Positions 1 through 64,000 of a stretch of 64,000 nt of DNA are shown piece by piece. Below the pieces are notes generated by a model. The model did not search any database, was not told the origin of the DNA, and saw only the letters and a list, made by a program, of their open reading frames with translations. The stretch is taken from positions 1-64,000 of the forward strand of contig NZ_JAFBCZ010000006.1 in assembly GCF_016907925.1 (NCBI RefSeq), in the 5' to 3' direction. Position 1 is the first letter of the stretch. Every line of letters begins with the position of its first letter. Both the position numbers and the translations under genes were made by a program. Source of the stretch: Herpetosiphon giganteus. Lineage in GTDB: Bacteria; Chloroflexota; Chloroflexia; Chloroflexales; Herpetosiphonaceae.

Positions 1-499
1 TTCTCGTGGGACGGTTTTATCCGGAACCATGGTCACCCGTGTTAACTACCTACCCTTGAAAGCCAGCCCCCTCTCCCACGAAAACGCGGGCGAGGTGGAG
101 CCGACCATTTTTCGCCAAGGAATTGCGGGAGAACCAGCGCGTTAAAGCCCCACGCCACGGGAGATGGGTTGGGGTGAGGGGGCAATCGAAGGTTAACGCA
201 ATGAACCATTACACATAGAGCATAGAGCATAGAACATTGAACATAGGGTCAGGGATTGAACGCAGAGGAAAGATGGCTATGGTCTGTTGGCTAGCGGAAC
301 ATTATTCGTGCAATTCGTGGAATTCGTGGCTAAAAATGTTTGTGGCTATGAGCTATCGGAATACTTGTTGAGATTTCAAACCAATCTCCGATAGCCTTCA
401 GCCAATAGCCTTACTTCGTGCTCTTCGTGCTCTTCGTGGATCACAACTCCCGAACCCTGACAACCGATTCCCAGCCCCATTATATACGGAGGAAATTGC
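1..499. repeat. Intergenic repeat mosaic with fold-back element copy 1
   Basis: No gene is supported here. Positions about 40-215 hold a copy of the fold-back element: a left arm with AGCCCCCTCTCCCACG, a right arm with GGGTTGGGGTGAGG, and the end GGTTAACGCAATGAACCATT at 191-210. Then come ACATAGAGC units (214-246), TTCGTG nonamers (305-331 and 415-440) and a GCTATCGGA...TCCGATAGC hairpin (352-360 with 387-395). The last 20 bases before the kelch gene carry its GGAGG ribosome binding site. Confidence 0.75.
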
Positions 500-2029
500 A
501 TGCAGCGCCGACGATTGATGATAATTGCAACTAGCCTGACGCTGCTTTCGGCGAGCGTTGGCTTGAGTTTGGCTCGGACGAATAGCTTGTTGGATGACCC
601 TGATTGTAGCGTCAGCGATTGTACATTCTTGCCATTAATTTTGAAAAATGCGAGTGAGATCACGGCTTTGCCAAGCGCAACGCCAACCGCATTCGGCGTA
701 ACAGTTTCGCCAACCGCTGAGCCAAGCCTCACCGCGACGGATACTCCGTTGCCAACCAACACGCCAACCGATCTGCCAACTGCAACCAGCGTTCCAACTA
801 ACACGCCAACCGATGTGCCAACTGCAACCAGCGTTCCAACTAGCACGCCAACCGATGTGCCAACTGCAACCAGCGTTCCAACTAACACGCCAACCGATGT
901 GCCAACTGCAACCAGCGTTCCAACTAACACGCCAACCGCAACCAACATTCCCAGCAACACGCCAACCGAAACCAGTACGCCAACTAACACGGCAACCGCA
1001 ACTAGTACCACCACAGCTACGCCGCGACCACCAACAACTACGCCAACCACGATTGTCGGCACGGCCACGCCAACCACGCCCGCCAACTTCACGCGAATTG
1101 TTTGGTCGACTGCTGTGCCAACGCCATTTAGCTATCCTTTTGGTGCAGTCGAAGCCCAAGGTGCGGTTGTCGGCGGCAAATTGTATGTCTTTGGTGGTTT
1201 CGGCCAGCCTGGCTTATCGGGCGATACGCCCTCGCGCTTGTCGAATGTCTACGATCCTGTGGCCAATACTTGGACGGCGATTGCACCCTTGGAGCGTGGC
1301 CTGACTCACGTTGGCACGGCGACTGATGGCCAGAAAATCTTCTTTGTTGGGGGCTATATCGAAGATTTTGATGGCGTTGGCCAAATTTTTGGCTCGCGGG
1401 TTTCCCGCTATTACGATACTGCCACCAATAGCTACACCAACTTGCCGGTGATTCCGCTGCAACGTGCCGCTGGCCAGTTGTATTATTTGGATCGCAAGTT
1501 GCACTATGTTGGCGGAACCTACTACAAGGTAAATGATGTTGGCACCCACTTTGTGCTCGATTTGAATAATTTGGCGACTGGCTGGGTAACCCAAACCAAC
1601 CAATTAACCTATGCCGAATTGCCCAACCCACGGCAGCACGCTGGCGGCGTGGTGCTTGATGGCAAACTCTATTATATTGGCGGCCAACATGGTCACGATG
1701 GCAGCTTAACCGTCGATAACGATGTGCATCGTTATGATCCTGCAACCAATGCGTGGGAGCAATTGGCCGATATTCCCTTGGCCTTGAACCATATTAGCCA
1801 CTCGACGGTAGTGCTTGGCGGCAAGATTTTCGTGTTTGCTGGCCAGACAACCAATGGCACAAAACATAACACGATTTATGTGTATAATCCGGCGACCAAT
1901 ACGTGGGCGCAGATGCCCAATAACTTGCCAGCAACCCGCTATTCGGGCATTATTGGCGAGATTAATGGCACGCTCTATTTCACAACTGGCGGCGGAACCA
2001 CCAGCTACCGTGGAATTCCCACACCCTAA
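500..2029 (+). CDS. Secreted kelch-repeat protein with Thr-Pro linker
   Basis: A 509-residue exported protein, probably a cell-surface or extracellular beta-propeller; its ligand or enzyme activity is unknown. Residues 1-26 form an Arg-rich then hydrophobic signal peptide. A short [10 protein letters not shown] segment follows at about 41-50. Residues 80-195 are a Thr/Pro/Asn/Ser-rich linker that contains four 14-residue tandem copies (85-140). From about 215 to the end there are kelch blades, recognisable by [29 protein letters not shown] and TTGGG with YDPATNAW-type spacing, about six blades in all. The ATG has a GGAGG 7 bases upstream. Two glycosyltransferase genes follow on the same strand after a hairpin. 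Kelch plus secretion is clear; function is not inferable. Confidence 0.88.
752..919 (+). repeat. Four 42-bp tandem repeats coding a Thr-Pro linker
   Basis: Four in-frame 42-bp units encode the 14-residue unit [14 protein letters not shown] with one or two substitutions per copy (L for V in copy 1, S for N in copy 3). Degenerate units continue to about base 1070. The length is a multiple of three, so gain or loss of units would keep the frame. The strand opposite shows long open frames only because of this repeat. Confidence 0.9.
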
Positions 2030-2043
2030 ATTCTTTTGTCAGG

Positions 2044-2069
2044 GCGTTGGTCGAAACTGCGACCAACGC
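2044..2069 (+). promoter_or_regulatory. Perfect 10-bp hairpin before glycosyltransferase start
   Basis: GCGTTGGTCG (2044-2053) and CGACCAACGC (2060-2069) form a perfect stem with a 6-base loop, 15 bases after the kelch stop and 7 bases before the ATG at 2077. No T-run follows, so it is not a standard intrinsic terminator. It could attenuate or protect the message between the genes, or hinder initiation at 2077. Confidence 0.5.
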
Positions 2070-2076
2070 AAACGCT

Positions 2077-3132
2077 ATGACCATAAACATCTATCCAATT
2101 CCGCGTTTGCTCACAACTAGTCCGTATCTGGATTTGTTATATGATCCATTTGTTGCTTGGCCCGAGCTACGGATTATGCGCCAGCCGTTTGCTCAAAGCT
2201 TGCGCGCTGGCTTGCTGGGGCGTGATCAGCGCGTTTTGCATTGGCATTTTTTCGATGAATTGACCCAGCGTCCGAGCCAAAGCGCAACCGCTTTGCGCAG
2301 TATGAGCTTTATTGCGCTTTTGCGTTTGCTGCGCTTGCGTGGCGCAAAACAGGTTTGGACTGCGCACAACTTAGAGCCGCACGAATTGCGCCATCCTGCT
2401 TGGGCTAAGCGTAGTTACCAAGCTATGATTCAAGCGGCTGGCCAAATTATTGTTCATTCACAGGCTGCGGCTCAGTTAATCGATCAATGCTATCAGGTTG
2501 CGGCAAAAACCACGGTTATTGCGCATGGGGCGTATATCGGTTTTTATGGCCCGCAATTGCAACAAACTGCCGCCCGCGAGCTATTACAGCTCAAGCAAAA
2601 CGAGTTTTTAGCGGTTAGCTTGGGTACACTGCGCCCTTACAAAGGCGTAGAATTATTAATCGAAGCTTGGACTGCTGAGCTTGGTCAATTGGAGATCGTC
2701 GGAGCAGTCAAAGACCCATTGTATGTTCAGCAATTGCAGCAGCTTGCGACAAGCCCAGCGATCACTATTCGACCAGATTTTATTGCCGATGCGTTGTTAC
2801 CTGCATGGTTTGCGGCGGCGGATGTAGTGGTCTTGCCGTATCGCAAAACATTAACCTCGGGCATGTTGTTGGCGGCATTGTCGTATGCTCGGCCCGTGGT
2901 TGCGCCCGATTTGCCGCCAGTGCGCGAGTTGATTCGCGAAGGTGAGAATGGCTTTTTGTTTGAGCCAAATAATGTAGCGAGTTTACGATCCGCCTTGCAG
3001 CGCGCCGCCGCGCACCCCAATCGTCAAGCCTTGCAGCAAAACGCCTTACAAACGGTTCAACATTTGGATTGGGCACAGCTTGCGGCGCAAACTGCTGACG
3101 TGTATCGGCGCTTATTCGAGAAGAATCCATGA
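2077..3132 (+). CDS. Glycosyltransferase, GT4-like
   Basis: A 351-residue GT-B-fold glycosyltransferase, probably acting on a polysaccharide or glycolipid. The C-terminal donor-binding half is clear: GTLRPYKGVELLIEAW opens it, and DVVVLPYRKTLTSGMLLAAL followed by ARPVVAPDLPPVRELI...GENGFLFEP is the usual GT4 signature, although the canonical EGFG glutamate is replaced here by an LTSG form. The N-terminal half has WTAHNLEPHE, an acceptor-side loop. An in-frame TTG at 2047 lies inside the hairpin, so the ATG at 2077 is the more natural start. The gene overlaps the next glycosyltransferase by 4 bases, so the two are co-translated. Acceptor and sugar are unknown. Confidence 0.82.
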   Translation: MTINIYPIPRLLTTSPYLDLLYDPFVAWPELRIMRQPFAQSLRAGLLGRDQRVLHWHFFDELTQRPSQSATALRSMSFIALLRLLRLRGAKQVWTAHNLEPHELRHPAWAKRSYQAMIQAAGQIIVHSQAAAQLIDQCYQVAAKTTVIAHGAYIGFYGPQLQQTAARELLQLKQNEFLAVSLGTLRPYKGVELLIEAWTAELGQLEIVGAVKDPLYVQQLQQLATSPAITIRPDFIADALLPAWFAAADVVVLPYRKTLTSGMLLAALSYARPVVAPDLPPVRELIREGENGFLFEPNNVASLRSALQRAAAHPNRQALQQNALQTVQHLDWAQLAAQTADVYRRLFEKNP

Positions 3133-4031
3133 TTTCAGGCCAAATTTCGATCATTATTGTGAGCTACAACAGCGCCGAATTGCTCCCAGCCTGTTTTGCT
3201 AGCCTCGCCACCACCAACGACGACAACTATCAATTAATCGTCGTCGATAACGCGTCGAGCGATGGTTCGGCAGAACTGGTGCGCCAACACTATCCGCAAG
3301 TCACGCTGATCGCCAATCAACAGAATCATGGCTTTGGCGCGGCATGCAACCAAGGCATGGAAATAGCAACTGGCGAATATTTTGTATTTTTCAATCCCGA
3401 TGTGCAAATAACCCCCAATTGGCTGACGATTTTGCGCCAACATTTGCATGAACATCCACAGGCAGCGATTATTTGCCCAACCACATTGTACCCCAACCAA
3501 GCGCCGCCCACTCGCCAAGGTGTAGCGATGACGGCGGCGGTTCCTGGTTGTGCGCTGCTGTTGCGGCGGAGCGCATGGCAAGCAATTGGCGGCTTCGACC
3601 CCAAGATTTTCCTCTATTGGGAAGATACCGAGTTGTGCTGGCGGGCGTGGTTGTTGGGTTGGCAGGTGCTCGAAGATTTCGAGGCGCTGGTCGTTCACGA
3701 ACGTGGCGGCAGCGGCGGCGGCCAGCGTTGGTTGGTCGAAAGCAGCAAAAATGGTTTGTATAGCTACCTAAAGTTGCGGCCATGGTCGGCGGTTGTTGGC
3801 TATAGCGTGCGCATGCTGGCCAAAACCGTGCTTGTGAGTCTGCGCCAGCGCAATTTGACCATGTTCAAGCTTTGGATTTGGCACCTAAAAAATCTCAACC
3901 AGACGCTTGCAACCCGCCGCGCAATTCAAGCCCAAGTCACTGCCGATCGCAACGTGGTCGAGCGTTTGATCAAACAGCACCTAGCCCGCGGCAAGCGGGA
4001 ACGGAATGCAAGGATGAAGGATGAGGAATGA
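3129..4031 (+). CDS. Glycosyltransferase family 2, rhamnosyltransferase-like
   Basis: A 300-residue GT-A-fold enzyme. IIIVSYNSAELL at the N-terminus and VVDNASSDGSAELV are the nucleotide-binding start of GT2 proteins. FFNPDV stands where many GT2 enzymes have DXD, which is typical of the WbbL-type rhamnosyltransferase branch. FDPKIFLYWEDTELCWRAW carries the ED catalytic-base motif. The start ATG overlaps the stop of the preceding glycosyltransferase (ATGA). The final residues RMKDEE are encoded by AGGATGAAGGATGAGG, a unit of the intergenic GGATGAA repeat, so the native C-terminus has probably been altered by repeat insertion or erosion. Confidence 0.85.
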   Translation: MISGQISIIIVSYNSAELLPACFASLATTNDDNYQLIVVDNASSDGSAELVRQHYPQVTLIANQQNHGFGAACNQGMEIATGEYFVFFNPDVQITPNWLTILRQHLHEHPQAAIICPTTLYPNQAPPTRQGVAMTAAVPGCALLLRRSAWQAIGGFDPKIFLYWEDTELCWRAWLLGWQVLEDFEALVVHERGGSGGGQRWLVESSKNGLYSYLKLRPWSAVVGYSVRMLAKTVLVSLRQRNLTMFKLWIWHLKNLNQTLATRRAIQAQVTADRNVVERLIKQHLARGKRERNARMKDEE

Positions 4032-4377
4032 AATCAGAAAGAACATAGAGCATAGAGCATAGAACATAGAATATTGGGGCTGATGGCTATGGGCTATAGG
4101 CTATTGGGCAATTTTTCGTGGAATTCGTGCAATTCGTGGCTAAAGAATCGTGCTTCGCGTCCTTCGCGCGCTTCGTGGTTCCTATCCCTTCGTGGATCAA
4201 ATTCTTAACGCAGCGGCGCAGAGAACCCATGGCTATTGGCTGCTGGCTATGGGCTTTGGAAAATAATAATCAATACAATCTGTGGCTAAAAATAACTATT
4301 CGTGCAATTCGTGGCCTTCGCGGTTCCGATCCCTCGTGGATGAATGCTGGATGCTGCTTAGTATTGAGGAGAATTTG
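4032..4377. repeat. Intergenic repeat mosaic, left flank of SMI1/KNR4 gene
   Basis: Contains ACATAGAGC units (4042-4071), a GGCTATGGGC unit, TTCGTG/TTCGCG nonamers (about 4115-4197), a GCAGCGGCGCAGAGA unit (4210-4223) and further TTCGTG units to 4340. Bases 4065-4180 are the left copy of a 116-bp direct repeat whose other copy is at 4910-5025. No gene is supported. Confidence 0.8.
4065..4180 (+). repeat. 116-bp direct repeat, left copy
   Basis: By eye this matches 4910-5025 at 115 of 116 positions (A/G difference in GGCTATAGGC versus GGCTATGGGC). Same orientation, start-to-start distance 845 bp. It flanks exactly one gene, the SMI1/KNR4 protein. Confidence 0.9.
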
Positions 4378-4869
4378 ATGAATATTACGATTGTTGATGG
4401 CTTTGCCCCAACCAACGAGCAAGCAGTCGCGGCCTTTGAACAAGAGTTGGGTTGTCGCTTGCCAGAAGATTATCGCGCATTTTTGCTTGAACACAATGGC
4501 GGCCAGCCTGAACTAACAGTTTTTGATATAAATAGCACTTTGATGCCCGATGATCAAAGTATGATCCATTACTTTTTTACCTTAGACCCAGCTTCAGAAT
4601 ACTATGAAATACGCGATGAGATTAAAGTCTACACCGATGAAACCCGAATGCCACCAGAGCTTTTGCCAATTGCCTGCGATCCTGGTGGCAACATCATTTG
4701 CTTGGGGATTCGTGGCGAGCAACGTGGCAAGGTCTATTTTTGGGATCATGAATTTGAGCTAGAGGCCGAAGAGATGGGCGATCTTTACTATAATGTTTCG
4801 TGTTGCAGCCCTTCATTCCAAGCCTTTGTTGAAAGTTTGTCGCCAGAATCAGAACTTAATTACGAGTAA
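4378..4869 (+). CDS. SMI1/KNR4 (SUKH) family protein
   Basis: A 163-residue SUKH-superfamily protein. The family signature is seen as AVAAFEQELGCRLPEDYRAFLLEHNGG at about 15-42, followed by a central ILPIACDPGGNIICLGI-like strand pair (here LLPIACDPGGNIICLGIRGE) and VYFWDHE. Many bacterial members are immunity proteins against contact-dependent or polymorphic toxins, but no toxin gene is next to this one, so it may be an orphan immunity gene or a housekeeping SUKH protein. The ATG at 4378 follows GAGGAG; the open frame extends upstream only through repeat sequence. The gene is isolated between two 116-bp direct repeats and may behave as a removable cassette. Confidence 0.87.
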   Translation: MNITIVDGFAPTNEQAVAAFEQELGCRLPEDYRAFLLEHNGGQPELTVFDINSTLMPDDQSMIHYFFTLDPASEYYEIRDEIKVYTDETRMPPELLPIACDPGGNIICLGIRGEQRGKVYFWDHEFELEAEEMGDLYYNVSCCSPSFQAFVESLSPESELNYE

Positions 4870-5145
4870 GAAGCAAAAGCAGAAGTCAAAAAGCAGGAAG
4901 AACATAGAGCATAGAATATTGGGGCTGATGGCTATGGGCTATGGGCTATTGGGCAATTTTTCGTGGAATTCGTGCAATTCGTGGCTAAAGAATCGTGCTT
5001 CGCGTCCTTCGCGCGCTTCGTGGTTTCAATCCTTCGTGCTCTTCGTGTCCTTCGTAGATCAATATCCCTTCATCCTTGCGATAATGGTACAATAGCTGCG
5101 GGCGCAAGCCCTTCTGAATGTTTATCACCATGGTGCTGACAACCT
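4870..5145. repeat. Intergenic repeat mosaic, right flank of SMI1/KNR4 gene
   Basis: Bases 4910-5025 are the second 116-bp direct repeat. It is preceded by AGTCAAAAAG-type units and followed by more TTCGTG nonamers to about 5058. From 5060 to 5145 the sequence is unique and must hold the promoter of the following two-component operon; AATGGTACAATAGC (5084-5097) could supply a -10 TACAAT. Confidence 0.75.
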
Positions 5146-5856
5146 ATGTCCACAATATTGCTGGTAGAAGATGAAGCCCTGCTCGCCGATACGCTGCGTT
5201 ACAACCTCGAACGCGAAGGCTATACCGTGCTTTCTGCTTCCGATGGTGTTACTGGGCTTGATTTGGCTCGCGCTGAACAGCCCGATTTGTTGATTTTAGA
5301 TGTGATGCTGCCTAAGCTCGATGGCTTTTCAGTTTGTCGCATTTTGCGCCGCGAAACTAATATTCCCATTATGATGCTCACCGCGCGCCAAGATGAAGTT
5401 GATCGGATTGCTGGCTTGGAATTGGGCGCTGACGATTATGTGATTAAGCCATTTAGCCTTGGCGAATTGCTGGCCCGTGTGCGGGCAATCCTGCGCCGAA
5501 CCGATCGCCAACCAACCGGCGTTGAACGCGAATTGCTGACCGCTGCCAATCTCAAAGTTGATACTGGCAGCCGCCGTGTGTTTCGCGATACCAACGAAAT
5601 TACCCTTGCCCAAAAGGAATTTGATTTGCTGGTCTGTTTGATGCGCAACCGTGGCATGGCGCTCTCACGCGATTTGCTGCTCGAACGGGTTTGGGGCTAC
5701 GATTTTCCAGGCGATTCGCGCACGGTCGATGTGCACGTGCGGTGGTTACGCGAAAAAGTCGAGCTTGACCCAAGCAACCCAATTTATATCCAAACAGTGC
5801 GCGGGATTGGCTATCGCTTCAATGATCAACTCAGTCGTAGCGAGCGCAAAAACTAA
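5146..5856 (+). CDS. OmpR/PhoB-family response regulator
   Basis: A 236-residue DNA-binding response regulator. The receiver domain covers about 1-118, with the acidic pocket VEDE at 7-10, phospho-acceptor Asp52 in LLILDVMLP, the switch Thr in MMLTAR and the conserved Lys in YVIKPF. A winged-helix DNA-binding domain spans about 130-228, ending with [15 protein letters not shown] and [11 protein letters not shown]. Its stop overlaps the start of the histidine kinase (TAATG), so the pair is co-translated. The PhoB-like sequence suggests phosphate or envelope-stress control, but no phosphate genes are adjacent. The following MoxR/DUF58/DUF4129 genes look like part of the same transcript. Confidence 0.93.
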
Positions 5857-7055
5857 TGATCTGGATTGTGTTGTTGGCGGTGACAACGATCATCGCGCTG
5901 ATTTGGGGCTGGCGTGGGCAACGTAATTTGCGCCGCGAGCTGGACTATTTACGCAATCGGCCTGTGGTTGCGCCGCCGCCACCAGCCGATCCATTTAACC
6001 AGTTGTTTCGCACGCTCAGCGCCGCGCTCGATGCAGGCGTGATTGTCGTCAATGATGGCCGTACCATTCGTTATTGTAACGATGTTGCGGCCAAATTATT
6101 TGGGGTCAGTGCCAACGCCGTGCTCAACCATAGCGTCATCACCTTGGTGCGCGATTATCAGGCCGATACGATGATTGAGCAATCGATTCGCCGCCGCGAC
6201 CCACAACAAGTTACTTTGCAACCAGTGCTTTCCAATCGCACAATTCGAATTTGGTGTGAGCCAATGCCCGAAAGCGGCGCGTTAATTCTGGCCCGCGATT
6301 TGACCCAACTCAGCTTGTTGGAGCGCGCACGCCGTGATTTGGTGGCGAATGTATCGCACGAATTGCGCACACCACTAGCTTCAATTAAGCTGTTGGTCGA
6401 AACCTTGGCAACCCAGCCGCCGCCAGAGTTGGCCCAACGCATGCTTGGTCAAGTCGATACCGAGCTTGATGCGGTGATGCAGTTGGTCGATGAATTGCAC
6501 GAACTTTCGCAGATTGAGTCTGGGCGCACGGCCTTGCAATTGCAGCCAACCGCAGTCAGCACGATTGTTGAGCGAGCGCATGATCGGATTCAGCCCCAAG
6601 CCAAGCGCAAAGATCTGCGGGTTGTGGTGACGGTTGCCCCAGATTTGCCCGAAGTCTATGTTGATCGCGACCGAATTAGCCAAGTGTTGCTCAATTTGCT
6701 GCATAATGCGGTCAAATGGACTGATGCTGGCGGCACGATTACGATTGAAGCAGGCTTGCGTTCGCGGGCTGAGCTTGGCCATCATCTCAGCCGCATGCTG
6801 GAGCCAAGCAATCGCTGGGTAACTATGGCGATTCACGATACTGGCGCGGGAATTCCTGCCGAGGCGATTCCACGAATTTTCGAGCGTTTCTACAAAGTCG
6901 ATCGGGCGCGAACTCGTGGGGTTGGTGGCACAGGCTTGGGCTTGGCCATCGTCAAACACTTGGTCGAAGGCCATGGTGGCGTGGTTTGGGTTGCCAGCAG
7001 CGAAGGCCGTGGCAGCAACTTTACGGTGGCACTGCCCGTTGTCGAAGATGAATAA
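5856..7055 (+). CDS. PhoR-type sensor histidine kinase
   Basis: A 399-residue membrane-attached kinase. One N-terminal transmembrane helix (about 1-20) leads directly into a cytoplasmic PAS domain (about 45-150), with no extracytoplasmic sensor, as in short PhoR proteins. The HisKA segment has VANVSHELRTPLASIK with phospho-acceptor His168. The ATPase domain shows the N-box NLLHNAVKWT, the G1 box DTGAGIP and the G2 box GTGLGLAIVKHLVE. The start overlaps the response regulator stop. A sensor with no outer domain usually relies on a partner protein or a membrane or cytoplasmic signal. Confidence 0.93.
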   Translation: MIWIVLLAVTTIIALIWGWRGQRNLRRELDYLRNRPVVAPPPPADPFNQLFRTLSAALDAGVIVVNDGRTIRYCNDVAAKLFGVSANAVLNHSVITLVRDYQADTMIEQSIRRRDPQQVTLQPVLSNRTIRIWCEPMPESGALILARDLTQLSLLERARRDLVANVSHELRTPLASIKLLVETLATQPPPELAQRMLGQVDTELDAVMQLVDELHELSQIESGRTALQLQPTAVSTIVERAHDRIQPQAKRKDLRVVVTVAPDLPEVYVDRDRISQVLLNLLHNAVKWTDAGGTITIEAGLRSRAELGHHLSRMLEPSNRWVTMAIHDTGAGIPAEAIPRIFERFYKVDRARTRGVGGTGLGLAIVKHLVEGHGGVVWVASSEGRGSNFTVALPVVEDE

Positions 7056-7076
7056 TTGTGTGATTTGAGGGAAATC

Positions 7077-8030
7077 ATGACCGCGTTGAATGTGCAAACA
7101 TGGGCCGAACAGTTACGCAACCAAGTTGGCCAAGTGGTAGTGGGCAAGCAGAACAGCGTTGATCTTTTGCTGACAGCTTTATTATGCGAAGGCCATGTGC
7201 TGCTGGAAGATGTGCCAGGCGTTGGCAAAACAACCTTGATTCGGGCGCTGGCCCAAAGCCTTGATTGCCAATTTCGGCGGGTGCAATTTACTCCCGACCT
7301 CTTGCCAAGCGATGTGACGGGCCTGAATTTCTACAATCAAAAACTGAGCGAATTTCAGTTTCGGGCTGGGCCGCTATTTGCCAATATTGTGCTGGCCGAT
7401 GAAATTAATCGCGCTACGCCACGCACCCAATCAGCGTTGCTCGAAGCCATGGCCGAAGCCACGATCACGATCGATGGTGAAACGCATCAATTAACCCGCC
7501 CGTTTTTGGTGTTGGCAACCCAAAATCCCATTGAGCTTGAAGGCACGTTTCCCTTGCCCGAAGCCCAACTCGACCGCTTTTTGTTGCGGGTCAATTTGGG
7601 CTATCCCAGCGAAGCCGAAGAACATGCAATTATCCAACGCTTTAATCAGGGCGATCCATGGGTTGCCATGCACGCGGTCAGCAATCAGGCGCAGCTGTTG
7701 GATGCGATTCAGGCAGTGCGCAGCGTGCATCTAAGCGATGCAGTGCGGCAGTATGCAATTGCGATTGTGCGGGCAACCCGCGAGCACTCAGAAATTGAGC
7801 TTGGAGCTAGCCCGCGTGGCTCGTTGGCATTGACCCGCGCTGCCCAGGCTTGGGCTTTAATTCATGGCCGCGATTTCGTGCTGCCCGATGATGTTAAACA
7901 ATTAGTCCCGAGTGTTTTGGCCCATCGTCTCATTTTGGGAGCCGAGGCCCGCTTGGCCCAACGCAGCCCAGAGAAAATTTTGGCCGATATTGTCAAAAGC
8001 ATTGCCACGCCAGTTGAGGAACGGGCATGA
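7077..8030 (+). CDS. MoxR-family AAA+ ATPase
   Basis: A 317-residue AAA+ chaperone-like ATPase. Walker A is VPGVGKTTLI, Walker B is IVLADEINRA, and LATQNPIELEGTFPLPEAQ with LDRFLL covers sensor 1 and the arginine-finger region typical of MoxR. A C-terminal lid domain follows with ASPRGSLALTRAAQAWA. The ATG at 7077 has GAGGG 5 bases upstream and lies 21 bases after the kinase gene; an upstream GTG frame extension overlaps non-coding spacer and is less likely. It overlaps the DUF58 gene by 4 bases. In known systems MoxR and DUF58 (VWA-like) proteins act together in assembling or activating envelope or enzyme complexes. Confidence 0.94.
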   Translation: MTALNVQTWAEQLRNQVGQVVVGKQNSVDLLLTALLCEGHVLLEDVPGVGKTTLIRALAQSLDCQFRRVQFTPDLLPSDVTGLNFYNQKLSEFQFRAGPLFANIVLADEINRATPRTQSALLEAMAEATITIDGETHQLTRPFLVLATQNPIELEGTFPLPEAQLDRFLLRVNLGYPSEAEEHAIIQRFNQGDPWVAMHAVSNQAQLLDAIQAVRSVHLSDAVRQYAIAIVRATREHSEIELGASPRGSLALTRAAQAWALIHGRDFVLPDDVKQLVPSVLAHRLILGAEARLAQRSPEKILADIVKSIATPVEERA

Positions 8031-9214
8031 AAGGGCGGCGAGCAGGCTTATTTTGCTTAGTTTTGCTCTTGATTATTGGCTTGCTGACCGATGTCATTTT
8101 GTTGCCATTGGTTTGTATGCTGGGCATTATGGCGCTCGCAGCGGTAGAATTATGGGAATGGCGTATGTTTGCCCATGTTGAATATCAGCGTGAGCTTGGC
8201 CATACCCATCTTTTCCCCGATAGCACGACCAGCCTGAGCCTGACCCTGAGCAATCGTAAATTTTTGCCCTTGCCATTCGTCAATGTGCACGATTTAGTGC
8301 CCGTTGGGATTCAGATTGAGCAGATCGAAACCCAACCTGCTGCTAGCCCCAACTATCGAATCTTAGCCCGCGCTTTTGGTTTGAGCAGCTACCAACAAGT
8401 GACCCGCCAATATACGATTCGCTGCCCACAGCGTGGCTTGCACCGCTTTGGCCCGGCCAATCTGAGCGCCAGCGATCCGCTTGGCCTGAGCATGAGCCGC
8501 GCCACAATCAACGATATTGATCGTTTGATCGTCTATCCGCGCTTGTTGAAAGACCTCGAATTGGGTATGCCCTTGCGTGAGCTGTTGGGCACAATTCGCG
8601 CCTCGCAGCGCTTATTAACTGATCCAGTTGTGCCAATTGGCATTCGCGATTATACCCAAAGCGACCCGCTGAAAAGCATTCACTGGACGGCAACTGCGCG
8701 GCGTGGCCAATTACAAACCAGAATTTACGAGCCAGTAACTGCATTAACCGTGATGTGCATTGTTGATATTGAAACGATTGTGCCCGCCTATCTTGGGGTC
8801 AATAAATTCCAAGGCGAACGGTTAATTAGTATGGCGGCGACGGTTTGTAGCGCGTTGCACAAAGCTGGGCATGCGGTTGGCTTATGGTCGAATGCAGCCT
8901 TGGTCGAAGGCAATACGGCGGTGCATTTACCGCCAAGCCGTAGTCTTAAACAGGCCAGTGCAATTCTCGAAGTGTTGGCGCAAATGTCGCTCTATTCGCG
9001 GCTCGAAATTGCCAAGTTTATTGGGCGCGAACAATCGCGCTTGCCCTTGGGGGCAACGGTATTGCTGATTAGCGTTGTCGATACGCCCGCTCATCGCAGC
9101 GCATTGACCCGTTTGCGCGAATACGGCTACGCACCGGTATGGCTGTATTTGGGCGAACATGCACCCAAAGTCGCTGGTATCAAGCTGATTCATAGCTATC
9201 AGAGGGAGCCATGA
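8027..9214 (+). CDS. DUF58 domain membrane protein
   Basis: A 395-residue protein with two close transmembrane helices at about 9-45 and a large cytoplasmic or exposed part. The DUF58 core is seen at about 205-230: GIRDYTQSDPLKSIHWTAT followed by RRGQLQTRIYEP. DUF58 proteins resemble von Willebrand A domains and are near-constant partners of MoxR ATPases. ATGA overlaps join it to the MoxR gene upstream and to the DUF4129 gene downstream, so the three are made together. Confidence 0.9.
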   Translation: MKGRRAGLFCLVLLLIIGLLTDVILLPLVCMLGIMALAAVELWEWRMFAHVEYQRELGHTHLFPDSTTSLSLTLSNRKFLPLPFVNVHDLVPVGIQIEQIETQPAASPNYRILARAFGLSSYQQVTRQYTIRCPQRGLHRFGPANLSASDPLGLSMSRATINDIDRLIVYPRLLKDLELGMPLRELLGTIRASQRLLTDPVVPIGIRDYTQSDPLKSIHWTATARRGQLQTRIYEPVTALTVMCIVDIETIVPAYLGVNKFQGERLISMAATVCSALHKAGHAVGLWSNAALVEGNTAVHLPPSRSLKQASAILEVLAQMSLYSRLEIAKFIGREQSRLPLGATVLLISVVDTPAHRSALTRLREYGYAPVWLYLGEHAPKVAGIKLIHSYQREP

Positions 9215-10512
9215 TCAATCGTCAACGCGCCAAAGTATTAATTTTGCTCAGTGCCTGCATCGCCTATAGCAGCCTAATGAGCCTTGTGCTCAACAGCTTC
9301 GACATTGTTGGCGATAACGCGAGTGCTGTTTGGCGTTGGCCAGTTTTTTGTTTTGGCTTGATCGTCATGGTGAGTGTGCGCCTGCGGTTACGCCAACGAG
9401 GCGCGATTATTGCCGCCGCTGGCGCGATTGGGCTGAGCATGCTTGGCTGGCTTTGGCTACGCACTGGCTTCAGTGGTCAAGAATTGGTCTTGAGTGGCTT
9501 TGGGGTGAGCTTCTTGATGGCGCGGGCAATCAACGCCGATCAATGGAATCACGATTGGTTGCAACAGCTGTTTTGGCGTGGGCTTGGCTTGTTGGTGGCG
9601 TTTGTGGCCTTGGGGCCAGTCATGACCCGTGGCGCACTCGAAGAAGCTAGCTTCATTCAGCTGTTCGTTGCCCAAGCCTTGGGCTTTGTTGCGGCATGTT
9701 TATTTGCCATGATGCTTGATCAAAGCAACCAAGCCGAGTTGCAAACTCCGCCAATGCTGGGCTGGAGCAGCTTGTTTACCGTGTTAATTATTGGTATTCC
9801 GCTGCTGCTTTTTGGGCTTGTCGATGGCCAACGCAGCCTTGTAGGGCTGATTTTTAGCACGTTTATTGATGGACTGGTGCTGATTGTTGGGGGCATTAGC
9901 GTTGGGTTGTCGTGGCTGGTTGGCTGGCTGATTCCTTCATTCAAGCCAAACCAACGCCCGCCGGAACAACTGGTGATGCCCGAAGCTGTCGATCCTTCAA
10001 CGCTTAAACCAGAGGAAACCAGCAAAATAAGCTCGTTGCTTGGCGATATGCTGACGATCAGCGTGGCCTTGATTGGCGTGCTGATGATTTGCTGGTTGAT
10101 CTATCTTGTGCTGCGCTGGCTGCGCGAGATTGAAACGCGAGCAGCTGTGCCAGGCGAGGCTGTGGTCGAGCAATCGATTTGGTCGTTTGATAGCTTACGC
10201 GAGCAGATTTTAGAACGTTTTCGGCGCAAAAAGCCTTGGAAGTTTGGCGCAGATGATCCACAGCGCCAGAAAGTGCGGCGGGTGTATACCAAGTTTTTGG
10301 AGCTTGGCGAAGATCATGGCCAGCCACGAGGCAAGCATCAAACAGCCCACGAATATGGACGTGGCTATGCTCAACGCCAGCCCAATAGCGAACCAGCAAT
10401 CGATGAATTAACAGCTATCTATACCCAAGCCCGCTATGCAACCGAGCTTGATCCAGCGGCCTTAGAACGCGCCGAACAGGCTCTCAAAAACATTCAAAAA
10501 AACCAGCCTTAG
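9211..10512 (+). CDS. Multi-pass membrane protein with C-terminal DUF4129
   Basis: A 433-residue integral membrane protein with about seven hydrophobic segments in residues 8-255, one more helix at about 275-300, and a soluble tail. The tail (about 345-430) fits DUF4129, with RRVYTKFLELGEDHG, TAHEY and IYTQARYA. In many bacteria DUF4129 is fused to a transglutaminase-like domain in the same MoxR/DUF58 operons; here no transglutaminase Cys-His-Asp core is visible, so this is a transglutaminase-less form. It is the last gene of the operon and its stop overlaps, by 4 bases, the stop of the convergent NACHT-like gene. Confidence 0.8.
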   Translation: MINRQRAKVLILLSACIAYSSLMSLVLNSFDIVGDNASAVWRWPVFCFGLIVMVSVRLRLRQRGAIIAAAGAIGLSMLGWLWLRTGFSGQELVLSGFGVSFLMARAINADQWNHDWLQQLFWRGLGLLVAFVALGPVMTRGALEEASFIQLFVAQALGFVAACLFAMMLDQSNQAELQTPPMLGWSSLFTVLIIGIPLLLFGLVDGQRSLVGLIFSTFIDGLVLIVGGISVGLSWLVGWLIPSFKPNQRPPEQLVMPEAVDPSTLKPEETSKISSLLGDMLTISVALIGVLMICWLIYLVLRWLREIETRAAVPGEAVVEQSIWSFDSLREQILERFRRKKPWKFGADDPQRQKVRRVYTKFLELGEDHGQPRGKHQTAHEYGRGYAQRQPNSEPAIDELTAIYTQARYATELDPAALERAEQALKNIQKNQP

Positions 10513-11123
10513 CCTCGCCATTGCACGCTATGCCATAAGGCAAATTGGTTGGGAATTGTTTGTGGTTTGCTGGTCGCCAACATCATCGACAAGGCGGGAT
10601 AGCGTTCGAGCCATGCGCTAATCCACGTTGACCAACGCTGTTGCTCGTTGGGCTTGAGTTGGTCCCAACCTTCGATCAATAACAGCCATACGCCAGCGGC
10701 CAGACCACGTTTAACCACCAATTCGTTGATTGCAAAGCCGAGCTGTTCCATCTGTTGATGCAACAATTGCAAGGGTTGGATTGAGCGGTCTGCTGCTTGC
10801 TGAACGCGGTAGAGCAAAGGAACATAGGCGGTTGGTAATTGAGCGCCGCGTGCCCATTGTAAGCAGAGTTGGCGCATCGCCAGCGAGCGTGAACCTGGCT
10901 CGATCAAGGCTAAACGGGGCGTTTCACGCAATGCATCGCGCAAGGTCATCGAAGGGCCGCCTTCGACCTGCTGAAATTGCAGCGGCAGGCGTTGCAGATG
11001 TGGCAACAACGGCTGCGAGCCAACCAAGGTCTCGCCTTCGAGCAAGTGATGGCGATAGCGCCGAATCTGCCGCCCATCCCGCAATCGCGGCAGGAAGTTA
11101 AGTCGAAATGTTGCAAGGGCCAT
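10509..11123 (-). CDS. Mini NACHT-like protein with degenerate P-loop
   Basis: A 204-residue protein not obviously annotated by standard families, but its motif order is that of a NACHT NTPase. ETLVGSQPLLPHLQRL (31-46) resembles the entry segment before the NTPase. LALIEPGSRSLAMRQL (71-86) sits where Walker A should be, but the GKS/T of the P-loop is replaced by RSL, so the lysine is missing. VWLLLIEGWDQL (145-156) matches the NACHT Walker B, normally LLLDGLDEL, but with E for the first D. MMLATSKP (180-187) matches the TSRP sensor motif. No effector or repeat domain is attached. The start ATG at 11123 has GGAGG 7 bases upstream; a longer open frame runs only into repeat DNA. Probably a catalytically dead relic or a nucleotide-independent partner. 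Confidence 0.7.
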   Translation of the reverse strand: MALATFRLNFLPRLRDGRQIRRYRHHLLEGETLVGSQPLLPHLQRLPLQFQQVEGGPSMTLRDALRETPRLALIEPGSRSLAMRQLCLQWARGAQLPTAYVPLLYRVQQAADRSIQPLQLLHQQMEQLGFAINELVVKRGLAAGVWLLLIEGWDQLKPNEQQRWSTWISAWLERYPALSMMLATSKPQTIPNQFALWHSVQWRG

Positions 11124-11652
11124 GGCCGTGCCTCCTAAAACGATAGCTGTGCGGTTTAGCCTACGCTTTGGCTGGCACGCATTCAAGCAGTTAAGGTTAC
11201 AATGCGATGACGAGACGAGACGAAAGGATGAAGGATGAAGGATGAAGGATGAAGGATGAAAGCGAGAGCATAGAACAGAGAGCATAGAACATAGGAGGCA
11301 GGCTATGTGTATTGGTTCATTGGATTGGCAACCGTGTTCCCTCACCCCCCAGCCCCCTCTCCCACTGGACGCGGGCGAGGGGGAGCACCCGTTTGTCACG
11401 GAGTGCAGCAGAACCACGGCATGAAAGGAAAGTCCCTCGCCCGCCACGTGGGAGAGGGGTTGGGGTGAGGGGATCAGGCAGTGGTTAACCTTATGAACCA
11501 TTGCAGCTATGGGCTATCGGAAGCATAATCAGGGAAATCTGTGGCAATCTCTGGCGAAAAAATGAACCCTTCGCGATCTTCGCGTTCTTCGTGGTTTCGG
11601 TACTTCGTGGATCAACATAACCAATCCCCAATTATTACAATGAGGTAATTGT
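11124..11652. repeat. Repeat mosaic with fold-back element copy 2
   Basis: Six GGATGAA heptamers (about 11225-11261) and ACATAGAGC units (11264-11294) precede a full copy of the fold-back element at about 11306-11506. Its ends are ATTGGTTCATTGG and TTATGAACCATTGC, with imperfect inverted arms of about 55 bases. Then come GGCTATCGGA, ATCTGTGGCAATC and TTCGCG/TTCGTG units to 11612. Only the last 40 bases before the glycerol kinase are unique. Confidence 0.8.
11306..11506. repeat. Fold-back (MITE-like) element, complete copy
   Basis: Left arm: GGTTCAT end, then CCCTCACCCCCCAGCCCCCT and CCCACTGGACGCGGGCGAGG. The right arm is its imperfect reverse complement: CCTCGCCCGCCACGTGGGAG, GGGTTGGGGTGAGGGG and an ATGAACC end. 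The central 50 bases do not pair. It encodes no protein. Other copies are at about 40-215, 18471-18662, 24945-25078 and 48252-48419. Confidence 0.75.
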
Positions 11653-13143
11653 ATGCAGTATATTGCGGCGCTCGACCAAGGCACAACCAGCACCCGCTGT
11701 ATGGTGTTCGATCACAATGGCAATGTCGTTGGCGTTGATCAACGCGAACATAACCAGATTTTCCCGCGCCCAGGTTGGGTTGAGCATAATCCAGCAGAGA
11801 TTTGGCAACGCACCCAAGGCGTAATTGCAGGCGCACTGGCTGCTGCCAACATCGAAAAAGCCGATCTTGCGGCGCTTGGAATTACCAACCAACGCGAAAC
11901 GACGGTGATTTGGGATCGCCACACCGGCAAGGCGATTCATAACGCCTTGGTTTGGCAGGATACCCGCACCGACCAGCTGGTGCGTCAATTTGCTGCCGAA
12001 GGCGGCCAAGATCGCTTTCGGGCCAAAACGGGCTTACCGCTGGCCACCTACTTTTCGGCGACCAAAATTCGCTGGCTGCTTGATCAGGTTGAGGGTGCAC
12101 AGGCAGCGGCTGAAGCTGGCAATTTGCTGTTTGGCACGATCGATTGTTTTGTGGCTTGGTGGTTGACTGGCGGGCCACATGGCGGCTTGCATATTACCGA
12201 TACAACCAATGCTTCGCGCACCTTGCTGCTCAACCTCGAAACTGGCGATTGGGATGCTGAATTACTAGAAATTTTTCGGATTCCGCGCAGCATGTTGCCA
12301 AGCGTGCGTTCTTCCAGCGAGGTTTATGGCACATGTCGCGGCCAACTCGATGGCGTGCCCTTAGCGGGGATTTTGGGCGATCAACAGGCGGCAACTGTCG
12401 GCCAAGTTTGTTTTGAAGTTGGCGAGGCCAAAAATACCTATGGCACTGGCAACTTTATGCTGCTCAACACTGGCGAACGCTTGGTGCAATCAAGCCATGG
12501 GCTGATTACCACGCCAGCCTATCATTTTGGCAAGCAGCCAACTTGGGCCTTAGAAGGCTCGATTGCAGTAACTGGCTCGTTGGTGCAATGGTTGCGGGAT
12601 AATTTGGGCATTATTCATCAAGCCTCTGAGGTAGAGGGCTTGGCGGCCAGCGTTGCTGATAATGGCGGCGTGTATTTGGTGCCTGCATTTTCGGGCTTGT
12701 TTGCCCCGCATTGGCGCTCGGATGCGCGTGGGGTTTTGGTTGGCCTGACCCGTTATGCCAACAAAGCCCATATTGCCCGCGCTACGCTTGAAGCCACTGC
12801 CTACCAAACCCGCGAAGTGGTGAGCGCCATGGCCCAAGATTCAGGGGTTGAATTAAAAGCCCTCAAAGTTGATGGCGGCATGGTGGCGAATGAATTGTTG
12901 ATGCAGTTTCAGGCTGATATTTTGGGAGTGCCCGTTGTGCGCCCGAAAGTTGCCGAAACCACCGCCTTGGGCGCTGCTTATGCCGCTGGCTTGGCCGTTG
13001 GCTACTGGGCGAATCCTGCTGAATTGCGCGCCAATTGGAGCGAAAGCAAGCGTTGGGAACCGCAAATGAGCATCGATCAGCGCGATAGCTTATATGCGCA
13101 ATGGGGCAAGGCGGTAGAACGCACCCTGAATTGGCAAGAATAA
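11653..13143 (+). CDS. glpK: Glycerol kinase
   Basis: A 496-residue FGGY-family kinase that phosphorylates glycerol to glycerol 3-phosphate with ATP in the cytoplasm. Length matches GlpK. The N-terminal [18 protein letters not shown] is the phosphate-binding signature. [37 protein letters not shown] and [14 protein letters not shown] are GlpK-type motifs, and [20 protein letters not shown] is the C-terminal FGGY signature. No glycerol facilitator or GlpD gene is adjacent. The start ATG has GAGG 8 bases upstream. An AraC-family regulator begins 6 bases after the stop and is probably co-transcribed. Confidence 0.96.
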
Positions 13144-13149
13144 GCTGCG

Positions 13150-13890
13150 ATGCAGATCTATTGTTTGTATCAAACCTTGGCGGCCTTCGATAGTGGCTGG
13201 AAACAGTTTCCGCATCACTATTTGCTGTATGCTGCCCAAGGTGCGTTTCAGCTGGAGGTGGCAACGCTGCGCTGGTTGTTGCCACCGCAGCGGGCTGCAT
13301 GGATTGCAGCGCATGTGCCAATTCGGATTCATTGCCAAAGCACAGTTGTCTGTAGCTCGTTAATTCTTCCACCAAGCAGTTTCGATTTGCCAATCGCTGA
13401 TTGTCGGGTGTTTAGCGTTTCGGCCATGGCTCAAGCAATGTTGGAACATGCCAAACGCTGGCCCCAAAATGCTGAGTTTGATCCCAAAGCTGAGCGCTTT
13501 TTATTGGCTTTAGCTGATGTTTGTTTGGAGCTAGCGACCCAGCCTGATAATTTTTGGCTGCCAGTTGCTCAATCGGCAGATTTGCAACGCGCCTTGGATT
13601 ATAGCTTGGCTCAGCTTGAGCAACCGATTACATTGGCCATGGCAGCCCAAGCAGGAGCCATGGCCGAACGAACCTTGGCACGGCGTTGTGCTAGCGAATT
13701 GGGTCTATCGTGGCGGGCCTATCTGCATCGCGCACGCATGATTCGGGCTGCTGAATTGTTGCTTGCCAGCAATTTACCCATTTTAGAAGTTGCTTTGGCG
13801 GTTGGTTTTGAAAGCGTAACCAGCTTTAGCAGTGCCTTTCGCCAATTTAGCGGCCAAGCACCACGCCAATTTCGCCAAGGCTACGCTTAA
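13150..13890 (+). CDS. AraC-family transcriptional regulator
   Basis: A 246-residue regulator. The N-terminal half (1-135) is a cupin-like sensory part without clear residues. The C-terminal double helix-turn-helix is clear: ITLAMAAQAGAMAERTLARR at about 158-177 for the first, and ILEVALAVGFESVTSFSSAFRQFSGQAPRQFR at about 215-245 for the second, the AraC signature. It lies 6 bases after glpK, so control of glycerol use or self-control is possible but unproven. The start codon has no strong Shine-Dalgarno, which suggests translational coupling to glpK. The stop overlaps the stop of the convergent SnoaL-like gene by 4 bases (TTAA). Confidence 0.85.
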   Translation: MQIYCLYQTLAAFDSGWKQFPHHYLLYAAQGAFQLEVATLRWLLPPQRAAWIAAHVPIRIHCQSTVVCSSLILPPSSFDLPIADCRVFSVSAMAQAMLEHAKRWPQNAEFDPKAERFLLALADVCLELATQPDNFWLPVAQSADLQRALDYSLAQLEQPITLAMAAQAGAMAERTLARRCASELGLSWRAYLHRARMIRAAELLLASNLPILEVALAVGFESVTSFSSAFRQFSGQAPRQFRQGYA

Positions 13891-14321
13891 CGTTGGCAAG
13901 CTTTTTGCCCATCAAGGCTCACCTGCAATTGCTGAAATAAGCCAGCAGTATCAAATAAGGCCCAATGCTCGGCAATTTGGCCTTGCGCTAGCCGATACAT
14001 CCGATAGACTGCAACGTCAACTGCCAGCCCAGTTGGCGCAATGCCCCGAAATTCACCTAAATGAGTTGCCCGAAAACGCAACTGAACGACAACCCGATCA
14101 GCTTCGGCTACTGTATGCAGAATCTGCTGCTGATGATCGGGAAAACTGTGGCCCAATTGTTCGAGGATTGCGAGCAAGCCGACTTGATTTGCTGGCTGAT
14201 ACGCATGGTCGACATAATCATGGCTAAGCAATTGCTCGATGCTATTCAGGTTCTTTTGGTTCCAACATTGCTCGATAAATTGATGAACGATGTGGCGATT
14301 GAGCGCGATTTGTTCTGACAT
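13887..14321 (-). CDS. SnoaL-like ester cyclase family protein
   Basis: A 144-residue single-domain protein of the SnoaL/NTF2-like fold. The family pattern is VHQFIEQCWNQKNLNSIEQLLSHDYVDH near the N-terminus, then DRVVVQLRFRATHLGEFRGIAPTG and QIAEHWALFDTAGLFQQL near the end. Such proteins include polyketide cyclases, but stand-alone members like this one usually have no known substrate. The stop overlaps the AraC stop on the other strand. Confidence 0.85.
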   Translation of the reverse strand: MSEQIALNRHIVHQFIEQCWNQKNLNSIEQLLSHDYVDHAYQPANQVGLLAILEQLGHSFPDHQQQILHTVAEADRVVVQLRFRATHLGEFRGIAPTGLAVDVAVYRMYRLAQGQIAEHWALFDTAGLFQQLQVSLDGQKACQR

Positions 14322-14601
14322 TGCAACAGCTCCATAACTTGGTTGATGTTGCTAGTCTAGCGAATTCGTTGGCGACAGGCAGCTTGCAACCTGCCAAAAA
14401 CCTATTGCACGCTGCCAAGTAACGAACCAGCTTGCGCCGAAATTGGCTACTAAAGAGCTACTTTAGAAAAACTACCGCTAGTGGTATTGTAGGAGTAGCC
14501 TAAAGTAACCTCGAATTAACTAAACATAATGCAATGTGACGTTGCTTTCTCATTCCTTAGCTTTTGACTACTCAACTACCCACCCTACGGAGGTAGGAAG
14601 C
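14322..14601. promoter_or_regulatory. Unique divergent intergenic region before diguanylate cyclase
   Basis: This 280-base spacer separates two divergent genes and, unlike most long spacers here, carries none of the interspersed repeat modules. CTAAAG-AGCTA-CTTTAG (14452-14468) is a small perfect dyad. AACTACCGCTAGTGGTATTG follows. It should hold both promoters, but I cannot assign -10 and -35 boxes with confidence. Confidence 0.35.
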
Positions 14602-15828
14602 ATGGCGCTTGATCAGCCAATGGTTAGCTTGATTGTCGGAATTGGTTTATTGCTCCAAGCGTGTGTGATTGGGGCTTTTTTGGTGTTTGTCCGGCGCTAT
14701 CAAGGGATACGCTGCTTTTTGCTGGGCACAATTGGCTTGGGTATGGGCTTTTTGATTCAAGCCCTGCTGCCTTCAAGCTCATTAATTGCAACTACTGCTA
14801 GCTATATTGTGCTGCTCAGTGGCTTGTTTGGGTTAAGTAGTGGGATTTTGCGCTTTATCGGGGCCAAGAACTCAGCGCGCATTTATGGTTTTAGCTGGCT
14901 AATCGTGGCTAGTTTGCTGAGTGTGAGTGCGTGGCGTTGGGCTGCGCCAAGCCTGATTCTTAGTTTGGCGATGCTGATTGGCAGCTTGGGCATGGCCTAT
15001 ACCGCAATTCGGGTCTTGTTTCAGCGCACCATTCCCTATCAAAGCGCCAGCAGATTGTTGGCAATTGCCTTGGGGTTGAAGATTGCGATGGTCGTTGCTG
15101 GGCTGAGCTACGTTTGGTATCGCCAAGTGTGGCCGAGCGTTGCCAGCTTGCAACTTGGCTATAGTGTGTTGATTTTGCTGCTTTCGTTGCTATGGACTGG
15201 TGGGTTTGGGGTGATGATTACCCAGCGCTTGCAATGCGATTTATCTGCTTTAGCAAGCATCGATGCGTTGACAGGCCTCGCCAATCGGCGCGCAATTAAC
15301 GACTATTTAGAGCAAGCAATGGCCAAATGGCGGCGCAACCAGCAGGGCTTTGCAATAATCATGCTGGATATTGATAGTTTCAAGCAAATTAATGATCGCT
15401 ATGGCCACCAAGCTGGCGATAGTGTATTACGCCATATTGGCTTGGTGCTGAGCGAACAAGTGCGGATCAACGATCTGATTGGGCGTTGGGGCGGCGAAGA
15501 ATTTTTGCTGATTGTTGATGCAGCAACGGTGCAACAGGCGAGCTTCTTGGCCGAACGCTTGCGCCAAGCCATTCAAAACCAACCAACCGTCTGGTGCGAG
15601 CAAGCTATTCAGCATACAGTCAGCATTGGGATTGCGGTCTGTGGTTGGCATGGTTTTAACGAAACCCAATTGCTGACTGCTGCCGATTTAGCGCTCTACG
15701 AAGCCAAAGAAACTGGGAAGAATCGTTGGGTTGTGTATGAGCGTCGCATGTTGAACCAACTTGAGGCTAACTTAGCCCTTAATAACGAAGACCTTGTGCT
15801 TGATGTTGATTCATCGATTTATGCCTAG
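14602..15828 (+). CDS. Membrane-bound GGDEF diguanylate cyclase
   Basis: A 408-residue protein that should make the second messenger c-di-GMP. Residues 8-215 hold about six or seven transmembrane helices with no recognisable sensor family. The C-terminal catalytic domain (about 230-395) shows DALTGLANRRAIN, the metal-binding IIMLDIDSFKQIND, and the active-site loop RWGGEEFLL. An RIND inhibitory site (RxxD) stands five residues before GGEEF, so product inhibition is predicted. The ATG at 14602 follows GGAGG; an upstream GTG frame start is weaker. There is no EAL domain. The stop shares a CTAG overlap with the convergent MFS gene. Confidence 0.92.
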   Translation: MALDQPMVSLIVGIGLLLQACVIGAFLVFVRRYQGIRCFLLGTIGLGMGFLIQALLPSSSLIATTASYIVLLSGLFGLSSGILRFIGAKNSARIYGFSWLIVASLLSVSAWRWAAPSLILSLAMLIGSLGMAYTAIRVLFQRTIPYQSASRLLAIALGLKIAMVVAGLSYVWYRQVWPSVASLQLGYSVLILLLSLLWTGGFGVMITQRLQCDLSALASIDALTGLANRRAINDYLEQAMAKWRRNQQGFAIIMLDIDSFKQINDRYGHQAGDSVLRHIGLVLSEQVRINDLIGRWGGEEFLLIVDAATVQQASFLAERLRQAIQNQPTVWCEQAIQHTVSIGIAVCGWHGFNETQLLTAADLALYEAKETGKNRWVVYERRMLNQLEANLALNNEDLVLDVDSSIYA

Positions 15829-17018
15829 TGCGCTGGTTGGGCTTGTGGCTCGGCGCTGGGCAAGCCAACCGCAATTAACGCCCCTGCTACCACCAAAACG
15901 CTGCCCATCAAATATGGCGAGGCTTCACCAACATTCGAGAGCATCCACGTAGCATAGAGTGGAGCAAAAATCCGCGCCAAGCTGCTCATCGATTGATAGA
16001 GGCCCATATTTTCGCCGCGCTCCTGAGCTGGCGAATTGCGACTGACCAATGATGAAAGCGATGGCGTGAGCAAGCCTTCACCAATTGCCAGCACAATACA
16101 AATTGCCACCAAATGCCACACATTTTGAATAAAGCCCAAGCCTGCCAACGAGAGTGCAAGCAACAACGAGCCAGCCACAATCAAGCTTGCTTCGCCAAAG
16201 CGGGCTGCCAAACGGCGAATTAAACCGCCTTGGACGATTGCCACAACCACTCCAACTCCCGCCAAGGTATAGCCAGTCTGATGCGAGCCAAACTCCAAGC
16301 GACGCGCTGCAAACAAGGCAAAGGTTGTTTCGAAAGCCACAAATGCCAAGTTGATCAATAAGGTAATGCTGAGCAAGCGACCAACGTTAGGCTTGCGAAC
16401 TGCTGCGAACAACGTCATTAAGTTGAAGGTACGGCCTTGTTGGGGTGCATGGCGTTCTGGCTCTGGCAGCACGAAAAAGGTCAAAATTAAGCTCAACATG
16501 GCAATGCCAGCAGCCACAAAAATTGGCAACTGATAATTGCCATCGCGGCTGAGCAATGCGCCAATTGCTGGCCCAGCGATAAAGCCCAAGCCAAGCGCCG
16601 CGCCAACCATGCCCATTCCGCGCGCGCGATCTTTGTCGGTGGTTACGTCGCTCACATAGGCTTGGGCAATCGAAATATTGCCGCCAGTTGCACCATCGAA
16701 CATCCGCCCAACGAATAGCCAAATCAGACTATTGGCGAAGCCAAACAGCAGCAAACTACACACCGTGCCAATTAGGCTCAAGATGAGCAGCGGGCGACGG
16801 CCAAAGCGGTCGGATAATTGGCCAAGGATTGGGGCGAAGATAAATTGCATCAAGGCATAACAGCCGACGATCAAGCCAACTTGAAATTCAGAAGCTCCAA
16901 ATTCTTGAGCATAAAACGGCGTAATCGGAATCACGACCCCATAGCTCATTGTGCCAACAAAAGCGATCAAAAAGATGGTCAAAAGTGGAGAGCGTTTCAT
17001 AGGCGAGTTTCTAGCCAT
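15825..17018 (-). CDS. Major facilitator superfamily efflux transporter
   Basis: A 397-residue transporter with twelve predicted helices. The loop 2-3 signature GQLSDRFGRRPLLILSL is the standard MFS motif A, and an LGFIAGPAIGALLS stretch in helix 5 resembles motif C of drug:H+ antiporters, so export is more likely than uptake. The start at 17018 lies 15 bases after AGGAG; an internal ATG at 17000 lacks a site. Likely multidrug or metabolite efflux. It is downstream of, and on the same strand as, the LuxE-like gene (28-base gap), so the two may share a transcript. Confidence 0.9.
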   Translation of the reverse strand: MARNSPMKRSPLLTIFLIAFVGTMSYGVVIPITPFYAQEFGASEFQVGLIVGCYALMQFIFAPILGQLSDRFGRRPLLILSLIGTVCSLLLFGFANSLIWLFVGRMFDGATGGNISIAQAYVSDVTTDKDRARGMGMVGAALGLGFIAGPAIGALLSRDGNYQLPIFVAAGIAMLSLILTFFVLPEPERHAPQQGRTFNLMTLFAAVRKPNVGRLLSITLLINLAFVAFETTFALFAARRLEFGSHQTGYTLAGVGVVVAIVQGGLIRRLAARFGEASLIVAGSLLLALSLAGLGFIQNVWHLVAICIVLAIGEGLLTPSLSSLVSRNSPAQERGENMGLYQSMSSLARIFAPLYATWMLSNVGEASPYLMGSVLVVAGALIAVGLPSAEPQAQPAH

Positions 17019-17046
17019 GCGAGCGGCTAGCGGCTCCTATAACTAT

Positions 17047-18174
17047 TTAGCCATTGCCATTGCGGCGAGCAGCTAGGACATCTTCAACTGCCAGCGAACA
17101 ACCACGAAGTTCGGCTCCGCTGGCCCGACCAAGCACCTCGAAGCCATCGGCCACGACCACGCCTAAATCTTCGGTTTGCAAGGCAAGCACCGAATAGAGA
17201 TTGGCCAAATCGAGGTGGCGCAACAGGCCGGTTTCGCCAGCAGGCAACGGTGCAAAGGTGGTTGAGTCGACAACTTGGGTACGCACCCATGGCACAACGA
17301 CTTTATGCCGTGGTTGCCATTCGCGCAGATAGGCCGAGTGCAACGAGCTATCGTAGAATTGGCTGCCCAACTCGGTCATGCCATATTCGTTGACACACAT
17401 GGTCGATGGAATGCCCAAAACGTCGCTGTAGAGGGCATATAAATCGTTGCGGGCAATTTCGCGTACTTTGCCTTTCGAGCCGCCAGTATCCATCAAACGG
17501 CTGCCCTTGGGCAATTGCCAACGCTTGCCATGCTCGGCGCACCAATCGAGAAAATAGACGAAGGTATACATCACGCCCATCAAGCAAATGGGCTGATTGT
17601 TTGCAACCGCAGTATCAAGCGCTGCGGCTAAAGTTGCTGAATCAAGGCCCTCGGCGCTAAACACATAGCGGCTTTCGCTGCTGCCATGCTGCTCAATTGC
17701 ATCGCCAAGCATATGCGCCAACGACGATTGCGGCAGTTCATGCGCCTGCCAAAACAGCACATAAATTGGCATGCGTTTGGCATCGGGAAACAGGTGATAG
17801 GCTAAATTTGGCCGTAGCGATGCTTCATACAACGAGCGATCGCGGATGTAGTGCGAGCCGCGTTGTTCGCTGCCTTGAGTTGTGCCGCTGGTGCGGTAAA
17901 TTACTTGGGCCTCGTCGGGCGGGAAGGTGGTGAGAGGCAAGTGCTTGAAGGCGGTGGTGGGCACTGCCGGAATCTCCGACCAATGCATAACTCGCTCAGG
18001 GCTGAGCATGCGCCGCTCACAATAGCGTTGATACACAAGGTTGTGTTGCCATTGGTAGCGAAACGTCCGCAAGGCTAAGTCATTAAATAAACTATCGTCA
18101 GCAGGGTCGATCGAGCGCACACCTGCTTTCATCAAAGCGCGAATTTCGAAGTCTAGGGTTTCTATCTCGTTCAT
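17047..18174 (-). CDS. LuxE-like acyl-protein synthetase
   Basis: A 375-residue adenylate-forming enzyme of the LuxE / long-chain acyl-protein synthetase family. YRTSGTTQGSEQRGSHYIRD is the ATP-binding loop; VNEYGMTELGSQFYD is the A5-like motif; HLDLANLYSVLALQTEDLG matches the later nucleotide-contact region. In luminous bacteria LuxE activates fatty acids for LuxC reductase, but no luxC, luxD or luxAB gene is near, so the acyl acceptor here is unknown. Start ATG at 18174 has GAGG upstream; a further 41 codons of open frame are formed by the ACATAGAGC repeat and are spurious. Confidence 0.85.
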   Translation of the reverse strand: MNEIETLDFEIRALMKAGVRSIDPADDSLFNDLALRTFRYQWQHNLVYQRYCERRMLSPERVMHWSEIPAVPTTAFKHLPLTTFPPDEAQVIYRTSGTTQGSEQRGSHYIRDRSLYEASLRPNLAYHLFPDAKRMPIYVLFWQAHELPQSSLAHMLGDAIEQHGSSESRYVFSAEGLDSATLAAALDTAVANNQPICLMGVMYTFVYFLDWCAEHGKRWQLPKGSRLMDTGGSKGKVREIARNDLYALYSDVLGIPSTMCVNEYGMTELGSQFYDSSLHSAYLREWQPRHKVVVPWVRTQVVDSTTFAPLPAGETGLLRHLDLANLYSVLALQTEDLGVVVADGFEVLGRASGAELRGCSLAVEDVLAARRNGNG

Positions 18175-18718
18175 TTCCAACCTCAGTTGAGCCAAAACAC
18201 GCCCGCAGGACGCGAATTGAATTGTACCACGGGCACTTTGGGTCTTGTTATCGAAAAAGAACAGAGAGCATAGAACAGAGAGCATAGAACAAATCAAAAG
18301 TCAGAAGTCAAAAAGATCAGGTTATAGGCTATTGGGAATAATAATCAAATACATCTGGGCAATCTGTGGCGAAAATAAACGATGAGGGATGAAAAGCAGA
18401 AGGCAAAAGGCAAAAATCAAAAAGAACAGAGAGCATAGAACATAGAGCATAAGTATTGAGGATCGGGGATTCTTACACGGGTAGGTTGTTAAGATCCCCT
18501 CACCCCAACCCCTCTCCCGTGGCGCGGGCGAGGGGCTTTAACAGCGTGGTTCGCTCCCAATTCCTTGGTGCACCACGGATGCTCCCCCTCGCCCGCGTTT
18601 TCGTGGGAGAGGGGGTTGGGGGGTGAGGGAACATGGTTGCCAATCCAATGAACCAGTACACATAGCCTATAGCCACATCAGCCTTCGTGCTCTTCGTGGA
18701 TCAAAATGTTCTGATTGC
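18175..18718. repeat. Repeat mosaic with fold-back element copy 3
   Basis: After about 70 unique bases upstream of the LuxE-like gene, the spacer holds ACATAGAGC units (18256-18290 and 18426-18451), AGTCAAAAAG units, a GGCTATTGGG unit, and a long fold-back element at about 18471-18662 with the arms CCCTCACCCCAACCCCTCTC and GAGAGGGGGTTGGGGGGTGA and the end CAATGAACCAGTACAC. TTCGTG units (18683-18700) follow. No gene is supported. Confidence 0.8.
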
Positions 18719-19495
18719 TTAGCTTTTGGGAAACCATGGCAAGAAAGCGCTGGTTTTGGCAATGTAATCTGCGTATTGGGGTTTGGTTTTGACCAAGGTA
18801 CGTTCTAAGAGCATCACGCCTGAAACCCGAATAATCAGCAAGGTCATGAGCAATGCGCCGATAATTTGCCAATAACTGCCAGCGGCAATTGAAAAGAGCG
18901 CATAGCCCCACCAGACTGCCGAATCGCCAAAATAATTGGGGTGACGGGTGAAGCGCCATAAGCCTGAGCGCAGCACCTGGCCTTTATTGGCCGGATTGGC
19001 CTTGAAGCGGCTTAGTTGCCAATCACCAAAGGCCTCAAAACTAAAGCCAATCAGCCAAACCGCAATCGCCAAATAATCGATCCAGTTCCAGCTTTTAACC
19101 CCAGTTTGGGCACCAAGCAAGGTTACTGAGATGATCAATGCCAAGATGCCTTGCAATAAAAATACTTGGAAAAAGCTAAACCACCAATAGCGCTCAGCTC
19201 CGTAGCGCCGTCGAAACTCAACATAGCGAAAATCTTCGGGCTTGCCCCAATTACGCCAGCCAATATAGAGCGTTAGGCGTAAACCCCAAATCGTCACCAA
19301 GCTGCTGATAATCAGTTTGCGTTGGCCATCGCCTTGGGCTTGGCTAAAATACCACCAAGTTAAGGCCACAAAACACATACCCCAGCAAATATCCACAATG
19401 CTGGCATTGGTAATTTTGACACTCCACAACCACGCCAGCGTCAGCGGAACCATCACGATCGCCAAACCCAACCCCCAAATTAGCCAAAAACTCAT
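18719..19495 (-). CDS. DUF1295 / steroid 5-alpha-reductase-like membrane protein
   Basis: A 258-residue integral membrane protein with about seven helices. The DUF1295 pattern is seen: DICWG near the N-terminus, WGLRLTLYIGWRNWGKPEDFRY in the middle, and the C-terminal NADPH/substrate segment GLWRFTRHPNYFGDSAVWWG, which is shared with isoprenylcysteine methyltransferases and sterol reductases. The activity could be lipid or polyprenoid reduction or methylation. It starts 15 bases after the GT39-like gene, so an operon is likely. Confidence 0.85.
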   Translation of the reverse strand: MSFWLIWGLGLAIVMVPLTLAWLWSVKITNASIVDICWGMCFVALTWWYFSQAQGDGQRKLIISSLVTIWGLRLTLYIGWRNWGKPEDFRYVEFRRRYGAERYWWFSFFQVFLLQGILALIISVTLLGAQTGVKSWNWIDYLAIAVWLIGFSFEAFGDWQLSRFKANPANKGQVLRSGLWRFTRHPNYFGDSAVWWGYALFSIAAGSYWQIIGALLMTLLIIRVSGVMLLERTLVKTKPQYADYIAKTSAFLPWFPKS

Positions 19496-19510
19496 GCGAA
19501 CCTCACACGG

Positions 19511-20962
19511 CTAACGCACCCAAATATCATAACCACCCAAATGCACGCGCATTCGATAGGGCGCAACTTGCAGCATGGCATCAAAGCCCATCGGGCGCAC
19601 CGCGCCATAGGTCACAATGACTTTTGGCGGTTTGCTGCGTAACTGTTGCAACGTCTCGTCGAGCGCATTGGGTAAAATCGCTAAGGGATAATCGTAGGGA
19701 AAACGGCTTGGAACAGCATAGTTGCCATACAGGTAAATTTCTGGCTCGGCGGCCCAAACCCAGACGCTGGTTTGCTTGCCCACATTGCTATCGATCCATT
19801 CGACCACTTTGGGCGCGAGGGCAAAGAATTCGCGGCCATCAACGCCATACAGTTGTTCAATTTGGGCTTCGGGAGTCTTATTATACAACGGCCAGAGGCT
19901 GCTCAAGGGTAGAATTGCCAGCAAAACCGCAATCAAAACAATCGAAAAATCTTTGTATTGTTGTAAAAAGCCAAACCGTACTTTGGCCAAACCCCCAGCA
20001 AACACCGCCAAGGCTGGCACCAGCGCCTGATAATAATGCGGATAGGCCCGTAAACTGACAAACGCGCTGGCGATCAAGCCAAGGCTCCATAAGCCAGCGA
20101 AGATCAAACTTGGCCAGTAGCGCCGCCGTCGCCATGCCAAGGTTGCGCCAATAATGCCCGCCACCACTAAGAGCAGCAACGAGCGCCAAATTGGCCAAAG
20201 TTGACCGAGCGTGGCATTGGTTTGCTGCAAATAGGTCGTGTTATACGTCCAATTTGCTTCAACAAAATCGCTCCAGCCGCCAGCGATTGCAAAATAAAGC
20301 ACGGTTGGAATTAATACCAGTGCCAAGCCATCAACAATCAGAATTGCTCGCCCAATCCGTTCGTTGACATCGCCTTTAATCGCCAGGGTGGTGACAAACA
20401 GGGCTGGCACGATTAATACGCCAACTGGTTTGGCTAAAATCGCGACCGCCGCCGCGATTCCCGCCAGCATCCACCAAGCTTTTTGCCCGCTATCAAGTGC
20501 TTTGAGGCCAAAGAGCAAGGCCAAGCCACTGGGCAAAAGCATAATTGCTTCGCTGTTGAAGGTCACGCCTTGCAGAAACACAGCGCTATTCCAGCTTGCC
20601 ACCAAGATTGCCGTCAATACACCTGCAACCTCAGAGCGCCACAAGCGCCGCCCAGCCCGCCACATCACCAAGGTTGTGACCAGTAGCCAGAGCGTTGCCC
20701 AAACCCGAATCGCCTGCACTGGCTCAGCACCAACCAATATTGGCGGTGCATAAGCAGCATAGATAAACGGCGGTTTATGATCAAAACGGTCGCGGTAGGG
20801 AATCGCCCCATCGGCCCAATCGCGGGCAATGACGGCATAAGCAGCTTCGTCGCGCTCAAGTGGCAGTTGATGCAATGGCATACGCAGCAGCCAAATCAAG
20901 CCAAAAACCGCGCCAATCACTGCCCACAAGGCCAAGCGTCGCCGCCGAAAACGTCGCAACAT
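19511..20962 (-). CDS. GT39-like membrane glycosyltransferase (ArnT/PMT type)
   Basis: A 483-residue multi-pass protein with about eleven helices. The acidic catalytic motif of the GT-C fold is visible in the first loop, LPLERDEAAYAVIARDWADG, followed by IPYRDRFDHKPPFIYAAYAP, which is typical of dolichyl- or polyprenyl-phosphate-sugar-dependent transferases. The C-terminal soluble part (about 370-483) contains WVWAAEPEIYLYGNYAVPSR. Predicted to move sugar from a polyprenyl carrier to lipid, glycan or protein on the outer face of the membrane. It lies directly upstream of the DUF1295 gene. Confidence 0.85.
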   Translation of the reverse strand: MLRRFRRRRLALWAVIGAVFGLIWLLRMPLHQLPLERDEAAYAVIARDWADGAIPYRDRFDHKPPFIYAAYAPPILVGAEPVQAIRVWATLWLLVTTLVMWRAGRRLWRSEVAGVLTAILVASWNSAVFLQGVTFNSEAIMLLPSGLALLFGLKALDSGQKAWWMLAGIAAAVAILAKPVGVLIVPALFVTTLAIKGDVNERIGRAILIVDGLALVLIPTVLYFAIAGGWSDFVEANWTYNTTYLQQTNATLGQLWPIWRSLLLLVVAGIIGATLAWRRRRYWPSLIFAGLWSLGLIASAFVSLRAYPHYYQALVPALAVFAGGLAKVRFGFLQQYKDFSIVLIAVLLAILPLSSLWPLYNKTPEAQIEQLYGVDGREFFALAPKVVEWIDSNVGKQTSVWVWAAEPEIYLYGNYAVPSRFPYDYPLAILPNALDETLQQLRSKPPKVIVTYGAVRPMGFDAMLQVAPYRMRVHLGGYDIWVR

Positions 20963-21360
20963 GGCTTAATCCCCCACACCAAAAGATTGCTAGTCGCAAT
21001 AATACTGCAAATTGGTCAAAAGCCGCGCAAAAAAATAACTCAGCCTTGCATATCCATGCTGGCTGAGCCATTCGATTGAGCTTGCGCTACTTTTTAGTTG
21101 TACTGGTTCATTGGATGCACAAGCGGAGCATTTCCTCATCCAACCTCAAACCAATGCTCAGTTTCTGCTCAAGAGCACGAATTCACAGGCTTATCAAGGA
21201 ATGTGGTTTGGTCGCTGATCGTATTTGAGGGGGTGCAGGGGGATTAAAGCCCCCTGCGTCTCTCGCTGGCGGGACGGAAGGGTGGTGACAGAAATGATGG
21301 TGAATAAACAACCCTTGGATGGTAAGGAAAGAACGTTGTTAATGCTATGAACCAGTATAT
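20963..21360. repeat. Spacer with variant fold-back element
   Basis: Bases 21099-21360 start with TACTGGTTCATTGG and end with CTATGAACCAGTAT, the same inverted ends as the other fold-back copies. The interior differs: it has GCAGGGGGATTAAAGCCCCCTGC (about 21237-21259), a perfect 8-bp hairpin, and lacks the CCCTCACCCC arms. The stretch 20963-21098 is unique and upstream of the GT39-like gene. No protein gene is supported. Confidence 0.65.
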
Positions 21361-22023
21361 TTAGCCGAGATAGAGTGCCATAACCAAGAAATGGCAAACG
21401 CTGCCGCCCATCACAAAACCATGCCAAATGGCGTGGTTGTAGGGCAATTTTTCCCAGCGATAGAAAATTACGCCAGCGGTGTAGGTCAGGCCGCCAGCCA
21501 CCAACAAGGCAAAAGCCCCGCCTGGCAAACTCGCCACCATATCATCCCACGCCATCACCGAAAGCCAGCCCATGCCTACATACATTAAGGTTGAAAGCAG
21601 TTCAAAGCGCTTAATGAAAAATAATTTGAAGCAGATTCCGGCAAACGCACAGCCCCAAATTAGGCCAAATAACGTCCAAGCTAGGCTGGTTTGCAAGCTC
21701 ACCAACAAAATTGGGGTGTAGGTGCCTGCAATCAATAAATAAATTGCACAGTGGTCGAAAATTTTGAGCAAATATTTAGCGCGTGGGTTGCGAATGCTAT
21801 GATACAGCGTCGAGGCCAGATACATACAAATCAAGCTCAGCCCATAGACCGTGAAGCTGGCGATGCGCCATGGATCGCCAGTATTAATCGCCATCACCAA
21901 TAAAATCACTAAGCCTGCCACGCTCAAGGCGACCCCAATCCCATGGGTAATCGCGTTGGCCAATTCTTCGGCGGCTGAATATTCTGAGTAGTGTACGTTG
22001 CGCTCTTGAATTGCTTTTGCCAT
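21361..22023 (-). CDS. Hemolysin III / adiponectin-receptor-like (YqfA) membrane protein
   Basis: A 220-residue PAQR-family protein with seven helices. Family landmarks are EELANAITHGIGVALSVAG at about 19-37, STLYHS at about 75-80 (metal-ligand His), DHCAIYLLIAGTYTP at about 95-110 and HAIWHGFVMGGSVCHFL at about 195-211 with the paired metal-binding histidines. Despite the name, its role is probably lipid or membrane homeostasis. The ATG has GGAGG 6 bases upstream. The promoter region carries a 38-bp dyad shared with the ppc side. Confidence 0.92.
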   Translation of the reverse strand: MAKAIQERNVHYSEYSAAEELANAITHGIGVALSVAGLVILLVMAINTGDPWRIASFTVYGLSLICMYLASTLYHSIRNPRAKYLLKIFDHCAIYLLIAGTYTPILLVSLQTSLAWTLFGLIWGCAFAGICFKLFFIKRFELLSTLMYVGMGWLSVMAWDDMVASLPGGAFALLVAGGLTYTAGVIFYRWEKLPYNHAIWHGFVMGGSVCHFLVMALYLG

Positions 22024-22058
22024 ATAACCTCCAGCTAAGCGATGATTTGCTGATGTGT

Positions 22059-22064
22059 ATTATA
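22059..22064 (-). promoter_or_regulatory. -10 box for hemolysin III gene
   Basis: On the minus strand this reads TATAAT, 35 bases before the ATG. It overlaps the left edge of the 38-bp dyad, so binding at the dyad would block it. No good -35 box is seen, as expected for an activated or tightly controlled promoter. Confidence 0.5.
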
Positions 22065-22099
22065 CCTCGTATTGCAAAGTACTTTGCAGTATCAGGTAT
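22062..22099. promoter_or_regulatory. 38-bp operator-like dyad between hlyIII and ppc
   Basis: Two 19-base arms meet at 22080/22081. The inner 16 bases TGCAAAGTACTTTGCA are a perfect palindrome and the outer ATACCT/AGGTAT also pair. The symmetry and place, over the -10 of the hemolysin III gene and upstream of the ppc promoter, point to a dimeric repressor site. The regulator is not in this window. Confidence 0.6.
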
Positions 22100-22131
22100 A
22101 GTTCTTTTAGGCTAGCCAAGCGAGCGATTTT

Positions 22132-22140
22132 TGCTATACT
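22132..22140 (+). promoter_or_regulatory. Extended -10 promoter for ppc
   Basis: TGCTATACT is an extended -10 (TGnTATACT) 57 bases before the ppc ATG. The -35 region 17 bases upstream is poor, which extended -10 promoters tolerate. Confidence 0.5.
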
Positions 22141-22196
22141 TGGCGCGCAGCGTTGCACCACGAGAGTGAAGATTCCTGTAGTTCGAGGTATTTGCC

Positions 22197-24923
22197 ATGG
22201 CCAATTTGCCAAGCTACGATTTTGCCGATTTGATCAAAGCTGACCATGACGCTGAATTTTTGTTAACCTGTTTCGCTGAAGTTTTGCACGAATTAGGCGA
22301 GGCTGATCTCGCTGGCTATCTTGGGTTGCCCACCACAACCCCAACCAATGCCCCAATTACCCCAGAACGGGCGATTCAAGCGGCCTCGCTCAGCTTTCAA
22401 TTGCTGAATATGGTTGAGGAAAATGCCGCTGCTCAACACCGCCGCCTGCGTGAATCAGCAGAGGGCTTGAATGCTGAAGTTGGCTTGTGGGGCAATACCC
22501 TGCAAAGCCTGAGTCAAGCAGGCTTTAGCGCCGAGCAGATTGCCGCCGCGCTAGGCCAAATTCAGGTTGAGCCAGTCCTGACCGCGCATCCAACCGAGGC
22601 CAAACGGGCAACCATGCTTGAGCATTATCGGCGCTTATATTTGCTGTTGGTCAAACGCGAAAATCCAATGTGGACTCCGCTTGAGCAGCAAGCTCTACGC
22701 AACGAGATCAAAGTTGAGCTTGAGCGGCTTTGGCGCACTGGCGAAATTTTCCTGGCCAAGCCCGATGTTGCCGATGAATTGCGCAATATTATTCACTATT
22801 TGCGCCATGTTTTTCCTGCCAGCCTTGCCACGCTCGATCTGCGTTTGCAACAGGCTTGGCAGCTGCAAGGCTTTGAATCAAGTCTCTTGGCCCAAACCGC
22901 GCAATTGCCGCATGTGCAGTTTGGCACGTGGGTTGGCGGCGATCGCGATGGTCATCCCTTGGTTACGGCGGCGGTTACGCGCTTTGCCTTACAAGAATTA
23001 CGCCGCAATGCGCTCGACGTGCTGCACGAGCAATTAGTTCAATTAGTGATCAAATTAAGCTTATCCGATCGCCTGCAATCACCACCCGATGCCTTGCTTG
23101 CTGCCCTCGATAGCACTGCCGCCGCGCTTGGTCAGCGTGGTCAAATCGCTTTGGCGCGCAATCCCGAGGAGCCATGGCGACAATGGCTCAACCTGATCAT
23201 TGCCCGCTTGCCTGAAGCAGGCCAGCCACGCCAACCTTGGCAGTATCGCAGTAGCAGCGAAATTGTGGCCGATTTGCAATTTTTGGCCGAGCAACTGAAT
23301 GCTGTTGGTGCCCAACGGCTGGCACTTAACGATCTTCAGTCAGTCATTCGCAGCGTGCAAAGCTTGGGCTTTCACAGCGCGGTGCTCGATATTCGCCAAA
23401 ACAGCAAATTCCACGATTTGGCAATTGAGCAATTGATCCAAGCCGCCGGATTCAGCGATTATCACTTTAGCCGTTGGCCGGAAGCACAACGGCTCGAATT
23501 GCTTAATCGCGAGTTGCAAAGTGCTCGTCCTTTTGCCCACCCAAACCTTGAGTTGGGCAATGAAGCGAGTGCTGTGCGCGATTGCTACCGCGTATTGGCC
23601 GATGAAATTGCTCAGCATGGCACTGCTGGCCTTGGTTCGCTCATTATCAGCATGACCCGTAGCCTATCGGATTTGCTAGCGGTTTATTTGTTGGCCCGCG
23701 AGGCTGGCTTGTTGCAAGTAACCGAGGCTGGCTTGGCCTGTGTGCTGCCCGTCGTGCCATTGTTCGAAACGATCGAAGATTTGGAAATAAGCCCCGATAT
23801 TCTCGATGCCTTTTTGGCCCATCCCGTCAGCCAAGCCAGCCGTGCGTTGCGCCAAACCAGCGTGCAGCAAGTGATGGTTGGCTATAGCGATAGCAACAAA
23901 GATGGCGGAATTTTGGCCAGCCTTTGGAGCTTGTATCGAGCGCAAGGCACACTAGCAGCGGTTGGAGCCAAACACAATGTGCGGGTGCGCTTCTTCCACG
24001 GTCGTGGCGGCACGATTAGCCGTGGTGCTGGCCCAACCCACCGCTTTTTGAATGCCTTGCCAGCAGCAGCATTGGCAGGCGATTTGCGCATGACCGAGCA
24101 AGGCGAAACCATCGCCCAAAAATATGCCAACCAGATCACGGCGGTCTATAATTTAGAATTAATGGTCGCTGGTGTAACCGAAGCCACGTTGCTTGGCTCG
24201 CAGCGCGATCAAACCCCACATAGCCTTGCGCCAACAATGGATGCCTTGACCGCGTACAGCCGCCAACGCTACGAAAGCCTGATCCAAACCCCGGGCTTTA
24301 TTCAGTTTTTTGGCCAAGCCACGCCCATCGATGTGATTGAGCAAGGCAAAATTGGCTCGCGCCCAGCCCGCCGCACTGGCCAGCGCACGCTTGGCGATTT
24401 GCGGGCGATTCCATGGGTGTTTAGCTGGAGCCAAGCGCGCTTTTTCCTCTCTGGTTGGTATGGCGTTGGCAGTGGCTTGGCATGGCTCGCCGAGCAGCAT
24501 CCCGACCAATTTGATCAACTGAAAGCCGCTGCTTTTGAGTGGTATCCGCTTAAATATTTGTTGACCAACGTCAGCACCAGTATGCTCTCTGCTGATTTGG
24601 TCACGATGCAAGCCTACAGTCAGTTGGTCGAAGATTCGGCGGTGCGCGAGCCGATTATGGCTGCAATTGAGGCCGAATTTAAGCAAACCCAACAGCAACT
24701 GGAGCTGATTTTTGGCGGCAGTTTGGCCGAACGCCGCCCGCGCATCTACCGAATGTTGCAAGGTCGCCAAGCACGGCTCAGCCAATTACATCAACAACAG
24801 ATCAATTTGCTGCACACATGGCGCAGCTTGCCCAGCGAACAAGTGCCAGAGCGCGAGCAATTATTAACTCAATTGCTGCTGACGGTCAATGCCATCGCCA
24901 GCGGCCTGCGCACAACGGGCTAA
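22197..24923 (+). CDS. ppc: Phosphoenolpyruvate carboxylase
   Basis: A 908-residue bacterial-type enzyme that adds bicarbonate to PEP to give oxaloacetate, feeding the TCA cycle; length is normal. The first active-site signature VLTAHPTEAKRATMLEH contains the catalytic His. TWVGGDRDGHPLVTA holds the PEP-binding loop, and MVGYSDSNKDGGILASLWSLY and FFHGRGGTISRGAGPTHR are the second signature and the glycine-rich lid. LRAIPWVFSWSQARFFLSGWYGVG is the conserved C-terminal region. The start ATG has CGAGGT 9 bases upstream. Monocistronic: the downstream spacer is a core fold-back repeat and the next gene is convergent. Confidence 0.97.
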   Translation: MANLPSYDFADLIKADHDAEFLLTCFAEVLHELGEADLAGYLGLPTTTPTNAPITPERAIQAASLSFQLLNMVEENAAAQHRRLRESAEGLNAEVGLWGNTLQSLSQAGFSAEQIAAALGQIQVEPVLTAHPTEAKRATMLEHYRRLYLLLVKRENPMWTPLEQQALRNEIKVELERLWRTGEIFLAKPDVADELRNIIHYLRHVFPASLATLDLRLQQAWQLQGFESSLLAQTAQLPHVQFGTWVGGDRDGHPLVTAAVTRFALQELRRNALDVLHEQLVQLVIKLSLSDRLQSPPDALLAALDSTAAALGQRGQIALARNPEEPWRQWLNLIIARLPEAGQPRQPWQYRSSSEIVADLQFLAEQLNAVGAQRLALNDLQSVIRSVQSLGFHSAVLDIRQNSKFHDLAIEQLIQAAGFSDYHFSRWPEAQRLELLNRELQSARPFAHPNLELGNEASAVRDCYRVLADEIAQHGTAGLGSLIISMTRSLSDLLAVYLLAREAGLLQVTEAGLACVLPVVPLFETIEDLEISPDILDAFLAHPVSQASRALRQTSVQQVMVGYSDSNKDGGILASLWSLYRAQGTLAAVGAKHNVRVRFFHGRGGTISRGAGPTHRFLNALPAAALAGDLRMTEQGETIAQKYANQITAVYNLELMVAGVTEATLLGSQRDQTPHSLAPTMDALTAYSRQRYESLIQTPGFIQFFGQATPIDVIEQGKIGSRPARRTGQRTLGDLRAIPWVFSWSQARFFLSGWYGVGSGLAWLAEQHPDQFDQLKAAAFEWYPLKYLLTNVSTSMLSADLVTMQAYSQLVEDSAVREPIMAAIEAEFKQTQQQLELIFGGSLAERRPRIYRMLQGRQARLSQLHQQQINLLHTWRSLPSEQVPEREQLLTQLLLTVNAIASGLRTTG

Positions 24924-24944
24924 ATGTCATTTATTCTGAAAAAG

Positions 24945-25078
24945 TCCCTCACCCCCAACCCCCTCTCCCACTCAACGCGGGCGAGGGGGAGCACCGGTTT
25001 ATACCAACGCATTACGCAAGAACCACTGCGTTAAAGCCCCTCTCCCGCGTTACGGGAGAGGGGTTGGGGTGAGGGAAC
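24945..25078. repeat. Fold-back element core, copy 4
   Basis: CCCTCACCCCCAACCCCCTC at the left and GAGGGGTTGGGGTGAGGG at the right, with inner arms CGCGGGCGAGGGG and TCTCCCGCG. The outer GGTTCAT ends are absent, so this copy is trimmed. It fills the gap between two convergent genes, where its strong hairpin could act as a transcript end for either. Confidence 0.75.
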
Positions 25079-25087
25079 GAAACTCAA

Positions 25088-26374
25088 CTAATGTTTCAGC
25101 GCTGCTTCGCCGTGAAAGCGTTCGAAGGCGGCACGTTCGAGAGCTTCGCGTTGGTCGGGGTGGGCAATATCAATCAAGGCTTTGGCCCGTTCGCGCAAGG
25201 TTTTGCCATACAAATAGGCCACGCCATATTCCGTCACGATATATTGAACGTGAGCGCGAGTTGTCACAACGCTAGCACCTTCGTGCAGCACTGGCACAAT
25301 GCGCGATTGGCCGCGACGGGTGGCAGAAGGCAGGGCAATAATTGGTTTGCCGCCCTCTGAGAGCGCAGCGCCGCGCATAAAGTCCATTTGGCCGCCAACC
25401 CCTGAATATTGATAGGTGCCAATCGAATCGGCACACACTTGGCCAGTCAAATCAACTTCAATCGCGCTGTTGATCGCTGTAACGTTTGGGTTACGCCGAA
25501 TAACGCTAGTATCGTTGATGTAGGTGATGTCGAGCATGGCAATCTGCGGGTTGTCATCAACAAAATCATACAAACGGCGCGTGCCCATCATAAACCCGCC
25601 AACGATTTTGCCAGGGTGAGTTTTCTTCATTTTGCCGTTGATGATGCCGCGTTCAACCAAATCGATGATCCCATCGGAAAACATTTCGGTGTGAATGCCC
25701 AAGTTTTTGTGGTTGGTCAATGCTGCTAGCACTGCATCGGGAATCGCGCCAATGCCCATTTGCAAGGTTGCGCCATCACTGACCAAGCCAGCAACATGGC
25801 GGCCAATTGCTCGTTCTACGTCGCTCAATGTGGCTGGCGCATGCTCATAAATTGGCTCATCAACTTCAACTGCAAAATGAATTTGATTGAGGTGAATTTG
25901 GCCATCACCATGGGTGCGGGGCATGTGCGGGTTGATTTGGGCGATCACACATTTGGCCACTTCGACCGCAGCCCGCGTGACATCAACCGAAACGCCTAGC
26001 GAACAAAACCCATGCTGATCGGGCGGCGAAACTTGAATTAATGCCACATCAAGCGGCAAAATCCCGCGGCGGAATAAACCAGGCACTTCGCTCAAAAAGA
26101 CCGGCACATAATCGGCTTCACCAGTTACCACGGCGCTGCGAATATTCGAGCCAATAAACAAGGCCCGCGTATGAAAACTTTCGCGATATTTGGGATCGGT
26201 ATATGGCGCTGGGCCTTCGGTATGAATATGCACTAATTCCACGTCGCGCAATTCATCGGCCCGAGCAACTAAGGCCGCAATTAATTGTTGAGGTGCTGCG
26301 GCAACACTATGAATAAACACACGATCGTGTGATTTAATCGCTTGAACAGCTTCGTTGGCTGAAACGTAACGCAT
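25088..26374 (-). CDS. 4-hydroxybutyrate/acetate CoA-transferase family protein
   Basis: A 428-residue class I-type CoA-transferase of the acetyl-CoA hydrolase / 4-hydroxybutyrate CoA-transferase family. The N-terminal half has VHIHTEGPAPYTD and LIQVSPPDQHGFCSLGVSVD; GATLQMGIGAIPDAVLAAL follows. AINSAIEVDLTGQVCADSIG contains the glutamate that forms the glutamyl-CoA intermediate, and YSGVGGQMDFMRGAALSEGG is the CoA-side glycine-rich loop. Probably moves CoA between acetyl-CoA and another short acid. The substrate is uncertain. Start ATG at 26374. Confidence 0.9.
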   Translation of the reverse strand: MRYVSANEAVQAIKSHDRVFIHSVAAAPQQLIAALVARADELRDVELVHIHTEGPAPYTDPKYRESFHTRALFIGSNIRSAVVTGEADYVPVFLSEVPGLFRRGILPLDVALIQVSPPDQHGFCSLGVSVDVTRAAVEVAKCVIAQINPHMPRTHGDGQIHLNQIHFAVEVDEPIYEHAPATLSDVERAIGRHVAGLVSDGATLQMGIGAIPDAVLAALTNHKNLGIHTEMFSDGIIDLVERGIINGKMKKTHPGKIVGGFMMGTRRLYDFVDDNPQIAMLDITYINDTSVIRRNPNVTAINSAIEVDLTGQVCADSIGTYQYSGVGGQMDFMRGAALSEGGKPIIALPSATRRGQSRIVPVLHEGASVVTTRAHVQYIVTEYGVAYLYGKTLRERAKALIDIAHPDQREALERAAFERFHGEAALKH

Positions 26375-26528
26375 CCTAAGCCCCCTAAATCGTTTTGTTG
26401 TAGCTTGGCTACCGCTCTATTGTGCCCGATTTCGGGCCACTCCGAAGTGAAAAGAGCTAAGGAATGGGTTAAGATTTGGCAACCTCAACATTGGCTACAT
26501 TGTCGCGCCATTTGTCACAGACAGCCGT

Positions 26529-28588
<2,060 letters not shown>

Positions 28589-28914
28589 TTATTGATCCAC
28601 AAAGAGCACGAAGTTACACGAAGGCTGAAATTGCGAGGGGCGTAAAGCCTGAAACCGCGAAGATCGCGAAGATCGCGAAGGGGGATGAGGCTCTGGGCTT
28701 TTGGCATTAGGCTATCGGAACAATTGTTGGAAATTCAACAAATCTCCGATAGCCAATCGACAGCAGCCAATAACTCTACTTCGTGCCCTTCGTGGCCTTC
28801 GTGGTTAAAAAAAGCTCTGCGCCGCTGCGTTAAAAATTGATGCTTGTTTCAATCCCCTCATTCTGATATAGTCAAAATATATTGTTTTGATTGCAAAATG
28901 CAGGAGATTTATCT
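28589..28914. repeat. Repeat mosaic upstream of AT-rich orphan gene
   Basis: Contains CACGAAG/CGCGAAG nonamers (28601-28681), a compound hairpin GGCTATCGGA...TCCGATAGCC (28710-28719 with 28745-28754; inner TTGTTG/CAACAA), TTCGTG units (28780-28803) and a CTCTGCGCCGCTGCG unit (28815-28829). From about 28855 the sequence is AT-rich and unique and carries the start signals of the next gene. Confidence 0.75.
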
Positions 28915-29580
28915 ATGTCCAGAAAAGCAGTAATCAAAAACTATATCCAACGATATAAATGTGGTGAAAAAGAGGCACGAGAAAGATTTAATTCGATTCA
29001 AAAATTGTGTACGAATGTTAGACCAACATATAGAGCTATATGGCAAGCAATGCAAGATAATAAAAATACAACAGATTTATTGATTGCTGAATCTGCTAAG
29101 AACATTCACTTGAGTGAAAATAAGGGGATTTCTATCGAGAATATTAATAGAATTAAAAGAAATGAAAATTCTATCGATAAACTAAGTCGTATTAGGGCCA
29201 GATGGGGTATAAATACTAGTAGTCCTAATAATGCTAAATTGGTAGAACAAAATGATAGAATTATAGTAAAAAAGAAGATAATACCTAAAAAGGTATTGAT
29301 ATATGAAAAATTAGCAGAAGTAAGTGTTTTAAAGAAGAAATATGGTTATTCTGCGAATAAGGGTATACTACCAAGAAAACGTCTTGAATCTTTGCAAAGG
29401 GCTGTTGTAGGAGAAGGTATTAAGAAAGTTACTGCACATATAGAATTATTATATAAAATGCGTAAAAATCATCCTAATATGGAGAATGCTATAGTAATTT
29501 GGGAAGCTGATCTAGAGTATCTTAAAAAAGTGAAATATAATAAAAAAAAGAATAGCTATAGTTGGCCTATTATCAATTAA
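28915..29580 (+). CDS. AT-rich orphan gene, unknown function
   Basis: A 221-residue basic protein I do not recognise. Codon and base use (AAA, ATA, AGA, AAT) differ sharply from neighbours, so recent transfer is likely. Two related-looking charged segments occur: VIKNYIQRYKCGEKEARERF near the start and, after a KKIIPKKVLIYEKL linker, YGYSANKGILPRKRLESL with QRAVVGEGIKKVTAHIELLY and a final W-containing helix (VIWEADLEYLKK). The last part has the shape LPxxRLxxLxxAVxxxGxxxVxxxIxxL that is also seen in some phage and virus proteins, but this is only an impression. No signal peptide or membrane helix. ATG at 28915 follows AGGAG; repeats flank both sides. Confidence 0.75.
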   Translation: MSRKAVIKNYIQRYKCGEKEARERFNSIQKLCTNVRPTYRAIWQAMQDNKNTTDLLIAESAKNIHLSENKGISIENINRIKRNENSIDKLSRIRARWGINTSSPNNAKLVEQNDRIIVKKKIIPKKVLIYEKLAEVSVLKKKYGYSANKGILPRKRLESLQRAVVGEGIKKVTAHIELLYKMRKNHPNMENAIVIWEADLEYLKKVKYNKKKNSYSWPIIN

Positions 29581-29891
29581 AATTAAAATGATAACTCACT
29601 TTATAAATGATAATGATTTCATAGGCTATTGGAATACCACAAAACATTCCAATAGCCCATAGCCTATAGCCTATAGTCTTACTGCCTCGTTCTCTTCGTG
29701 CTCTTCGTGGTTACAAAACGCTCTGCGCTAAATTCTGAATGCTAATTGATCGAAAATATCTCCGATAGCCAAAAGCCCACAGCCTATAGCCTCGTTCTCT
29801 CTGCGCCGCTACGAAGATTCTGATCTCAATTCTGCCTTTTGTTTTTTGACTTCTGACTTGGCTTTATGTTCTATGCTCTATGTTCTATGTT
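29581..29891. repeat. Repeat mosaic downstream of AT-rich orphan gene
   Basis: After about 40 AT-rich bases comes a perfect 12-bp hairpin GGCTATTGGAAT / ATTCCAATAGCC (29624-29657). Next are CATAGCCTATAGCC units, TTCGTG units (29695-29711), CTCTGCGC units (29730 and 29799), a second CTCCGATAGCC copy (29760-29770), a TTTTGACTTCTGACTT unit and ACATAGAGC units in reverse (29867-29893), which abut the rtcB stop. Confidence 0.75.
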
Positions 29892-31067
29892 CTAATCCTT
29901 ATACGGATCGAACTCGTTTTCGCCAGCCATCGCCACGCCCAGCGGTTGCAAGGTGTGCAGAATTTTGACCGTATTGGCGTGATGCTTGAGCACATCAGGC
30001 AAGCGTTTGTAGCAATGTGGCGATTCGTCGGTGCCAGCGCCGCGCAATTCAACGCCTTTTTGCTGCACCCATGTATTCATCATCTCGCGCGAGATTTTGC
30101 CAGGCGAGAGCACTTTGCCAGTGCGCCAATTGACTTTGCCACGGGCAGCGGTGCGGCTCATCACCCGCCCAGCGCCATGCACGGTTGAATGCAAGGCAGT
30201 TTTGGATTCTGGCGAATCGATGCCTTCTAAGATGACCGAAATATCGCCCATGGAGCCGCCAACAAAGCCGCGTTGGCCTGGGAAGGCTGGGGTTGCGCCT
30301 TTGCGTACCACCCACATATCAACCCCGTTATGGGTTTCGCGCCAAGCAAAGTTATGGTGGTTATGGATCTCGTCAAGGATGTTTGCGCCTAAAATACGCG
30401 CCACCTCGCTACAAACCCAATCGCGGCCCGCGTAGGCATAGCGCCCAGCCAAATTCATACAGGTTAAATATTGCTCGCCTAAATCCGAGGCTGCTGGCAA
30501 AACCAAGGGCGCAACGTCCATGCCATCTTTGGCTCCGCCAGCCTCTAAAAAGTAGGTGGCGGTTTTATGCCCCAAGCCCCGCGAGCCAAAGTGCACGCCG
30601 ATCCAAGCCCGATCAAGTTCGTCGGCGAATAAATCGACATAATGATTGCCAGAGCCAATCGTGCCCAGCTGATTGCGGGCAGTTTGTTTCAACGATTTGA
30701 CCGCTGGAATTTTCCACGCTGGGTCATCAAACAAGTCATGATCAACGCTTTGGCGATTGTTCAGGCCAACCCCAAACGACAATGAACGCCAGATGTCGTC
30801 CATAATCTGCTTGATATTGGCGCGAACTTCGCTGGCGGGCATATCGAGCAAGACGGCTTTGTTGCCGCAGGCAATATCGTAGCCAACGCCCGAAGGGCTA
30901 ATTGCATCACGGTAGGCCACTACGCCGCCAATTGGCACCGCATAGCCTTTATGATGATCAGCCATCAATGCCACCGCGTCGGCATCAAGCGCACAGGTTT
31001 TAATCTGGCTCAACGCCCCTTCATCAATTGGATCACCCCAGATTGGAATATTCTCAACGTACTGCAC
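29892..31067 (-). CDS. rtcB: RNA-splicing ligase RtcB
   Basis: A 391-residue RtcB-family GTP- and Mn-dependent ligase that joins 2',3'-cyclic phosphate or 3'-phosphate RNA ends to 5'-OH ends, in RNA repair. SPSGVGYDIACGNKAVLLD carries the metal-binding Cys; GTIGSGNHYVDLF, WIGVHFGSRGLGHKTA, IHNHHNFAWRE (metal His) and TVHGAGRVMSRTAA (the guanylylated His) are all present. GTG start at 31067, 8 bases after AGGAG. No rtcR/rtcA genes are adjacent. This is a short form relative to proteobacterial RtcB (about 408). Confidence 0.95.
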   Translation of the reverse strand: MQYVENIPIWGDPIDEGALSQIKTCALDADAVALMADHHKGYAVPIGGVVAYRDAISPSGVGYDIACGNKAVLLDMPASEVRANIKQIMDDIWRSLSFGVGLNNRQSVDHDLFDDPAWKIPAVKSLKQTARNQLGTIGSGNHYVDLFADELDRAWIGVHFGSRGLGHKTATYFLEAGGAKDGMDVAPLVLPAASDLGEQYLTCMNLAGRYAYAGRDWVCSEVARILGANILDEIHNHHNFAWRETHNGVDMWVVRKGATPAFPGQRGFVGGSMGDISVILEGIDSPESKTALHSTVHGAGRVMSRTAARGKVNWRTGKVLSPGKISREMMNTWVQQKGVELRGAGTDESPHCYKRLPDVLKHHANTVKILHTLQPLGVAMAGENEFDPYKD

Positions 31068-31151
31068 GATCGCTCTCCTATCGCTTTAAAACAAAAATGG
31101 GCTATAGCTTAGCATAGCCCATACCAGCGACCATCGTTCCCCAGCCTGATT

Positions 31152-32030
31152 TTAGGCAGCGACGATAAAGCGCAATTCAGTTTGCCATGGATCAAGCACC
31201 ACCAAGCCGTTTGCTTGCTCCTGCACTGTAACGTCGGCAGCTGCTAAGCGTTGGCGCACGCTATCAAGCGCTGCTTGGTTGGCCATAACAATCTCAAAAT
31301 GCGCCAAGCCAGCTGCATCGTTTGGTTGTTGTGGGCCATTTTGGCTTTGCCACACATTCAAGCCCAAGTGATGATGATAGCCGCCAGCGCTGACGAACAG
31401 CGCACCCGGGTAGTGGGCCACAATATCAAAGCCCAAAACCCCGTGATAGAATTCTTCTGCTTGGCGCAAATTGCCAACTTGTAAGTGCATATGGCCAATC
31501 GTTGTGCCAGCAGGAATGCCTGCCCAAGCAGGTGCATTGGGCGTAATTTCGGCCAAAACTCCATACAGATCAAGCGATTCGGTGACCATATGAACTTCGC
31601 CATTGGCTCCCCAGCGCCATTCGCTGCGTGAGCGATCGCGATAGATTTCCAAGCCATTGCCATCGGGATCATCGAGGTACAAAGCTTCGCTGACCGCATG
31701 ATCCGACGCGCCAAAGCGATAGCGCACGGCAATCAAGCGTTGCACCATATAAGCCAAATCAAGCCGAGTTGGCAAGAGAATTGCTGCATGGTATAAGCCA
31801 GTGACATTGCTTGGGTGGCGTTTCAGGCCAGCTTCAACCTCTAAGCGCAACACAACGTGATCGGGCGAACCCAAAACAATCGTTGAGGCCGTTTGTTCTA
31901 AAACGTGAAAGCCAAGTAAATCGCGATAAAATGCTAATGAGCGGCCAGCATCAGCGACACGCAAAGTAGTTACGCCGAGTGTCGTAGCGGCATCGATCGA
32001 TTGAGGCGTAATCGTGCGAAATGTAGCCAT
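31152..32030 (-). CDS. Two-domain VOC protein, catechol 2,3-dioxygenase-like
   Basis: A 292-residue protein with two vicinal-oxygen-chelate domains. The first (about 15-135) has TTLRVADAGRSLAFYRDLLGFHVLEQ, YHAAILLPTR and LYLDDPDGNGLEIYRDR. The second (about 165-290) has TTIGHMHLQVGNLRQAEEFY with HGVLGFDIVAHYPGA and GGYHHHLGLNVW. The His-His-Glu metal set of extradiol dioxygenases is suggested by HMHL, HHHLG and the last strand. Bacillus CatE-like proteins have the same layout. Aromatic ring cleavage or quinone handling is possible; the substrate is unknown. ATG at 32030 follows AAGGA. Confidence 0.87.
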   Translation of the reverse strand: MATFRTITPQSIDAATTLGVTTLRVADAGRSLAFYRDLLGFHVLEQTASTIVLGSPDHVVLRLEVEAGLKRHPSNVTGLYHAAILLPTRLDLAYMVQRLIAVRYRFGASDHAVSEALYLDDPDGNGLEIYRDRSRSEWRWGANGEVHMVTESLDLYGVLAEITPNAPAWAGIPAGTTIGHMHLQVGNLRQAEEFYHGVLGFDIVAHYPGALFVSAGGYHHHLGLNVWQSQNGPQQPNDAAGLAHFEIVMANQAALDSVRQRLAAADVTVQEQANGLVVLDPWQTELRFIVAA

Positions 32031-32138
32031 AATATTCGTTCCTTTCGAGCAATCAGTACAGCGTTGTTACTGTCAAGCTGTAACCATTCTACGCTCGCTT
32101 TGTCCTTAATGTTGTCCCCCCTGTTATCCTTGCATGCG

Positions 32139-32750
32139 TCACAAATCGGCGTTTTGCTGGGGATTTGGCTCTGGCAACGGCGCGGCTGGCGCAATTGGCT
32201 GAATTAATATCAAGCCCTGTTCATCAATGGTAACTGCAATTGGCCGTTGTGGTATGGGCAAGCCGAGCCAAACCAGATAGCGCCCAAGCAGCCAAAAGCT
32301 AGCAGCGCTCACCAGTAGGGCCAAAACGACCATTGCACCGCCAGCAAGATAATTGAAACTCAGCCAGAGCATCGACATTCGTGCAAAGCCAGTTGCAAAA
32401 CACAACCCCGCCGTGCGAGCAACTAGTTTGGTTTGGGCCAAGATTTGGCTGAGCGGGGCCAAAACTAGCAAGATCTGCATTGGCCAATGGTAGGCAAATA
32501 CAATTGAGCTAGCAGCAAAATTGCGCCCAACCAAACCCACAAGATAGCCATAATCCCACCAAAGCAGGCAAGGAATCAGGTAGAGCAAGCTGATAAATGG
32601 TTCAGCCAGATTCACAATTAATGGCCACAAGGCGCGGCGCAAATCGGCACGTTGGCGATAGAGCCTAAGCGCCCGCTGCAAAAGCATGCCAGCATACACC
32701 GTCAGCCCGAATATTCCAATAAACAAGCCAACTAATGATAGAGAATCCAT
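32139..32750 (-). CDS. Membrane protein, tandem paralogue A
   Basis: A 203-residue protein with four or five helices and a Pro-rich cytoplasmic tail (AAPLPEPNPQQNADL). It is related to the next gene upstream: ALWPLIVNLAEPFISLLYL aligns with AAWGLITINLLEPIITSCWL, YHWPMQILLVLAPL with FYWPMLLCLVVVPM, and TAGLCFATGFARM with TARLSLKYGFLRI. No known family recognised. It starts 34 bases after the stop of paralogue B, so an operon is likely. Confidence 0.8.
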   Translation of the reverse strand: MDSLSLVGLFIGIFGLTVYAGMLLQRALRLYRQRADLRRALWPLIVNLAEPFISLLYLIPCLLWWDYGYLVGLVGRNFAASSIVFAYHWPMQILLVLAPLSQILAQTKLVARTAGLCFATGFARMSMLWLSFNYLAGGAMVVLALLVSAASFWLLGRYLVWLGLPIPQRPIAVTIDEQGLILIQPIAPAAPLPEPNPQQNADL

Positions 32751-32784
32751 GCTTGTTACTCAATTAATCGATATAGCAACCATT

Positions 32785-33459
32785 CTAATGGATATTGGTT
32801 GCAATGTGGCTTGTTTCCGGATTCGTTGAGCCAATCGCAAGTTGTTGGTTGCGCATTGTTAATGCTTGGATTGGGTGTTGCAAAATGGTTTTGGCATGCT
32901 GATACATGCTGCGATAGGTATAGATGCTTAAGCCAAATGCGCCAATTAAAATTGGGAAATATATTGACATTTGCACCACAATCAAGGCAATATACACCCC
33001 ATAGATGCGCAAAAAACCATATTTTAGGCTTAATCGGGCAGTTTGACTGGTAGTATGGTTACGGCTCAGCAAGCCAAGCATTGGCACAACCACTAAACAA
33101 AGGAGCATTGGCCAATAGAATTTTAAACAATAGAGAAGTATTTCAACATTACTTTGGCCTGATGATCCAGTCAAAAATTCCCATCCCCAAAGAGTTTCTG
33201 CAATAGTCCAAAGCGATCGATAAAAATCATGACCTTTAATTAAGGTGATAGCAACTAACCAGCAGCTGGTTATAATTGGCTCCAGCAAATTAATTGTAAT
33301 TAATCCCCAAGCAGCTTTGGCATGATTGCGCGGCATCGCTTGAATGCTGCCAAGCAAAACTAATAGCCATATATTCATGCCGAGGATTAAGATTCCAACT
33401 CCAATTAGAAAAAAGAATCCAATTGCCAGTCCACTCATATTGATCGATAGCAGGTACAT
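32785..33459 (-). CDS. Membrane protein, tandem paralogue B
   Basis: A 224-residue protein with about five helices, the larger and AT-richer of the two paralogues. Shared landmarks with paralogue A are an NLLEPIIT-type motif in helix 2, FYWPM in helix 3, and a TARL...YGFLRIYG loop. The C-terminal 40 residues are hydrophilic. ATG at 33459 follows AAGGAG. Upstream lies tRNA-Val on the same strand, separated by a terminator. Confidence 0.8.
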   Translation of the reverse strand: MYLLSINMSGLAIGFFFLIGVGILILGMNIWLLVLLGSIQAMPRNHAKAAWGLITINLLEPIITSCWLVAITLIKGHDFYRSLWTIAETLWGWEFLTGSSGQSNVEILLYCLKFYWPMLLCLVVVPMLGLLSRNHTTSQTARLSLKYGFLRIYGVYIALIVVQMSIYFPILIGAFGLSIYTYRSMYQHAKTILQHPIQALTMRNQQLAIGSTNPETSHIATNIH

Positions 33460-33576
33460 AGCCGTGGCTCCTTAAAACGAAACGCTCAGTTGTATGATGA
33501 CACGGCTAAATGGCGGAAAAATGGCGTTTGATTGAGATAATTGCCCGCCAAATGGATGCAAAATGGATTAAGCACA

Positions 33577-33607
33577 ACAAAAAACCACCCCTGCAAACAG
33601 GAGTGGT
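33577..33607 (-). terminator. Intrinsic terminator of tRNA-Val
   Basis: On the minus strand CCACTCCTG-TTTG-CAGGGGTGG is a 9-bp stem (one G.T-type mismatch) followed by TTTTTTG, 7 bases beyond the CCA end of the tRNA. Confidence 0.85.
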
Positions 33608-33613
33608 TGGGTT

Positions 33614-33690
33614 TGGTGGGCGGTACTGGACTCGAACCAGTGACCTCGTCGGTGTGAACGACGCGCTCTAACCAACTGAGCTAACAGCCC
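33614..33690 (-). tRNA. tRNA-Val (anticodon CAC)
   Basis: 77 bases with encoded CCA. Minus-strand layout: acceptor GGGCTGT, D-arm GCTCAGTTGGTTAGAGC, anticodon stem CGTCG/CGACG around TTCACAC (anticodon CAC, reading GUG), variable loop AGGTC, T-arm ACTGG-TTCGAGT-CCAGT, acceptor ACCGCCC, discriminator A, then CCA. One acceptor pair (position 5 with 68) is a U-C mismatch. An intrinsic terminator follows. Confidence 0.93.
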
Positions 33691-34013
33691 ATAGCCTTCA
33701 AGCCACTGCCGAGTATAGCATAGCCCATGGCTTTGCGCAAATTGATCCACGAAGGACACGAAGGCACACAAAGGGATGAAACCACGAAGCGCGCGAAGGA
33801 CGCGAAGTTAATTTTTTTAGCCACGAGTTCCACGAATTGTATGAATAATGTTCCGATAGCCAATAGCCAATAGCCAATAGCATTCCTTATCTTTTCATCC
33901 TTCATCCCTCATCCTTCATACTTCATAATTTCGCTATGTTCTATGCTCTTTCACGGTACACAATTTGCTCACACAATGCTAGCGATTTCTGTTGATTTAG
34001 AAGGAATTTGTGT
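33691..34013. repeat. Repeat mosaic between tRNA-Val and a small gene
   Basis: CACGAAG/CGCGAAG nonamers (33748-33807), GGCTAAAAA and CACGAGTTCCACGAATTG units, CCGATAGCCAATAGCC (33851-33882), CATCCTTCAT heptamers (33896-33919) and TGTTCTATGCTC (33936-33947), all reading as the complement of the units seen on the left of the window. Unique sequence resumes at about 33950. Confidence 0.75.
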
Positions 34014-34283
34014 ATGTTGAAACCTATTTTTGGGATAGCGCGAGTTTTGTTAGCGGCCCAAGTTGGTTCGTATCTTGGCGATACGCCCAAGCATGGCGCT
34101 GGCACGCCCAAAGGCATGACGCTTGGCCCAGTTAACGTCACGCTCTCGAATGTTGCTCCAGCAGCAATTGTCGGCGTGCTCTGTGGCAATTCGATGATTT
34201 ATTCGTTGCTGACCAGCTATGCCCTAAGCAGCATTATTGGCGATAAATTCGAGGAAACAGTGCTTACACAAATTGGCCAATAA
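34014..34283 (+). CDS. Small hydrophobic protein, unknown
   Basis: An 89-residue protein of no recognised family. Residues 3-20 (PIFGIARVLLAAQVGSYL) and 50-78 (APAAIVGVLCGNSMIYSLLTSYALSS) are hydrophobic and may be membrane-embedded; between them is GDTPKHGAGTPKGMTLGPVN. The ATG follows AAGGA 8 bases upstream, and a strong terminator comes right after the stop, which supports a real single-gene transcript. Confidence 0.65.
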   Translation: MLKPIFGIARVLLAAQVGSYLGDTPKHGAGTPKGMTLGPVNVTLSNVAPAAIVGVLCGNSMIYSLLTSYALSSIIGDKFEETVLTQIGQ

Positions 34284-34289
34284 AAAAAC

Positions 34290-34317
34290 AGCGCCCAAGT
34301 ATGTTCGCTTGGGCGCT
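34290..34317. terminator. Bidirectional intrinsic terminator
   Basis: AGCGCCCAAG and CTTGGGCGCT form a perfect 10-bp stem with an 8-base loop. TTT follows on the plus strand and a T-run (from AAAAAAA at 34282-34288) on the minus strand, so it serves both the small protein gene and the convergent response regulator gene. Confidence 0.9.
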
Positions 34318-34328
34318 TTGTATTTAAG

Positions 34329-35132
34329 CTATTTGCTTTGTGGCGGCTCGACTGCCAACACATAGCCAGTTCCGCGCACGGTCAAAATATAGCGTGGGTT
34401 CGATGGATCTGGCTCGATTTTTTGGCGCAAGTGGTAAATATGTGGCTTGAGCAATTCGGCGGCTTCGCTGCTTTCAGCCTCGTAGCCTTGCGCGCAACGC
34501 AACAAATTAGCGTAGCTCATTACCAAGCCTGCTTGCTGCGCCAAACAGCTCAACAAGCGAAATTCGGTTGGCGTAAGATTTAATGTTTGCTCGCCGAGCC
34601 GAGCCATTTGCCGCCACAGGCCAATTTCCAGCTCGCCAACCCGAATCCATTGATCGCCTGCTGGCTGTTGGCTGGTTGGTTCGCTTGGTTCTTGTTGCTT
34701 GCCGCCCAGCTCGCCAACGACCGTTTGGAGGGTCGTCATTAAGCTCTTTTTATGCCGTTGCTCTGATTGGGCTTCGAGCGCACTTTTGACCCGCGCCAGC
34801 ACATCTTGCGGGCTTGAGGTTTTGAGCATATAGTCGAACACGCCCAAGTGAATGCCTTCGATCGCACTATCTAGCGAACCATGGCCGGTCAAAATCAAAA
34901 TTGCTGCATCAGGATAGCGTTCGCGCACCCGTTGGGCAACCGTAATCCCATCGACTCCAGGCAAGCGCAAATCCAAAAGAAACAAATCAAATGGGCGTTG
35001 GGCAATCCGGTCGAGGGCTTCTTCGCCGCTATCGGCAGTTTGCACATCGTAGCCGCGGCGGCGCAGCAAATCGCCAAGTGTGGCGCGAATCGGAAATTCA
35101 TCATCAACCAATAATATCGAAGCTTGACTCAT
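34329..35132 (-). CDS. Response regulator with winged-helix output
   Basis: A 267-residue regulator. The receiver domain (about 4-120) has the VDDE pocket and phospho-acceptor Asp54 in LFLLDLRLPGVDG; LILTGHGS carries the switch Thr. The usual KP after the last strand is KT here (YMLKTSSP). A linker of about 45 residues, rich in Gln/Ser, leads to an OmpR-type winged helix (about 170-262) ending with PHIYHLRQKIEPDPSNPRY and VRGTGYVL. It starts 9 bases after the histidine kinase gene, so the two form a pair. Confidence 0.92.
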   Translation of the reverse strand: MSQASILLVDDEFPIRATLGDLLRRRGYDVQTADSGEEALDRIAQRPFDLFLLDLRLPGVDGITVAQRVRERYPDAAILILTGHGSLDSAIEGIHLGVFDYMLKTSSPQDVLARVKSALEAQSEQRHKKSLMTTLQTVVGELGGKQQEPSEPTSQQPAGDQWIRVGELEIGLWRQMARLGEQTLNLTPTEFRLLSCLAQQAGLVMSYANLLRCAQGYEAESSEAAELLKPHIYHLRQKIEPDPSNPRYILTVRGTGYVLAVEPPQSK

Positions 35133-35141
35133 TGAATACTC

Positions 35142-36323
35142 CTAGCTAGGTTGGTAGGGCAGCACAACACGGAAGGTCGAGCCAACCCCAACGGTGCTGT
35201 CAACCTCGATTTGGCCGCCATGCTGGGTCACAATATGGGCACTAATCGGTAAACCAAGGCCTGTTCCATTGGGTTTGTTGGTAAAAAATGGCTCAAACAG
35301 ATGCGCCCGAATATCATCAGGAATCCCGGTTCCTGTATCGCAAATTTCGATCGTCGCAAAGCTTGTGGCGGCCTCGGTTGTGACGGTTAATGTGCCGCCA
35401 GTGGTCATCGCCTCAAGCGCATTCAGCACCAAATTCAAAAATACTTGACGTAATTGATCGGCATTGCACACTACTGCTGGCAGTTGTGGGTCGGGCGTAA
35501 AGGTGATTACGGTATTGTTATGCCGTGCGTGTAAGCCCGCCAACGCCAAAGTTTCTTCAATAATTTCATTAATATCGGTTGGAGCCATCTCGCCGCGCAT
35601 TGGCCGATAGAAATCGCGCATACGCTCAATAATCCCAGCAATTCTGGTCAATTGATCGCGAGCTAATTGCATAATTGGCGATTCGCGCAAATCGTCGGGC
35701 AAGTCTTCTTCCAGCAAGAGCAAGGCATTGCGCGCCGCATATAGCGGATTATTAATTTCATGGGCGATCGATGCTGAAAGCTGGCCAACCGCTGCCAAGC
35801 GTGCGCCTTGCAACAAGGCTGCTTCGGCGGCACTGACACGCTGGGTCAAGCGATGTTCGTGCTCTTTGGCCAGTTTCTTTTGCTCGGTCACATCGCGCAC
35901 GACGGCAATAATTAATAATTGCTCAGTCGTTTTCAATGGGCTAAGGCTAATTTCGGTGTAAAATTCGCTGCCATCGCTGCGGCGCGCCAAGAGATCGCTG
36001 CCAATGCCCATCGGGCGAGTGCGTGGCTCTTGCGTGTAATTGCTGCGGTAGGCGACGTGAACGCCGCGTACGCGCTCGGGAATCAATATTTCAATTGGCT
36101 GGCCGATCATCGATTCGCGCTCATAGCCGAATATGGCCTCGGCTTGGGCATTGACCACCACAATCACGCCGTGGGCATTCACAATGACTACGCCATCAGG
36201 TGCGGCTTCAAGCAAGCTTTGAAAAAGCGGCTCGGCAGGTTGAGTAGCCAGTTGATGACGCAATAACTCAACTTCGCGTTTAAGGCTGGCGTTTTCCGTT
36301 TCAAGCTGTTCATGACTCAGCAT
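35142..36323 (-). CDS. Cytoplasmic PAS-domain sensor histidine kinase
   Basis: A 393-residue soluble kinase. A short coiled coil (about 1-28) precedes a PAS domain (about 30-155) with IVNAHGVIVVVNAQAEAIFGY and a PAC segment ending VVRDVTEQKKLAKEH. HisKA: LAAVGQLSASIAHEINNPLY with the phospho-acceptor His. ATPase: NLVLNALEAMTTGG (N-box), DTGTGIPDDIR (G1) and GTGLGLPISAHIVTQHGG (G2). No membrane helix, so the signal is internal, perhaps redox or a small ligand. The partner regulator follows after 9 bases. Confidence 0.93.
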   Translation of the reverse strand: MLSHEQLETENASLKREVELLRHQLATQPAEPLFQSLLEAAPDGVVIVNAHGVIVVVNAQAEAIFGYERESMIGQPIEILIPERVRGVHVAYRSNYTQEPRTRPMGIGSDLLARRSDGSEFYTEISLSPLKTTEQLLIIAVVRDVTEQKKLAKEHEHRLTQRVSAAEAALLQGARLAAVGQLSASIAHEINNPLYAARNALLLLEEDLPDDLRESPIMQLARDQLTRIAGIIERMRDFYRPMRGEMAPTDINEIIEETLALAGLHARHNNTVITFTPDPQLPAVVCNADQLRQVFLNLVLNALEAMTTGGTLTVTTEAATSFATIEICDTGTGIPDDIRAHLFEPFFTNKPNGTGLGLPISAHIVTQHGGQIEVDSTVGVGSTFRVVLPYQPS

Positions 36324-36890
36324 ACCAAAAACTCCCTTGAATGATTGGCAATCATAGCATATTTGAGGGCGAGGGGTCAGGAGTGAGTGGTCAGGGGCTA
36401 GGTAGGATGGAAACCGCGAAGAGCACGAAGAACGCGAAGGAGCTGTGGCTTTTGGCTATTGGCTATCGGAAGATTGTTGGGTACTATATGAATTCCGCCA
36501 CATTTCATCGCTCATAATTCATCCCTCATCCTTCTAACTTTTCTCTGCGCCGCTACGTTAAATGCTGATCCACGAAGGACACGCAGCGCACGAAGGATGG
36601 AAACCACGAAGAACGCGAAGGCTATTTTTGCCACAGATTATTGTGATTGGGCTATTGACTTTTGACCTCTGACTTTTGACCTCTGACCTCTGACTTTTGA
36701 CCTCTGACTTTTGACTTTTGACCTCTGACACCTGAAACCTAGCCCCTGATCCCTCGCTCTTCATTCTTCATAATTCATCCTTTATTGTTGGCCTAAATTA
36801 TGCTAAACTAGCAGGCTCGCTCATATGTGTCTGAGTAGCCTAAAAGTGCCTATGTTATAATGCAGTACATTCATATGCCGAGGAGGATGT
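36324..36890. repeat. Repeat mosaic upstream of DUF697 gene
   Basis: Holds GGGGTCAGGAG units (36370-36400), CACGAAG/CGCGAAG units (36418-36440 and 36571-36620), GGCTATCGGAAG (36465-36476), CTCTGCGCCGCTACG (36542-36556), and a run of eleven or so TTTTGACCTCTGAC units (36655-36740), the densest example of this module in the window. About 36785-36890 is unique and holds the promoter and ribosome binding site of the next gene. Confidence 0.8.
36853..36861 (+). promoter_or_regulatory. Extended -10 promoter for DUF697-murA-ntrC-like operon
   Basis: TGTTATAAT, an extended -10 with a perfect TATAAT, 29 bases before the GTG start. The -35 candidate CTGAGT (36831-36836) is weak. Confidence 0.6.
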
Positions 36891-38054
36891 GTGAGCCGCT
36901 TCAGCGATGTCACCAACATTTGGTCAACCATCAAAGAAATCGATGTGCGCGATATTCGCGATCAAGCTGATCTGCCGTGTCGGATTGCGCTGCTGGGCCA
37001 TGCTACCTTCGGGCGCGATTTGATTATGCGGTTGTTGACGCTTGGCGCGCAACGCTTTCCAGCCCGCACTCCCCAAGTCAGCATTATCGATTTACCGCTA
37101 GGCCGTGATCAAGCAGTCGACCTCAATCGGGTCGATTTGGTGCTCTTAACGCTTGATGCCAGCCAAGCCTTGAGCTACGACGAATTTCTGGCCTACGAAA
37201 AATTGGCAATTCTGCCGATTCCGCTGTTGATTGCGGTTTGGGGCACGGATTTGCCCAAAAGCTCCGAGAGCACGCACCAAGCAGATTTGCAAGCCTCACC
37301 GGCGGTGTTGCTCGATCCGCAAGCAGATCCGGCGAGCCAACGCAAAGCACTGGCCAAAGCTGTGCTCGAACTCTTGCCTGAATCGTTGCATATTGCCGCC
37401 GCGCGGCGCTACCCGGGCTTGCGCAGCGAAGTAACCAATAGCCTGCTGAGCAGTGTTGCGCTGAGCAATGCCACATTTGCTTTTACGTCGGGCTTGCCTG
37501 AAATGATTCCTGTATTAAACTTGCCATTAAATGCCGCCGATATGTTGGTGCTGACCAAAAATCAGGCCCTTTTGGCGTATCGGGTGGCGTTGGCGATGGG
37601 TGCTGAAGGAGATTTCAGCGCCATGATTCGCGAACTGCTGCCAGTCGTTGGCGGTGGTTTTCTCTGGCGACAACTTGCGCGTCAATTGGTGGGCTTGATT
37701 CCGGGCATTGGCTTATTACCCAAAGTTGCGGTAGCCTACGCAGGCACGTTTGTGACTGGCATTGCTGCGTGGCGTTGGTACGAACGTGGCGAACTGATCA
37801 GCAAAGCCGAATTACAAAGCTTGGTCAAAACGGCTTTAGAAGAAGGGCGACAACGGGCAAAGGCGCTCATTGGCAATCGTAAATCAGCCGATAATGATCC
37901 TACTTCAGCGGCGAAACCTGGTTTGCGCCAACGGCTCGGCAGCTTGCTGAACCCCAAAAATTGGTTTAAGGCAATTCGAGGCCGTTTCAAGCGCAAACCC
38001 AAACAGGTACACCAACCAGCAGAGTCAAACGATCAGTCCAATTCTGCTGCTTAA
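36891..38054 (+). CDS. DUF697 protein with degenerate GTPase-like N-terminus
   Basis: A 387-residue protein. Residues 25-165 read like a worn TRAFAC GTPase: RIALLGHATFGRDLI in place of the P-loop, DLVLLTLDAS where the switch and strand 3 would be, and LLIAVWGTDLPKS in place of NKxD. None keeps the catalytic Lys or Asp. Residues 170-320 fit DUF697, with two hydrophobic hairpins: LPLNAADMLVLTKNQALLAY, and VVGGGFLWRQLARQLVGLIPGIG followed by VAVAYAGTFVTGIAAWRWYERG. The last 60 residues are basic. GTG start, 4 bases after AGGAGG. The gene heads an apparent operon with murA (21-base gap) and an NtrC-type regulator (21-base gap), which links it to cell-wall or envelope control. Confidence 0.82.
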   Translation: MSRFSDVTNIWSTIKEIDVRDIRDQADLPCRIALLGHATFGRDLIMRLLTLGAQRFPARTPQVSIIDLPLGRDQAVDLNRVDLVLLTLDASQALSYDEFLAYEKLAILPIPLLIAVWGTDLPKSSESTHQADLQASPAVLLDPQADPASQRKALAKAVLELLPESLHIAAARRYPGLRSEVTNSLLSSVALSNATFAFTSGLPEMIPVLNLPLNAADMLVLTKNQALLAYRVALAMGAEGDFSAMIRELLPVVGGGFLWRQLARQLVGLIPGIGLLPKVAVAYAGTFVTGIAAWRWYERGELISKAELQSLVKTALEEGRQRAKALIGNRKSADNDPTSAAKPGLRQRLGSLLNPKNWFKAIRGRFKRKPKQVHQPAESNDQSNSAA

Positions 38055-38075
38055 TCACATTGAGGATTATCATTC

Positions 38076-39362
38076 GTGGAAACCTTTGTCATTGAAGGCG
38101 GTCATCGCCTGAGCGGGACAATTACACCTGCCGGAAACAAAAATGCCGCCTTGCCATTATTGGCAGCCTGTTTGCTCAGCGACCAACCAGTTATTTTGCG
38201 CAATATGCCCGATATTGCCGATGTGCGGGTCAAAGTTCAGTTATTACAATCCTTAGGTATCGAATGCAGCTGGCTGGAAGATAATGTGTTGCGGGTGCAC
38301 GCCGCCACGATCAATACCTCCGAGCCAGATATTGCGCTGGCGCGCCGGATTCGAACCTCGATTTTGCTGGCTGGGCCGTTGTTGGTGCGCACTGGACGCG
38401 CAGTATTGGCCCGACCAGGTGGCGACTCGATTGGCCATCGGCGCTTGGATACGCACTTCTTGGCCTTGGTTGCCTTGGGTGCTGAAGTTGAAGTGACCAA
38501 ACAAGCCTACGAATTGCAAACCAATGGCCTTGTTGGCACCGATATTTTCCTTGATGAAATGAGCGTTACTGGCACTGAACAGGCGATTATGGCTGCTGTT
38601 TTGGCTAATGGCACGACCACAATTGTCAACGCCGCATCCGAACCACACGTCCAAGATTTGTGTCGCTGTTTGTTTGCCATGGGCGCAAAAATCACTGGCA
38701 TCGGCACCAATACCTTGCAAATTCAAGGCGTTTCGCGGCTCAATGGCACCGAATATACGCTCGGCCCCGACTTTATGGAGGTTGGCTCGTTCATCGGGTT
38801 GGCCGCCGTGACTGGCAGCAACATTCGCATCGCCAACGCTCGGCCTGAAGAACACCGCATGACGCGGATTATGTTTGGGCGTTTGGGCGTAACCTGGCAG
38901 GATGAAGGCCCAGATATTGTGATTCCTGGCGATCAAGAATTGCGCGTGCGCGACGATTTGCATGGGGTTGTGCCCAAAATCGACGATATGCCATGGCCTG
39001 GCTTTCCACCAGATCTGATGAGCATTGCTTTGGTGATTGCGACCCAAGCCCAAGGCACGGTGCTGATTCACGAAAAAATGTTTGATGGACGCTTATTCTT
39101 TGTTGATAAACTGCTGAGCATGGGCGCACGGGTTATTTTGTGCGATCCGCATCGAGCGGTGGTGGTTGGGCCAGCCAAACTCTTTGGCGAACGCCTGACC
39201 AGCCCCGATATTCGCGCGGGTATGGCCTTGGTGATTGCTGCATTGTGCGCCAAAGGGACAAGCATTATTTCGAATATTGCCCAAATTGATCGGGGCTACC
39301 AACGAATTGAACAACGGCTGGCTGCGCTTGGGGCGCGGATCGAACGCCGTCCTGCTGAATAA
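38076..39362 (+). CDS. murA: UDP-N-acetylglucosamine 1-carboxyvinyltransferase, Asp-type
   Basis: A 428-residue enzyme that adds the enolpyruvyl group of PEP to UDP-GlcNAc, the first committed step of peptidoglycan synthesis. [17 protein letters not shown] is the family N-terminus. The active-site loop reads [15 protein letters not shown], with Asp117 where most enzymes have the fosfomycin-targeted Cys; MurA with Asp here, as in mycobacteria and chlamydiae, is known to resist fosfomycin. The catalytic end motif appears as [18 protein letters not shown] start with GAGG upstream. It stands between the DUF697 gene and an NtrC-type regulator. Confidence 0.96.
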
Positions 39363-39383
39363 TGGCCTTTAAGGAGGGTCGGT

Positions 39384-40760
39384 GTGACCAAAGCATCAGA
39401 ACAACGGCATATCTTAATTGCTGATGACGATCCTGGGATTCGTGGCCTCTTGTGCGAGGTCTTTGATGAAGAGGGCTATCTGACAGAGCCAGCCGAGCAT
39501 GGCGGCGAAGTTTTGGCCAAAATGACCAAAAAACATCCCTATGATCTGTTGATTATGGATGTGCGTATGCCTGGCCAAGATGGCTTGACCGTGCTTGAGC
39601 AATTGCGCAAAAATGGCATTACCACCCCAGTTATTATGATGACCGCCCATGGCACGTCATCAACGGCAATTCGGGCAATTCAAATTGGCGCATACGATTA
39701 TGTGATCAAGCCATTTGATGTTGAAGAAGTGACCTTGGTCGTCAAGCGCTTGTTTGACCATCAGCAACTTGCCTCAAAAGTGCGTGAACTCGAAGCCAAA
39801 AGCTTTGATCCACGCGACAAAATGATTGGCAATAGCCCAGCCATGCAGGAAATCTATAAACAAATTGGGCGGGTGGCCCACACCGATGCAACCGTGCTGA
39901 TTACTGGTGAAACTGGCACTGGCAAGGAAGTGCTGGCCAACTTGATCCACGTTAATTCTGCACGCCGCAACGGGCCGCTGATCAAAGTCAATTGTGCTGC
40001 CTTGCCCGAATCGCTGCTCGAAAGCGAATTGTTTGGCCACGAAAAAGGCGCGTTTACTGGCGCAATGGCGCAGCGCAAGGGCCGCTTTGAATTAGCCCAT
40101 AAAGGCACGATCTTCTTGGATGAAATTGGCGAAATGACCCTTGCCACCCAGAAGAAGTTGCTGCGCATTTTGCAAGAGCGCGAGTTCGAGCGGGTCGGCG
40201 GCACGACCACCGTGCGGGTTGATGTACGGGTGATTGCTGCGACCAACCGCGATCTTGAGGCTGAAGTGCGGGCTGGCACTTTCCGCGAAGATTTGTACTA
40301 TCGCTTGAATGTGATTACCTTGTATCTGCCTGCGTTGCGCCAACGCACTGGCGATATTCCCTTGCTGGCCGAATTTTTCTTGGATAAATATCGCTACTCG
40401 CCATCGTCGCCACCAGCCCGCATCTCCGAAGAAGCTATGCAGCGGCTGAACAACTACGATTGGCCAGGCAATGTGCGCCAGCTTGAGCACGAAATTGAGC
40501 GAGCGGTGATTTTGTCACGCGGCAATGTCATTACCAGCGAGCACATGTCGTTGGTGCCTTCGTCGCGCTCGGCCTTGCAAGTTGATATTGCCGCCCGTTT
40601 GCGCGAGCAATCGACGCTCGACGAACTCTTGGCCGATGTTGAACGCTTGGCGTTGCAAGAAGCCCTCGTGCAACACGACGACGACCTGAAGGCCGCCGCC
40701 CGTAGCCTTGGCCTGAGCGAAGCCGAGTTTCAGAAGCGCCAGAAGAAGTATAGTTCGTAG
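39384..40760 (+). CDS. NtrC-type response regulator with AAA+ domain
   Basis: A 458-residue regulator. Receiver (about 8-122): ADDDPG pocket, Asp59 in LLIMDVRMPGQDG, Lys in YVIKPF. AAA+ (about 142-375): GETGTGKEVLANLIH (Walker A), the sigma-54-contact loop GAFTGAMAQRKG, GTIFLDEIGEM (Walker B), and an R-finger region with FREDLYYRLNVITLYLPALRQR. The C-terminal Fis-type helix-turn-helix is unusual: DDDLKAAARSLGLSEAEFQKRQKKYSS keeps the AAARSLGLS turn but has EAEFQKR where RxTLYRK-like residues are normal. GTG start 7 bases after AGGAGG. It should need sigma-54, which is not encoded in this window. Confidence 0.93.
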   Translation: MTKASEQRHILIADDDPGIRGLLCEVFDEEGYLTEPAEHGGEVLAKMTKKHPYDLLIMDVRMPGQDGLTVLEQLRKNGITTPVIMMTAHGTSSTAIRAIQIGAYDYVIKPFDVEEVTLVVKRLFDHQQLASKVRELEAKSFDPRDKMIGNSPAMQEIYKQIGRVAHTDATVLITGETGTGKEVLANLIHVNSARRNGPLIKVNCAALPESLLESELFGHEKGAFTGAMAQRKGRFELAHKGTIFLDEIGEMTLATQKKLLRILQEREFERVGGTTTVRVDVRVIAATNRDLEAEVRAGTFREDLYYRLNVITLYLPALRQRTGDIPLLAEFFLDKYRYSPSSPPARISEEAMQRLNNYDWPGNVRQLEHEIERAVILSRGNVITSEHMSLVPSSRSALQVDIAARLREQSTLDELLADVERLALQEALVQHDDDLKAAARSLGLSEAEFQKRQKKYSS

Positions 40761-41053
40761 GCGAGGGGTCAGTAGTTGGGGGTTAGGGGTCAGATCTCTT
40801 AGCAGGCATTGGATTTTTAACCCAGCGGTGCAGAGAAAGATGAGGAGCAAGGAGTCAGGGGCCAGATGTCAGGACTTTGGCATACGCAGTCTTCGCGATC
40901 TTCGTGTTCTTCGTGGTTAAAATAACTTCTGACTGCTAGCCCCTGACCCCTAGTCCCTGATTCCTGAATCCTAGCCCTTTGTTCCTCTGCGCCTCTGCGT
41001 TAGGAATAATGACCTTTTCCCTGACTGCTAACCCCTGCCCCCTAGCCCCTTCG
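40761..41053. repeat. Repeat mosaic between two convergent genes
   Basis: GAGGGGTCAG units (40764-40792 and 40853-40870), CCAGCGGTGCAGAGA, CTTCGCGATCTTCGTGTTCTTCGTGG (40890-40915), CTGACCCCTAGTCCCTGATTCC (40944-40972), CTCTGCGCCTCTGCG (40985-40999) and CTAACCCCTGCCCCCTAGCC (41027-41046). The GGGGTCAG module is arranged in both directions. No gene is seen. Confidence 0.8.
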
Positions 41054-41845
41054 TTACTCGCCCTTGAATTCGGCGGCGCGACGCGCGATGGCCGCTTGTA
41101 CGCCCTCGCTAAAGTCGGCAGTGCGAATTAATTGGCTCTGCGCCCAGCCTTCGAGCATCAAGCCACGGTCAACATCAAACAAACCATCAATGACCCGTTT
41201 GGCCATGCCGACGGCCAACGGTGCTGCCAGAATCAGCTCATCAGCAAACGCCTGCACAACTTCATCTAAACTGCCTGCATCAGCCACTTGATTGACAATG
41301 CCCCAGCGCTCAGCATCGGCGGCGCTAAACGTGCGTCCGGTCATAATCAGCTCTTTGGCGCGGCCAACCCCAACCAAGCGCGTCAGGCGGGTTGTACCAC
41401 CAACATCGGGCACAATGCCCAAGCGGGTTTCTGGCAAGGCCAACTTGGTGCCATTGGCCGCAATTCGAAAATCGCAGGCCAAGGCAATTTCTAAGCCCAA
41501 GCCAAGGCACATGCCATGCAAAACGGCGATCGTGGGAATTTCTAGGCGCTCGATGCGGGTTGTCAAGGCCTGCCAATCGTCGGTGATTGTGCGCATTTGG
41601 CGCAACCAATTCTCGCCATAGCGATTGGGCAGATCAAGCAAATCGCCAAGATCGATGCCTGCTGAAAAAACTGGGCCTGCGCCGCTCAAGACGACGACGC
41701 GCACGCCCGCAGCGCTGGCTGCCTGATCGATCGCCGCGCGTAAATCCTTGCCAACTTGCCAACTAATTGCATTACGCTTCTCAGGCCGATTGATCGTAAT
41801 CCGAAAGATCGCGCCAATTTGCTCGGTTGTAACGAAACCACTCAC
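41054..41845 (-). CDS. Enoyl-CoA hydratase/isomerase family protein
   Basis: A 263-residue crotonase-fold protein. The oxyanion-hole segments are VVVLSGAGPVFSAGIDLGDLL and VLHGMCLGLGLEIALACDFRIAA; ALPETRLGIVPDVGGTTRL with the acidic residue of the hydratase family follows. IKR-like segments near the end are normal (MAKRVIDGLFDVDRG). Fits an enoyl-CoA hydratase acting in fatty-acid degradation, though isomerase or other crotonase activities remain possible. GTG start at 41845, 6 bases after AAGGAG. The following terminator belongs to the DUF427 gene upstream. Confidence 0.9.
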   Translation of the reverse strand: MSGFVTTEQIGAIFRITINRPEKRNAISWQVGKDLRAAIDQAASAAGVRVVVLSGAGPVFSAGIDLGDLLDLPNRYGENWLRQMRTITDDWQALTTRIERLEIPTIAVLHGMCLGLGLEIALACDFRIAANGTKLALPETRLGIVPDVGGTTRLTRLVGVGRAKELIMTGRTFSAADAERWGIVNQVADAGSLDEVVQAFADELILAAPLAVGMAKRVIDGLFDVDRGLMLEGWAQSQLIRTADFSEGVQAAIARRAAEFKGE

Positions 41846-41862
41846 AGCATGCTCCTTTGCAC

Positions 41863-41898
41863 AAAAAAAGACGCTGCATCATTGCTTGATGCAGCGTC
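41863..41898 (-). terminator. Intrinsic terminator of the DUF427 gene
   Basis: GACGCTGCATCA and TGATGCAGCGTC make a perfect 12-bp stem with a 5-base loop; the minus strand continues with a run of seven T. It lies 11 bases past the DUF427 stop. Confidence 0.92.
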
Positions 41899-41909
41899 GA
41901 TTGTACCGC

Positions 41910-42227
41910 TTATGCTTCGGTTGTGGCGTGACGTGTGCCGCCATAAAAGGCAATTTTATCTTTTATATGTTCGTAATTGGGCTTGACGATGGTATACATC
42001 CAGGCCACATCAGCGATGGTGCCGTTATCAGTCACCAAATCAATCCAAAAGCATGTGCCTTTGTGAGGGCAAACATAGGTGCGCTCGGTCACCCGTAAAT
42101 TATGCATATCAACAACTGCTTGATCAAAATACCAGTTGCCTTCGAGCCGAAAAACCGATTGTGTTTCAACACCTTTGGCCAAAGTCGCCTGATCATGTTT
42201 GGCTTTGATGCTAATTTCCCGTAACAT
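41910..42227 (-). CDS. DUF427 family protein
   Basis: A 105-residue protein of the DUF427 family. VFRLEGNWYFDQAVVDMHNL and TYVCPHKGTCFWIDLV with the conserved Cys-Pro-His-Lys segment, then DVAWMYTIVKPNYEHIKDKIAFYG, match the family. Function is not established. The ATG has GGAGG 8 bases upstream and the gene ends at its own terminator. Confidence 0.88.
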   Translation of the reverse strand: MLREISIKAKHDQATLAKGVETQSVFRLEGNWYFDQAVVDMHNLRVTERTYVCPHKGTCFWIDLVTDNGTIADVAWMYTIVKPNYEHIKDKIAFYGGTRHATTEA

Positions 42228-42311
42228 GGATCGTCCTCCGTTGGTAATAGGAAAATCGTACCACGAAAAAGGCCTTAAATTCGGCGCAGCATCGAGCGCA
42301 ACCAGAAATCG

Positions 42312-42320
42312 TGGTATGAT
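42312..42320 (+). promoter_or_regulatory. Extended -10 promoter for mnmA
   Basis: TGGTATGAT fits TGnTATnAT, 77 bases before the mnmA ATG. The -35 region is not recognisable. Confidence 0.4.
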
Positions 42321-42396
42321 TTTGGCAGCTACGACGCGCCATGCATTTCCGGCGCGTTAATCATCTTTAGTGCTCAACAACCTAGGATTAGGAATT

Positions 42397-43470
42397 ATGG
42401 CAAAGATTATGGTCGCCATGAGTGGCGGCGTGGATAGCTCGCTGACCGCAGTATTGCTCAAAGAACAAGGTCACGATGTGACTGGCGTAACCATGCACCT
42501 GTGGGAAGGCGATGATAACGGGATCATGGAAAGTCAATGTTGCTCGGTCGAAATGACGGCAGGAGCGCGGCGTGTCTGTGCCCAATACGACATTCCCTAC
42601 TATGTGTTTAATTATCAAAAAGATTTTCGCAAGCATGTGATTGATTACTTCTTGCGTGAATATTCGAGCGGAGCCACGCCCAACCCGTGCTTGGCCTGCA
42701 ACCGCGACCTCAAATTTCGGGTGCTGCTCGAACGGGCCGAATTATTGGGCTTCGATGGCTTAGCAACTGGCCACTTTGTGCATATTACTGGCGGCGGCGA
42801 GCAGCCCTACGATTTGCGCCGCGGCGTGGATATTAACAAAGATCAATCGTATGTGCTGTATATGCTTGGCCAACGCGAACTGGCGCGCTTGCACTTTCCG
42901 CTTGGTGGTTTTACCAAGCCCGAAGTGCGCCAAATGGCCCGTGAACGCGGCTTAGTAACTGCCGACAAGCCAGAAAGCATGGATATTTGTTTTATTCCCG
43001 ATAACAACTATCGACGCTTCTTAAACGAAGAACGCCCAGAAATTATGCGCCCAGGCCCAATTGTCAATCGGCGTGGTGATGTGCTGGGCAATCATAAAGG
43101 CTTGCCACAATATACGATTGGCCAGCGCAAAGGCTTGGGCATTGCAGCTGGCTCGCCGTTGTTTGTGATCGAAATCGACACGGTACGCAACTTGCTCATC
43201 GTTGGTGACGCTGATGAACTAGAATGCCGTGATTTTGTGATTGACGATGTACGCAGCGTCTATGGCCAGATCGAAGCCGGAACCTATGCGGTGCAAATCC
43301 GCGCCCATGGCGATGCAGTGCCAGCCACAATTACCCCCCGCGACAACGGCACGCTGCACATTCGCTATGACCAACCACAACGTTCGGTGACTCCAGGCCA
43401 AGCCGCTGTGCTCTATCGCGATGATCGGGTCTTTGGTGGTGGTCGGATCAGTACGGAGCGCTATTCGTGA
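42397..43470 (+). CDS. mnmA: tRNA-specific 2-thiouridylase MnmA
   Basis: A 357-residue ATP-pyrophosphatase that thiolates U34 of Lys, Glu and Gln tRNAs. The PP-loop is VAMSGGVDSSLTAVLL. The two catalytic cysteines appear in GATPNPCLACNRDLKF and SMDICFIPDNNYRRFL. HFVHIT and NKDQSYVLYMLGQRELARLHFPLG are further family motifs. Start ATG 42397 with AGGA upstream; a more upstream frame start has no site. The stop overlaps the GTG of the small membrane protein gene (GTGA). Confidence 0.96.
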   Translation: MAKIMVAMSGGVDSSLTAVLLKEQGHDVTGVTMHLWEGDDNGIMESQCCSVEMTAGARRVCAQYDIPYYVFNYQKDFRKHVIDYFLREYSSGATPNPCLACNRDLKFRVLLERAELLGFDGLATGHFVHITGGGEQPYDLRRGVDINKDQSYVLYMLGQRELARLHFPLGGFTKPEVRQMARERGLVTADKPESMDICFIPDNNYRRFLNEERPEIMRPGPIVNRRGDVLGNHKGLPQYTIGQRKGLGIAAGSPLFVIEIDTVRNLLIVGDADELECRDFVIDDVRSVYGQIEAGTYAVQIRAHGDAVPATITPRDNGTLHIRYDQPQRSVTPGQAAVLYRDDRVFGGGRISTERYS

Positions 43471-43724
43471 ATGAGCTAGAGCCAGCAGCATTGATTATTG
43501 CGCTGCTCGCCAGCGTTTACGGAGCCTTGGCGCATCTCTTTTGGGGGCAGCGTTGGCGACATTTGCCACTTTTTTTGGGCACAGCGCTGATTGGCTGCCT
43601 GATGAGCTATGCCTTTAACTTGCATTTTATTGGGGCTGGGCCAGTGCCAGCAGGAGTACCTTTGGTCGAATCGACCATTGCCGCGTGGATTATGTTAATC
43701 CTAGCAACGCGACTGCGCGTTTAA
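43467..43724 (+). CDS. Small membrane protein, unknown
   Basis: An 85-residue protein with three hydrophobic segments (about 6-25, 33-55 and 65-82). The GTG start overlaps the mnmA stop by 4 bases, which supports translational coupling and hence a real gene. GAGPVPAGVPLVESTIAAW separates the second and third helices. No family recognised. Confidence 0.65.
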   Translation: MNELEPAALIIALLASVYGALAHLFWGQRWRHLPLFLGTALIGCLMSYAFNLHFIGAGPVPAGVPLVESTIAAWIMLILATRLRV

Positions 43725-43790
43725 CCCCTACGAAGGCAAAAAAGGCGACAATATTCCTGTGGTGAAAGTGTGGCATATTTCAAGGCAATA

Positions 43791-43799
43791 TGCTATAAT
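43791..43799 (+). promoter_or_regulatory. Extended -10 promoter
   Basis: TGCTATAAT, a perfect extended -10, 85 bases before the TTG start chosen for the next gene. It lies inside the longer open frame beginning at 43770, which argues that the longer version is not translated. Confidence 0.6.
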
Positions 43800-43883
43800 C
43801 GCCGCGATCAAATCCCTCTCTGTAAAGCATTAAATGTACCTTTCGACGTTTTGATTGGTCGTGTCGGTACGCTGGAGGATTGC

Positions 43884-44327
43884 TTGAAGAAGTTTGCCAT
43901 TATCGGGGGCATCGTCCTCCTTGTTCTTGGGATTGGTCTGCCGATTTTGTTGATATCACAGGGCTGGCTGAATGAGGCCCGTGATCTTGCGATTATCCTC
44001 TTGGCAATTTTCCAACTCTTCTCGGTCACCTTGATGATTGTTTTGGTGGGCGTGTTGGTGGTGATGGTCAACGAGTTGCGCAACTTGGCCAAGGAAAAGA
44101 TCTCGCCCAAGGTCGACGACGTGTTGGAACGGGTCAAAGATATTACCGAAAATGCCAAGGTTACGACCACAACCGCCAAGCAAACAGCCTCGTATGTGGC
44201 TGAAGGCGTTGTTTCACCAGTGATCAAGGCCGCTAGCTTGTTGGCAGGGGTCAAAGCTGGGGCCAAATCATTGGCGCGGCGGCAAGCCCGTGGCTCGTTG
44301 CCCAGCGATCGCAACGAAAATAACTAG
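43884..44327 (+). CDS. Two-helix membrane protein with coiled cytoplasmic tail
   Basis: A 147-residue protein starting at a TTG 5 bases after GGAGG. Two hydrophobic helices (about 4-24 and 33-58) are followed by an amphipathic coiled segment with MVNELRNLAKEKISPKVDDV and TAKQTASYVAEGVVSP and a basic end. The layout recalls DUF948-type proteins, without firm homology. A longer open frame from 43770 has no site and crosses the -10 box. Confidence 0.7.
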   Translation: MKKFAIIGGIVLLVLGIGLPILLISQGWLNEARDLAIILLAIFQLFSVTLMIVLVGVLVVMVNELRNLAKEKISPKVDDVLERVKDITENAKVTTTTAKQTASYVAEGVVSPVIKAASLLAGVKAGAKSLARRQARGSLPSDRNENN

Positions 44328-44336
44328 GCTGCCCTC

Positions 44337-44366
44337 TTGTCAAACGACAAGGGCTAGTGGTACGAT
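44337..44366 (+). promoter_or_regulatory. Promoter candidate for DUF1385 gene
   Basis: TTGTCA (44337-44342) and TACGAT (44361-44366) with an 18-base spacer, 37 bases before the ATG. CTTGTC-AAAC-GACAAG across the -35 forms a small hairpin, perhaps the end of the previous transcript. Confidence 0.4.
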
Positions 44367-44403
44367 ACACAGACCAAACCATCCTCATATTCTGGTGAAC
44401 GCT

Positions 44404-45327
44404 ATGGCTGAACGGTTTCCGTATGGTGGACAAGCAGTAATGGAAGGCGTAATGATGCGCGGTTTACACCGGGCTAGTGTCGCTGTCCGTTCACCTTCTG
44501 GCCAAATCGTCATTCGTGACCGTGAATTAAACTTAGCGCGGCGGGTTTTTTGGAGTCGGCTTCCGCTGCTGCGTGGCATTCAGCTTTTGGGCGATGCTTT
44601 GGTAATTGGGATGTGGGCTTTGATGTTTTCGGCCAGTGTGACCGAGGATCAAGCAGAGCAACCCTTGAGTAAAGGCCAAACCGCACTGTTGGTCGCAACC
44701 TCAGTCGGGATTTCGATTGCGTTGTTTTTTGTGTTGCCATTGCTGGTTGCTTCGGGTATCGCCAGTTGGGCCAAGCTTGGCATCTATAGTCGCGAAACAA
44801 TCGAAGGTATAACGCGCTTGCTGATTTTTGTTGGCTACCTGATCTTGGTCGGGCGCACCGCAGAAATTCGGCGGGTTTTCGGGTATCATGGGGCTGAGCA
44901 TAAAGCCGTATCGGCCTATGAAGCTGGCCTGCCATTGACCGTTGAGCACGTTCGGCCCTTTACAACCATCCACCCGCGCTGTGGCACAACCTTATTGCTC
45001 ATTGTGGTGGTGCTCAGCATTCCTGTATTTGCATTGCTTGGCACGTTTCCCTTTTGGCTACGCTTGCTAAGCCGAATCATCCTAGTGCCATTTGTGGCGG
45101 CGCTTGCCTACGAGCTGATGCGGCTTACGGCAAGCAAAGCAACAAACCCGATTGTGCGTGGTTTAATGACACCAGCACTGGCGCTGCAACGCTTGACCAC
45201 CCGCGAACCAGATGATGCCATGCTTGAGGTAGCAATCGCTGCCCTGGCGCGGGTCTTGGCCGCCGATGGACAAACGATTGAAACGCAGCCCATTGCGGTC
45301 GATATTCGGCCTGCACTTACGTCCTAA
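44404..45327 (+). CDS. DUF1385 (YqhQ-like) membrane protein
   Basis: A 307-residue multi-pass protein. The DUF1385 signature is the N-terminal PYGGQAVMEGVMMRG, and later RVFGYHGAEHKAVSAYEAG with a further TIHPRCGTTLLLIVV segment. These three motifs are highly conserved in Firmicutes and Chloroflexota, but the role is unknown. About five helices lie between residues 75 and 250. ATG at 44404. It is the first of a run with DUF4388, the small GTPase and DUF1152 genes. Confidence 0.9.
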   Translation: MAERFPYGGQAVMEGVMMRGLHRASVAVRSPSGQIVIRDRELNLARRVFWSRLPLLRGIQLLGDALVIGMWALMFSASVTEDQAEQPLSKGQTALLVATSVGISIALFFVLPLLVASGIASWAKLGIYSRETIEGITRLLIFVGYLILVGRTAEIRRVFGYHGAEHKAVSAYEAGLPLTVEHVRPFTTIHPRCGTTLLLIVVVLSIPVFALLGTFPFWLRLLSRIILVPFVAALAYELMRLTASKATNPIVRGLMTPALALQRLTTREPDDAMLEVAIAALARVLAADGQTIETQPIAVDIRPALTS

Positions 45328-45356
45328 CATCGTACATCCAGAGTGAGGGCATCTGT

Positions 45357-46178
45357 ATGGCTCTTGTTGGTAATTTGCGCGACTTTGCACTCGCTGATTT
45401 TCTTTATCTGATCGATCGCGGGTACAAAACTGGCAGTTTACAACTGAACCGTCAAAGTGCCGCAGCAACGCTCTACTTTGAAAAGGGAAAACTGCTCTAC
45501 GCCGCGCAAGCGCAAGAACGCGAATCGCTCGGCGAGATGTTGCAGCGCACGGGGAAACTCACGCCGCAACAAGTGCAGCAGGCGGTGCAACTGCAGCAAA
45601 CTGATGGCAACCAATCGCTTGGAACGGTGCTGGTCGAGCACGATCTTATCACGCGCGAAGACCTGCAACGCCACATCCAAACCCACATAGAAGAGACGGT
45701 GTACAGTCTGTTTGGCTGGCCCGATGGTGAGTTTTGCTTCAATGCCGGGGTAAAGCTCGACCGTGATGATGTCCAATCGCCGGTACCGCTTGGGGTGGAA
45801 AACCTCATTATGGAGGGTGTACGCCGCGTCGATGAATGGGGCCGCATCAAGGATCATATTCCCAATACCGATATGATCGCACGCTTTGTCGATCAGCCAC
45901 TCGAAAAGGCTAAAAGTATCAACTTAACGCCCGATGAATGGCGGATTTTTGCCCGGATCAACGGCAAAGATTCGATCAAAGAAGTGATTAGTCGGACTGG
46001 TCTGAGTGAATTTGATGTGAGCCGCATTGTATACGGCTTCATTTCGGCAGGCTTGGTTGAGGTAACCCGACCTCGCCCTCCTGTCCCAGCGACGGGACGC
46101 GCTGGTGCTGGTGCCGCTGCAGGAGCACCAAAACGCAGCCTCGTCTCACGGATCATCAATCGTATTAGGGGAATGTAG
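45357..46178 (+). CDS. DUF4388 domain protein
   Basis: A 273-residue soluble protein. Residues 1-60 fit DUF4388: LVGNLRDFALADFLYLIDRG, TGSLQL and ATLYFEKGKLLYAA. A middle helical section (about 65-130) resembles the second half of PATAN/FimX-like modules, with LVEHDLITREDLQRHI, followed by a winged-helix-like end (NGKDSIKEVISRTGLSEFDV) and a Pro/Ala/Gly tail. DUF4388 proteins are often found with small GTPases and gliding or pilus regulators in myxobacteria and Chloroflexota. Here the next gene is such a GTPase, 68 bases on. Confidence 0.88.
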   Translation: MALVGNLRDFALADFLYLIDRGYKTGSLQLNRQSAAATLYFEKGKLLYAAQAQERESLGEMLQRTGKLTPQQVQQAVQLQQTDGNQSLGTVLVEHDLITREDLQRHIQTHIEETVYSLFGWPDGEFCFNAGVKLDRDDVQSPVPLGVENLIMEGVRRVDEWGRIKDHIPNTDMIARFVDQPLEKAKSINLTPDEWRIFARINGKDSIKEVISRTGLSEFDVSRIVYGFISAGLVEVTRPRPPVPATGRAGAGAAAGAPKRSLVSRIINRIRGM

Positions 46179-46246
46179 AAAGGCGGCGCTGCGCTGGAAC
46201 ACTCCCACACTCCCACCGGCAACCTAGCTCCGTCTTAGGAGGACGT

Positions 46247-46777
46247 ATGCAGACTGTCAAAATGGTTATCAGTGGCGCGGTTAACGCTGGTAAAACACAG
46301 TTCATTCGTGCCATTAGTGAAATCGAGGTGGTTTCGACCGAACGGAAGGCCTCCGACGATACCAAACTGCTCAAGGGCGAAACCACCGTTGCAATGGACT
46401 TTGGCCGCATTACCATCAGTGATGATTTGGTGTTGCACTTGTTCGGCACACCCGGCCAAAAACGCTTCGACTTTATGTGGGAAATCTTGTCCGAGGGGAT
46501 GCTCGGCTTGATTGTGTTGGTCGATAGCACCCGGCCTGAAACGTTCCGCGAAACAAATCGGATTATCGATTTCTTCACTTCGCAACGTGATGCGCCTTAT
46601 GTCGTCGCCGCCAACAAACAAGACCACGAAAATGCTTGGGCACCTGATGAATTGCGGCTCGCCTTGCGGTTGCCAGCCCATGTTAAAATTGTTCCCTGTG
46701 TGGCAACCCAAAAGGATTCGGTTAAGAATGTGCTGCTAGAATTGCTCTACGTTATTATGCAGCGCTCAGCCGATTAG
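46247..46777 (+). CDS. MglA-like small GTPase
   Basis: A 176-residue Ras-like GTP-binding protein. G1 is SGAVNAGKTQFI (residues 9-20), G2/G3 region has TTVAMDFGRI and LFGTPGQKRF (66-74), and G4 is ANKQD (122-126); the G5-like VATQKDS follows. GTPGQ with a preceding DFG is typical of the MglA/CvnD/Gtr branch of bacterial small GTPases. A role in polarity or gliding motility is inferred from the family and from the DUF4388 neighbour. No Roadblock (MglB) gene is next to it. Start ATG follows AGGAGG. A strong terminator follows. Confidence 0.92.
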   Translation: MQTVKMVISGAVNAGKTQFIRAISEIEVVSTERKASDDTKLLKGETTVAMDFGRITISDDLVLHLFGTPGQKRFDFMWEILSEGMLGLIVLVDSTRPETFRETNRIIDFFTSQRDAPYVVAANKQDHENAWAPDELRLALRLPAHVKIVPCVATQKDSVKNVLLELLYVIMQRSAD

Positions 46778-46812
46778 GCGATTCTTCACGCTTCATTGCT
46801 CTTTTTCGCCAT

Positions 46813-46843
46813 GCCGTACTCTGTTTGCAGAGTGCGGCTTTTT
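46813..46843 (+). terminator. Intrinsic terminator of the small GTPase gene
   Basis: GCCGTACTCTG and CAGAGTGCGGC pair over 11 positions with one G.T, a TTTG loop and TTTTT after the stem. Confidence 0.88.
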
Positions 46844-46863
46844 GCCATTGGGAGAGGTTGACT

Positions 46864-47871
46864 ATGCAGCTTAATTTGCCAATTCTTGAACAATTACAAG
46901 GCCGGCGCTCGATTTTAATCGCTGGTATGGGCGGTGGCTTTGATATTTTCTGTGGCTTGCCGATCTTCCTCCAATTGCGCGCGCAAGGCTTTAATGTCCA
47001 TCTGGCCAACTTTAGCTTCAGCGACCTTGAGGCCGCCACCAATCTCGAATATCTTGGCGATACGCTTTATGGGGTGCCTAGTTTGCCCCACGACCCTGAA
47101 TTTGTGCCTAAGCATAGCCCAATTGATGCCACTCAAGTCGCTTTGTTCCAGCGCCATAGCCCATTTATCTACTTTCCTGAGCTGTATTTGGCCGAGTGGT
47201 TTCGCCAAACCTATGGCGAGCGATTGACGGTTTGGTCGTTTTTGCGCAGTGGCGTGCAGCCCCTCTTGGATAGTTATCGGCGCTTGGTGCAGCATTTAGC
47301 AATCGATGCGATCATCTTGGTCGATGGCGGAGTTGATGCCTTGGTGCAAGGCGATGAGGCCGAAATTGGCACCTTGGTCGAAGATTCAATCTCGTTGGCG
47401 GCGGTTAACCAATTACATGAAGTGCCAACCAAAATTGTGGCCTGCATTGGCTTGGGCGCTGAACGCGATATGCACTATCCCCATATTTTTCAAAATATTG
47501 CTAGGCTGGCTGAGGCCGAAGTGCTGCTTGGAACGTGCAGTTTGATCAAGCAAATGCCGGTTTATCAAGCCTACGCGGCGGCAGTGCACTGGGCGCAATC
47601 TCGAATTTACCAAGACCCCAGTGTGATCAATAGCTCGATTATCTCGGCGGTCGAGGGCTATTTTGGCGATTATCATTTGACGAGTAAAACCGCAGGTAGC
47701 AAGCTCGATATTAATCCGCTCATGAGTGTGTATTGGTTTTTTGATTTGGCTGGGCTGGCTGAGCGCCATTTGATGCTGGAGCCGCTGCTTGAGACCGAGC
47801 ATTTGCGCGAGGTGGTGCAATGGGTGCATACCTTGCGCGCAAATTTGCCAGTTCGCCCGCGAATACGCTAG
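46864..47871 (+). CDS. DUF1152 family protein
   Basis: A 335-residue protein of the DUF1152 family. SILIAGMGGGFDIFCGLPIF gives the glycine-rich N-terminal motif, and HLANFSFSDLE, AIILVDGGVDALVQGDEAE and CIGLGAERDMHYPH are further conserved stretches. GGGFD resembles a nucleotide- or phosphate-binding loop. The function is not established. ATG at 46864 follows GAGAGG. Transcribed separately from the GTPase gene because a terminator lies between them. Confidence 0.87.
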   Translation: MQLNLPILEQLQGRRSILIAGMGGGFDIFCGLPIFLQLRAQGFNVHLANFSFSDLEAATNLEYLGDTLYGVPSLPHDPEFVPKHSPIDATQVALFQRHSPFIYFPELYLAEWFRQTYGERLTVWSFLRSGVQPLLDSYRRLVQHLAIDAIILVDGGVDALVQGDEAEIGTLVEDSISLAAVNQLHEVPTKIVACIGLGAERDMHYPHIFQNIARLAEAEVLLGTCSLIKQMPVYQAYAAAVHWAQSRIYQDPSVINSSIISAVEGYFGDYHLTSKTAGSKLDINPLMSVYWFFDLAGLAERHLMLEPLLETEHLREVVQWVHTLRANLPVRPRIR

Positions 47872-48419
47872 GAGTTGGGGATCGGGGGGCAGGGATCGGG
47901 GGCTGGGATTTTAACGCAGAGGCGCAGAGAAGTGAAGGATGAAGTAACGTCAAAAGTCAAAAATTAGAAAGTTATATTAACCACGAAGGACACGAAGAGC
48001 ACGAAGGGCTAGGAACCACGAAGTTTGCGAAGTTAAGTTTTTGGCCACAGATTTTTGGGATTATGTTCTGCAAGTCAAAAGCCCTTTTTCGTGAAATTAG
48101 TGGAATTCGTGGCTAAAAAACCTCGCTTTCGTGTCCTTCGTGTTCTTCGCGGTTGCGACGCGAGGGATCGGGGGTCAGGGGCTGGGGATCGGGAGCCTGT
48201 GCAGTGCCAACCACATGTCGCCAACGCCAATGATTTTCCGCTAGCCTATAACTGTAATGGTTCATTGCGTTAACCACCGCATGATCCTCTCACCCCAACC
48301 CCTCGCCCATCGGATGGGCGAGGGGCTTTAAGCGCATGGTTCTGCCGCACTGTGTGGTAAAAAAGGGTCTGCTCCCCTCGCCCGCGTGCAGTGGAAGAGG
48401 GGCTGGGGGTGGGGGAATG
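47872..48419. repeat. Repeat mosaic with fold-back element copy 5
   Basis: GGGGATCGGGGG and GGGATCGG units (47877-47905), an AACGCAGAGGCGCAGAGA unit (47912-47929), GTCAAAAGTC units, CACGAAGGACACGAAGAGC (47983-48001), more TTCGTG/ACGAAG units, and a second CGGGGGTCAGGGGC block (48168-48194). The fold-back element runs from AATGGTTCATTGCGTTAACC (48255) to GGGGCTGGGGGTGGGGG (48401-48417), and touches the mazG stop at 48420. Confidence 0.8.
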
Positions 48420-49562
48420 TTATTGTTTCTCGGTGCGTTTGGCAGCTTCCCAGAGCGTGTCTGCTTCGCTGAGGCTGAGTTGGCTGAGTTGGCGGCCTTG
48501 GGCTTGGGCTGCTTGTTCAACGGCCACAAAGCGGCGGCGAAATTTGGCAATTGTGCCGCGTAGCGCACTTTCTGAATCAATTTTGAGCCAGCGCGCCAAA
48601 TTGGTCAGCGCAAACAGCACATCGCCAAACTCTGCTGCTTGTTCTTCTGGACTGGTTGCTGCTTGCAATTCGCCAATTTCCTCATGCACTTTATCCCACA
48701 CGCCGCTGACATCGGGCCAATCGAAGCCAACTTTGGCAGCTTTTTTGCCCATTAATTGGGCTGTTGCGAGCGGTGGCAAGGTTTTGGCGATGCCATCAAG
48801 CGCACTCTCACGTTGGCTGCCTTTTTCTTTGTGCTCAGTGGCCTTAATCGCATCCCAATTGCGCAGCACCTCGTCTGCATCGCTGACTTCGGTGGTGCTG
48901 AAAATATGCGGGTGGCGACGAATCAACTTGCTGTTGATTGCAGCATAGACCTGATCGAGATCGAAGCGGCCTGCTTGGCGACCAAACTCTGCATGAAAGA
49001 CAATTTGCAAAAGTAAATCGCCCAATTCTTCTTTGAGATTGGGCCAATCTTCAGCGTCGAGCGCTTCGAGGGTTTCATGGGTTTCTTCAAGCAAGAATTC
49101 GCGCAAGCTGGCGTGGGTTTGTTTGCGATCCCATGGGCAGCCGTGTGGCCCCGCCAAGCGCGCCATAATCCATTCCAAGGTGCCAGGGCTAGCAACATCG
49201 GCCTCGATACTGAGCGCTGGCAGATACCAGGCTTGGGCGGGGCTGGCGTTGGCAAGGGTTTGTTGGCTCAGGCCCGTTGCATCAAGGCTCTGAATGTGAT
49301 ATTCGCTGGGATAGCGGCGCAATAAGCTGGCCCGAACTGCTGGCAAGGTTGCTGCATCGATTTCGGTGATAATCACAGCTTGGGTTGCTTGGAAGGGCAA
49401 CGGGCTGACGAAGGCCTGATAATCAGCGATGCTTTGTAATTCACTCCACGCGCGATCAGCGCCTTCTGCTGGTTGAGGTACTGGTGCAACCAGCTTGTGG
49501 GCAGGCAGAACTTGAAAGCCTTGGCTCAGGTCGAGTGGGAATTGGCTGAGAATGTTTAGCAT
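48420..49562 (-). CDS. mazG: MazG nucleoside triphosphate pyrophosphohydrolase with N-terminal remnant
   Basis: A 380-residue protein. The MazG domain (about 125-375) has LEWIMARLAGPHGCPWDRKQ and LLEETHETLEALDAEDWPNL followed by KEELGDLLLQIVFHAEF, carrying the EExxE...ExxD metal set; the second MazG half follows (QLMGKKAAKVGFDWPD). Such enzymes hydrolyse NTPs or damaged nucleotides. Residues 1-120 look like the C-terminal end of the tetrapyrrole-methylase-like half of YabN-type fusions (LDLSQGFQVLPAHKL, then W and Y-rich stretches), with the methylase core missing. ATG at 49562 follows AAGGAG. The stop abuts a fold-back element. Confidence 0.9.
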   Translation of the reverse strand: MLNILSQFPLDLSQGFQVLPAHKLVAPVPQPAEGADRAWSELQSIADYQAFVSPLPFQATQAVIITEIDAATLPAVRASLLRRYPSEYHIQSLDATGLSQQTLANASPAQAWYLPALSIEADVASPGTLEWIMARLAGPHGCPWDRKQTHASLREFLLEETHETLEALDAEDWPNLKEELGDLLLQIVFHAEFGRQAGRFDLDQVYAAINSKLIRRHPHIFSTTEVSDADEVLRNWDAIKATEHKEKGSQRESALDGIAKTLPPLATAQLMGKKAAKVGFDWPDVSGVWDKVHEEIGELQAATSPEEQAAEFGDVLFALTNLARWLKIDSESALRGTIAKFRRRFVAVEQAAQAQGRQLSQLSLSEADTLWEAAKRTEKQ

Positions 49563-49583
49563 AATTGCTCCTTAAACAAAGAG

Positions 49584-49609
49584 CGACAGGATGAGCAAGC
49601 ATCCTGTCG
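49584..49609 (-). terminator. Intrinsic terminator after ppiC-like gene
   Basis: CGACAGGATG and CATCCTGTCG form a perfect 10-bp stem with a 6-base loop; the minus strand continues CTCTTTGTTT. It sits 24 bases past the stop of the lipoprotein gene and 21 before mazG. Confidence 0.75.
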
Positions 49610-49633
49610 TAACGCCCATTGGCATTGCTCTGA

Positions 49634-50575
49634 TTATTGGAAAACGGTTACTGATTCTGGGAAAGGCACATCCTCGGCGCGGACATAATTTTTGATCAAA
49701 TCCTTTTGGCGATATTCTTCGACTTTGCTTTGGACATAGGCGGTGCCTTCGGGCGAACTCATGAGTTCTTGGAATGAGCCAAAGCTGGTCGCGTTGCGGC
49801 TTTCGGTAATTTTCATAATGTGATAGCCAAATTCGGTCTTCACAGGCTCGCTCAATTGGCCAATCTCCAGCGTGTTGAGCGCAGCGGCAAATTCAGGAAC
49901 GAAGCCAGCAAATTGCTCTTTGGTATACCAGCCAAGGTCGCCACCATTTGAGCCACTGCCAGGATCTTCAGAATATTGTTGGGCTAAGGCCGAGAAATCC
50001 TCGCCAGCTTTCAATTGGGTCAAGAGTTGGTTGACGCGATCAAGGGCTACTGATTCACTGACGGTTTGGGTTGAAACCAAGATATGAAACAGATGAAATT
50101 GTGGTGTTTCGCTTGGCAATTGGAGCATTTTGGCATAGCTCTCGAAGGTTAAAATTTGGGCAACATAGGCACGCATGCTTTCAACCGTGCCAAAACGATT
50201 TTCTTTGGCAAACGCTTCATAATCGGCAAAGGTTGGTTTTTCTTTTTGGACAGCCTGATCGATCATCATCGTAGTTTGTTCTGCTGTCACGCTATCGATG
50301 CCTGCGCCAAGCTTGGCACTTTCTTCAAGAATCACTTTTTGCAAAATCAGTTGCTCTAAAAGTTGTTGGCGAGTGGTATTGGCATCAAGGCCGCTCGTAT
50401 TTTGGTTGATAACATTGGAATTTAAATCCAAAAAGGTTGTAAATTCTGCTTCAGTGATTGAAGAATTACCGACCTCAACCATCACTTTCGATTGACTGGT
50501 GGTAATTTCACTACCACAACCTGCTAGGATTGCGATTACAAAACAGAGCAGCAACCACTGGGCGTGTCGTCGCAT
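49634..50575 (-). CDS. Parvulin-type peptidyl-prolyl isomerase lipoprotein
   Basis: A 313-residue exported lipoprotein that should help fold secreted proteins, like PrsA/SurA. The signal has LLLCFVIAILAGC, with the lipobox cysteine at residue 20. A SurA-like N-terminal helical part (about 30-150) follows. The PpiC domain (about 160-258) has FHLFHILVSTQ, DFSALAQQYSEDPGSGSNGG and DLGWYTKEQFAGFVPEF, and ends FGYHIMKI. ATG at 50575 with GGAGG 11 bases upstream. glyA lies upstream behind its own terminator. Confidence 0.93.
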   Translation of the reverse strand: MRRHAQWLLLCFVIAILAGCGSEITTSQSKVMVEVGNSSITEAEFTTFLDLNSNVINQNTSGLDANTTRQQLLEQLILQKVILEESAKLGAGIDSVTAEQTTMMIDQAVQKEKPTFADYEAFAKENRFGTVESMRAYVAQILTFESYAKMLQLPSETPQFHLFHILVSTQTVSESVALDRVNQLLTQLKAGEDFSALAQQYSEDPGSGSNGGDLGWYTKEQFAGFVPEFAAALNTLEIGQLSEPVKTEFGYHIMKITESRNATSFGSFQELMSSPEGTAYVQSKVEEYRQKDLIKNYVRAEDVPFPESVTVFQ

Positions 50576-50654
50576 GAGCCAAAGTCCTCCACATGTTGAA
50601 ATGCTAAATTATATATCTCATTGATACCGCAGCCATGGCTGCTTGTCAAACGCC

Positions 50655-50686
50655 AAACGAGGTAGCCGTGCCCGACTACCTCGTTT
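50655..50686 (-). terminator. Terminator-like hairpin after glyA
   Basis: AAACGAGGTAG and CTACCTCGTTT pair over 11 bases with a 10-base loop, 20 bases past the glyA stop. Only three T follow, so termination efficiency is uncertain. Confidence 0.65.
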
Positions 50687-50706
50687 AAGCTGCTTAATTG
50701 GCCAAT

Positions 50707-51966
50707 TTAGGCATATTCTGGTTGGCCTGGCACTGGGAAGGCTGCGCATAATTCGCGAACTTCGCCAGCAACTTTGGCTTGTAATTCTTTGTTGCTCAAA
50801 TCGCGCACAATTTGGCCGACCCAAACGGCGATTTGGCGCATTTCGTTTGGCCCAAAGCCCCGCGTGGTTGCGGCAGGCGTGCCAAAGCGCAAACCGCTGG
50901 CAGTCATTGGTGGCTTGGGATCAAACGGAATCGCGTTTTTATTGACCGTAATGCCAGCATGGTCAAGGGCTTTTTCAGCGTCTTTGCCTGTAGCATTCAC
51001 TGGAGTCAAATCGACCAGCAACAGGTGGTTATCAGTGCCGCCGCTGACAATCCGCAGGCCTTCGTTGGTCAAGGCTTCGGCCAGCACTTGGGCATTTTCC
51101 ACCACGCGGCGCATATAATCGCGATAATCTGGTTGCAAGGCTTCGCCAAAGGCGACCGCTTTGGCAGCTATGACATGCATCAACGGGCCACCTTGTACGC
51201 CAGGGAACACAACTTTATCGATATTTTTGGCGTGTTCAGCACTACACATAATCATGCCGCCACGGGGGCCGCGCAAGGTTTTGTGGGTGGTCGTGGTGAC
51301 ATAATCGGCAACCCCGACGGGCGATGGGTGCAGGCCAGCAGCAACCAAGCCCGCAATGTGGGCAATATCGGCCATCAAAATTGCCCCAACGTTATCGGCA
51401 ATTGTGCGCAGCAAATCGAAATTGATTGTGCGTGGATAGGCGCTGGCTCCACAGATAATCATTTTGGGCTGGGTTTTGTGGGCAATCTCGGCAACTTCTT
51501 CATAATCGATCTGTTCGGTTTCGCGATCAACGCCATAGCCGTGAATCTCATATGATTTGCCTGAGAAGTTCAGCGGATGGCCGTGGGTCAGGTGGCCGCC
51601 GTGGGCCAAACTCATGCCCAGCACGCGGTCGCCATGCTCAAGCGTCGCCAGTTGCACCGCCATATTGGCTTGTGCGCCAGAGTGCGGCTGGACATTGACA
51701 TGTTCAGCGCCAAACAATTGCTTAGCCCGTTTGATCGCCAAATCTTCGGCAACGTCAACAAACTCGCAGCCGCCGTAGTAGCGTTTGCGTGGATAACCTT
51801 CGGCATATTTATTGGTCAACACCGAGCCTTGGGCGGCTAATACGGCACTGCTGACATAGTTTTCAGAGGCGATTAGCTCAATCCCATGGCGTTGACGTTC
51901 AGCTTCAGAGTCGATAGCTTGCGCCAATTCGGGATCTTGTTGGCGCAATTCATCCATTAACGACAT
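50707..51966 (-). CDS. glyA: Serine hydroxymethyltransferase
   Basis: A 419-residue PLP enzyme that converts serine and tetrahydrofolate to glycine and 5,10-methylene-THF, a main source of one-carbon units. Length is normal. [11 protein letters not shown] and [20 protein letters not shown] are the N-terminal signatures. The PLP Lys is in [19 protein letters not shown]. The C-terminal domain ends with [21 protein letters not shown] at 51966 follows AAGGAG. Confidence 0.97.
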
Positions 51967-52045
51967 GCGTACACTCCTTGTCTACGTGGAAAACATCCTT
52001 GCAGCCGGTTGGGCGTGGTGCGACGATCTGCTGTTTGACCCATCC

Positions 52046-55000
52046 CTATGATACACGGTTTGGGCTTTGTGTGTTGCGGGCTTGAATCAAATCGGCAACC
52101 GTGCTGCGCAGGGTTTGCATTTCAAAGGGCTTGCCAAGCACGCTATCCACGCCGCGTGCCGCTGCATAATCGGCATCGTGTTGATAGCCCCAGCCAGTAA
52201 TCAAAATTGCGATGATATTCGGGCGGCGATGGCGCGCTTGCTCCAGCACATCCCAGCCATTCATGCCTGGCATGCCCAAATCAGAAATAATCAGGTCGAA
52301 AGCTTGTTCGTCGATCCAGCGCAGGGCTTCTTCGCCAGAGCTAGCCAAAGTTACTTCGTGATGATCGTGGCGCAGTACTTTGGCCACAATGTTGCGCACT
52401 GCTGGCTCATCATCAACTACCAAAATGCGTTGGGCAGCCGTTTTGGGCACAATCGCAACTGGGCGCGGCTTTGGTTGGGGTGCATGATGAATTGGCAGCA
52501 ACACGACGAAGCGCGCGCCATGGGGATAGACATCTTCAGTCAATAATTTACCACGATGGCGTTGCACAATGCTCAAAGCAACCGCCAAGCCCATTCCCGT
52601 GCCCTCGCCGATTGGCTTGGTCGAGAAAAATGGCTCAAAAATGCGCGTGCGATCCTCGGGCGCGATGCCTGGGCCGTTATCAGCAATGGTGAAATACGAC
52701 CACTCGCCAGTTGTGCCTGTGCTGATCGTAATCGTGCCGCCTTTGGGCAAGACATCAATCGCATTGACGACCAAATTAACACACACTTCACGCAATTCGG
52801 CGGCGCTGCCTTGAACATGGGCAGCAGCCAAGTGGGTGCTAATATCGAGCTTGATGCCACGTTGCTGAGTTTTGTCGCGCCACGAAGGGCGGGTAAAATC
52901 GAGCGCAATATTAACCACATCGCGTAAATCGACAATATCATCGTAGATCGTTTCGGATGCCCGCGCAAACTCCTGAATTCGGCGCACTGTGACCGCGCCA
53001 TCTTTGGCCGCACGTTCGATCACTTGCAACGCGTCGCGGCGTTCAGCATGGGTTTCATCAATGAGTAAAAATTGGGCGTTACCAAGAATCGAGGCTAGCA
53101 GATTGTTGAAATCGTGGGCAACGCCACTGGCCAGCTGCCCCAAGGCGCGCAATTTTTCCGAGTTGATCAAGGTTTCGCGGGTGTTTTCTAGCTCGTCGAG
53201 CACGCTGCGCAATTGATAATACGATTGCTCTGCATCGGTGCGCAACAAATGCTCTTGCTCATAGCGCCGTGCCGTATGAATTGCTTGCGAAATTTGCTGG
53301 GCAATCGAGGCCGCCAAATGGCTTTCCTCTGCATTCCAGGCGCGCACGTTGCCACGACTATACATTTGCAGCCAGCCACTAAACCGCCCGTCAACCATCA
53401 AGGGCTGGGCGAAGAGCGATGATAGCCCTTCTGCACTGGCCGGATCACCGCCGATCAACGAAACGCGGCGAATATCGCTAATGTAGAGTGGAGTTGGCGG
53501 CTTGAAGCGCGAAATCCAATAATTAACCGTATCGGTGGTCATTTCTAGCGAATCAAGGTAGCGTTCGGAAAAGCCAGCGTGAGCCACGACCTGCATTGCG
53601 CTGCCATCGTTATGCCACATCAGCACCGCAGCCGCCGCAATTTTAAACACATCGATGACTTTTTCGACCACATTGCCGCATAAGGCATGCAAATTGAGTT
53701 CGCCGCTGATCGCGCGAATAATTTCTTGCAAGGCTTCAAGTTCGCGGCGGCGTTGATGTTCGGCCTCGTAAAGTTGCATTTGGCGCAACGCCAAGGCCAA
53801 TTGATCGGCCACATCGTTGATCAAACGCAAATCATCAAGCGACCAGAGGAATGGCCGTTGCACTTTATAGATGCAGACAAAGCCCAACCACTGGCCATTG
53901 GCGACCAACGGCACCCAAACCAAGGCATGAATATTCAAGGCCAGCAAGCGCTCGCGCAATTCGGGGTAATTGCTATCGTGATATTCGTCGATCGTCAGCG
54001 AGCGCTTTTGCTGGAAGGCTTGCAACATTTCGCTATGCAACAAGGCCTCGGTCGCGGTGCGCTGATCGGGCGGCAGCAAGGTTGTGTAGGTGCCATGAAA
54101 GCGTAAGCGCTGCTCCTGCTCGTACATCGCCACGGTGCAGAAATCGGCGCGTAGGCCCAAACCAAGGGTTGCCAAGACATCCTGCAAGACCTCGCGCAAA
54201 TTAATCGTTTGGCGAATATGGCTGACGATGCGGGCAAAGAGCACATTCCGTTCGTTGGCCACATACATCGAGCGAAACAGCCGATTATGTTCCAGAATAT
54301 AACCTAAGCGTGCGCCAAAATCGTGCAGCAGCTGTACGTCGCTTGGCTCGAATGGCGTGGCTGGAATCAAGTGCAGCATACCAAGATTGGTCTGATTGCC
54401 AGGCACATGAATATCAATGCCATACGTGCCTGCAAGCAGCATTTTAGCTCTATTCGGGCTGGTTGCTTGGCCAAGTGGCTCGGAATGGCTTAGGGCTTGC
54501 ATACCCCGCCGAGTTGGCACATGAGCGGCATTGATTTGGGTCAATAAACCAAGCCCTTGCTCATCGTAGAGATAGAGCGCTGCACCTTGGATTGGTAAAT
54601 AGTGCCAAATTAAACGAATAATTTGGTATGGCTCGGTCAGCACATCGAGGTGCTTTAAAATATGCAAATTGATTTTTTCGATGATTTTGGTGCATTGATC
54701 TTCGCGATAATGCTGGCGATGTGTTGCTAGCGTGCCCAAAGCCAAGGCCAATTGTTGGGCGATCATCTCGATAATTGGTTGGAGCAAACGCAGTTTTGAG
54801 GCTGGCTGGTCGCTTTGAATATCGATTAAGCCAAGCAATTGCTCGTTGCGCAACATTGGCACGCTGAGTTGAGAGCGTTGGTTGAGGGTATTTGCAGGCG
54901 TGATGATACTTTGCTGTTGCTGGCAAAGTGCCGACCATGCAGGGCCTGCATTGTGGCGCAGGCGTGGCGGCTGGTGATAGCTGGGATCCTCTAGTGGGCC

Positions 55001-55207
55001 AAGCGCGCTAGCAACTGGCACAAGCTGATCGTTTTGAAGCAGGGCGATGGTGACATGCGGCGTTTGCAAGTAATGGCTGATTAATGCGCTAATCCGTTGA
55101 ATCAATAACTCTGCATTGTGCAGGCAAAAATGTTCTTGGGTGGTTTTGCTTAATAGCTCAAGCTGCTCGTGCCAAATGCTTGATTCCGCGCTATCACCAT
55201 CGTACAT
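52046..55207 (-). CDS. Multi-GAF hybrid histidine kinase/response regulator
   Basis: A 1053-residue soluble sensor. There are four GAF-like stretches: about 20-165, 185-310, 315-480 (FARIVSHIRQTINLREVLQD start) and 485-650. HisKA is at about 690-715 (QLASGVAHDFNNLLASIL with the phospho-His), followed by an ATPase domain with a G1 box DNGPGIAPEDR and GEGTGMGLAVALSIVQRH. A C-terminal receiver (about 935-1045) has ILVVDDEPAVRNIV and LIISDLGMPGMNGWDVL with the phospho-Asp. The ATG at 55207 has AAGGAT 8 bases upstream; the extra 34 codons upstream overlap the preceding gene and are rejected. The final receiver suggests a phosphorelay to an unlinked partner. Confidence 0.93.
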   Translation of the reverse strand: MYDGDSAESSIWHEQLELLSKTTQEHFCLHNAELLIQRISALISHYLQTPHVTIALLQNDQLVPVASALGPLEDPSYHQPPRLRHNAGPAWSALCQQQQSIITPANTLNQRSQLSVPMLRNEQLLGLIDIQSDQPASKLRLLQPIIEMIAQQLALALGTLATHRQHYREDQCTKIIEKINLHILKHLDVLTEPYQIIRLIWHYLPIQGAALYLYDEQGLGLLTQINAAHVPTRRGMQALSHSEPLGQATSPNRAKMLLAGTYGIDIHVPGNQTNLGMLHLIPATPFEPSDVQLLHDFGARLGYILEHNRLFRSMYVANERNVLFARIVSHIRQTINLREVLQDVLATLGLGLRADFCTVAMYEQEQRLRFHGTYTTLLPPDQRTATEALLHSEMLQAFQQKRSLTIDEYHDSNYPELRERLLALNIHALVWVPLVANGQWLGFVCIYKVQRPFLWSLDDLRLINDVADQLALALRQMQLYEAEHQRRRELEALQEIIRAISGELNLHALCGNVVEKVIDVFKIAAAAVLMWHNDGSAMQVVAHAGFSERYLDSLEMTTDTVNYWISRFKPPTPLYISDIRRVSLIGGDPASAEGLSSLFAQPLMVDGRFSGWLQMYSRGNVRAWNAEESHLAASIAQQISQAIHTARRYEQEHLLRTDAEQSYYQLRSVLDELENTRETLINSEKLRALGQLASGVAHDFNNLLASILGNAQFLLIDETHAERRDALQVIERAAKDGAVTVRRIQEFARASETIYDDIVDLRDVVNIALDFTRPSWRDKTQQRGIKLDISTHLAAAHVQGSAAELREVCVNLVVNAIDVLPKGGTITISTGTTGEWSYFTIADNGPGIAPEDRTRIFEPFFSTKPIGEGTGMGLAVALSIVQRHRGKLLTEDVYPHGARFVVLLPIHHAPQPKPRPVAIVPKTAAQRILVVDDEPAVRNIVAKVLRHDHHEVTLASSGEEALRWIDEQAFDLIISDLGMPGMNGWDVLEQARHRRPNIIAILITGWGYQHDADYAAARGVDSVLGKPFEMQTLRSTVADLIQARNTQSPNRVS

Positions 55208-55232
55208 ACCGGCTATCCTTTCATCGAAGGGT

Positions 55233-56015
55233 TTACCATTTGGGTTTGCGCTTGTTGAGAAATGCGGCGAGGCCTTCTTGGCCTTCGGAGCCGGTGCGGG
55301 CTTGGGCAATGGCTTCGATAGCGTAGCGTTTGGCGGCGCTGCGCTCCATTTCCCACATGGCTTGGACTAATTTTTTGGCTTGGGCCATGGCTTGGGGGCC
55401 GCCACTGAGCATGCGTTCAGCCAAAAAGCCGACCGTTTGATCAAGCTCATCTTCGCCAGTAATGGCGTGGATGAGGCCAATTTCGAAAGCTCGTTCGGCG
55501 CTAAAGCGTTCGCCTGAAATAAACAAGGCTCGGCTTTGGCTGACCCCAATTTTGGGTACGACATATTGGGCAATCACTGCTGGAATCAAGCCAAGTTTGA
55601 CCTCGGTAAAGCCGAATTTGGCTTGTTCGACGGCCACCGCGAGATCGCAGCAGGCTACCAAGCCTGCGCCACCACCAAGCGCTGCGCCATTGATGCGGCC
55701 AATGACTGGCTGCGGCATACTATTGAGCAACGCAAACATGGCATCGAGATTTTCAGCATCGGCAATATTTTGCTCGGCAGTGTAGCTAGCGCTAGCTTGC
55801 ATCCAGCTTAAATCGCCGCCAGCAGAGAACGAAGGCCCAGTGCCGGTCAAAATAACCACCCGCACGCTGCTATCTGCGGCGATGGCGGTTAATGCTTGGC
55901 GCAACTCGCCGATCAATTCGGGATTGAAGGCATTGTGCAATTCTGGGCGATTGAGACTGACGGTGGCGACTGCTGCTTGCTGGCTGATGCTGATCAGTTG
56001 ATATGACACGAACAT
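55233..56015 (-). CDS. Enoyl-CoA hydratase/isomerase family protein (second)
   Basis: A 260-residue crotonase-fold protein. ATVSLNRPELHNAFNPELIGELR opens it. VVILTGTGPSFSAGGDLSWM and GRINGAALGGGAGLVACCDLAVA are the oxyanion-hole and active-site segments; EVKLGLIPAVIAQYVV follows with the acidic residue. The overall sequence is closest to methylglutaconyl-CoA hydratase-like members, so leucine or isovalerate degradation is a possible role, but this is not certain. 45 bases from the zinc-ribbon gene and 25 from the hybrid kinase, in one minus-strand run. Confidence 0.9.
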   Translation of the reverse strand: MFVSYQLISISQQAAVATVSLNRPELHNAFNPELIGELRQALTAIAADSSVRVVILTGTGPSFSAGGDLSWMQASASYTAEQNIADAENLDAMFALLNSMPQPVIGRINGAALGGGAGLVACCDLAVAVEQAKFGFTEVKLGLIPAVIAQYVVPKIGVSQSRALFISGERFSAERAFEIGLIHAITGEDELDQTVGFLAERMLSGGPQAMAQAKKLVQAMWEMERSAAKRYAIEAIAQARTGSEGQEGLAAFLNKRKPKW

Positions 56016-56060
56016 ACTCCGGCTGGCCCAACCTCGTTGTTGGGCCAGATTGGCATTGGC

Positions 56061-57311
56061 CTATGGATAAGCCATGCGTAAATTATCAAATTGGGTCAAG
56101 GTATCGCCTTCTTCAAAGGTGCTTGCACCAAAGCCCATTGCGCCAGTGGCGTAAGTTTCGTCGGTGTAGGAGCCAACTTTTTCACCATTCAAATAGAAGG
56201 TGAAGTTTGAGCCAACCGCCACCACGCGCAAACGATTGGTTGCGCCAATAGCCTCATTAGCAACCGAGCTATATTTCCAATCGATCAAGTTAATCCATTC
56301 GTCAACGGCTTTATCGAAGCGGCGGAAGGCAAAATTGCCTTGGCCATCGATTTGATAGACATACAAACTGCCTGACGTATCGCCTTCAATTTGTTCGCGC
56401 AGCACTAAGCCAGCGGCATTGGTTGGCTCGCCACTGACCATCGTGACATCAATTTCTGCATCAACATCGCTATACACTTCGTTGGTCGAAGTCCAGATGA
56501 TGCGTTCGTTGACATAAACATGAATTTGATATGCGCCTTCAACATAGGCATATTTGCCCGACTTGCTGGCGGTTTCTTGCTCTGGCCAGGCTTGGTCGGT
56601 GTTGGAGAAATCGTCTTCCAAGAACACGCCGCTGCCAACAACTGGCTCGGTGGTTGCTGGTTCTGGGTCGTCGGTTGAGGCCGGAGTACGGGTTGGGCGA
56701 GTTGTTGCCGTGGCCACGCTGGTCGAATTGGTCGCGATCAATTTCTTGGGATCATCTTCTTTATCATTCATCAAGAAGGCTATGCCAGCCCCGAGTAACA
56801 GCACAATCCCCACAACAATCCCAATAACCATACCAGTGTTGCTGCTGCGCTTGGTTGGTGTGCCAGCATTTGGGTAGCCAGCGCCGTAGCTTGGTTGTTG
56901 ATAGTTGGCTGGCGTATATTGCTGTTGGTTGCCATATTGTTGCTGTTGTGGTGGTGGCGGATAGCTGCCAGGCTGGCCATAATTTTGCGGTTGCTGATAG
57001 CCGCCAGCATAATTTTGTTGTGGCGGTGGTGGGTAACTGCCTGGTTGACCATAATTTTGTTGTGGCGGTGGTGGGTAACTGCCTGGTTGACCATAATTTT
57101 GTTGCGGTGGCGGCGGGTAGCTACCTGGCTGATCGTAGTTTTGTGACGATGCTGGGGGATAACTACCACCCTGACCATCGTAGCGTGGCAATGCCTGAGT
57201 TGGGCCTTCGGCAGCAGTTGGCGCAGCGTTGAGCCGGGTTCCACACTCAGAACAAAACGGATTAATATCGTCGACACTTGCCCGACAATTAGGACATTCA
57301 CGAAGCGCCAT
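56061..57311 (-). CDS. Zinc-ribbon membrane protein with Gln-Pro-Tyr repeats and C-terminal beta-domain
   Basis: A 416-residue protein. An N-terminal zinc ribbon CPNC...CSECG (about 6-24) precedes a low-complexity region (about 45-145) of PPPPQQNYGQPGSY-type 14-residue repeats. A single transmembrane helix (GMVIGIVVGIVLLLGAGIAFL, split here for length) lies at about 160-182. The outer part starts with a Thr-rich stretch and ends in a concanavalin-like / DUF1080-type beta-sandwich (about 220-416) with FLEDDFSNTDQAWPEQET and LYVYQIDGQGNFAFRRF. Such proteins are common in Chloroflexota and unknown in function. ATG at 57311 follows GGAGG. It lies 17 bases after plsX. Confidence 0.85.
   Translation of the reverse strand: MALRECPNCRASVDDINPFCSECGTRLNAAPTAAEGPTQALPRYDGQGGSYPPASSQNYDQPGSYPPPPQQNYGQPGSYPPPPQQNYGQPGSYPPPPQQNYAGGYQQPQNYGQPGSYPPPPQQQQYGNQQQYTPANYQQPSYGAGYPNAGTPTKRSSNTGMVIGIVVGIVLLLGAGIAFLMNDKEDDPKKLIATNSTSVATATTRPTRTPASTDDPEPATTEPVVGSGVFLEDDFSNTDQAWPEQETASKSGKYAYVEGAYQIHVYVNERIIWTSTNEVYSDVDAEIDVTMVSGEPTNAAGLVLREQIEGDTSGSLYVYQIDGQGNFAFRRFDKAVDEWINLIDWKYSSVANEAIGATNRLRVVAVGSNFTFYLNGEKVGSYTDETYATGAMGFGASTFEEGDTLTQFDNLRMAYP
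56945..57136 (-). repeat. 42-bp tandem repeats in the zinc-ribbon gene
   Basis: Two perfectly identical 42-bp units stand at 57011-57052 and 57053-57094; a diverged third (57095-57136) and partial ones on the other side (56945-57010) complete the array. They encode the 14-residue Gln/Pro/Tyr/Gly unit. Perfect identity means recent duplication or slippage. Confidence 0.9.
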
Positions 57312-57328
57312 AGGGATTACCTCCAAAG

Positions 57329-58435
57329 CTAGGCCGAGGGTACTAATTCAACGGTTTCAAGGGCATGGCTAATGGTAGCAACAACCCGTTGCTCAACCGC
57401 ATTGCGCGCCTGCCCAATCGCATTTTGAATCGCTAAAGCATCGGATTTGCCGTGGGCAATAATCGCAATGCCGTTGACACCCAACAAAGGTGCACCGCCA
57501 TGACTGCGATAGTCCATCCGTTTGCGGAGGGCCAAAAGTGGTGCAACTGCAAGGCTGGCTGGCAAGCTCAAGCCGGTTAATCCAGCGAGCAGGGCGCGCC
57601 AACGGCCTTTGCCTGGTAGTGCCAAGGCCACCAAGGTTGGCAGCAAGCCCAGCGCAAGGTTTTGTCGCCATGAGGCTTTGATATTGTTGGCAGCGGCGGT
57701 GGTGATCATTTTAAAGACCCCTTCGCCAAATTTGAGCACCAAGTTGCCAACAAAACCATCGGCCACAACCACATCAGCACTGCCATTGATCAACATATCT
57801 TTTGGCTCGACGTTGCCAATAAAGTGCAAGTCGTGGCGTTGCTGTAACAGACCATGGGTGTCTTGTACTAGTTTATCACCCTTATTTGATTCTTCGCCAT
57901 TGGCCAACAGCCCAATTCGGGGCATGGGAATATTGGCAATTTTTTGGGCGTAGACATTGCCCATCTGGGCAAATTGGACCAAATATTCAGGCTTACAATC
58001 GGTCGTTGCGCCCGAATCGAGCAACAGCGCATAGCCATTGACGGTTGGGAAATGGGTCACCAAACATGGCCGTTCGATGCCGCGAATGCGCCCGAGAATA
58101 AACAAGGCTCCAGCCATGGTTGCGCCACTATGGCCCGCAGAAACAAAGGCATCTGCCTCGCCCTCGCGCACCAAGCGCAGCCCAACGGCGACTGGCGAAT
58201 TGCGTTTGCGCCGAATCGCCTGCGCCGGATGCTCGGTCATTTCGATCATTTCGGGCGCATCGATGACTGGCAAATCAAGGTTACTACTATCGTGTTTGGC
58301 AAGTTCGGCGCGAATTGCCGCCTCGTTGCCGACTAAAATAATTTGGTCGCCCCATGTGCGGGCTGCGGCGATTGCGCCAGCAACTGTTGCTTGCGGCGCG
58401 TGGTCGCCACCGCTGGCATCCAAAACAATACGCAC
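57329..58435 (-). CDS. plsX: Phosphate acyltransferase PlsX
   Basis: A 368-residue enzyme that makes acyl-phosphate from acyl-ACP for phospholipid synthesis by the PlsX/PlsY route. The start VRIVLDASGGDHAPQATVAG is the family N-terminus, which sets the GTG at 58435 (with GGAGG 9 bases upstream) over the longer ATG frame. DSGATTDCKPEYLVQFA and EPKDMLINGSADVVVADGFV with GNLVLKFGEG are core motifs. GAPLLGVNGIAIIAHGKSDA is the C-terminal signature. No fabD/acpP cluster is adjacent, and the genes downstream (zinc-ribbon, hydratase, kinase) are unusual partners. Confidence 0.95.
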   Translation of the reverse strand: MRIVLDASGGDHAPQATVAGAIAAARTWGDQIILVGNEAAIRAELAKHDSSNLDLPVIDAPEMIEMTEHPAQAIRRKRNSPVAVGLRLVREGEADAFVSAGHSGATMAGALFILGRIRGIERPCLVTHFPTVNGYALLLDSGATTDCKPEYLVQFAQMGNVYAQKIANIPMPRIGLLANGEESNKGDKLVQDTHGLLQQRHDLHFIGNVEPKDMLINGSADVVVADGFVGNLVLKFGEGVFKMITTAAANNIKASWRQNLALGLLPTLVALALPGKGRWRALLAGLTGLSLPASLAVAPLLALRKRMDYRSHGGAPLLGVNGIAIIAHGKSDALAIQNAIGQARNAVEQRVVATISHALETVELVPSA

Positions 58436-58564
58436 AGATAATCCTCCAAACAAAACAGTTGACCTCATCGAGCATAATCGAGTGATGAGGTCAAACTGCT
58501 ACTGGTATCTTAATGGGTTTTGCGTTGAACTGCAATATGCTAATTACGGCCCATAGGCGTAGTT

Positions 58565-59779
58565 CTAGACGGCGCGCCGGCGTTTGTTGGGCTTGCGGGC
58601 CAAAAACCAAATCGTGCCTAAGGTTACGCCAATCACCAAAAGCGTGCCGATGCGTAATGCGCCACGGCGCAAGTTAGCAGTCGCTTCTTCTTCTGATGAG
58701 CGATTGCCTTTGGCCGCATCATATTGCTGGCGACGCACAGTGTGCAAGAGTTGATCTTCGCAATCGAATGGCTCGGTGCGATAGGTCAAATCAATATTGT
58801 TGGAAAGCGGTGGCAGTTCGGGGCTATAGCCAAACGCTGGATCAAAGATCATCTCTTCGGGCGAGACTTCGCTATACAAACGGGTCAAAAATGCATATTT
58901 AGTGGTCAATTCTTTGAGCAGGCTATCTTGGGGGCTTAAAAACTTGCTTGGCTGGGCAAATTCGGTTAAGAAGCCTTTGCCCGCAACGCTGGCCAATACG
59001 CCGCTGCGCAATTCGTTATAGTTATTTTCGTTGTTCAATGACGTGAGCGCTAAGTCGTTTTCGCGCATGGTAAAGCGCTCGGTATTGGTTGGAATTGCCT
59101 GGGCCTCGCCGAAAACCCAGACCGTGATGGGGGTTTTGGGTTGGCTGCTCAAGGCTGCTAATTGGAATGGCAGCATTGGGGTTGTGCCCGCATAGCTAAT
59201 CGCGATTGGCTGGATGCTGTTGGTTGCTGCATCAGGTTTAAGTTTGATCGCCAGCAACGGCATGCCTGCATCGGTATACGGTTTGAGCGCAGTTTCCAAG
59301 CCTGCTGGGGCTTGGTAGCCATTATCTTTGAGCCACGTCATGAGTGCTGCTGGGTCGCGATCTTCGAGCACACTATAGTCGTAGGCTCCAACTTGGCCTT
59401 GTTGTGCCGCTGGGGTTTGGGTCGCAGTCGCTGGGATTGTGCCAAGCGCTGGGGTAAAACAGGCTGGCGGTGCTGGAAATGTCACCCGTGGATCGGTCAG
59501 GCTGTGGAGTTCAGCAAAGCTGCTCGCGCCAACCACATCGAGGGTTGGGATGCTGGGCACTGGCAAAATCCAAGCAAATTCTGTAGGCGTGCCAGTGTAA
59601 TCGAGTTTCAGGTAGGCGGTCGTTTGGTTGGCTTGGCCATCGACGGCAAAAATCACGTTGAGGCTGGTTTGGCTAATTGGTGCATCAGCAGGAATCAAGG
59701 CCCCACTTGCGGCGGCAATTGAGGGCAAAGTAATGCTTAAAAGGCTACACAGCGCAATCACTGTGGCTAAACGGCGCAT
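58565..59779 (-). CDS. DUF2330 secreted membrane-anchored protein
   Basis: A 404-residue protein of the DUF2330 family. An N-terminal signal (MRRLATVIALCSLLSITL) leads into an outside domain with NVIFAVDGQANQTTAYLKLDY and AWILPVPSIPTL, characteristic of the family, and a C-terminal membrane anchor at about 380-397 followed by the basic end RKPNKRRRAV. Function unknown. ATG at 59779 follows GGAGG; 12 upstream codons in frame are rejected. Confidence 0.87.
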   Translation of the reverse strand: MRRLATVIALCSLLSITLPSIAAASGALIPADAPISQTSLNVIFAVDGQANQTTAYLKLDYTGTPTEFAWILPVPSIPTLDVVGASSFAELHSLTDPRVTFPAPPACFTPALGTIPATATQTPAAQQGQVGAYDYSVLEDRDPAALMTWLKDNGYQAPAGLETALKPYTDAGMPLLAIKLKPDAATNSIQPIAISYAGTTPMLPFQLAALSSQPKTPITVWVFGEAQAIPTNTERFTMRENDLALTSLNNENNYNELRSGVLASVAGKGFLTEFAQPSKFLSPQDSLLKELTTKYAFLTRLYSEVSPEEMIFDPAFGYSPELPPLSNNIDLTYRTEPFDCEDQLLHTVRRQQYDAAKGNRSSEEEATANLRRGALRIGTLLVIGVTLGTIWFLARKPNKRRRAV

Positions 59780-59953
59780 GGAAATCCTCCTTGAAATGTT
59801 TGCAAACTCAATCATAACACGCCGCGTTGCATGCTGTTATTCGTTCCAAGGCCTGATCTTCGTGATGGACATTGTTGTTAATATTGGCACAATGTGATTG
59901 CTGCTTCAGATCGTGGCGGCTGGCGCAATTGTGGCTTGTAGAAGGAGTGTGTC

Positions 59954-60535
59954 ATGGAAATTCGTGCCTTGGTTGCTGATCAGCGTTTGCTTGACCAAGC
60001 TGCCGAGATTTTGACCCTGGCGTTTGCTGAACATTGGCCTGGAGCGTGGCCAACCCTCGACGATGCCCGCGAAGAAATGCAAGAGGCGCTGTTGCCCGAA
60101 CGGGTTGGCTTTCTCGCCTTGATCGAGGGCAACGTAGTGGGCTGGATTGGGGGCCAATCAAGCTACGATGGCAATGTCTGGGAGCTGCACCCTTTGGCCG
60201 TGCATCCCGATTATCAAGGCCATGGCATTGGCCGCGCCTTAGTGCAAGCCTTAGAGGCCGAATGCCACGCCCGTGGCGGCCTAACCTTGATGTTGGGTTC
60301 CGATGATGAAGCCTTTTTGACTTCAGCCAGCGGCATCGATGTTTACCCCAACCCGCTGCAACACCTCGCTACGATTCAAAACCGCCGCCGTCATCCATTT
60401 GAATTTTATCAACGCTGTGGATTCAGCATCATTGGCATGATTCCCGATGCCAATGGTTTGGGCAAGCCCGATATTCTCATGGCCAAGCGCTTGGGTGTTT
60501 GGTCGAGCCAGTTGCCAACAGGAGGCTTAGAGTGA
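59954..60535 (+). CDS. GNAT-family N-acetyltransferase
   Basis: A 193-residue acetyl-CoA-dependent acetyltransferase. The acetyl-CoA-binding motif is LHPLAVHPDYQGHGIGRALVQAL at about 78-100, with the preceding strand GNVVGWIGGQSSYDG and a C-terminal FYQRCGFSIIGMIPDANG. The layout with a long loop (DDEAFLTSASGIDVYPNPL) resembles aminoglycoside-6'-acetyltransferase-like proteins. Substrate unknown. ATG follows AAGGAG. The stop overlaps the GTG of the next acetyltransferase. Confidence 0.9.
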   Translation: MEIRALVADQRLLDQAAEILTLAFAEHWPGAWPTLDDAREEMQEALLPERVGFLALIEGNVVGWIGGQSSYDGNVWELHPLAVHPDYQGHGIGRALVQALEAECHARGGLTLMLGSDDEAFLTSASGIDVYPNPLQHLATIQNRRRHPFEFYQRCGFSIIGMIPDANGLGKPDILMAKRLGVWSSQLPTGGLE

Positions 60536-61704
60536 ATTATTGGTATGGTCAGGCAGTCGAGGACGATATTGCGGCTTTAGCACCGTTATTGAGCCAAGCT
60601 TTACATTTTAATATGGCCCGTGAAGCGTCGATTGAGTGGATGCAAAAGCGGGGCGTGGGCTTGTATCGAGCTTTTAAAGTCGATGGCGCAATCGCCGCTG
60701 GCTTGGGGATTTTGCCCATGGGCCAGTGGTTTGGCGGCAAGGCCCAACCAACCGCTGGCATTACCGCCGTTGGAGTTGGCCCCGAATGGCGCGGGCGCAA
60801 CGTTGGCGGCAAGATGATGGAATCAATGTTGCGCGAGCAATATGCGCAAGATGTGGCGATCTCAACCTTGTATCCCGCTACGACCCAATTTTATCGGACG
60901 CTTGGCTTCGAGCGGGCTGGCAGCCGCATTTTATATGAATTGACTCCAGCGCTGATCAAGCCCAAGCGCGATCATGGTGTGACGTTGCGCCAAGTTCTCG
61001 AAACCGATTATGCGCCATTTGCGGCGATTTATGATCCGTGGGCGGCAACCCAAACTGGGGTGCTTGAACGCTCGCCGTTGATGTGGGAGCGGATTATGCT
61101 TTCGCCCCGAGCTGAGCGTTTGCGCTATATGCTGAGCGATCAGGCTGGCCAATCGGTTGGCTATGTGGTCTATGAACAAGCTGGCCAATTCGAAGATATT
61201 AAAGTGATCGATTGGGTGGCAACGACTGGCGCTGGCTTAGATGCCTTGCTCGATTTTTGGGCTGGCCATCGCTCAATGGTTAATAAGGTTATATTGCCTG
61301 GTGCGCCGATGGATTCGTTGCTGTTTCGTTATCACGAGCAGGGCATTGGCTATAATTGGCATTTGGATTGGATGTTGCGGATTATCAATGCGCCGCTGGC
61401 CATCCAACGCCGTGGCTTCTCGCGCTGGCTGAATTGCGAAATTGCCCTCGATCTGGTTGACCCACGCTTGGAATGGAATCATGGCCGCTGGGTGTTGCAA
61501 GTTCGCGATGGGGTTGGCACGCTTGAGCGCGGTGGCAATGGCGACGTAACGTTGCATGTCCGTGATCTGGCTGCGCTGTATAGCGGCTACCTTGCGCCGC
61601 ACGATTTGCGCTTGGCTGGTAGTTTGCAGGCCGATGCTGATCAAGTAGATCTGTTGGCGGCGATTTTTGCTAGCTCGCGACCGTGGATGAGCGATATGTT
61701 CTAG
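60532..61704 (+). CDS. Eis-like GNAT acetyltransferase
   Basis: A 390-residue protein with an N-terminal GNAT domain (TAGITAVGVGPEWRGRNVGGKMMESML is the acetyl-CoA loop, at about 78-104), a second GNAT-like half, and a C-terminal sterol-carrier-type end (about 290-388), the three-part layout of Eis. Eis proteins acetylate aminoglycosides or protein lysines. GTG start at 60532, 7 bases after GGAGG, with a 4-base overlap with the GNAT gene upstream. The pair is likely made together. Confidence 0.88.
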   Translation: MNYWYGQAVEDDIAALAPLLSQALHFNMAREASIEWMQKRGVGLYRAFKVDGAIAAGLGILPMGQWFGGKAQPTAGITAVGVGPEWRGRNVGGKMMESMLREQYAQDVAISTLYPATTQFYRTLGFERAGSRILYELTPALIKPKRDHGVTLRQVLETDYAPFAAIYDPWAATQTGVLERSPLMWERIMLSPRAERLRYMLSDQAGQSVGYVVYEQAGQFEDIKVIDWVATTGAGLDALLDFWAGHRSMVNKVILPGAPMDSLLFRYHEQGIGYNWHLDWMLRIINAPLAIQRRGFSRWLNCEIALDLVDPRLEWNHGRWVLQVRDGVGTLERGGNGDVTLHVRDLAALYSGYLAPHDLRLAGSLQADADQVDLLAAIFASSRPWMSDMF

Positions 61705-61731
61705 AAATTTTCTGGGGTGATCGAAAAACAG

Positions 61732-61759
61732 CAGGCCACTGGTTTTTTCCAGTGGCCTG
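61732..61759. terminator. Bidirectional intrinsic terminator
   Basis: CAGGCCACTGG and CCAGTGGCCTG form a perfect 11-bp stem with a TTTTTT loop. On the minus strand TGTTTTTCG follows, so it mainly ends the metalloprotease transcript; the plus-strand tail TTGCTTG is weaker. Confidence 0.87.
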
Positions 61760-61801
61760 TTGCTTGTGGTATAGGCTAAGGAGTAGCCAGCAGATTATGC
61801 C

Positions 61802-63253
61802 TTATTGCATTGGCTCAAAGGCAAACGATTGACAATCGTTATTGGTAGGATTGACTTGTTGCAATTGCACGCCGCTGGCGCTATCGCACCATGGAATATC
61901 AACGGCGAGGCCACTATGGCGGGCAGTAATCGTGCCATAGCCATTGCCAAGGTCGTTGATTTTCCATTGTTGATTGGCACCGCCGACCCATTCCCATTGA
62001 TGGATTTTGGCTCCATCGTTGGTCGAGGCGGTGCTGACATCCATCACTTTGCCGGTGGCGCGTGAGACGAAGCGCACAAAGCCGTTGTCGGTGCTAATCA
62101 ATTGCCATTGTTGATTGTGGCCCGTGTGACAATCCCATTGCAGAATCGGCGTGCCATTGGCTGGATTGCCGCTCTCGGCTACGTCGATACACTTGTTGGT
62201 GGCCTTGTTGCGAAGTCGGTAGTAGGTTGTGCCAGGCGCTTGCTTGAGCAAGAACTTATTATTAGCCGAGTTCCATTTGGTTGCCAAGTAGCTGCCTGCT
62301 GGTGGGTTGGTGTGGAAATAATCATCGTGGTTGCAGTCGAAGCGGCCATATTGGCTGGCACCACAGCGATTTTGCATTGGTGGCGTGCCTGGGCCGTCAA
62401 CGTAGCACATAATGTCTTCATCGTCGATACAGTGACCGTAGGCGGTGCTGTTGGGAGCTGAGCGTTGCACAGCGCCCATGGTGTGCATGTGTTCGTGGGC
62501 TGCGGTCGAGCCGTTCCAGCAGCCGTTATCCATGCGCGCAAAGCCAGGGCCAAAGTTGTTGGCGTTATTTTGGTCTGGGCGATCATCGAGCATATAGAAG
62601 GCTACGCCACACAAAATATTGTTATCGACGAAGGTCAAATATTTGCGGTCGGCGCGGTTGTGTCCAAGGGCCTTCAAGGCATTGGCGGTTTTGTCTATTG
62701 AATCGTCGCCATCTGCTGGCACGACCACATTCATCACATAAATTTCACAATTGTTGGTGACGAAGTTGACGGCGCGGAAGCCACCAGTTTCTTGAGCGCT
62801 GGTTTGATAAATTCGATCCATATCCGATGACCATTGGCGAATCGAGCCAACGAACTGGTTGAAACGGTCAGGGCGGTCGGAAGCGCGCACATACATCACT
62901 TGAGTGCGGTTGCCAGCATGTCCATCGCCGTTACAGACAATCTTGGGATTGATTGCTGCTTTGTCTAAGGGCAAGGTTTCGTCCTTGACCGATTTGCCTT
63001 TAGCAATTGGGTCGGGGCCGTGGCTACAAAAGATTTGATCGCCAACTTTGACTTCGTACATCCCAGCGCAAGGGCCAGTTTTGGCGGGAGTCAAGCCATC
63101 GTAAATCATGCCGCGTTCTGGGTCGTTGACTGGAACGGTATCTTTAGCTGGTTCGACTTCGCGGTCGTTGCGGGTTTGAGCTTGAGTGCTGGGAAGAGAA
63201 CTACCAAAAAGAACGAGAAGCGCAAAAATCCAAATTAATCGTGGTGCCTTCAT
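61802..63253 (-). CDS. Secreted HExxH metalloprotease-like protein with ricin-B lectin domain
   Basis: A 483-residue exported protein. Signal peptide at 1-25 (IFALLVLFGSSLPSTQAQ). A catalytic-type domain follows with HEHMHTMGAVQ at 253-263; the HExxH gives two zinc ligands and the base. DIMCYVDG at about 280-287 looks like a metzincin Met-turn. The third zinc His expected at HExxHxxGxxH is Gln here (Q263), so another residue (perhaps H274 in AYGHCIDD) may serve. The C-terminal 140 residues form a ricin-B lectin fold with CIDVAESGNPANGTPILQWD and QQW repeats. Likely a secreted glycan-directed protease. ATG follows GGAGG. Confidence 0.87.
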   Translation of the reverse strand: MKAPRLIWIFALLVLFGSSLPSTQAQTRNDREVEPAKDTVPVNDPERGMIYDGLTPAKTGPCAGMYEVKVGDQIFCSHGPDPIAKGKSVKDETLPLDKAAINPKIVCNGDGHAGNRTQVMYVRASDRPDRFNQFVGSIRQWSSDMDRIYQTSAQETGGFRAVNFVTNNCEIYVMNVVVPADGDDSIDKTANALKALGHNRADRKYLTFVDNNILCGVAFYMLDDRPDQNNANNFGPGFARMDNGCWNGSTAAHEHMHTMGAVQRSAPNSTAYGHCIDDEDIMCYVDGPGTPPMQNRCGASQYGRFDCNHDDYFHTNPPAGSYLATKWNSANNKFLLKQAPGTTYYRLRNKATNKCIDVAESGNPANGTPILQWDCHTGHNQQWQLISTDNGFVRFVSRATGKVMDVSTASTNDGAKIHQWEWVGGANQQWKINDLGNGYGTITARHSGLAVDIPWCDSASGVQLQQVNPTNNDCQSFAFEPMQ

Positions 63254-63914
63254 ACAATTCCTCCATGAACTGTAACTACAAGGGTTTGCCTAATCATCGA
63301 AATCTCGCCGCTGAGATCGTGTATTGGTATGCGTGGCCTCCTTGCTGGCAAACTTATTCCAATCAATAAAATTAATATTCCTAACTATTACGCCATAGCC
63401 ACAGCTAAAAGTCAATATTTCCTTAATAACATGACTAGAATAAGTCATAAGGCCGAGAAAAGGATGAAGGATGAAGGATGAAGGATGAGGGATGAAGGAT
63501 GAAGGGATAGGCGCTCCACATTGAGTTTGAGGTTCTTCGCGATCTTCGCGTCCTTCGCGGTTACGGCCCTTCGTGTCCTTCGTGGATCATTATTTTAACG
63601 CAGAGGCGCAGAGAAATGGAGGGCTATAGGCTGAAGGCTATTGGCTATAGGAAACGTAATCCAAATAATCTGTGGAATCTATGGTTAAAAATACTCATTG
63701 GTGGAATTCGGGTAATTCGTGGCTAAAAAAGGCTCTGCGCTAACAGAGAGTTGTTGAAAATACCAACAATTGTTCCGAGAGCCAAAAGCCAAGAGCCTCA
63801 TCCCTCGTGGTTAAAAATCCTATCAAATTGCTGCACTTTTGCTGCATTTTTGCTACACCCGCCACCCACCGCCTGCTAGACTAAGGGCGATTCATTGAGT
63901 GGATGGAGCATCAC
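63254..63914. repeat. Long spacer with repeat mosaic
   Basis: 63254-63450 is mostly unique, AT-rich in part, and holds the metalloprotease promoter. Then come GGATGAA heptamers (63461-63505), TTCGCG/TTCGTG nonamers (63530-63590), ACGCAGAGGCGCAGAGAAA (63597-63615), GGCTATTGGCTATAGG units, CTCTGCGCTAACAGAG and further pieces to about 63810. 63811-63914 is unique and should hold the promoter of the next gene. Confidence 0.75.
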
Positions 63915-64000
63915 ATGTATCTCGCACCTGCTGCGTATACCCCTAGCAAAATTCCGTGGTGGCAACGCTTGATTTTGGGTTGGTATTTGCCCGCTAGTCT
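63915..64000 (+). CDS. Partial gene at the window edge, unknown
   Basis: An open frame begins at ATG 63915 after ATGGAG and runs past the end of the window. The 28 visible residues, MYLAPAAYTPSKIPWWQRL followed by ILGWYLPAS, look like the start of a membrane-associated or PAP2/kinase-like protein, but no call can be made on this length. Confidence 0.5.
   Translation, partial: MYLAPAAYTPSKIPWWQRLILGWYLPAS

What the first reader, a model, noticed from the sequence alone, without database searches (positions are those of the whole stretch)
4065..5025. SMI1/KNR4 gene bracketed by 116-bp near-identical direct repeats
Bases 4065-4180 and 4910-5025 match at 115 of 116 positions by eye and enclose one complete gene and nothing else. 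Recombination between them would remove exactly 845 bp including the gene. SUKH proteins are often immunity genes, so a removable immunity cassette is plausible, and the repeats themselves are built from the dispersed modules.
Basis: partly seen in the sequence, partly recalled or inferred. Interest (0 to 1): 0.62.

Follow-up and report, generated by a model that had tools for sequence, protein, structure and literature searches.

The report
Gene bracketed by self-matching direct repeats
In Herpetosiphon bacteria a small SUKH-domain gene, probably protective but untested, sits between two nearly identical DNA repeats that are re-matched separately in each species; sister genomes without the gene keep only repeat sequence there, so repeats of this kind appear to be a local machine for losing single genes.

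Summary
Bases 4065-4180 and 4910-5025 match at 115 of 116 positions, exactly 845 bp apart; with gaps the repeat is 141 bp at 95.7%. Every other copy in the 6.16-Mb genome is far less similar. Comparison with five congeners gives the predicted empty site: one relative (about 93% DNA identity) has the same two neighbours with no gene and ONE hybrid repeat, left-flank type running into right-flank type. Two other species keep the gene beside the same glycosyltransferase, each bracketed by its own matched direct-repeat pair of different sequence. So the flanking repeats are homogenised within lineages and, in at least one, appear to have recombined the gene away. In 1.42 Mb I found four more single-gene brackets. 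Three of those four genes are missing from the same relative, one with a clean single-repeat scar although four other species have the gene. Near-identical array pairs 250-1500 bp apart are all direct (five loci), none inverted. Recombination between direct repeats is classical; lineage-specific matched brackets around single genes, made of dispersed 7/9-bp modules, are an apparently unreported variant. Immunity role plausible, untested; no toxin gene adjoins.

The parts
4054..4194 (+). Direct repeat copy 1 (R1): composite of dispersed heptamer arrays (ACATAGA, GGCTATN) and nonamer arrays (TTCGTGNNN, TTCGCGNNN); core 4065-4180
   Evidence: 115/116 to R2 ungapped, 141 bp 95.7% gapped; left flank orthologous to the single block of G004
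4195..4345 (+). Second, different module array between R1 and the gene; resembles in position and sequence the array immediately upstream of the gene in G002
   Evidence: weak similarity, about 79% over 61 bp
4378..4869 (+). SUKH-1 (SMI1/KNR4) gene, 163 aa, preceded by GAGGAG ribosome-binding-like sequence; GC 44%, GC3 42% against 54%/62% for the neighbouring glycosyltransferase gene
4899..5038 (+). Direct repeat copy 2 (R2), core 4910-5025; starts about 30 bp after the gene's stop codon
5075..5145 (+). Conserved region before the response regulator gene (contains TACAAT at 5088-5093); left intact in the empty site of G004
   Evidence: sequence comparison; promoter role inferred
3129..4031 (+). 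Left neighbour: glycosyltransferase gene, next to SUKH in all three species that carry it
5146..5856 (+). Right neighbour: response regulator gene; the right-hand neighbour differs between species because of inversions that break in the arrays
63666..63735 (+). Left repeat of a second single-gene bracket (right copy at contig position 64658-64728, gene 63903-64517, running past the window end); gene missing from the syntenic site of G004

Best explanation
The SUKH gene has been in this place, beside the glycosyltransferase gene, since early in the genus. It lies between two copies of an intergenic repeat array. The two copies recombine with each other. Unequal exchange between sister chromosomes, or gene conversion, keeps them matched to one another within each lineage although the arrays differ completely between species. 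When the same exchange ends in a deletion, the gene is removed cleanly and one hybrid repeat stays behind, with both neighbouring genes and the promoter-like region of the next gene intact. Shown: the matched pairs, the species-specific sequences and the empty site with one hybrid repeat. Inferred: that recombination rather than another process made them, that the change in G004 is a loss rather than the ancestral state, and that sister exchange or slipped replication is the route. The protein itself is most likely an orphan immunity-type SUKH-1 protein (inferred from family membership only).
For: Repeat identity 115/116 and isolation from all other copies. G004, syntenic over 242 kb, has GT, one block, RR with a 291-bp spacer; the two flanking alignments overlap by 138 bp in G004, the mark of one repeat aligning to both copies. 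The G004 block is R1-type on the left, including the R1-specific TTCCTATCCC, and R2-type on the right, with the switch inside a TTCGTG nonamer. R1 and R2 are 99% alike in the core but only 86% and 78% alike to the orthologous G004 block, so they were matched to each other after the split. In G003 the gene is bracketed by a different pair (151 columns, 92.7%, with a long identical run of about 110 bp), in G002 by another (74 bp, 93%). Synonymous divergence of SUKH between G000 and G002/G003 (1.05, 0.76) is like that of the neighbouring GT (0.93, 1.03), which fits long co-residence. The process recurs: a 342-aa gene (contig 3) is bracketed by matched pairs in G000 (97%), G001 (89%) and G003 (96%) and is missing in G004, where one repeat remains although four other species have the gene. 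There, G000's left copy matches G005's RIGHT copy at 92.9% over 182 bp but G005's left copy only at 59.7%, which points to a right-to-left conversion in G000. Short-range matched pairs are direct at all five loci and inverted at none, while beyond 20 kb direct and inverted are about balanced (202 vs 254), as sister exchange or slippage predicts.
Against: G004 is a short-read draft (MiSeq, SPAdes; PMC4653791), so a collapsed repeat in the assembly cannot be wholly excluded, though the repeat (141 bp) is shorter than usual MiSeq reads. The gene was not found in the neighbouring genera, so the empty state may be older than the genus and a late gain in G000 is not strictly excluded. SUKH divergence between G002 and G003 is larger than that of GT (ratio 0.88 [0.64-1.18] vs 0.52 [0.39-0.67]), which hints at some exchange between species or uneven rates. 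The loss in G001 goes with an inversion and is not a clean repeat-by-repeat deletion. In G005 the contigs break here. Only six genomes of the genus were available.
Confidence: 0.7

Rival explanations
1. Insertion rather than loss: the empty single-repeat site is ancestral, and the gene came in on a circle or fragment carrying the same repeat, by a single crossover at the array; this duplicates the repeat around the gene. Gains happened separately in G000, G002 and G003.
For: Such integration gives direct, near-identical flanks at once; the gene has lower GC (44%) than its neighbours; no orthologue was found in G001, G004, G005 or the neighbouring genera; SUKH divergence between G002 and G003 is larger than expected.
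Against: Arrays are scattered over the whole genome, so separate gains would not all land beside the same glycosyltransferase gene in the same orientation; SUKH and GT synonymous divergences between the two clades agree; the sister case (342-aa gene) is present in all congeners but G004, so there loss is clearly the shorter history.
Confidence: 0.15
2. Plain array duplication without recombination between the copies: arrays duplicate locally all the time (slippage of 7- and 9-bp units and of larger blocks), some copies happen to land on the far side of a small gene, and the genes are lost by unrelated deletions.
For: Close direct copies under 250 bp apart are common in G000 (27 direct, 0 inverted pairs); the modules themselves are tandem units.
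Against: It does not explain why the same gene has a freshly matched pair of different sequence in each of several species (SUKH: G000, G002, G003; 342-aa gene: G000, G001, G003), nor why the G004 scars are single hybrid repeats.
Confidence: 0.1
3. Assembly artefact: in G004 the two near-identical repeats were merged by the assembler and the gene between them dropped.
For: The bracketed genes missing from G004 are ones with well matched repeats in G000; G004 is an Illumina draft (PMC4653791).
Against: Repeats of 70-165 bp are shorter than usual MiSeq reads; the G004 assembly keeps other close direct repeats (e.g. 87 bp at 95%, 90 bp apart); the G004 scar differs from both G000 copies by 14-22%; the C20 case involves an inversion, not a simple collapse; the SUKH gene is also missing from a different, near-closed genome, G001.
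Confidence: 0.05

Closest known systems
RecA-independent deletion between short direct repeats, e.g. the H47 genomic island of E. coli (PMC5426353)
   Same: A segment bracketed by short direct repeats is lost without a recombinase of its own.
   Different: Here the repeats are composite arrays dispersed through the genome, the cargo is one ordinary gene, and the flanks are re-matched separately in each species. Excision itself has not been observed.
Short tandemly repeated heptamers of bacteria (STRR of cyanobacteria, from memory; TAACTGA repeats of Beggiatoaceae, PMC4679880)
   Same: Intergenic tandem arrays of 7-bp units, scattered over the genome, of uncertain role.
   Different: Here several 7-bp and 9-bp families are strung together into 100-150 bp composites. 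They show no orientation bias relative to genes (31 same, 31 opposite), whereas TAACTGA repeats were noticed particularly just before start codons.
SUKH orphan immunity genes, e.g. rAID arrays of Bacteroidales (PMC12247911) and polyimmunity loci (PMC3482391)
   Same: Stand-alone SUKH gene without an adjacent toxin; gene content of such loci varies between strains, with recombination suspected.
   Different: A single gene, not an array; no recombinase gene adjoins; bracketed by intergenic repeats; immunity not tested.
Concerted evolution of repeats by gene conversion or unequal exchange (general knowledge)
   Same: Copies within a genome match each other better than their counterparts in other species.
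   Different: Seen here in very short intergenic repeats that bracket single genes.

Membership tests
SUKH-1 / SMI1_KNR4 protein family (PF09346) | Match to the family profile above the curated cut-off | tested here: met
   95.5 bits vs cut-off 25.4, residues 11-131
Toxin immunity gene (SUKH type) | Linked to a toxin gene or shown to neutralise a toxin | tested here: inconclusive
   No toxin gene adjoins in G000, G002 or G003; neutralisation not testable here
Recombination-prone direct-repeat bracket | Two direct repeats bracket a segment, and an otherwise matching site with one repeat exists in a relative | tested here: met
   G004 empty site, flanking alignments overlap by 138 bp
Recombination-prone direct-repeat bracket | Excision seen to happen in cells | not testable with these tools
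   needs PCR or long reads
Concerted evolution of flanking repeats | Left and right copy match each other better than their orthologous copies in other species | tested here: met
   SUKH: 95.7%, 93.2% and 92.7% within G000, G002, G003; no comparable match between clades. 342-aa gene: met in G000 and G003, not in G005, weak in G001; tree support only partial
Transposon or integron cassette | Transposase or integrase gene, terminal inverted repeats, attC or target-site duplication | tested here: not met
   No such gene between or beside the repeats; the repeats are direct composites; Rfam finds only a tRNA in the window

The most novel reading that the evidence does not exclude
Across Herpetosiphon the dispersed 7/9-bp composite arrays form a genome-wide, recombinase-free system of single-gene cassettes. 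A gene bracketed by matched arrays can leave as a circle with one array and re-enter at any array, within a cell or after uptake by another cell, so that accessory genes such as immunity genes turn over through homology between arrays alone.
Probability: 0.12. Interest if true: 0.75.

Novelty: new variant of a known kind. Interest (0 to 1): 0.5.

Why it matters
It ties repeat arrays of unknown role to visible gene turnover: presence or absence of single accessory genes, and larger inversions, break at the same arrays. Because the flanks are matched anew in each lineage, the history of exchange can be read from natural strains, and the excision rate can be measured directly by PCR or long reads. 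If the SUKH gene is an immunity gene, a predatory bacterium would be carrying its protection in a form that is easily lost or exchanged.

Tried and rejected
Integrated mobile element: no transposase, integrase or inverted termini. Structured RNA: Rfam finds only a tRNA in the window. A regulatory or transcription-linked role of the arrays: about 87% of nonamer arrays are intergenic but orientation relative to genes is even (31 vs 31) and they occur between convergent, divergent and co-directional genes. A shared cassette habit of SUKH genes: the second SUKH gene checked (C22) has no arrays around it. Loss of every bracketed gene: one of the five (pxpB-like, contig 3) is kept in all species, with inversions instead. 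A repeat tree for the 342-aa gene gave only weak support at most forks. The first run of the species tree used two sequences in the wrong orientation and was replaced. A literature search for the nonamer strings found no paper.

Full report
WHAT WAS CHECKED. The window is the first 64 kb of contig C6 (260,623 bp) of a 6.16-Mb genome. It belongs to Herpetosiphon by its relatives: one congener's main contig has exactly the length of H. aurantiacus DSM 785 CP000875.1 (6,346,587) and another's contig that of H. geysericola DSM 7119 NZ_LGKP01000011.1 (253,213). These names are inferred from lengths; below they are G001 and G004. The window's own genome is G000.

OBSERVATION. 4065-4180 and 4910-5025 match at 115 of 116 positions, offset 845, mismatch at 4098. 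Allowing gaps the repeat is 4054-4194 against 4899-5038, 141 columns, 95.7%. It is a string of modules: ACATAGA heptamers, GGCTATN heptamers, TTCGTGNNN and TTCGCGNNN nonamers. The gene between them, 4378-4869, is a SUKH-1 protein of 163 aa. A second array, about 4195-4345, also lies between repeat 1 and the gene, so 'nothing else' needs correcting. Of 49 genome-wide matches to the composite, copy 2 has 198 bits and the next best 96.

MODULE BACKGROUND. In 1.42 Mb (contigs C1, C2, C3, C6, C20) there are 422 nonamer-pair sites, 365 of them between genes, evenly on both strands and with no orientation preference relative to genes. Expected by mononucleotide shuffling in C6 is under 1; observed 100.

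THE EMPTY SITE. G004 is syntenic with C6 over 242 kb at about 93% DNA identity. Between its glycosyltransferase and response regulator genes lie only 291 bp: one array block. The alignments of the two flanks overlap by 138 bp in G004, which is what one repeat standing for two looks like. The block starts with the R1-specific left flank, keeps the R1-specific TTCCTATCCC, and passes inside a TTCGTG nonamer into the R2-specific right flank. No orthologue of the gene was found elsewhere in G004.

OTHER SPECIES. G002 and G003 carry the gene (82-83% aa identity) next to the same glycosyltransferase. In both it is bracketed by direct repeats that match each other but not those of G000: G003 151 columns 92.7% with a long identical run, G002 74 bp 93.2%. 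Synonymous divergence of SUKH between G000 and G002/G003 (1.05, 0.76) resembles that of the glycosyltransferase (0.93, 1.03), so both genes have probably been there since the two clades split. G001 lacks the gene; its left array runs into a different neighbour, so the loss goes with an inversion. G005 lacks the gene and its contigs break here. The tree of the flanking genes has G000, G004, G005 against G001, G002, G003, fully supported.

REARRANGEMENTS. The right-hand neighbour of the glycosyltransferase block differs: response regulator in G000/G004, a kinase gene reading the other way in G002/G003, a histidine-kinase-like gene in G001. The junctions seen in the raw sequence lie in arrays. 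At the pxpB-like locus G002 and G003 share an inversion of about 22 kb that also breaks at an array.

GENERALITY. A scan of the 1.42 Mb for module-rich direct repeats (at least 45 bp, 85%) about 0.5-1.1 kb apart finds five loci, each with one gene between: SUKH; a 204-aa membrane-like protein (C6 63903-64517); a pxpB-like gene (C3); a 342-aa protein (C3); a 145-151-aa protein (C20). No inverted pair exists at that range, while beyond 20 kb direct and inverted are about balanced (202 vs 254). Four of the five genes are missing from G004; without SUKH, three of four. The background in the syntenic 242 kb is about 6 of 195 genes. By a rough mental binomial estimate, three of four at that rate is about 1 in 10,000. 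The 342-aa case is the cleanest: present in G001, G002, G003, G005, missing in G004, where the flank alignments overlap by 80 bp at a single repeat. Its flanks are matched in G000 (97%), G001 (89%) and G003 (95.7%), poorly in G005 (71%), not in G002. G000's left copy matches G005's right copy at 92.9% over 182 bp but G005's left copy at 59.7%, which reads as conversion of left by right in G000. The 204-aa gene is in G005 (93%) and G001 (72%), not in G002 or G004; its G004 site is one array with similarity to both G000 arms. The C20 gene is missing in G004 in the context of an inversion, so it is weaker evidence.

MECHANISM. Recombination between the two copies explains all of this with one process. 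Exchange between misaligned sister chromosomes gives one product with the gene doubled and one with a single repeat; later contraction leaves matched flanks, and the single-repeat product is the empty site. It acts only on direct copies, as observed. Slipped replication or single-strand annealing would give the deletion equally well; RecA-independent loss between short direct repeats without a recombinase is documented in E. coli (PMC5426353). The choice among these routes is inference.

FUNCTION OF THE CARGO. SUKH proteins are common immunity proteins of toxin systems and occur as orphans (PMC3482391, PMC12247911). Here no toxin gene adjoins in three species, so 'orphan immunity gene' is a reasonable guess and nothing more. 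The other bracketed genes are unrelated, so the bracket is not an immunity feature.

LIMITS. Six genomes; G004 is a MiSeq/SPAdes draft (PMC4653791), although the repeats are shorter than typical MiSeq reads and G004 keeps other close repeats. The SUKH genes of G002 and G003 differ more than expected, which may mean exchange between species. Direct-versus-inverted at 250-1500 bp rests on five independent loci. Repeat trees are weak.

VERDICT. Observation confirmed; removable cassette supported by a natural empty site and by repeat homogenisation; immunity untested. A new variant of a known kind: direct-repeat deletion, with lineage-specific matched arrays around single genes.

Noticed in passing
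loci L153-L232: The nonamer array TTCGTGNNNTTCGTGNNNTTCGTGGNT occurs in many phyla (Planctomycetota, Verrucomicrobiota, Spirochaetota, Proteobacteria, Acidobacteriota, Bacteroidota and others), often as an inverted pair (AACCACGAANNNCACGAA ... TTCGTGNNNTTCGTGGTT), without the Herpetosiphon heptamer modules around it. I found no paper that names it.
   Followed up: partly
window 28891-29580: AT-rich gene of about 229 aa with no clear family, between module arrays, absent from the syntenic site in G004; looks recently acquired.
   Followed up: partly
window 32785-33459: 224-aa ORF on the minus strand next to a tRNA gene (33617-33690, minus) and an array 81% like R1 (33780-33876); no counterpart in the G004 contig.
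   Followed up: no
window 752-938: 42-bp tandem repeats in the 500-2029 ORF, coding a Thr/Pro-rich 14-residue unit ahead of what looks like a kelch-type beta-propeller domain (by eye).
   Followed up: no
L298, L299; C20 64575-67463 of G000: A locus with up to three genes among several near-identical array copies; gene content differs between congeners and G004 has an inversion here.
   Followed up: partly
L293-L297; C3 313557-313720 and 314804-314967 of G000: The repeats of the 342-aa gene contain a terminator-like palindrome (GCAGGGGATGAAAACCCCTGCG, then CCCGCCTTGAGGCGGG) that is itself dispersed in many copies through the genus.
   Followed up: no
L060 1-11 (G005 C7): Contig begins with ATAAGAGACAG, which looks like part of a sequencing adapter, so G005 contig ends at this locus are unreliable.
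   Followed up: no
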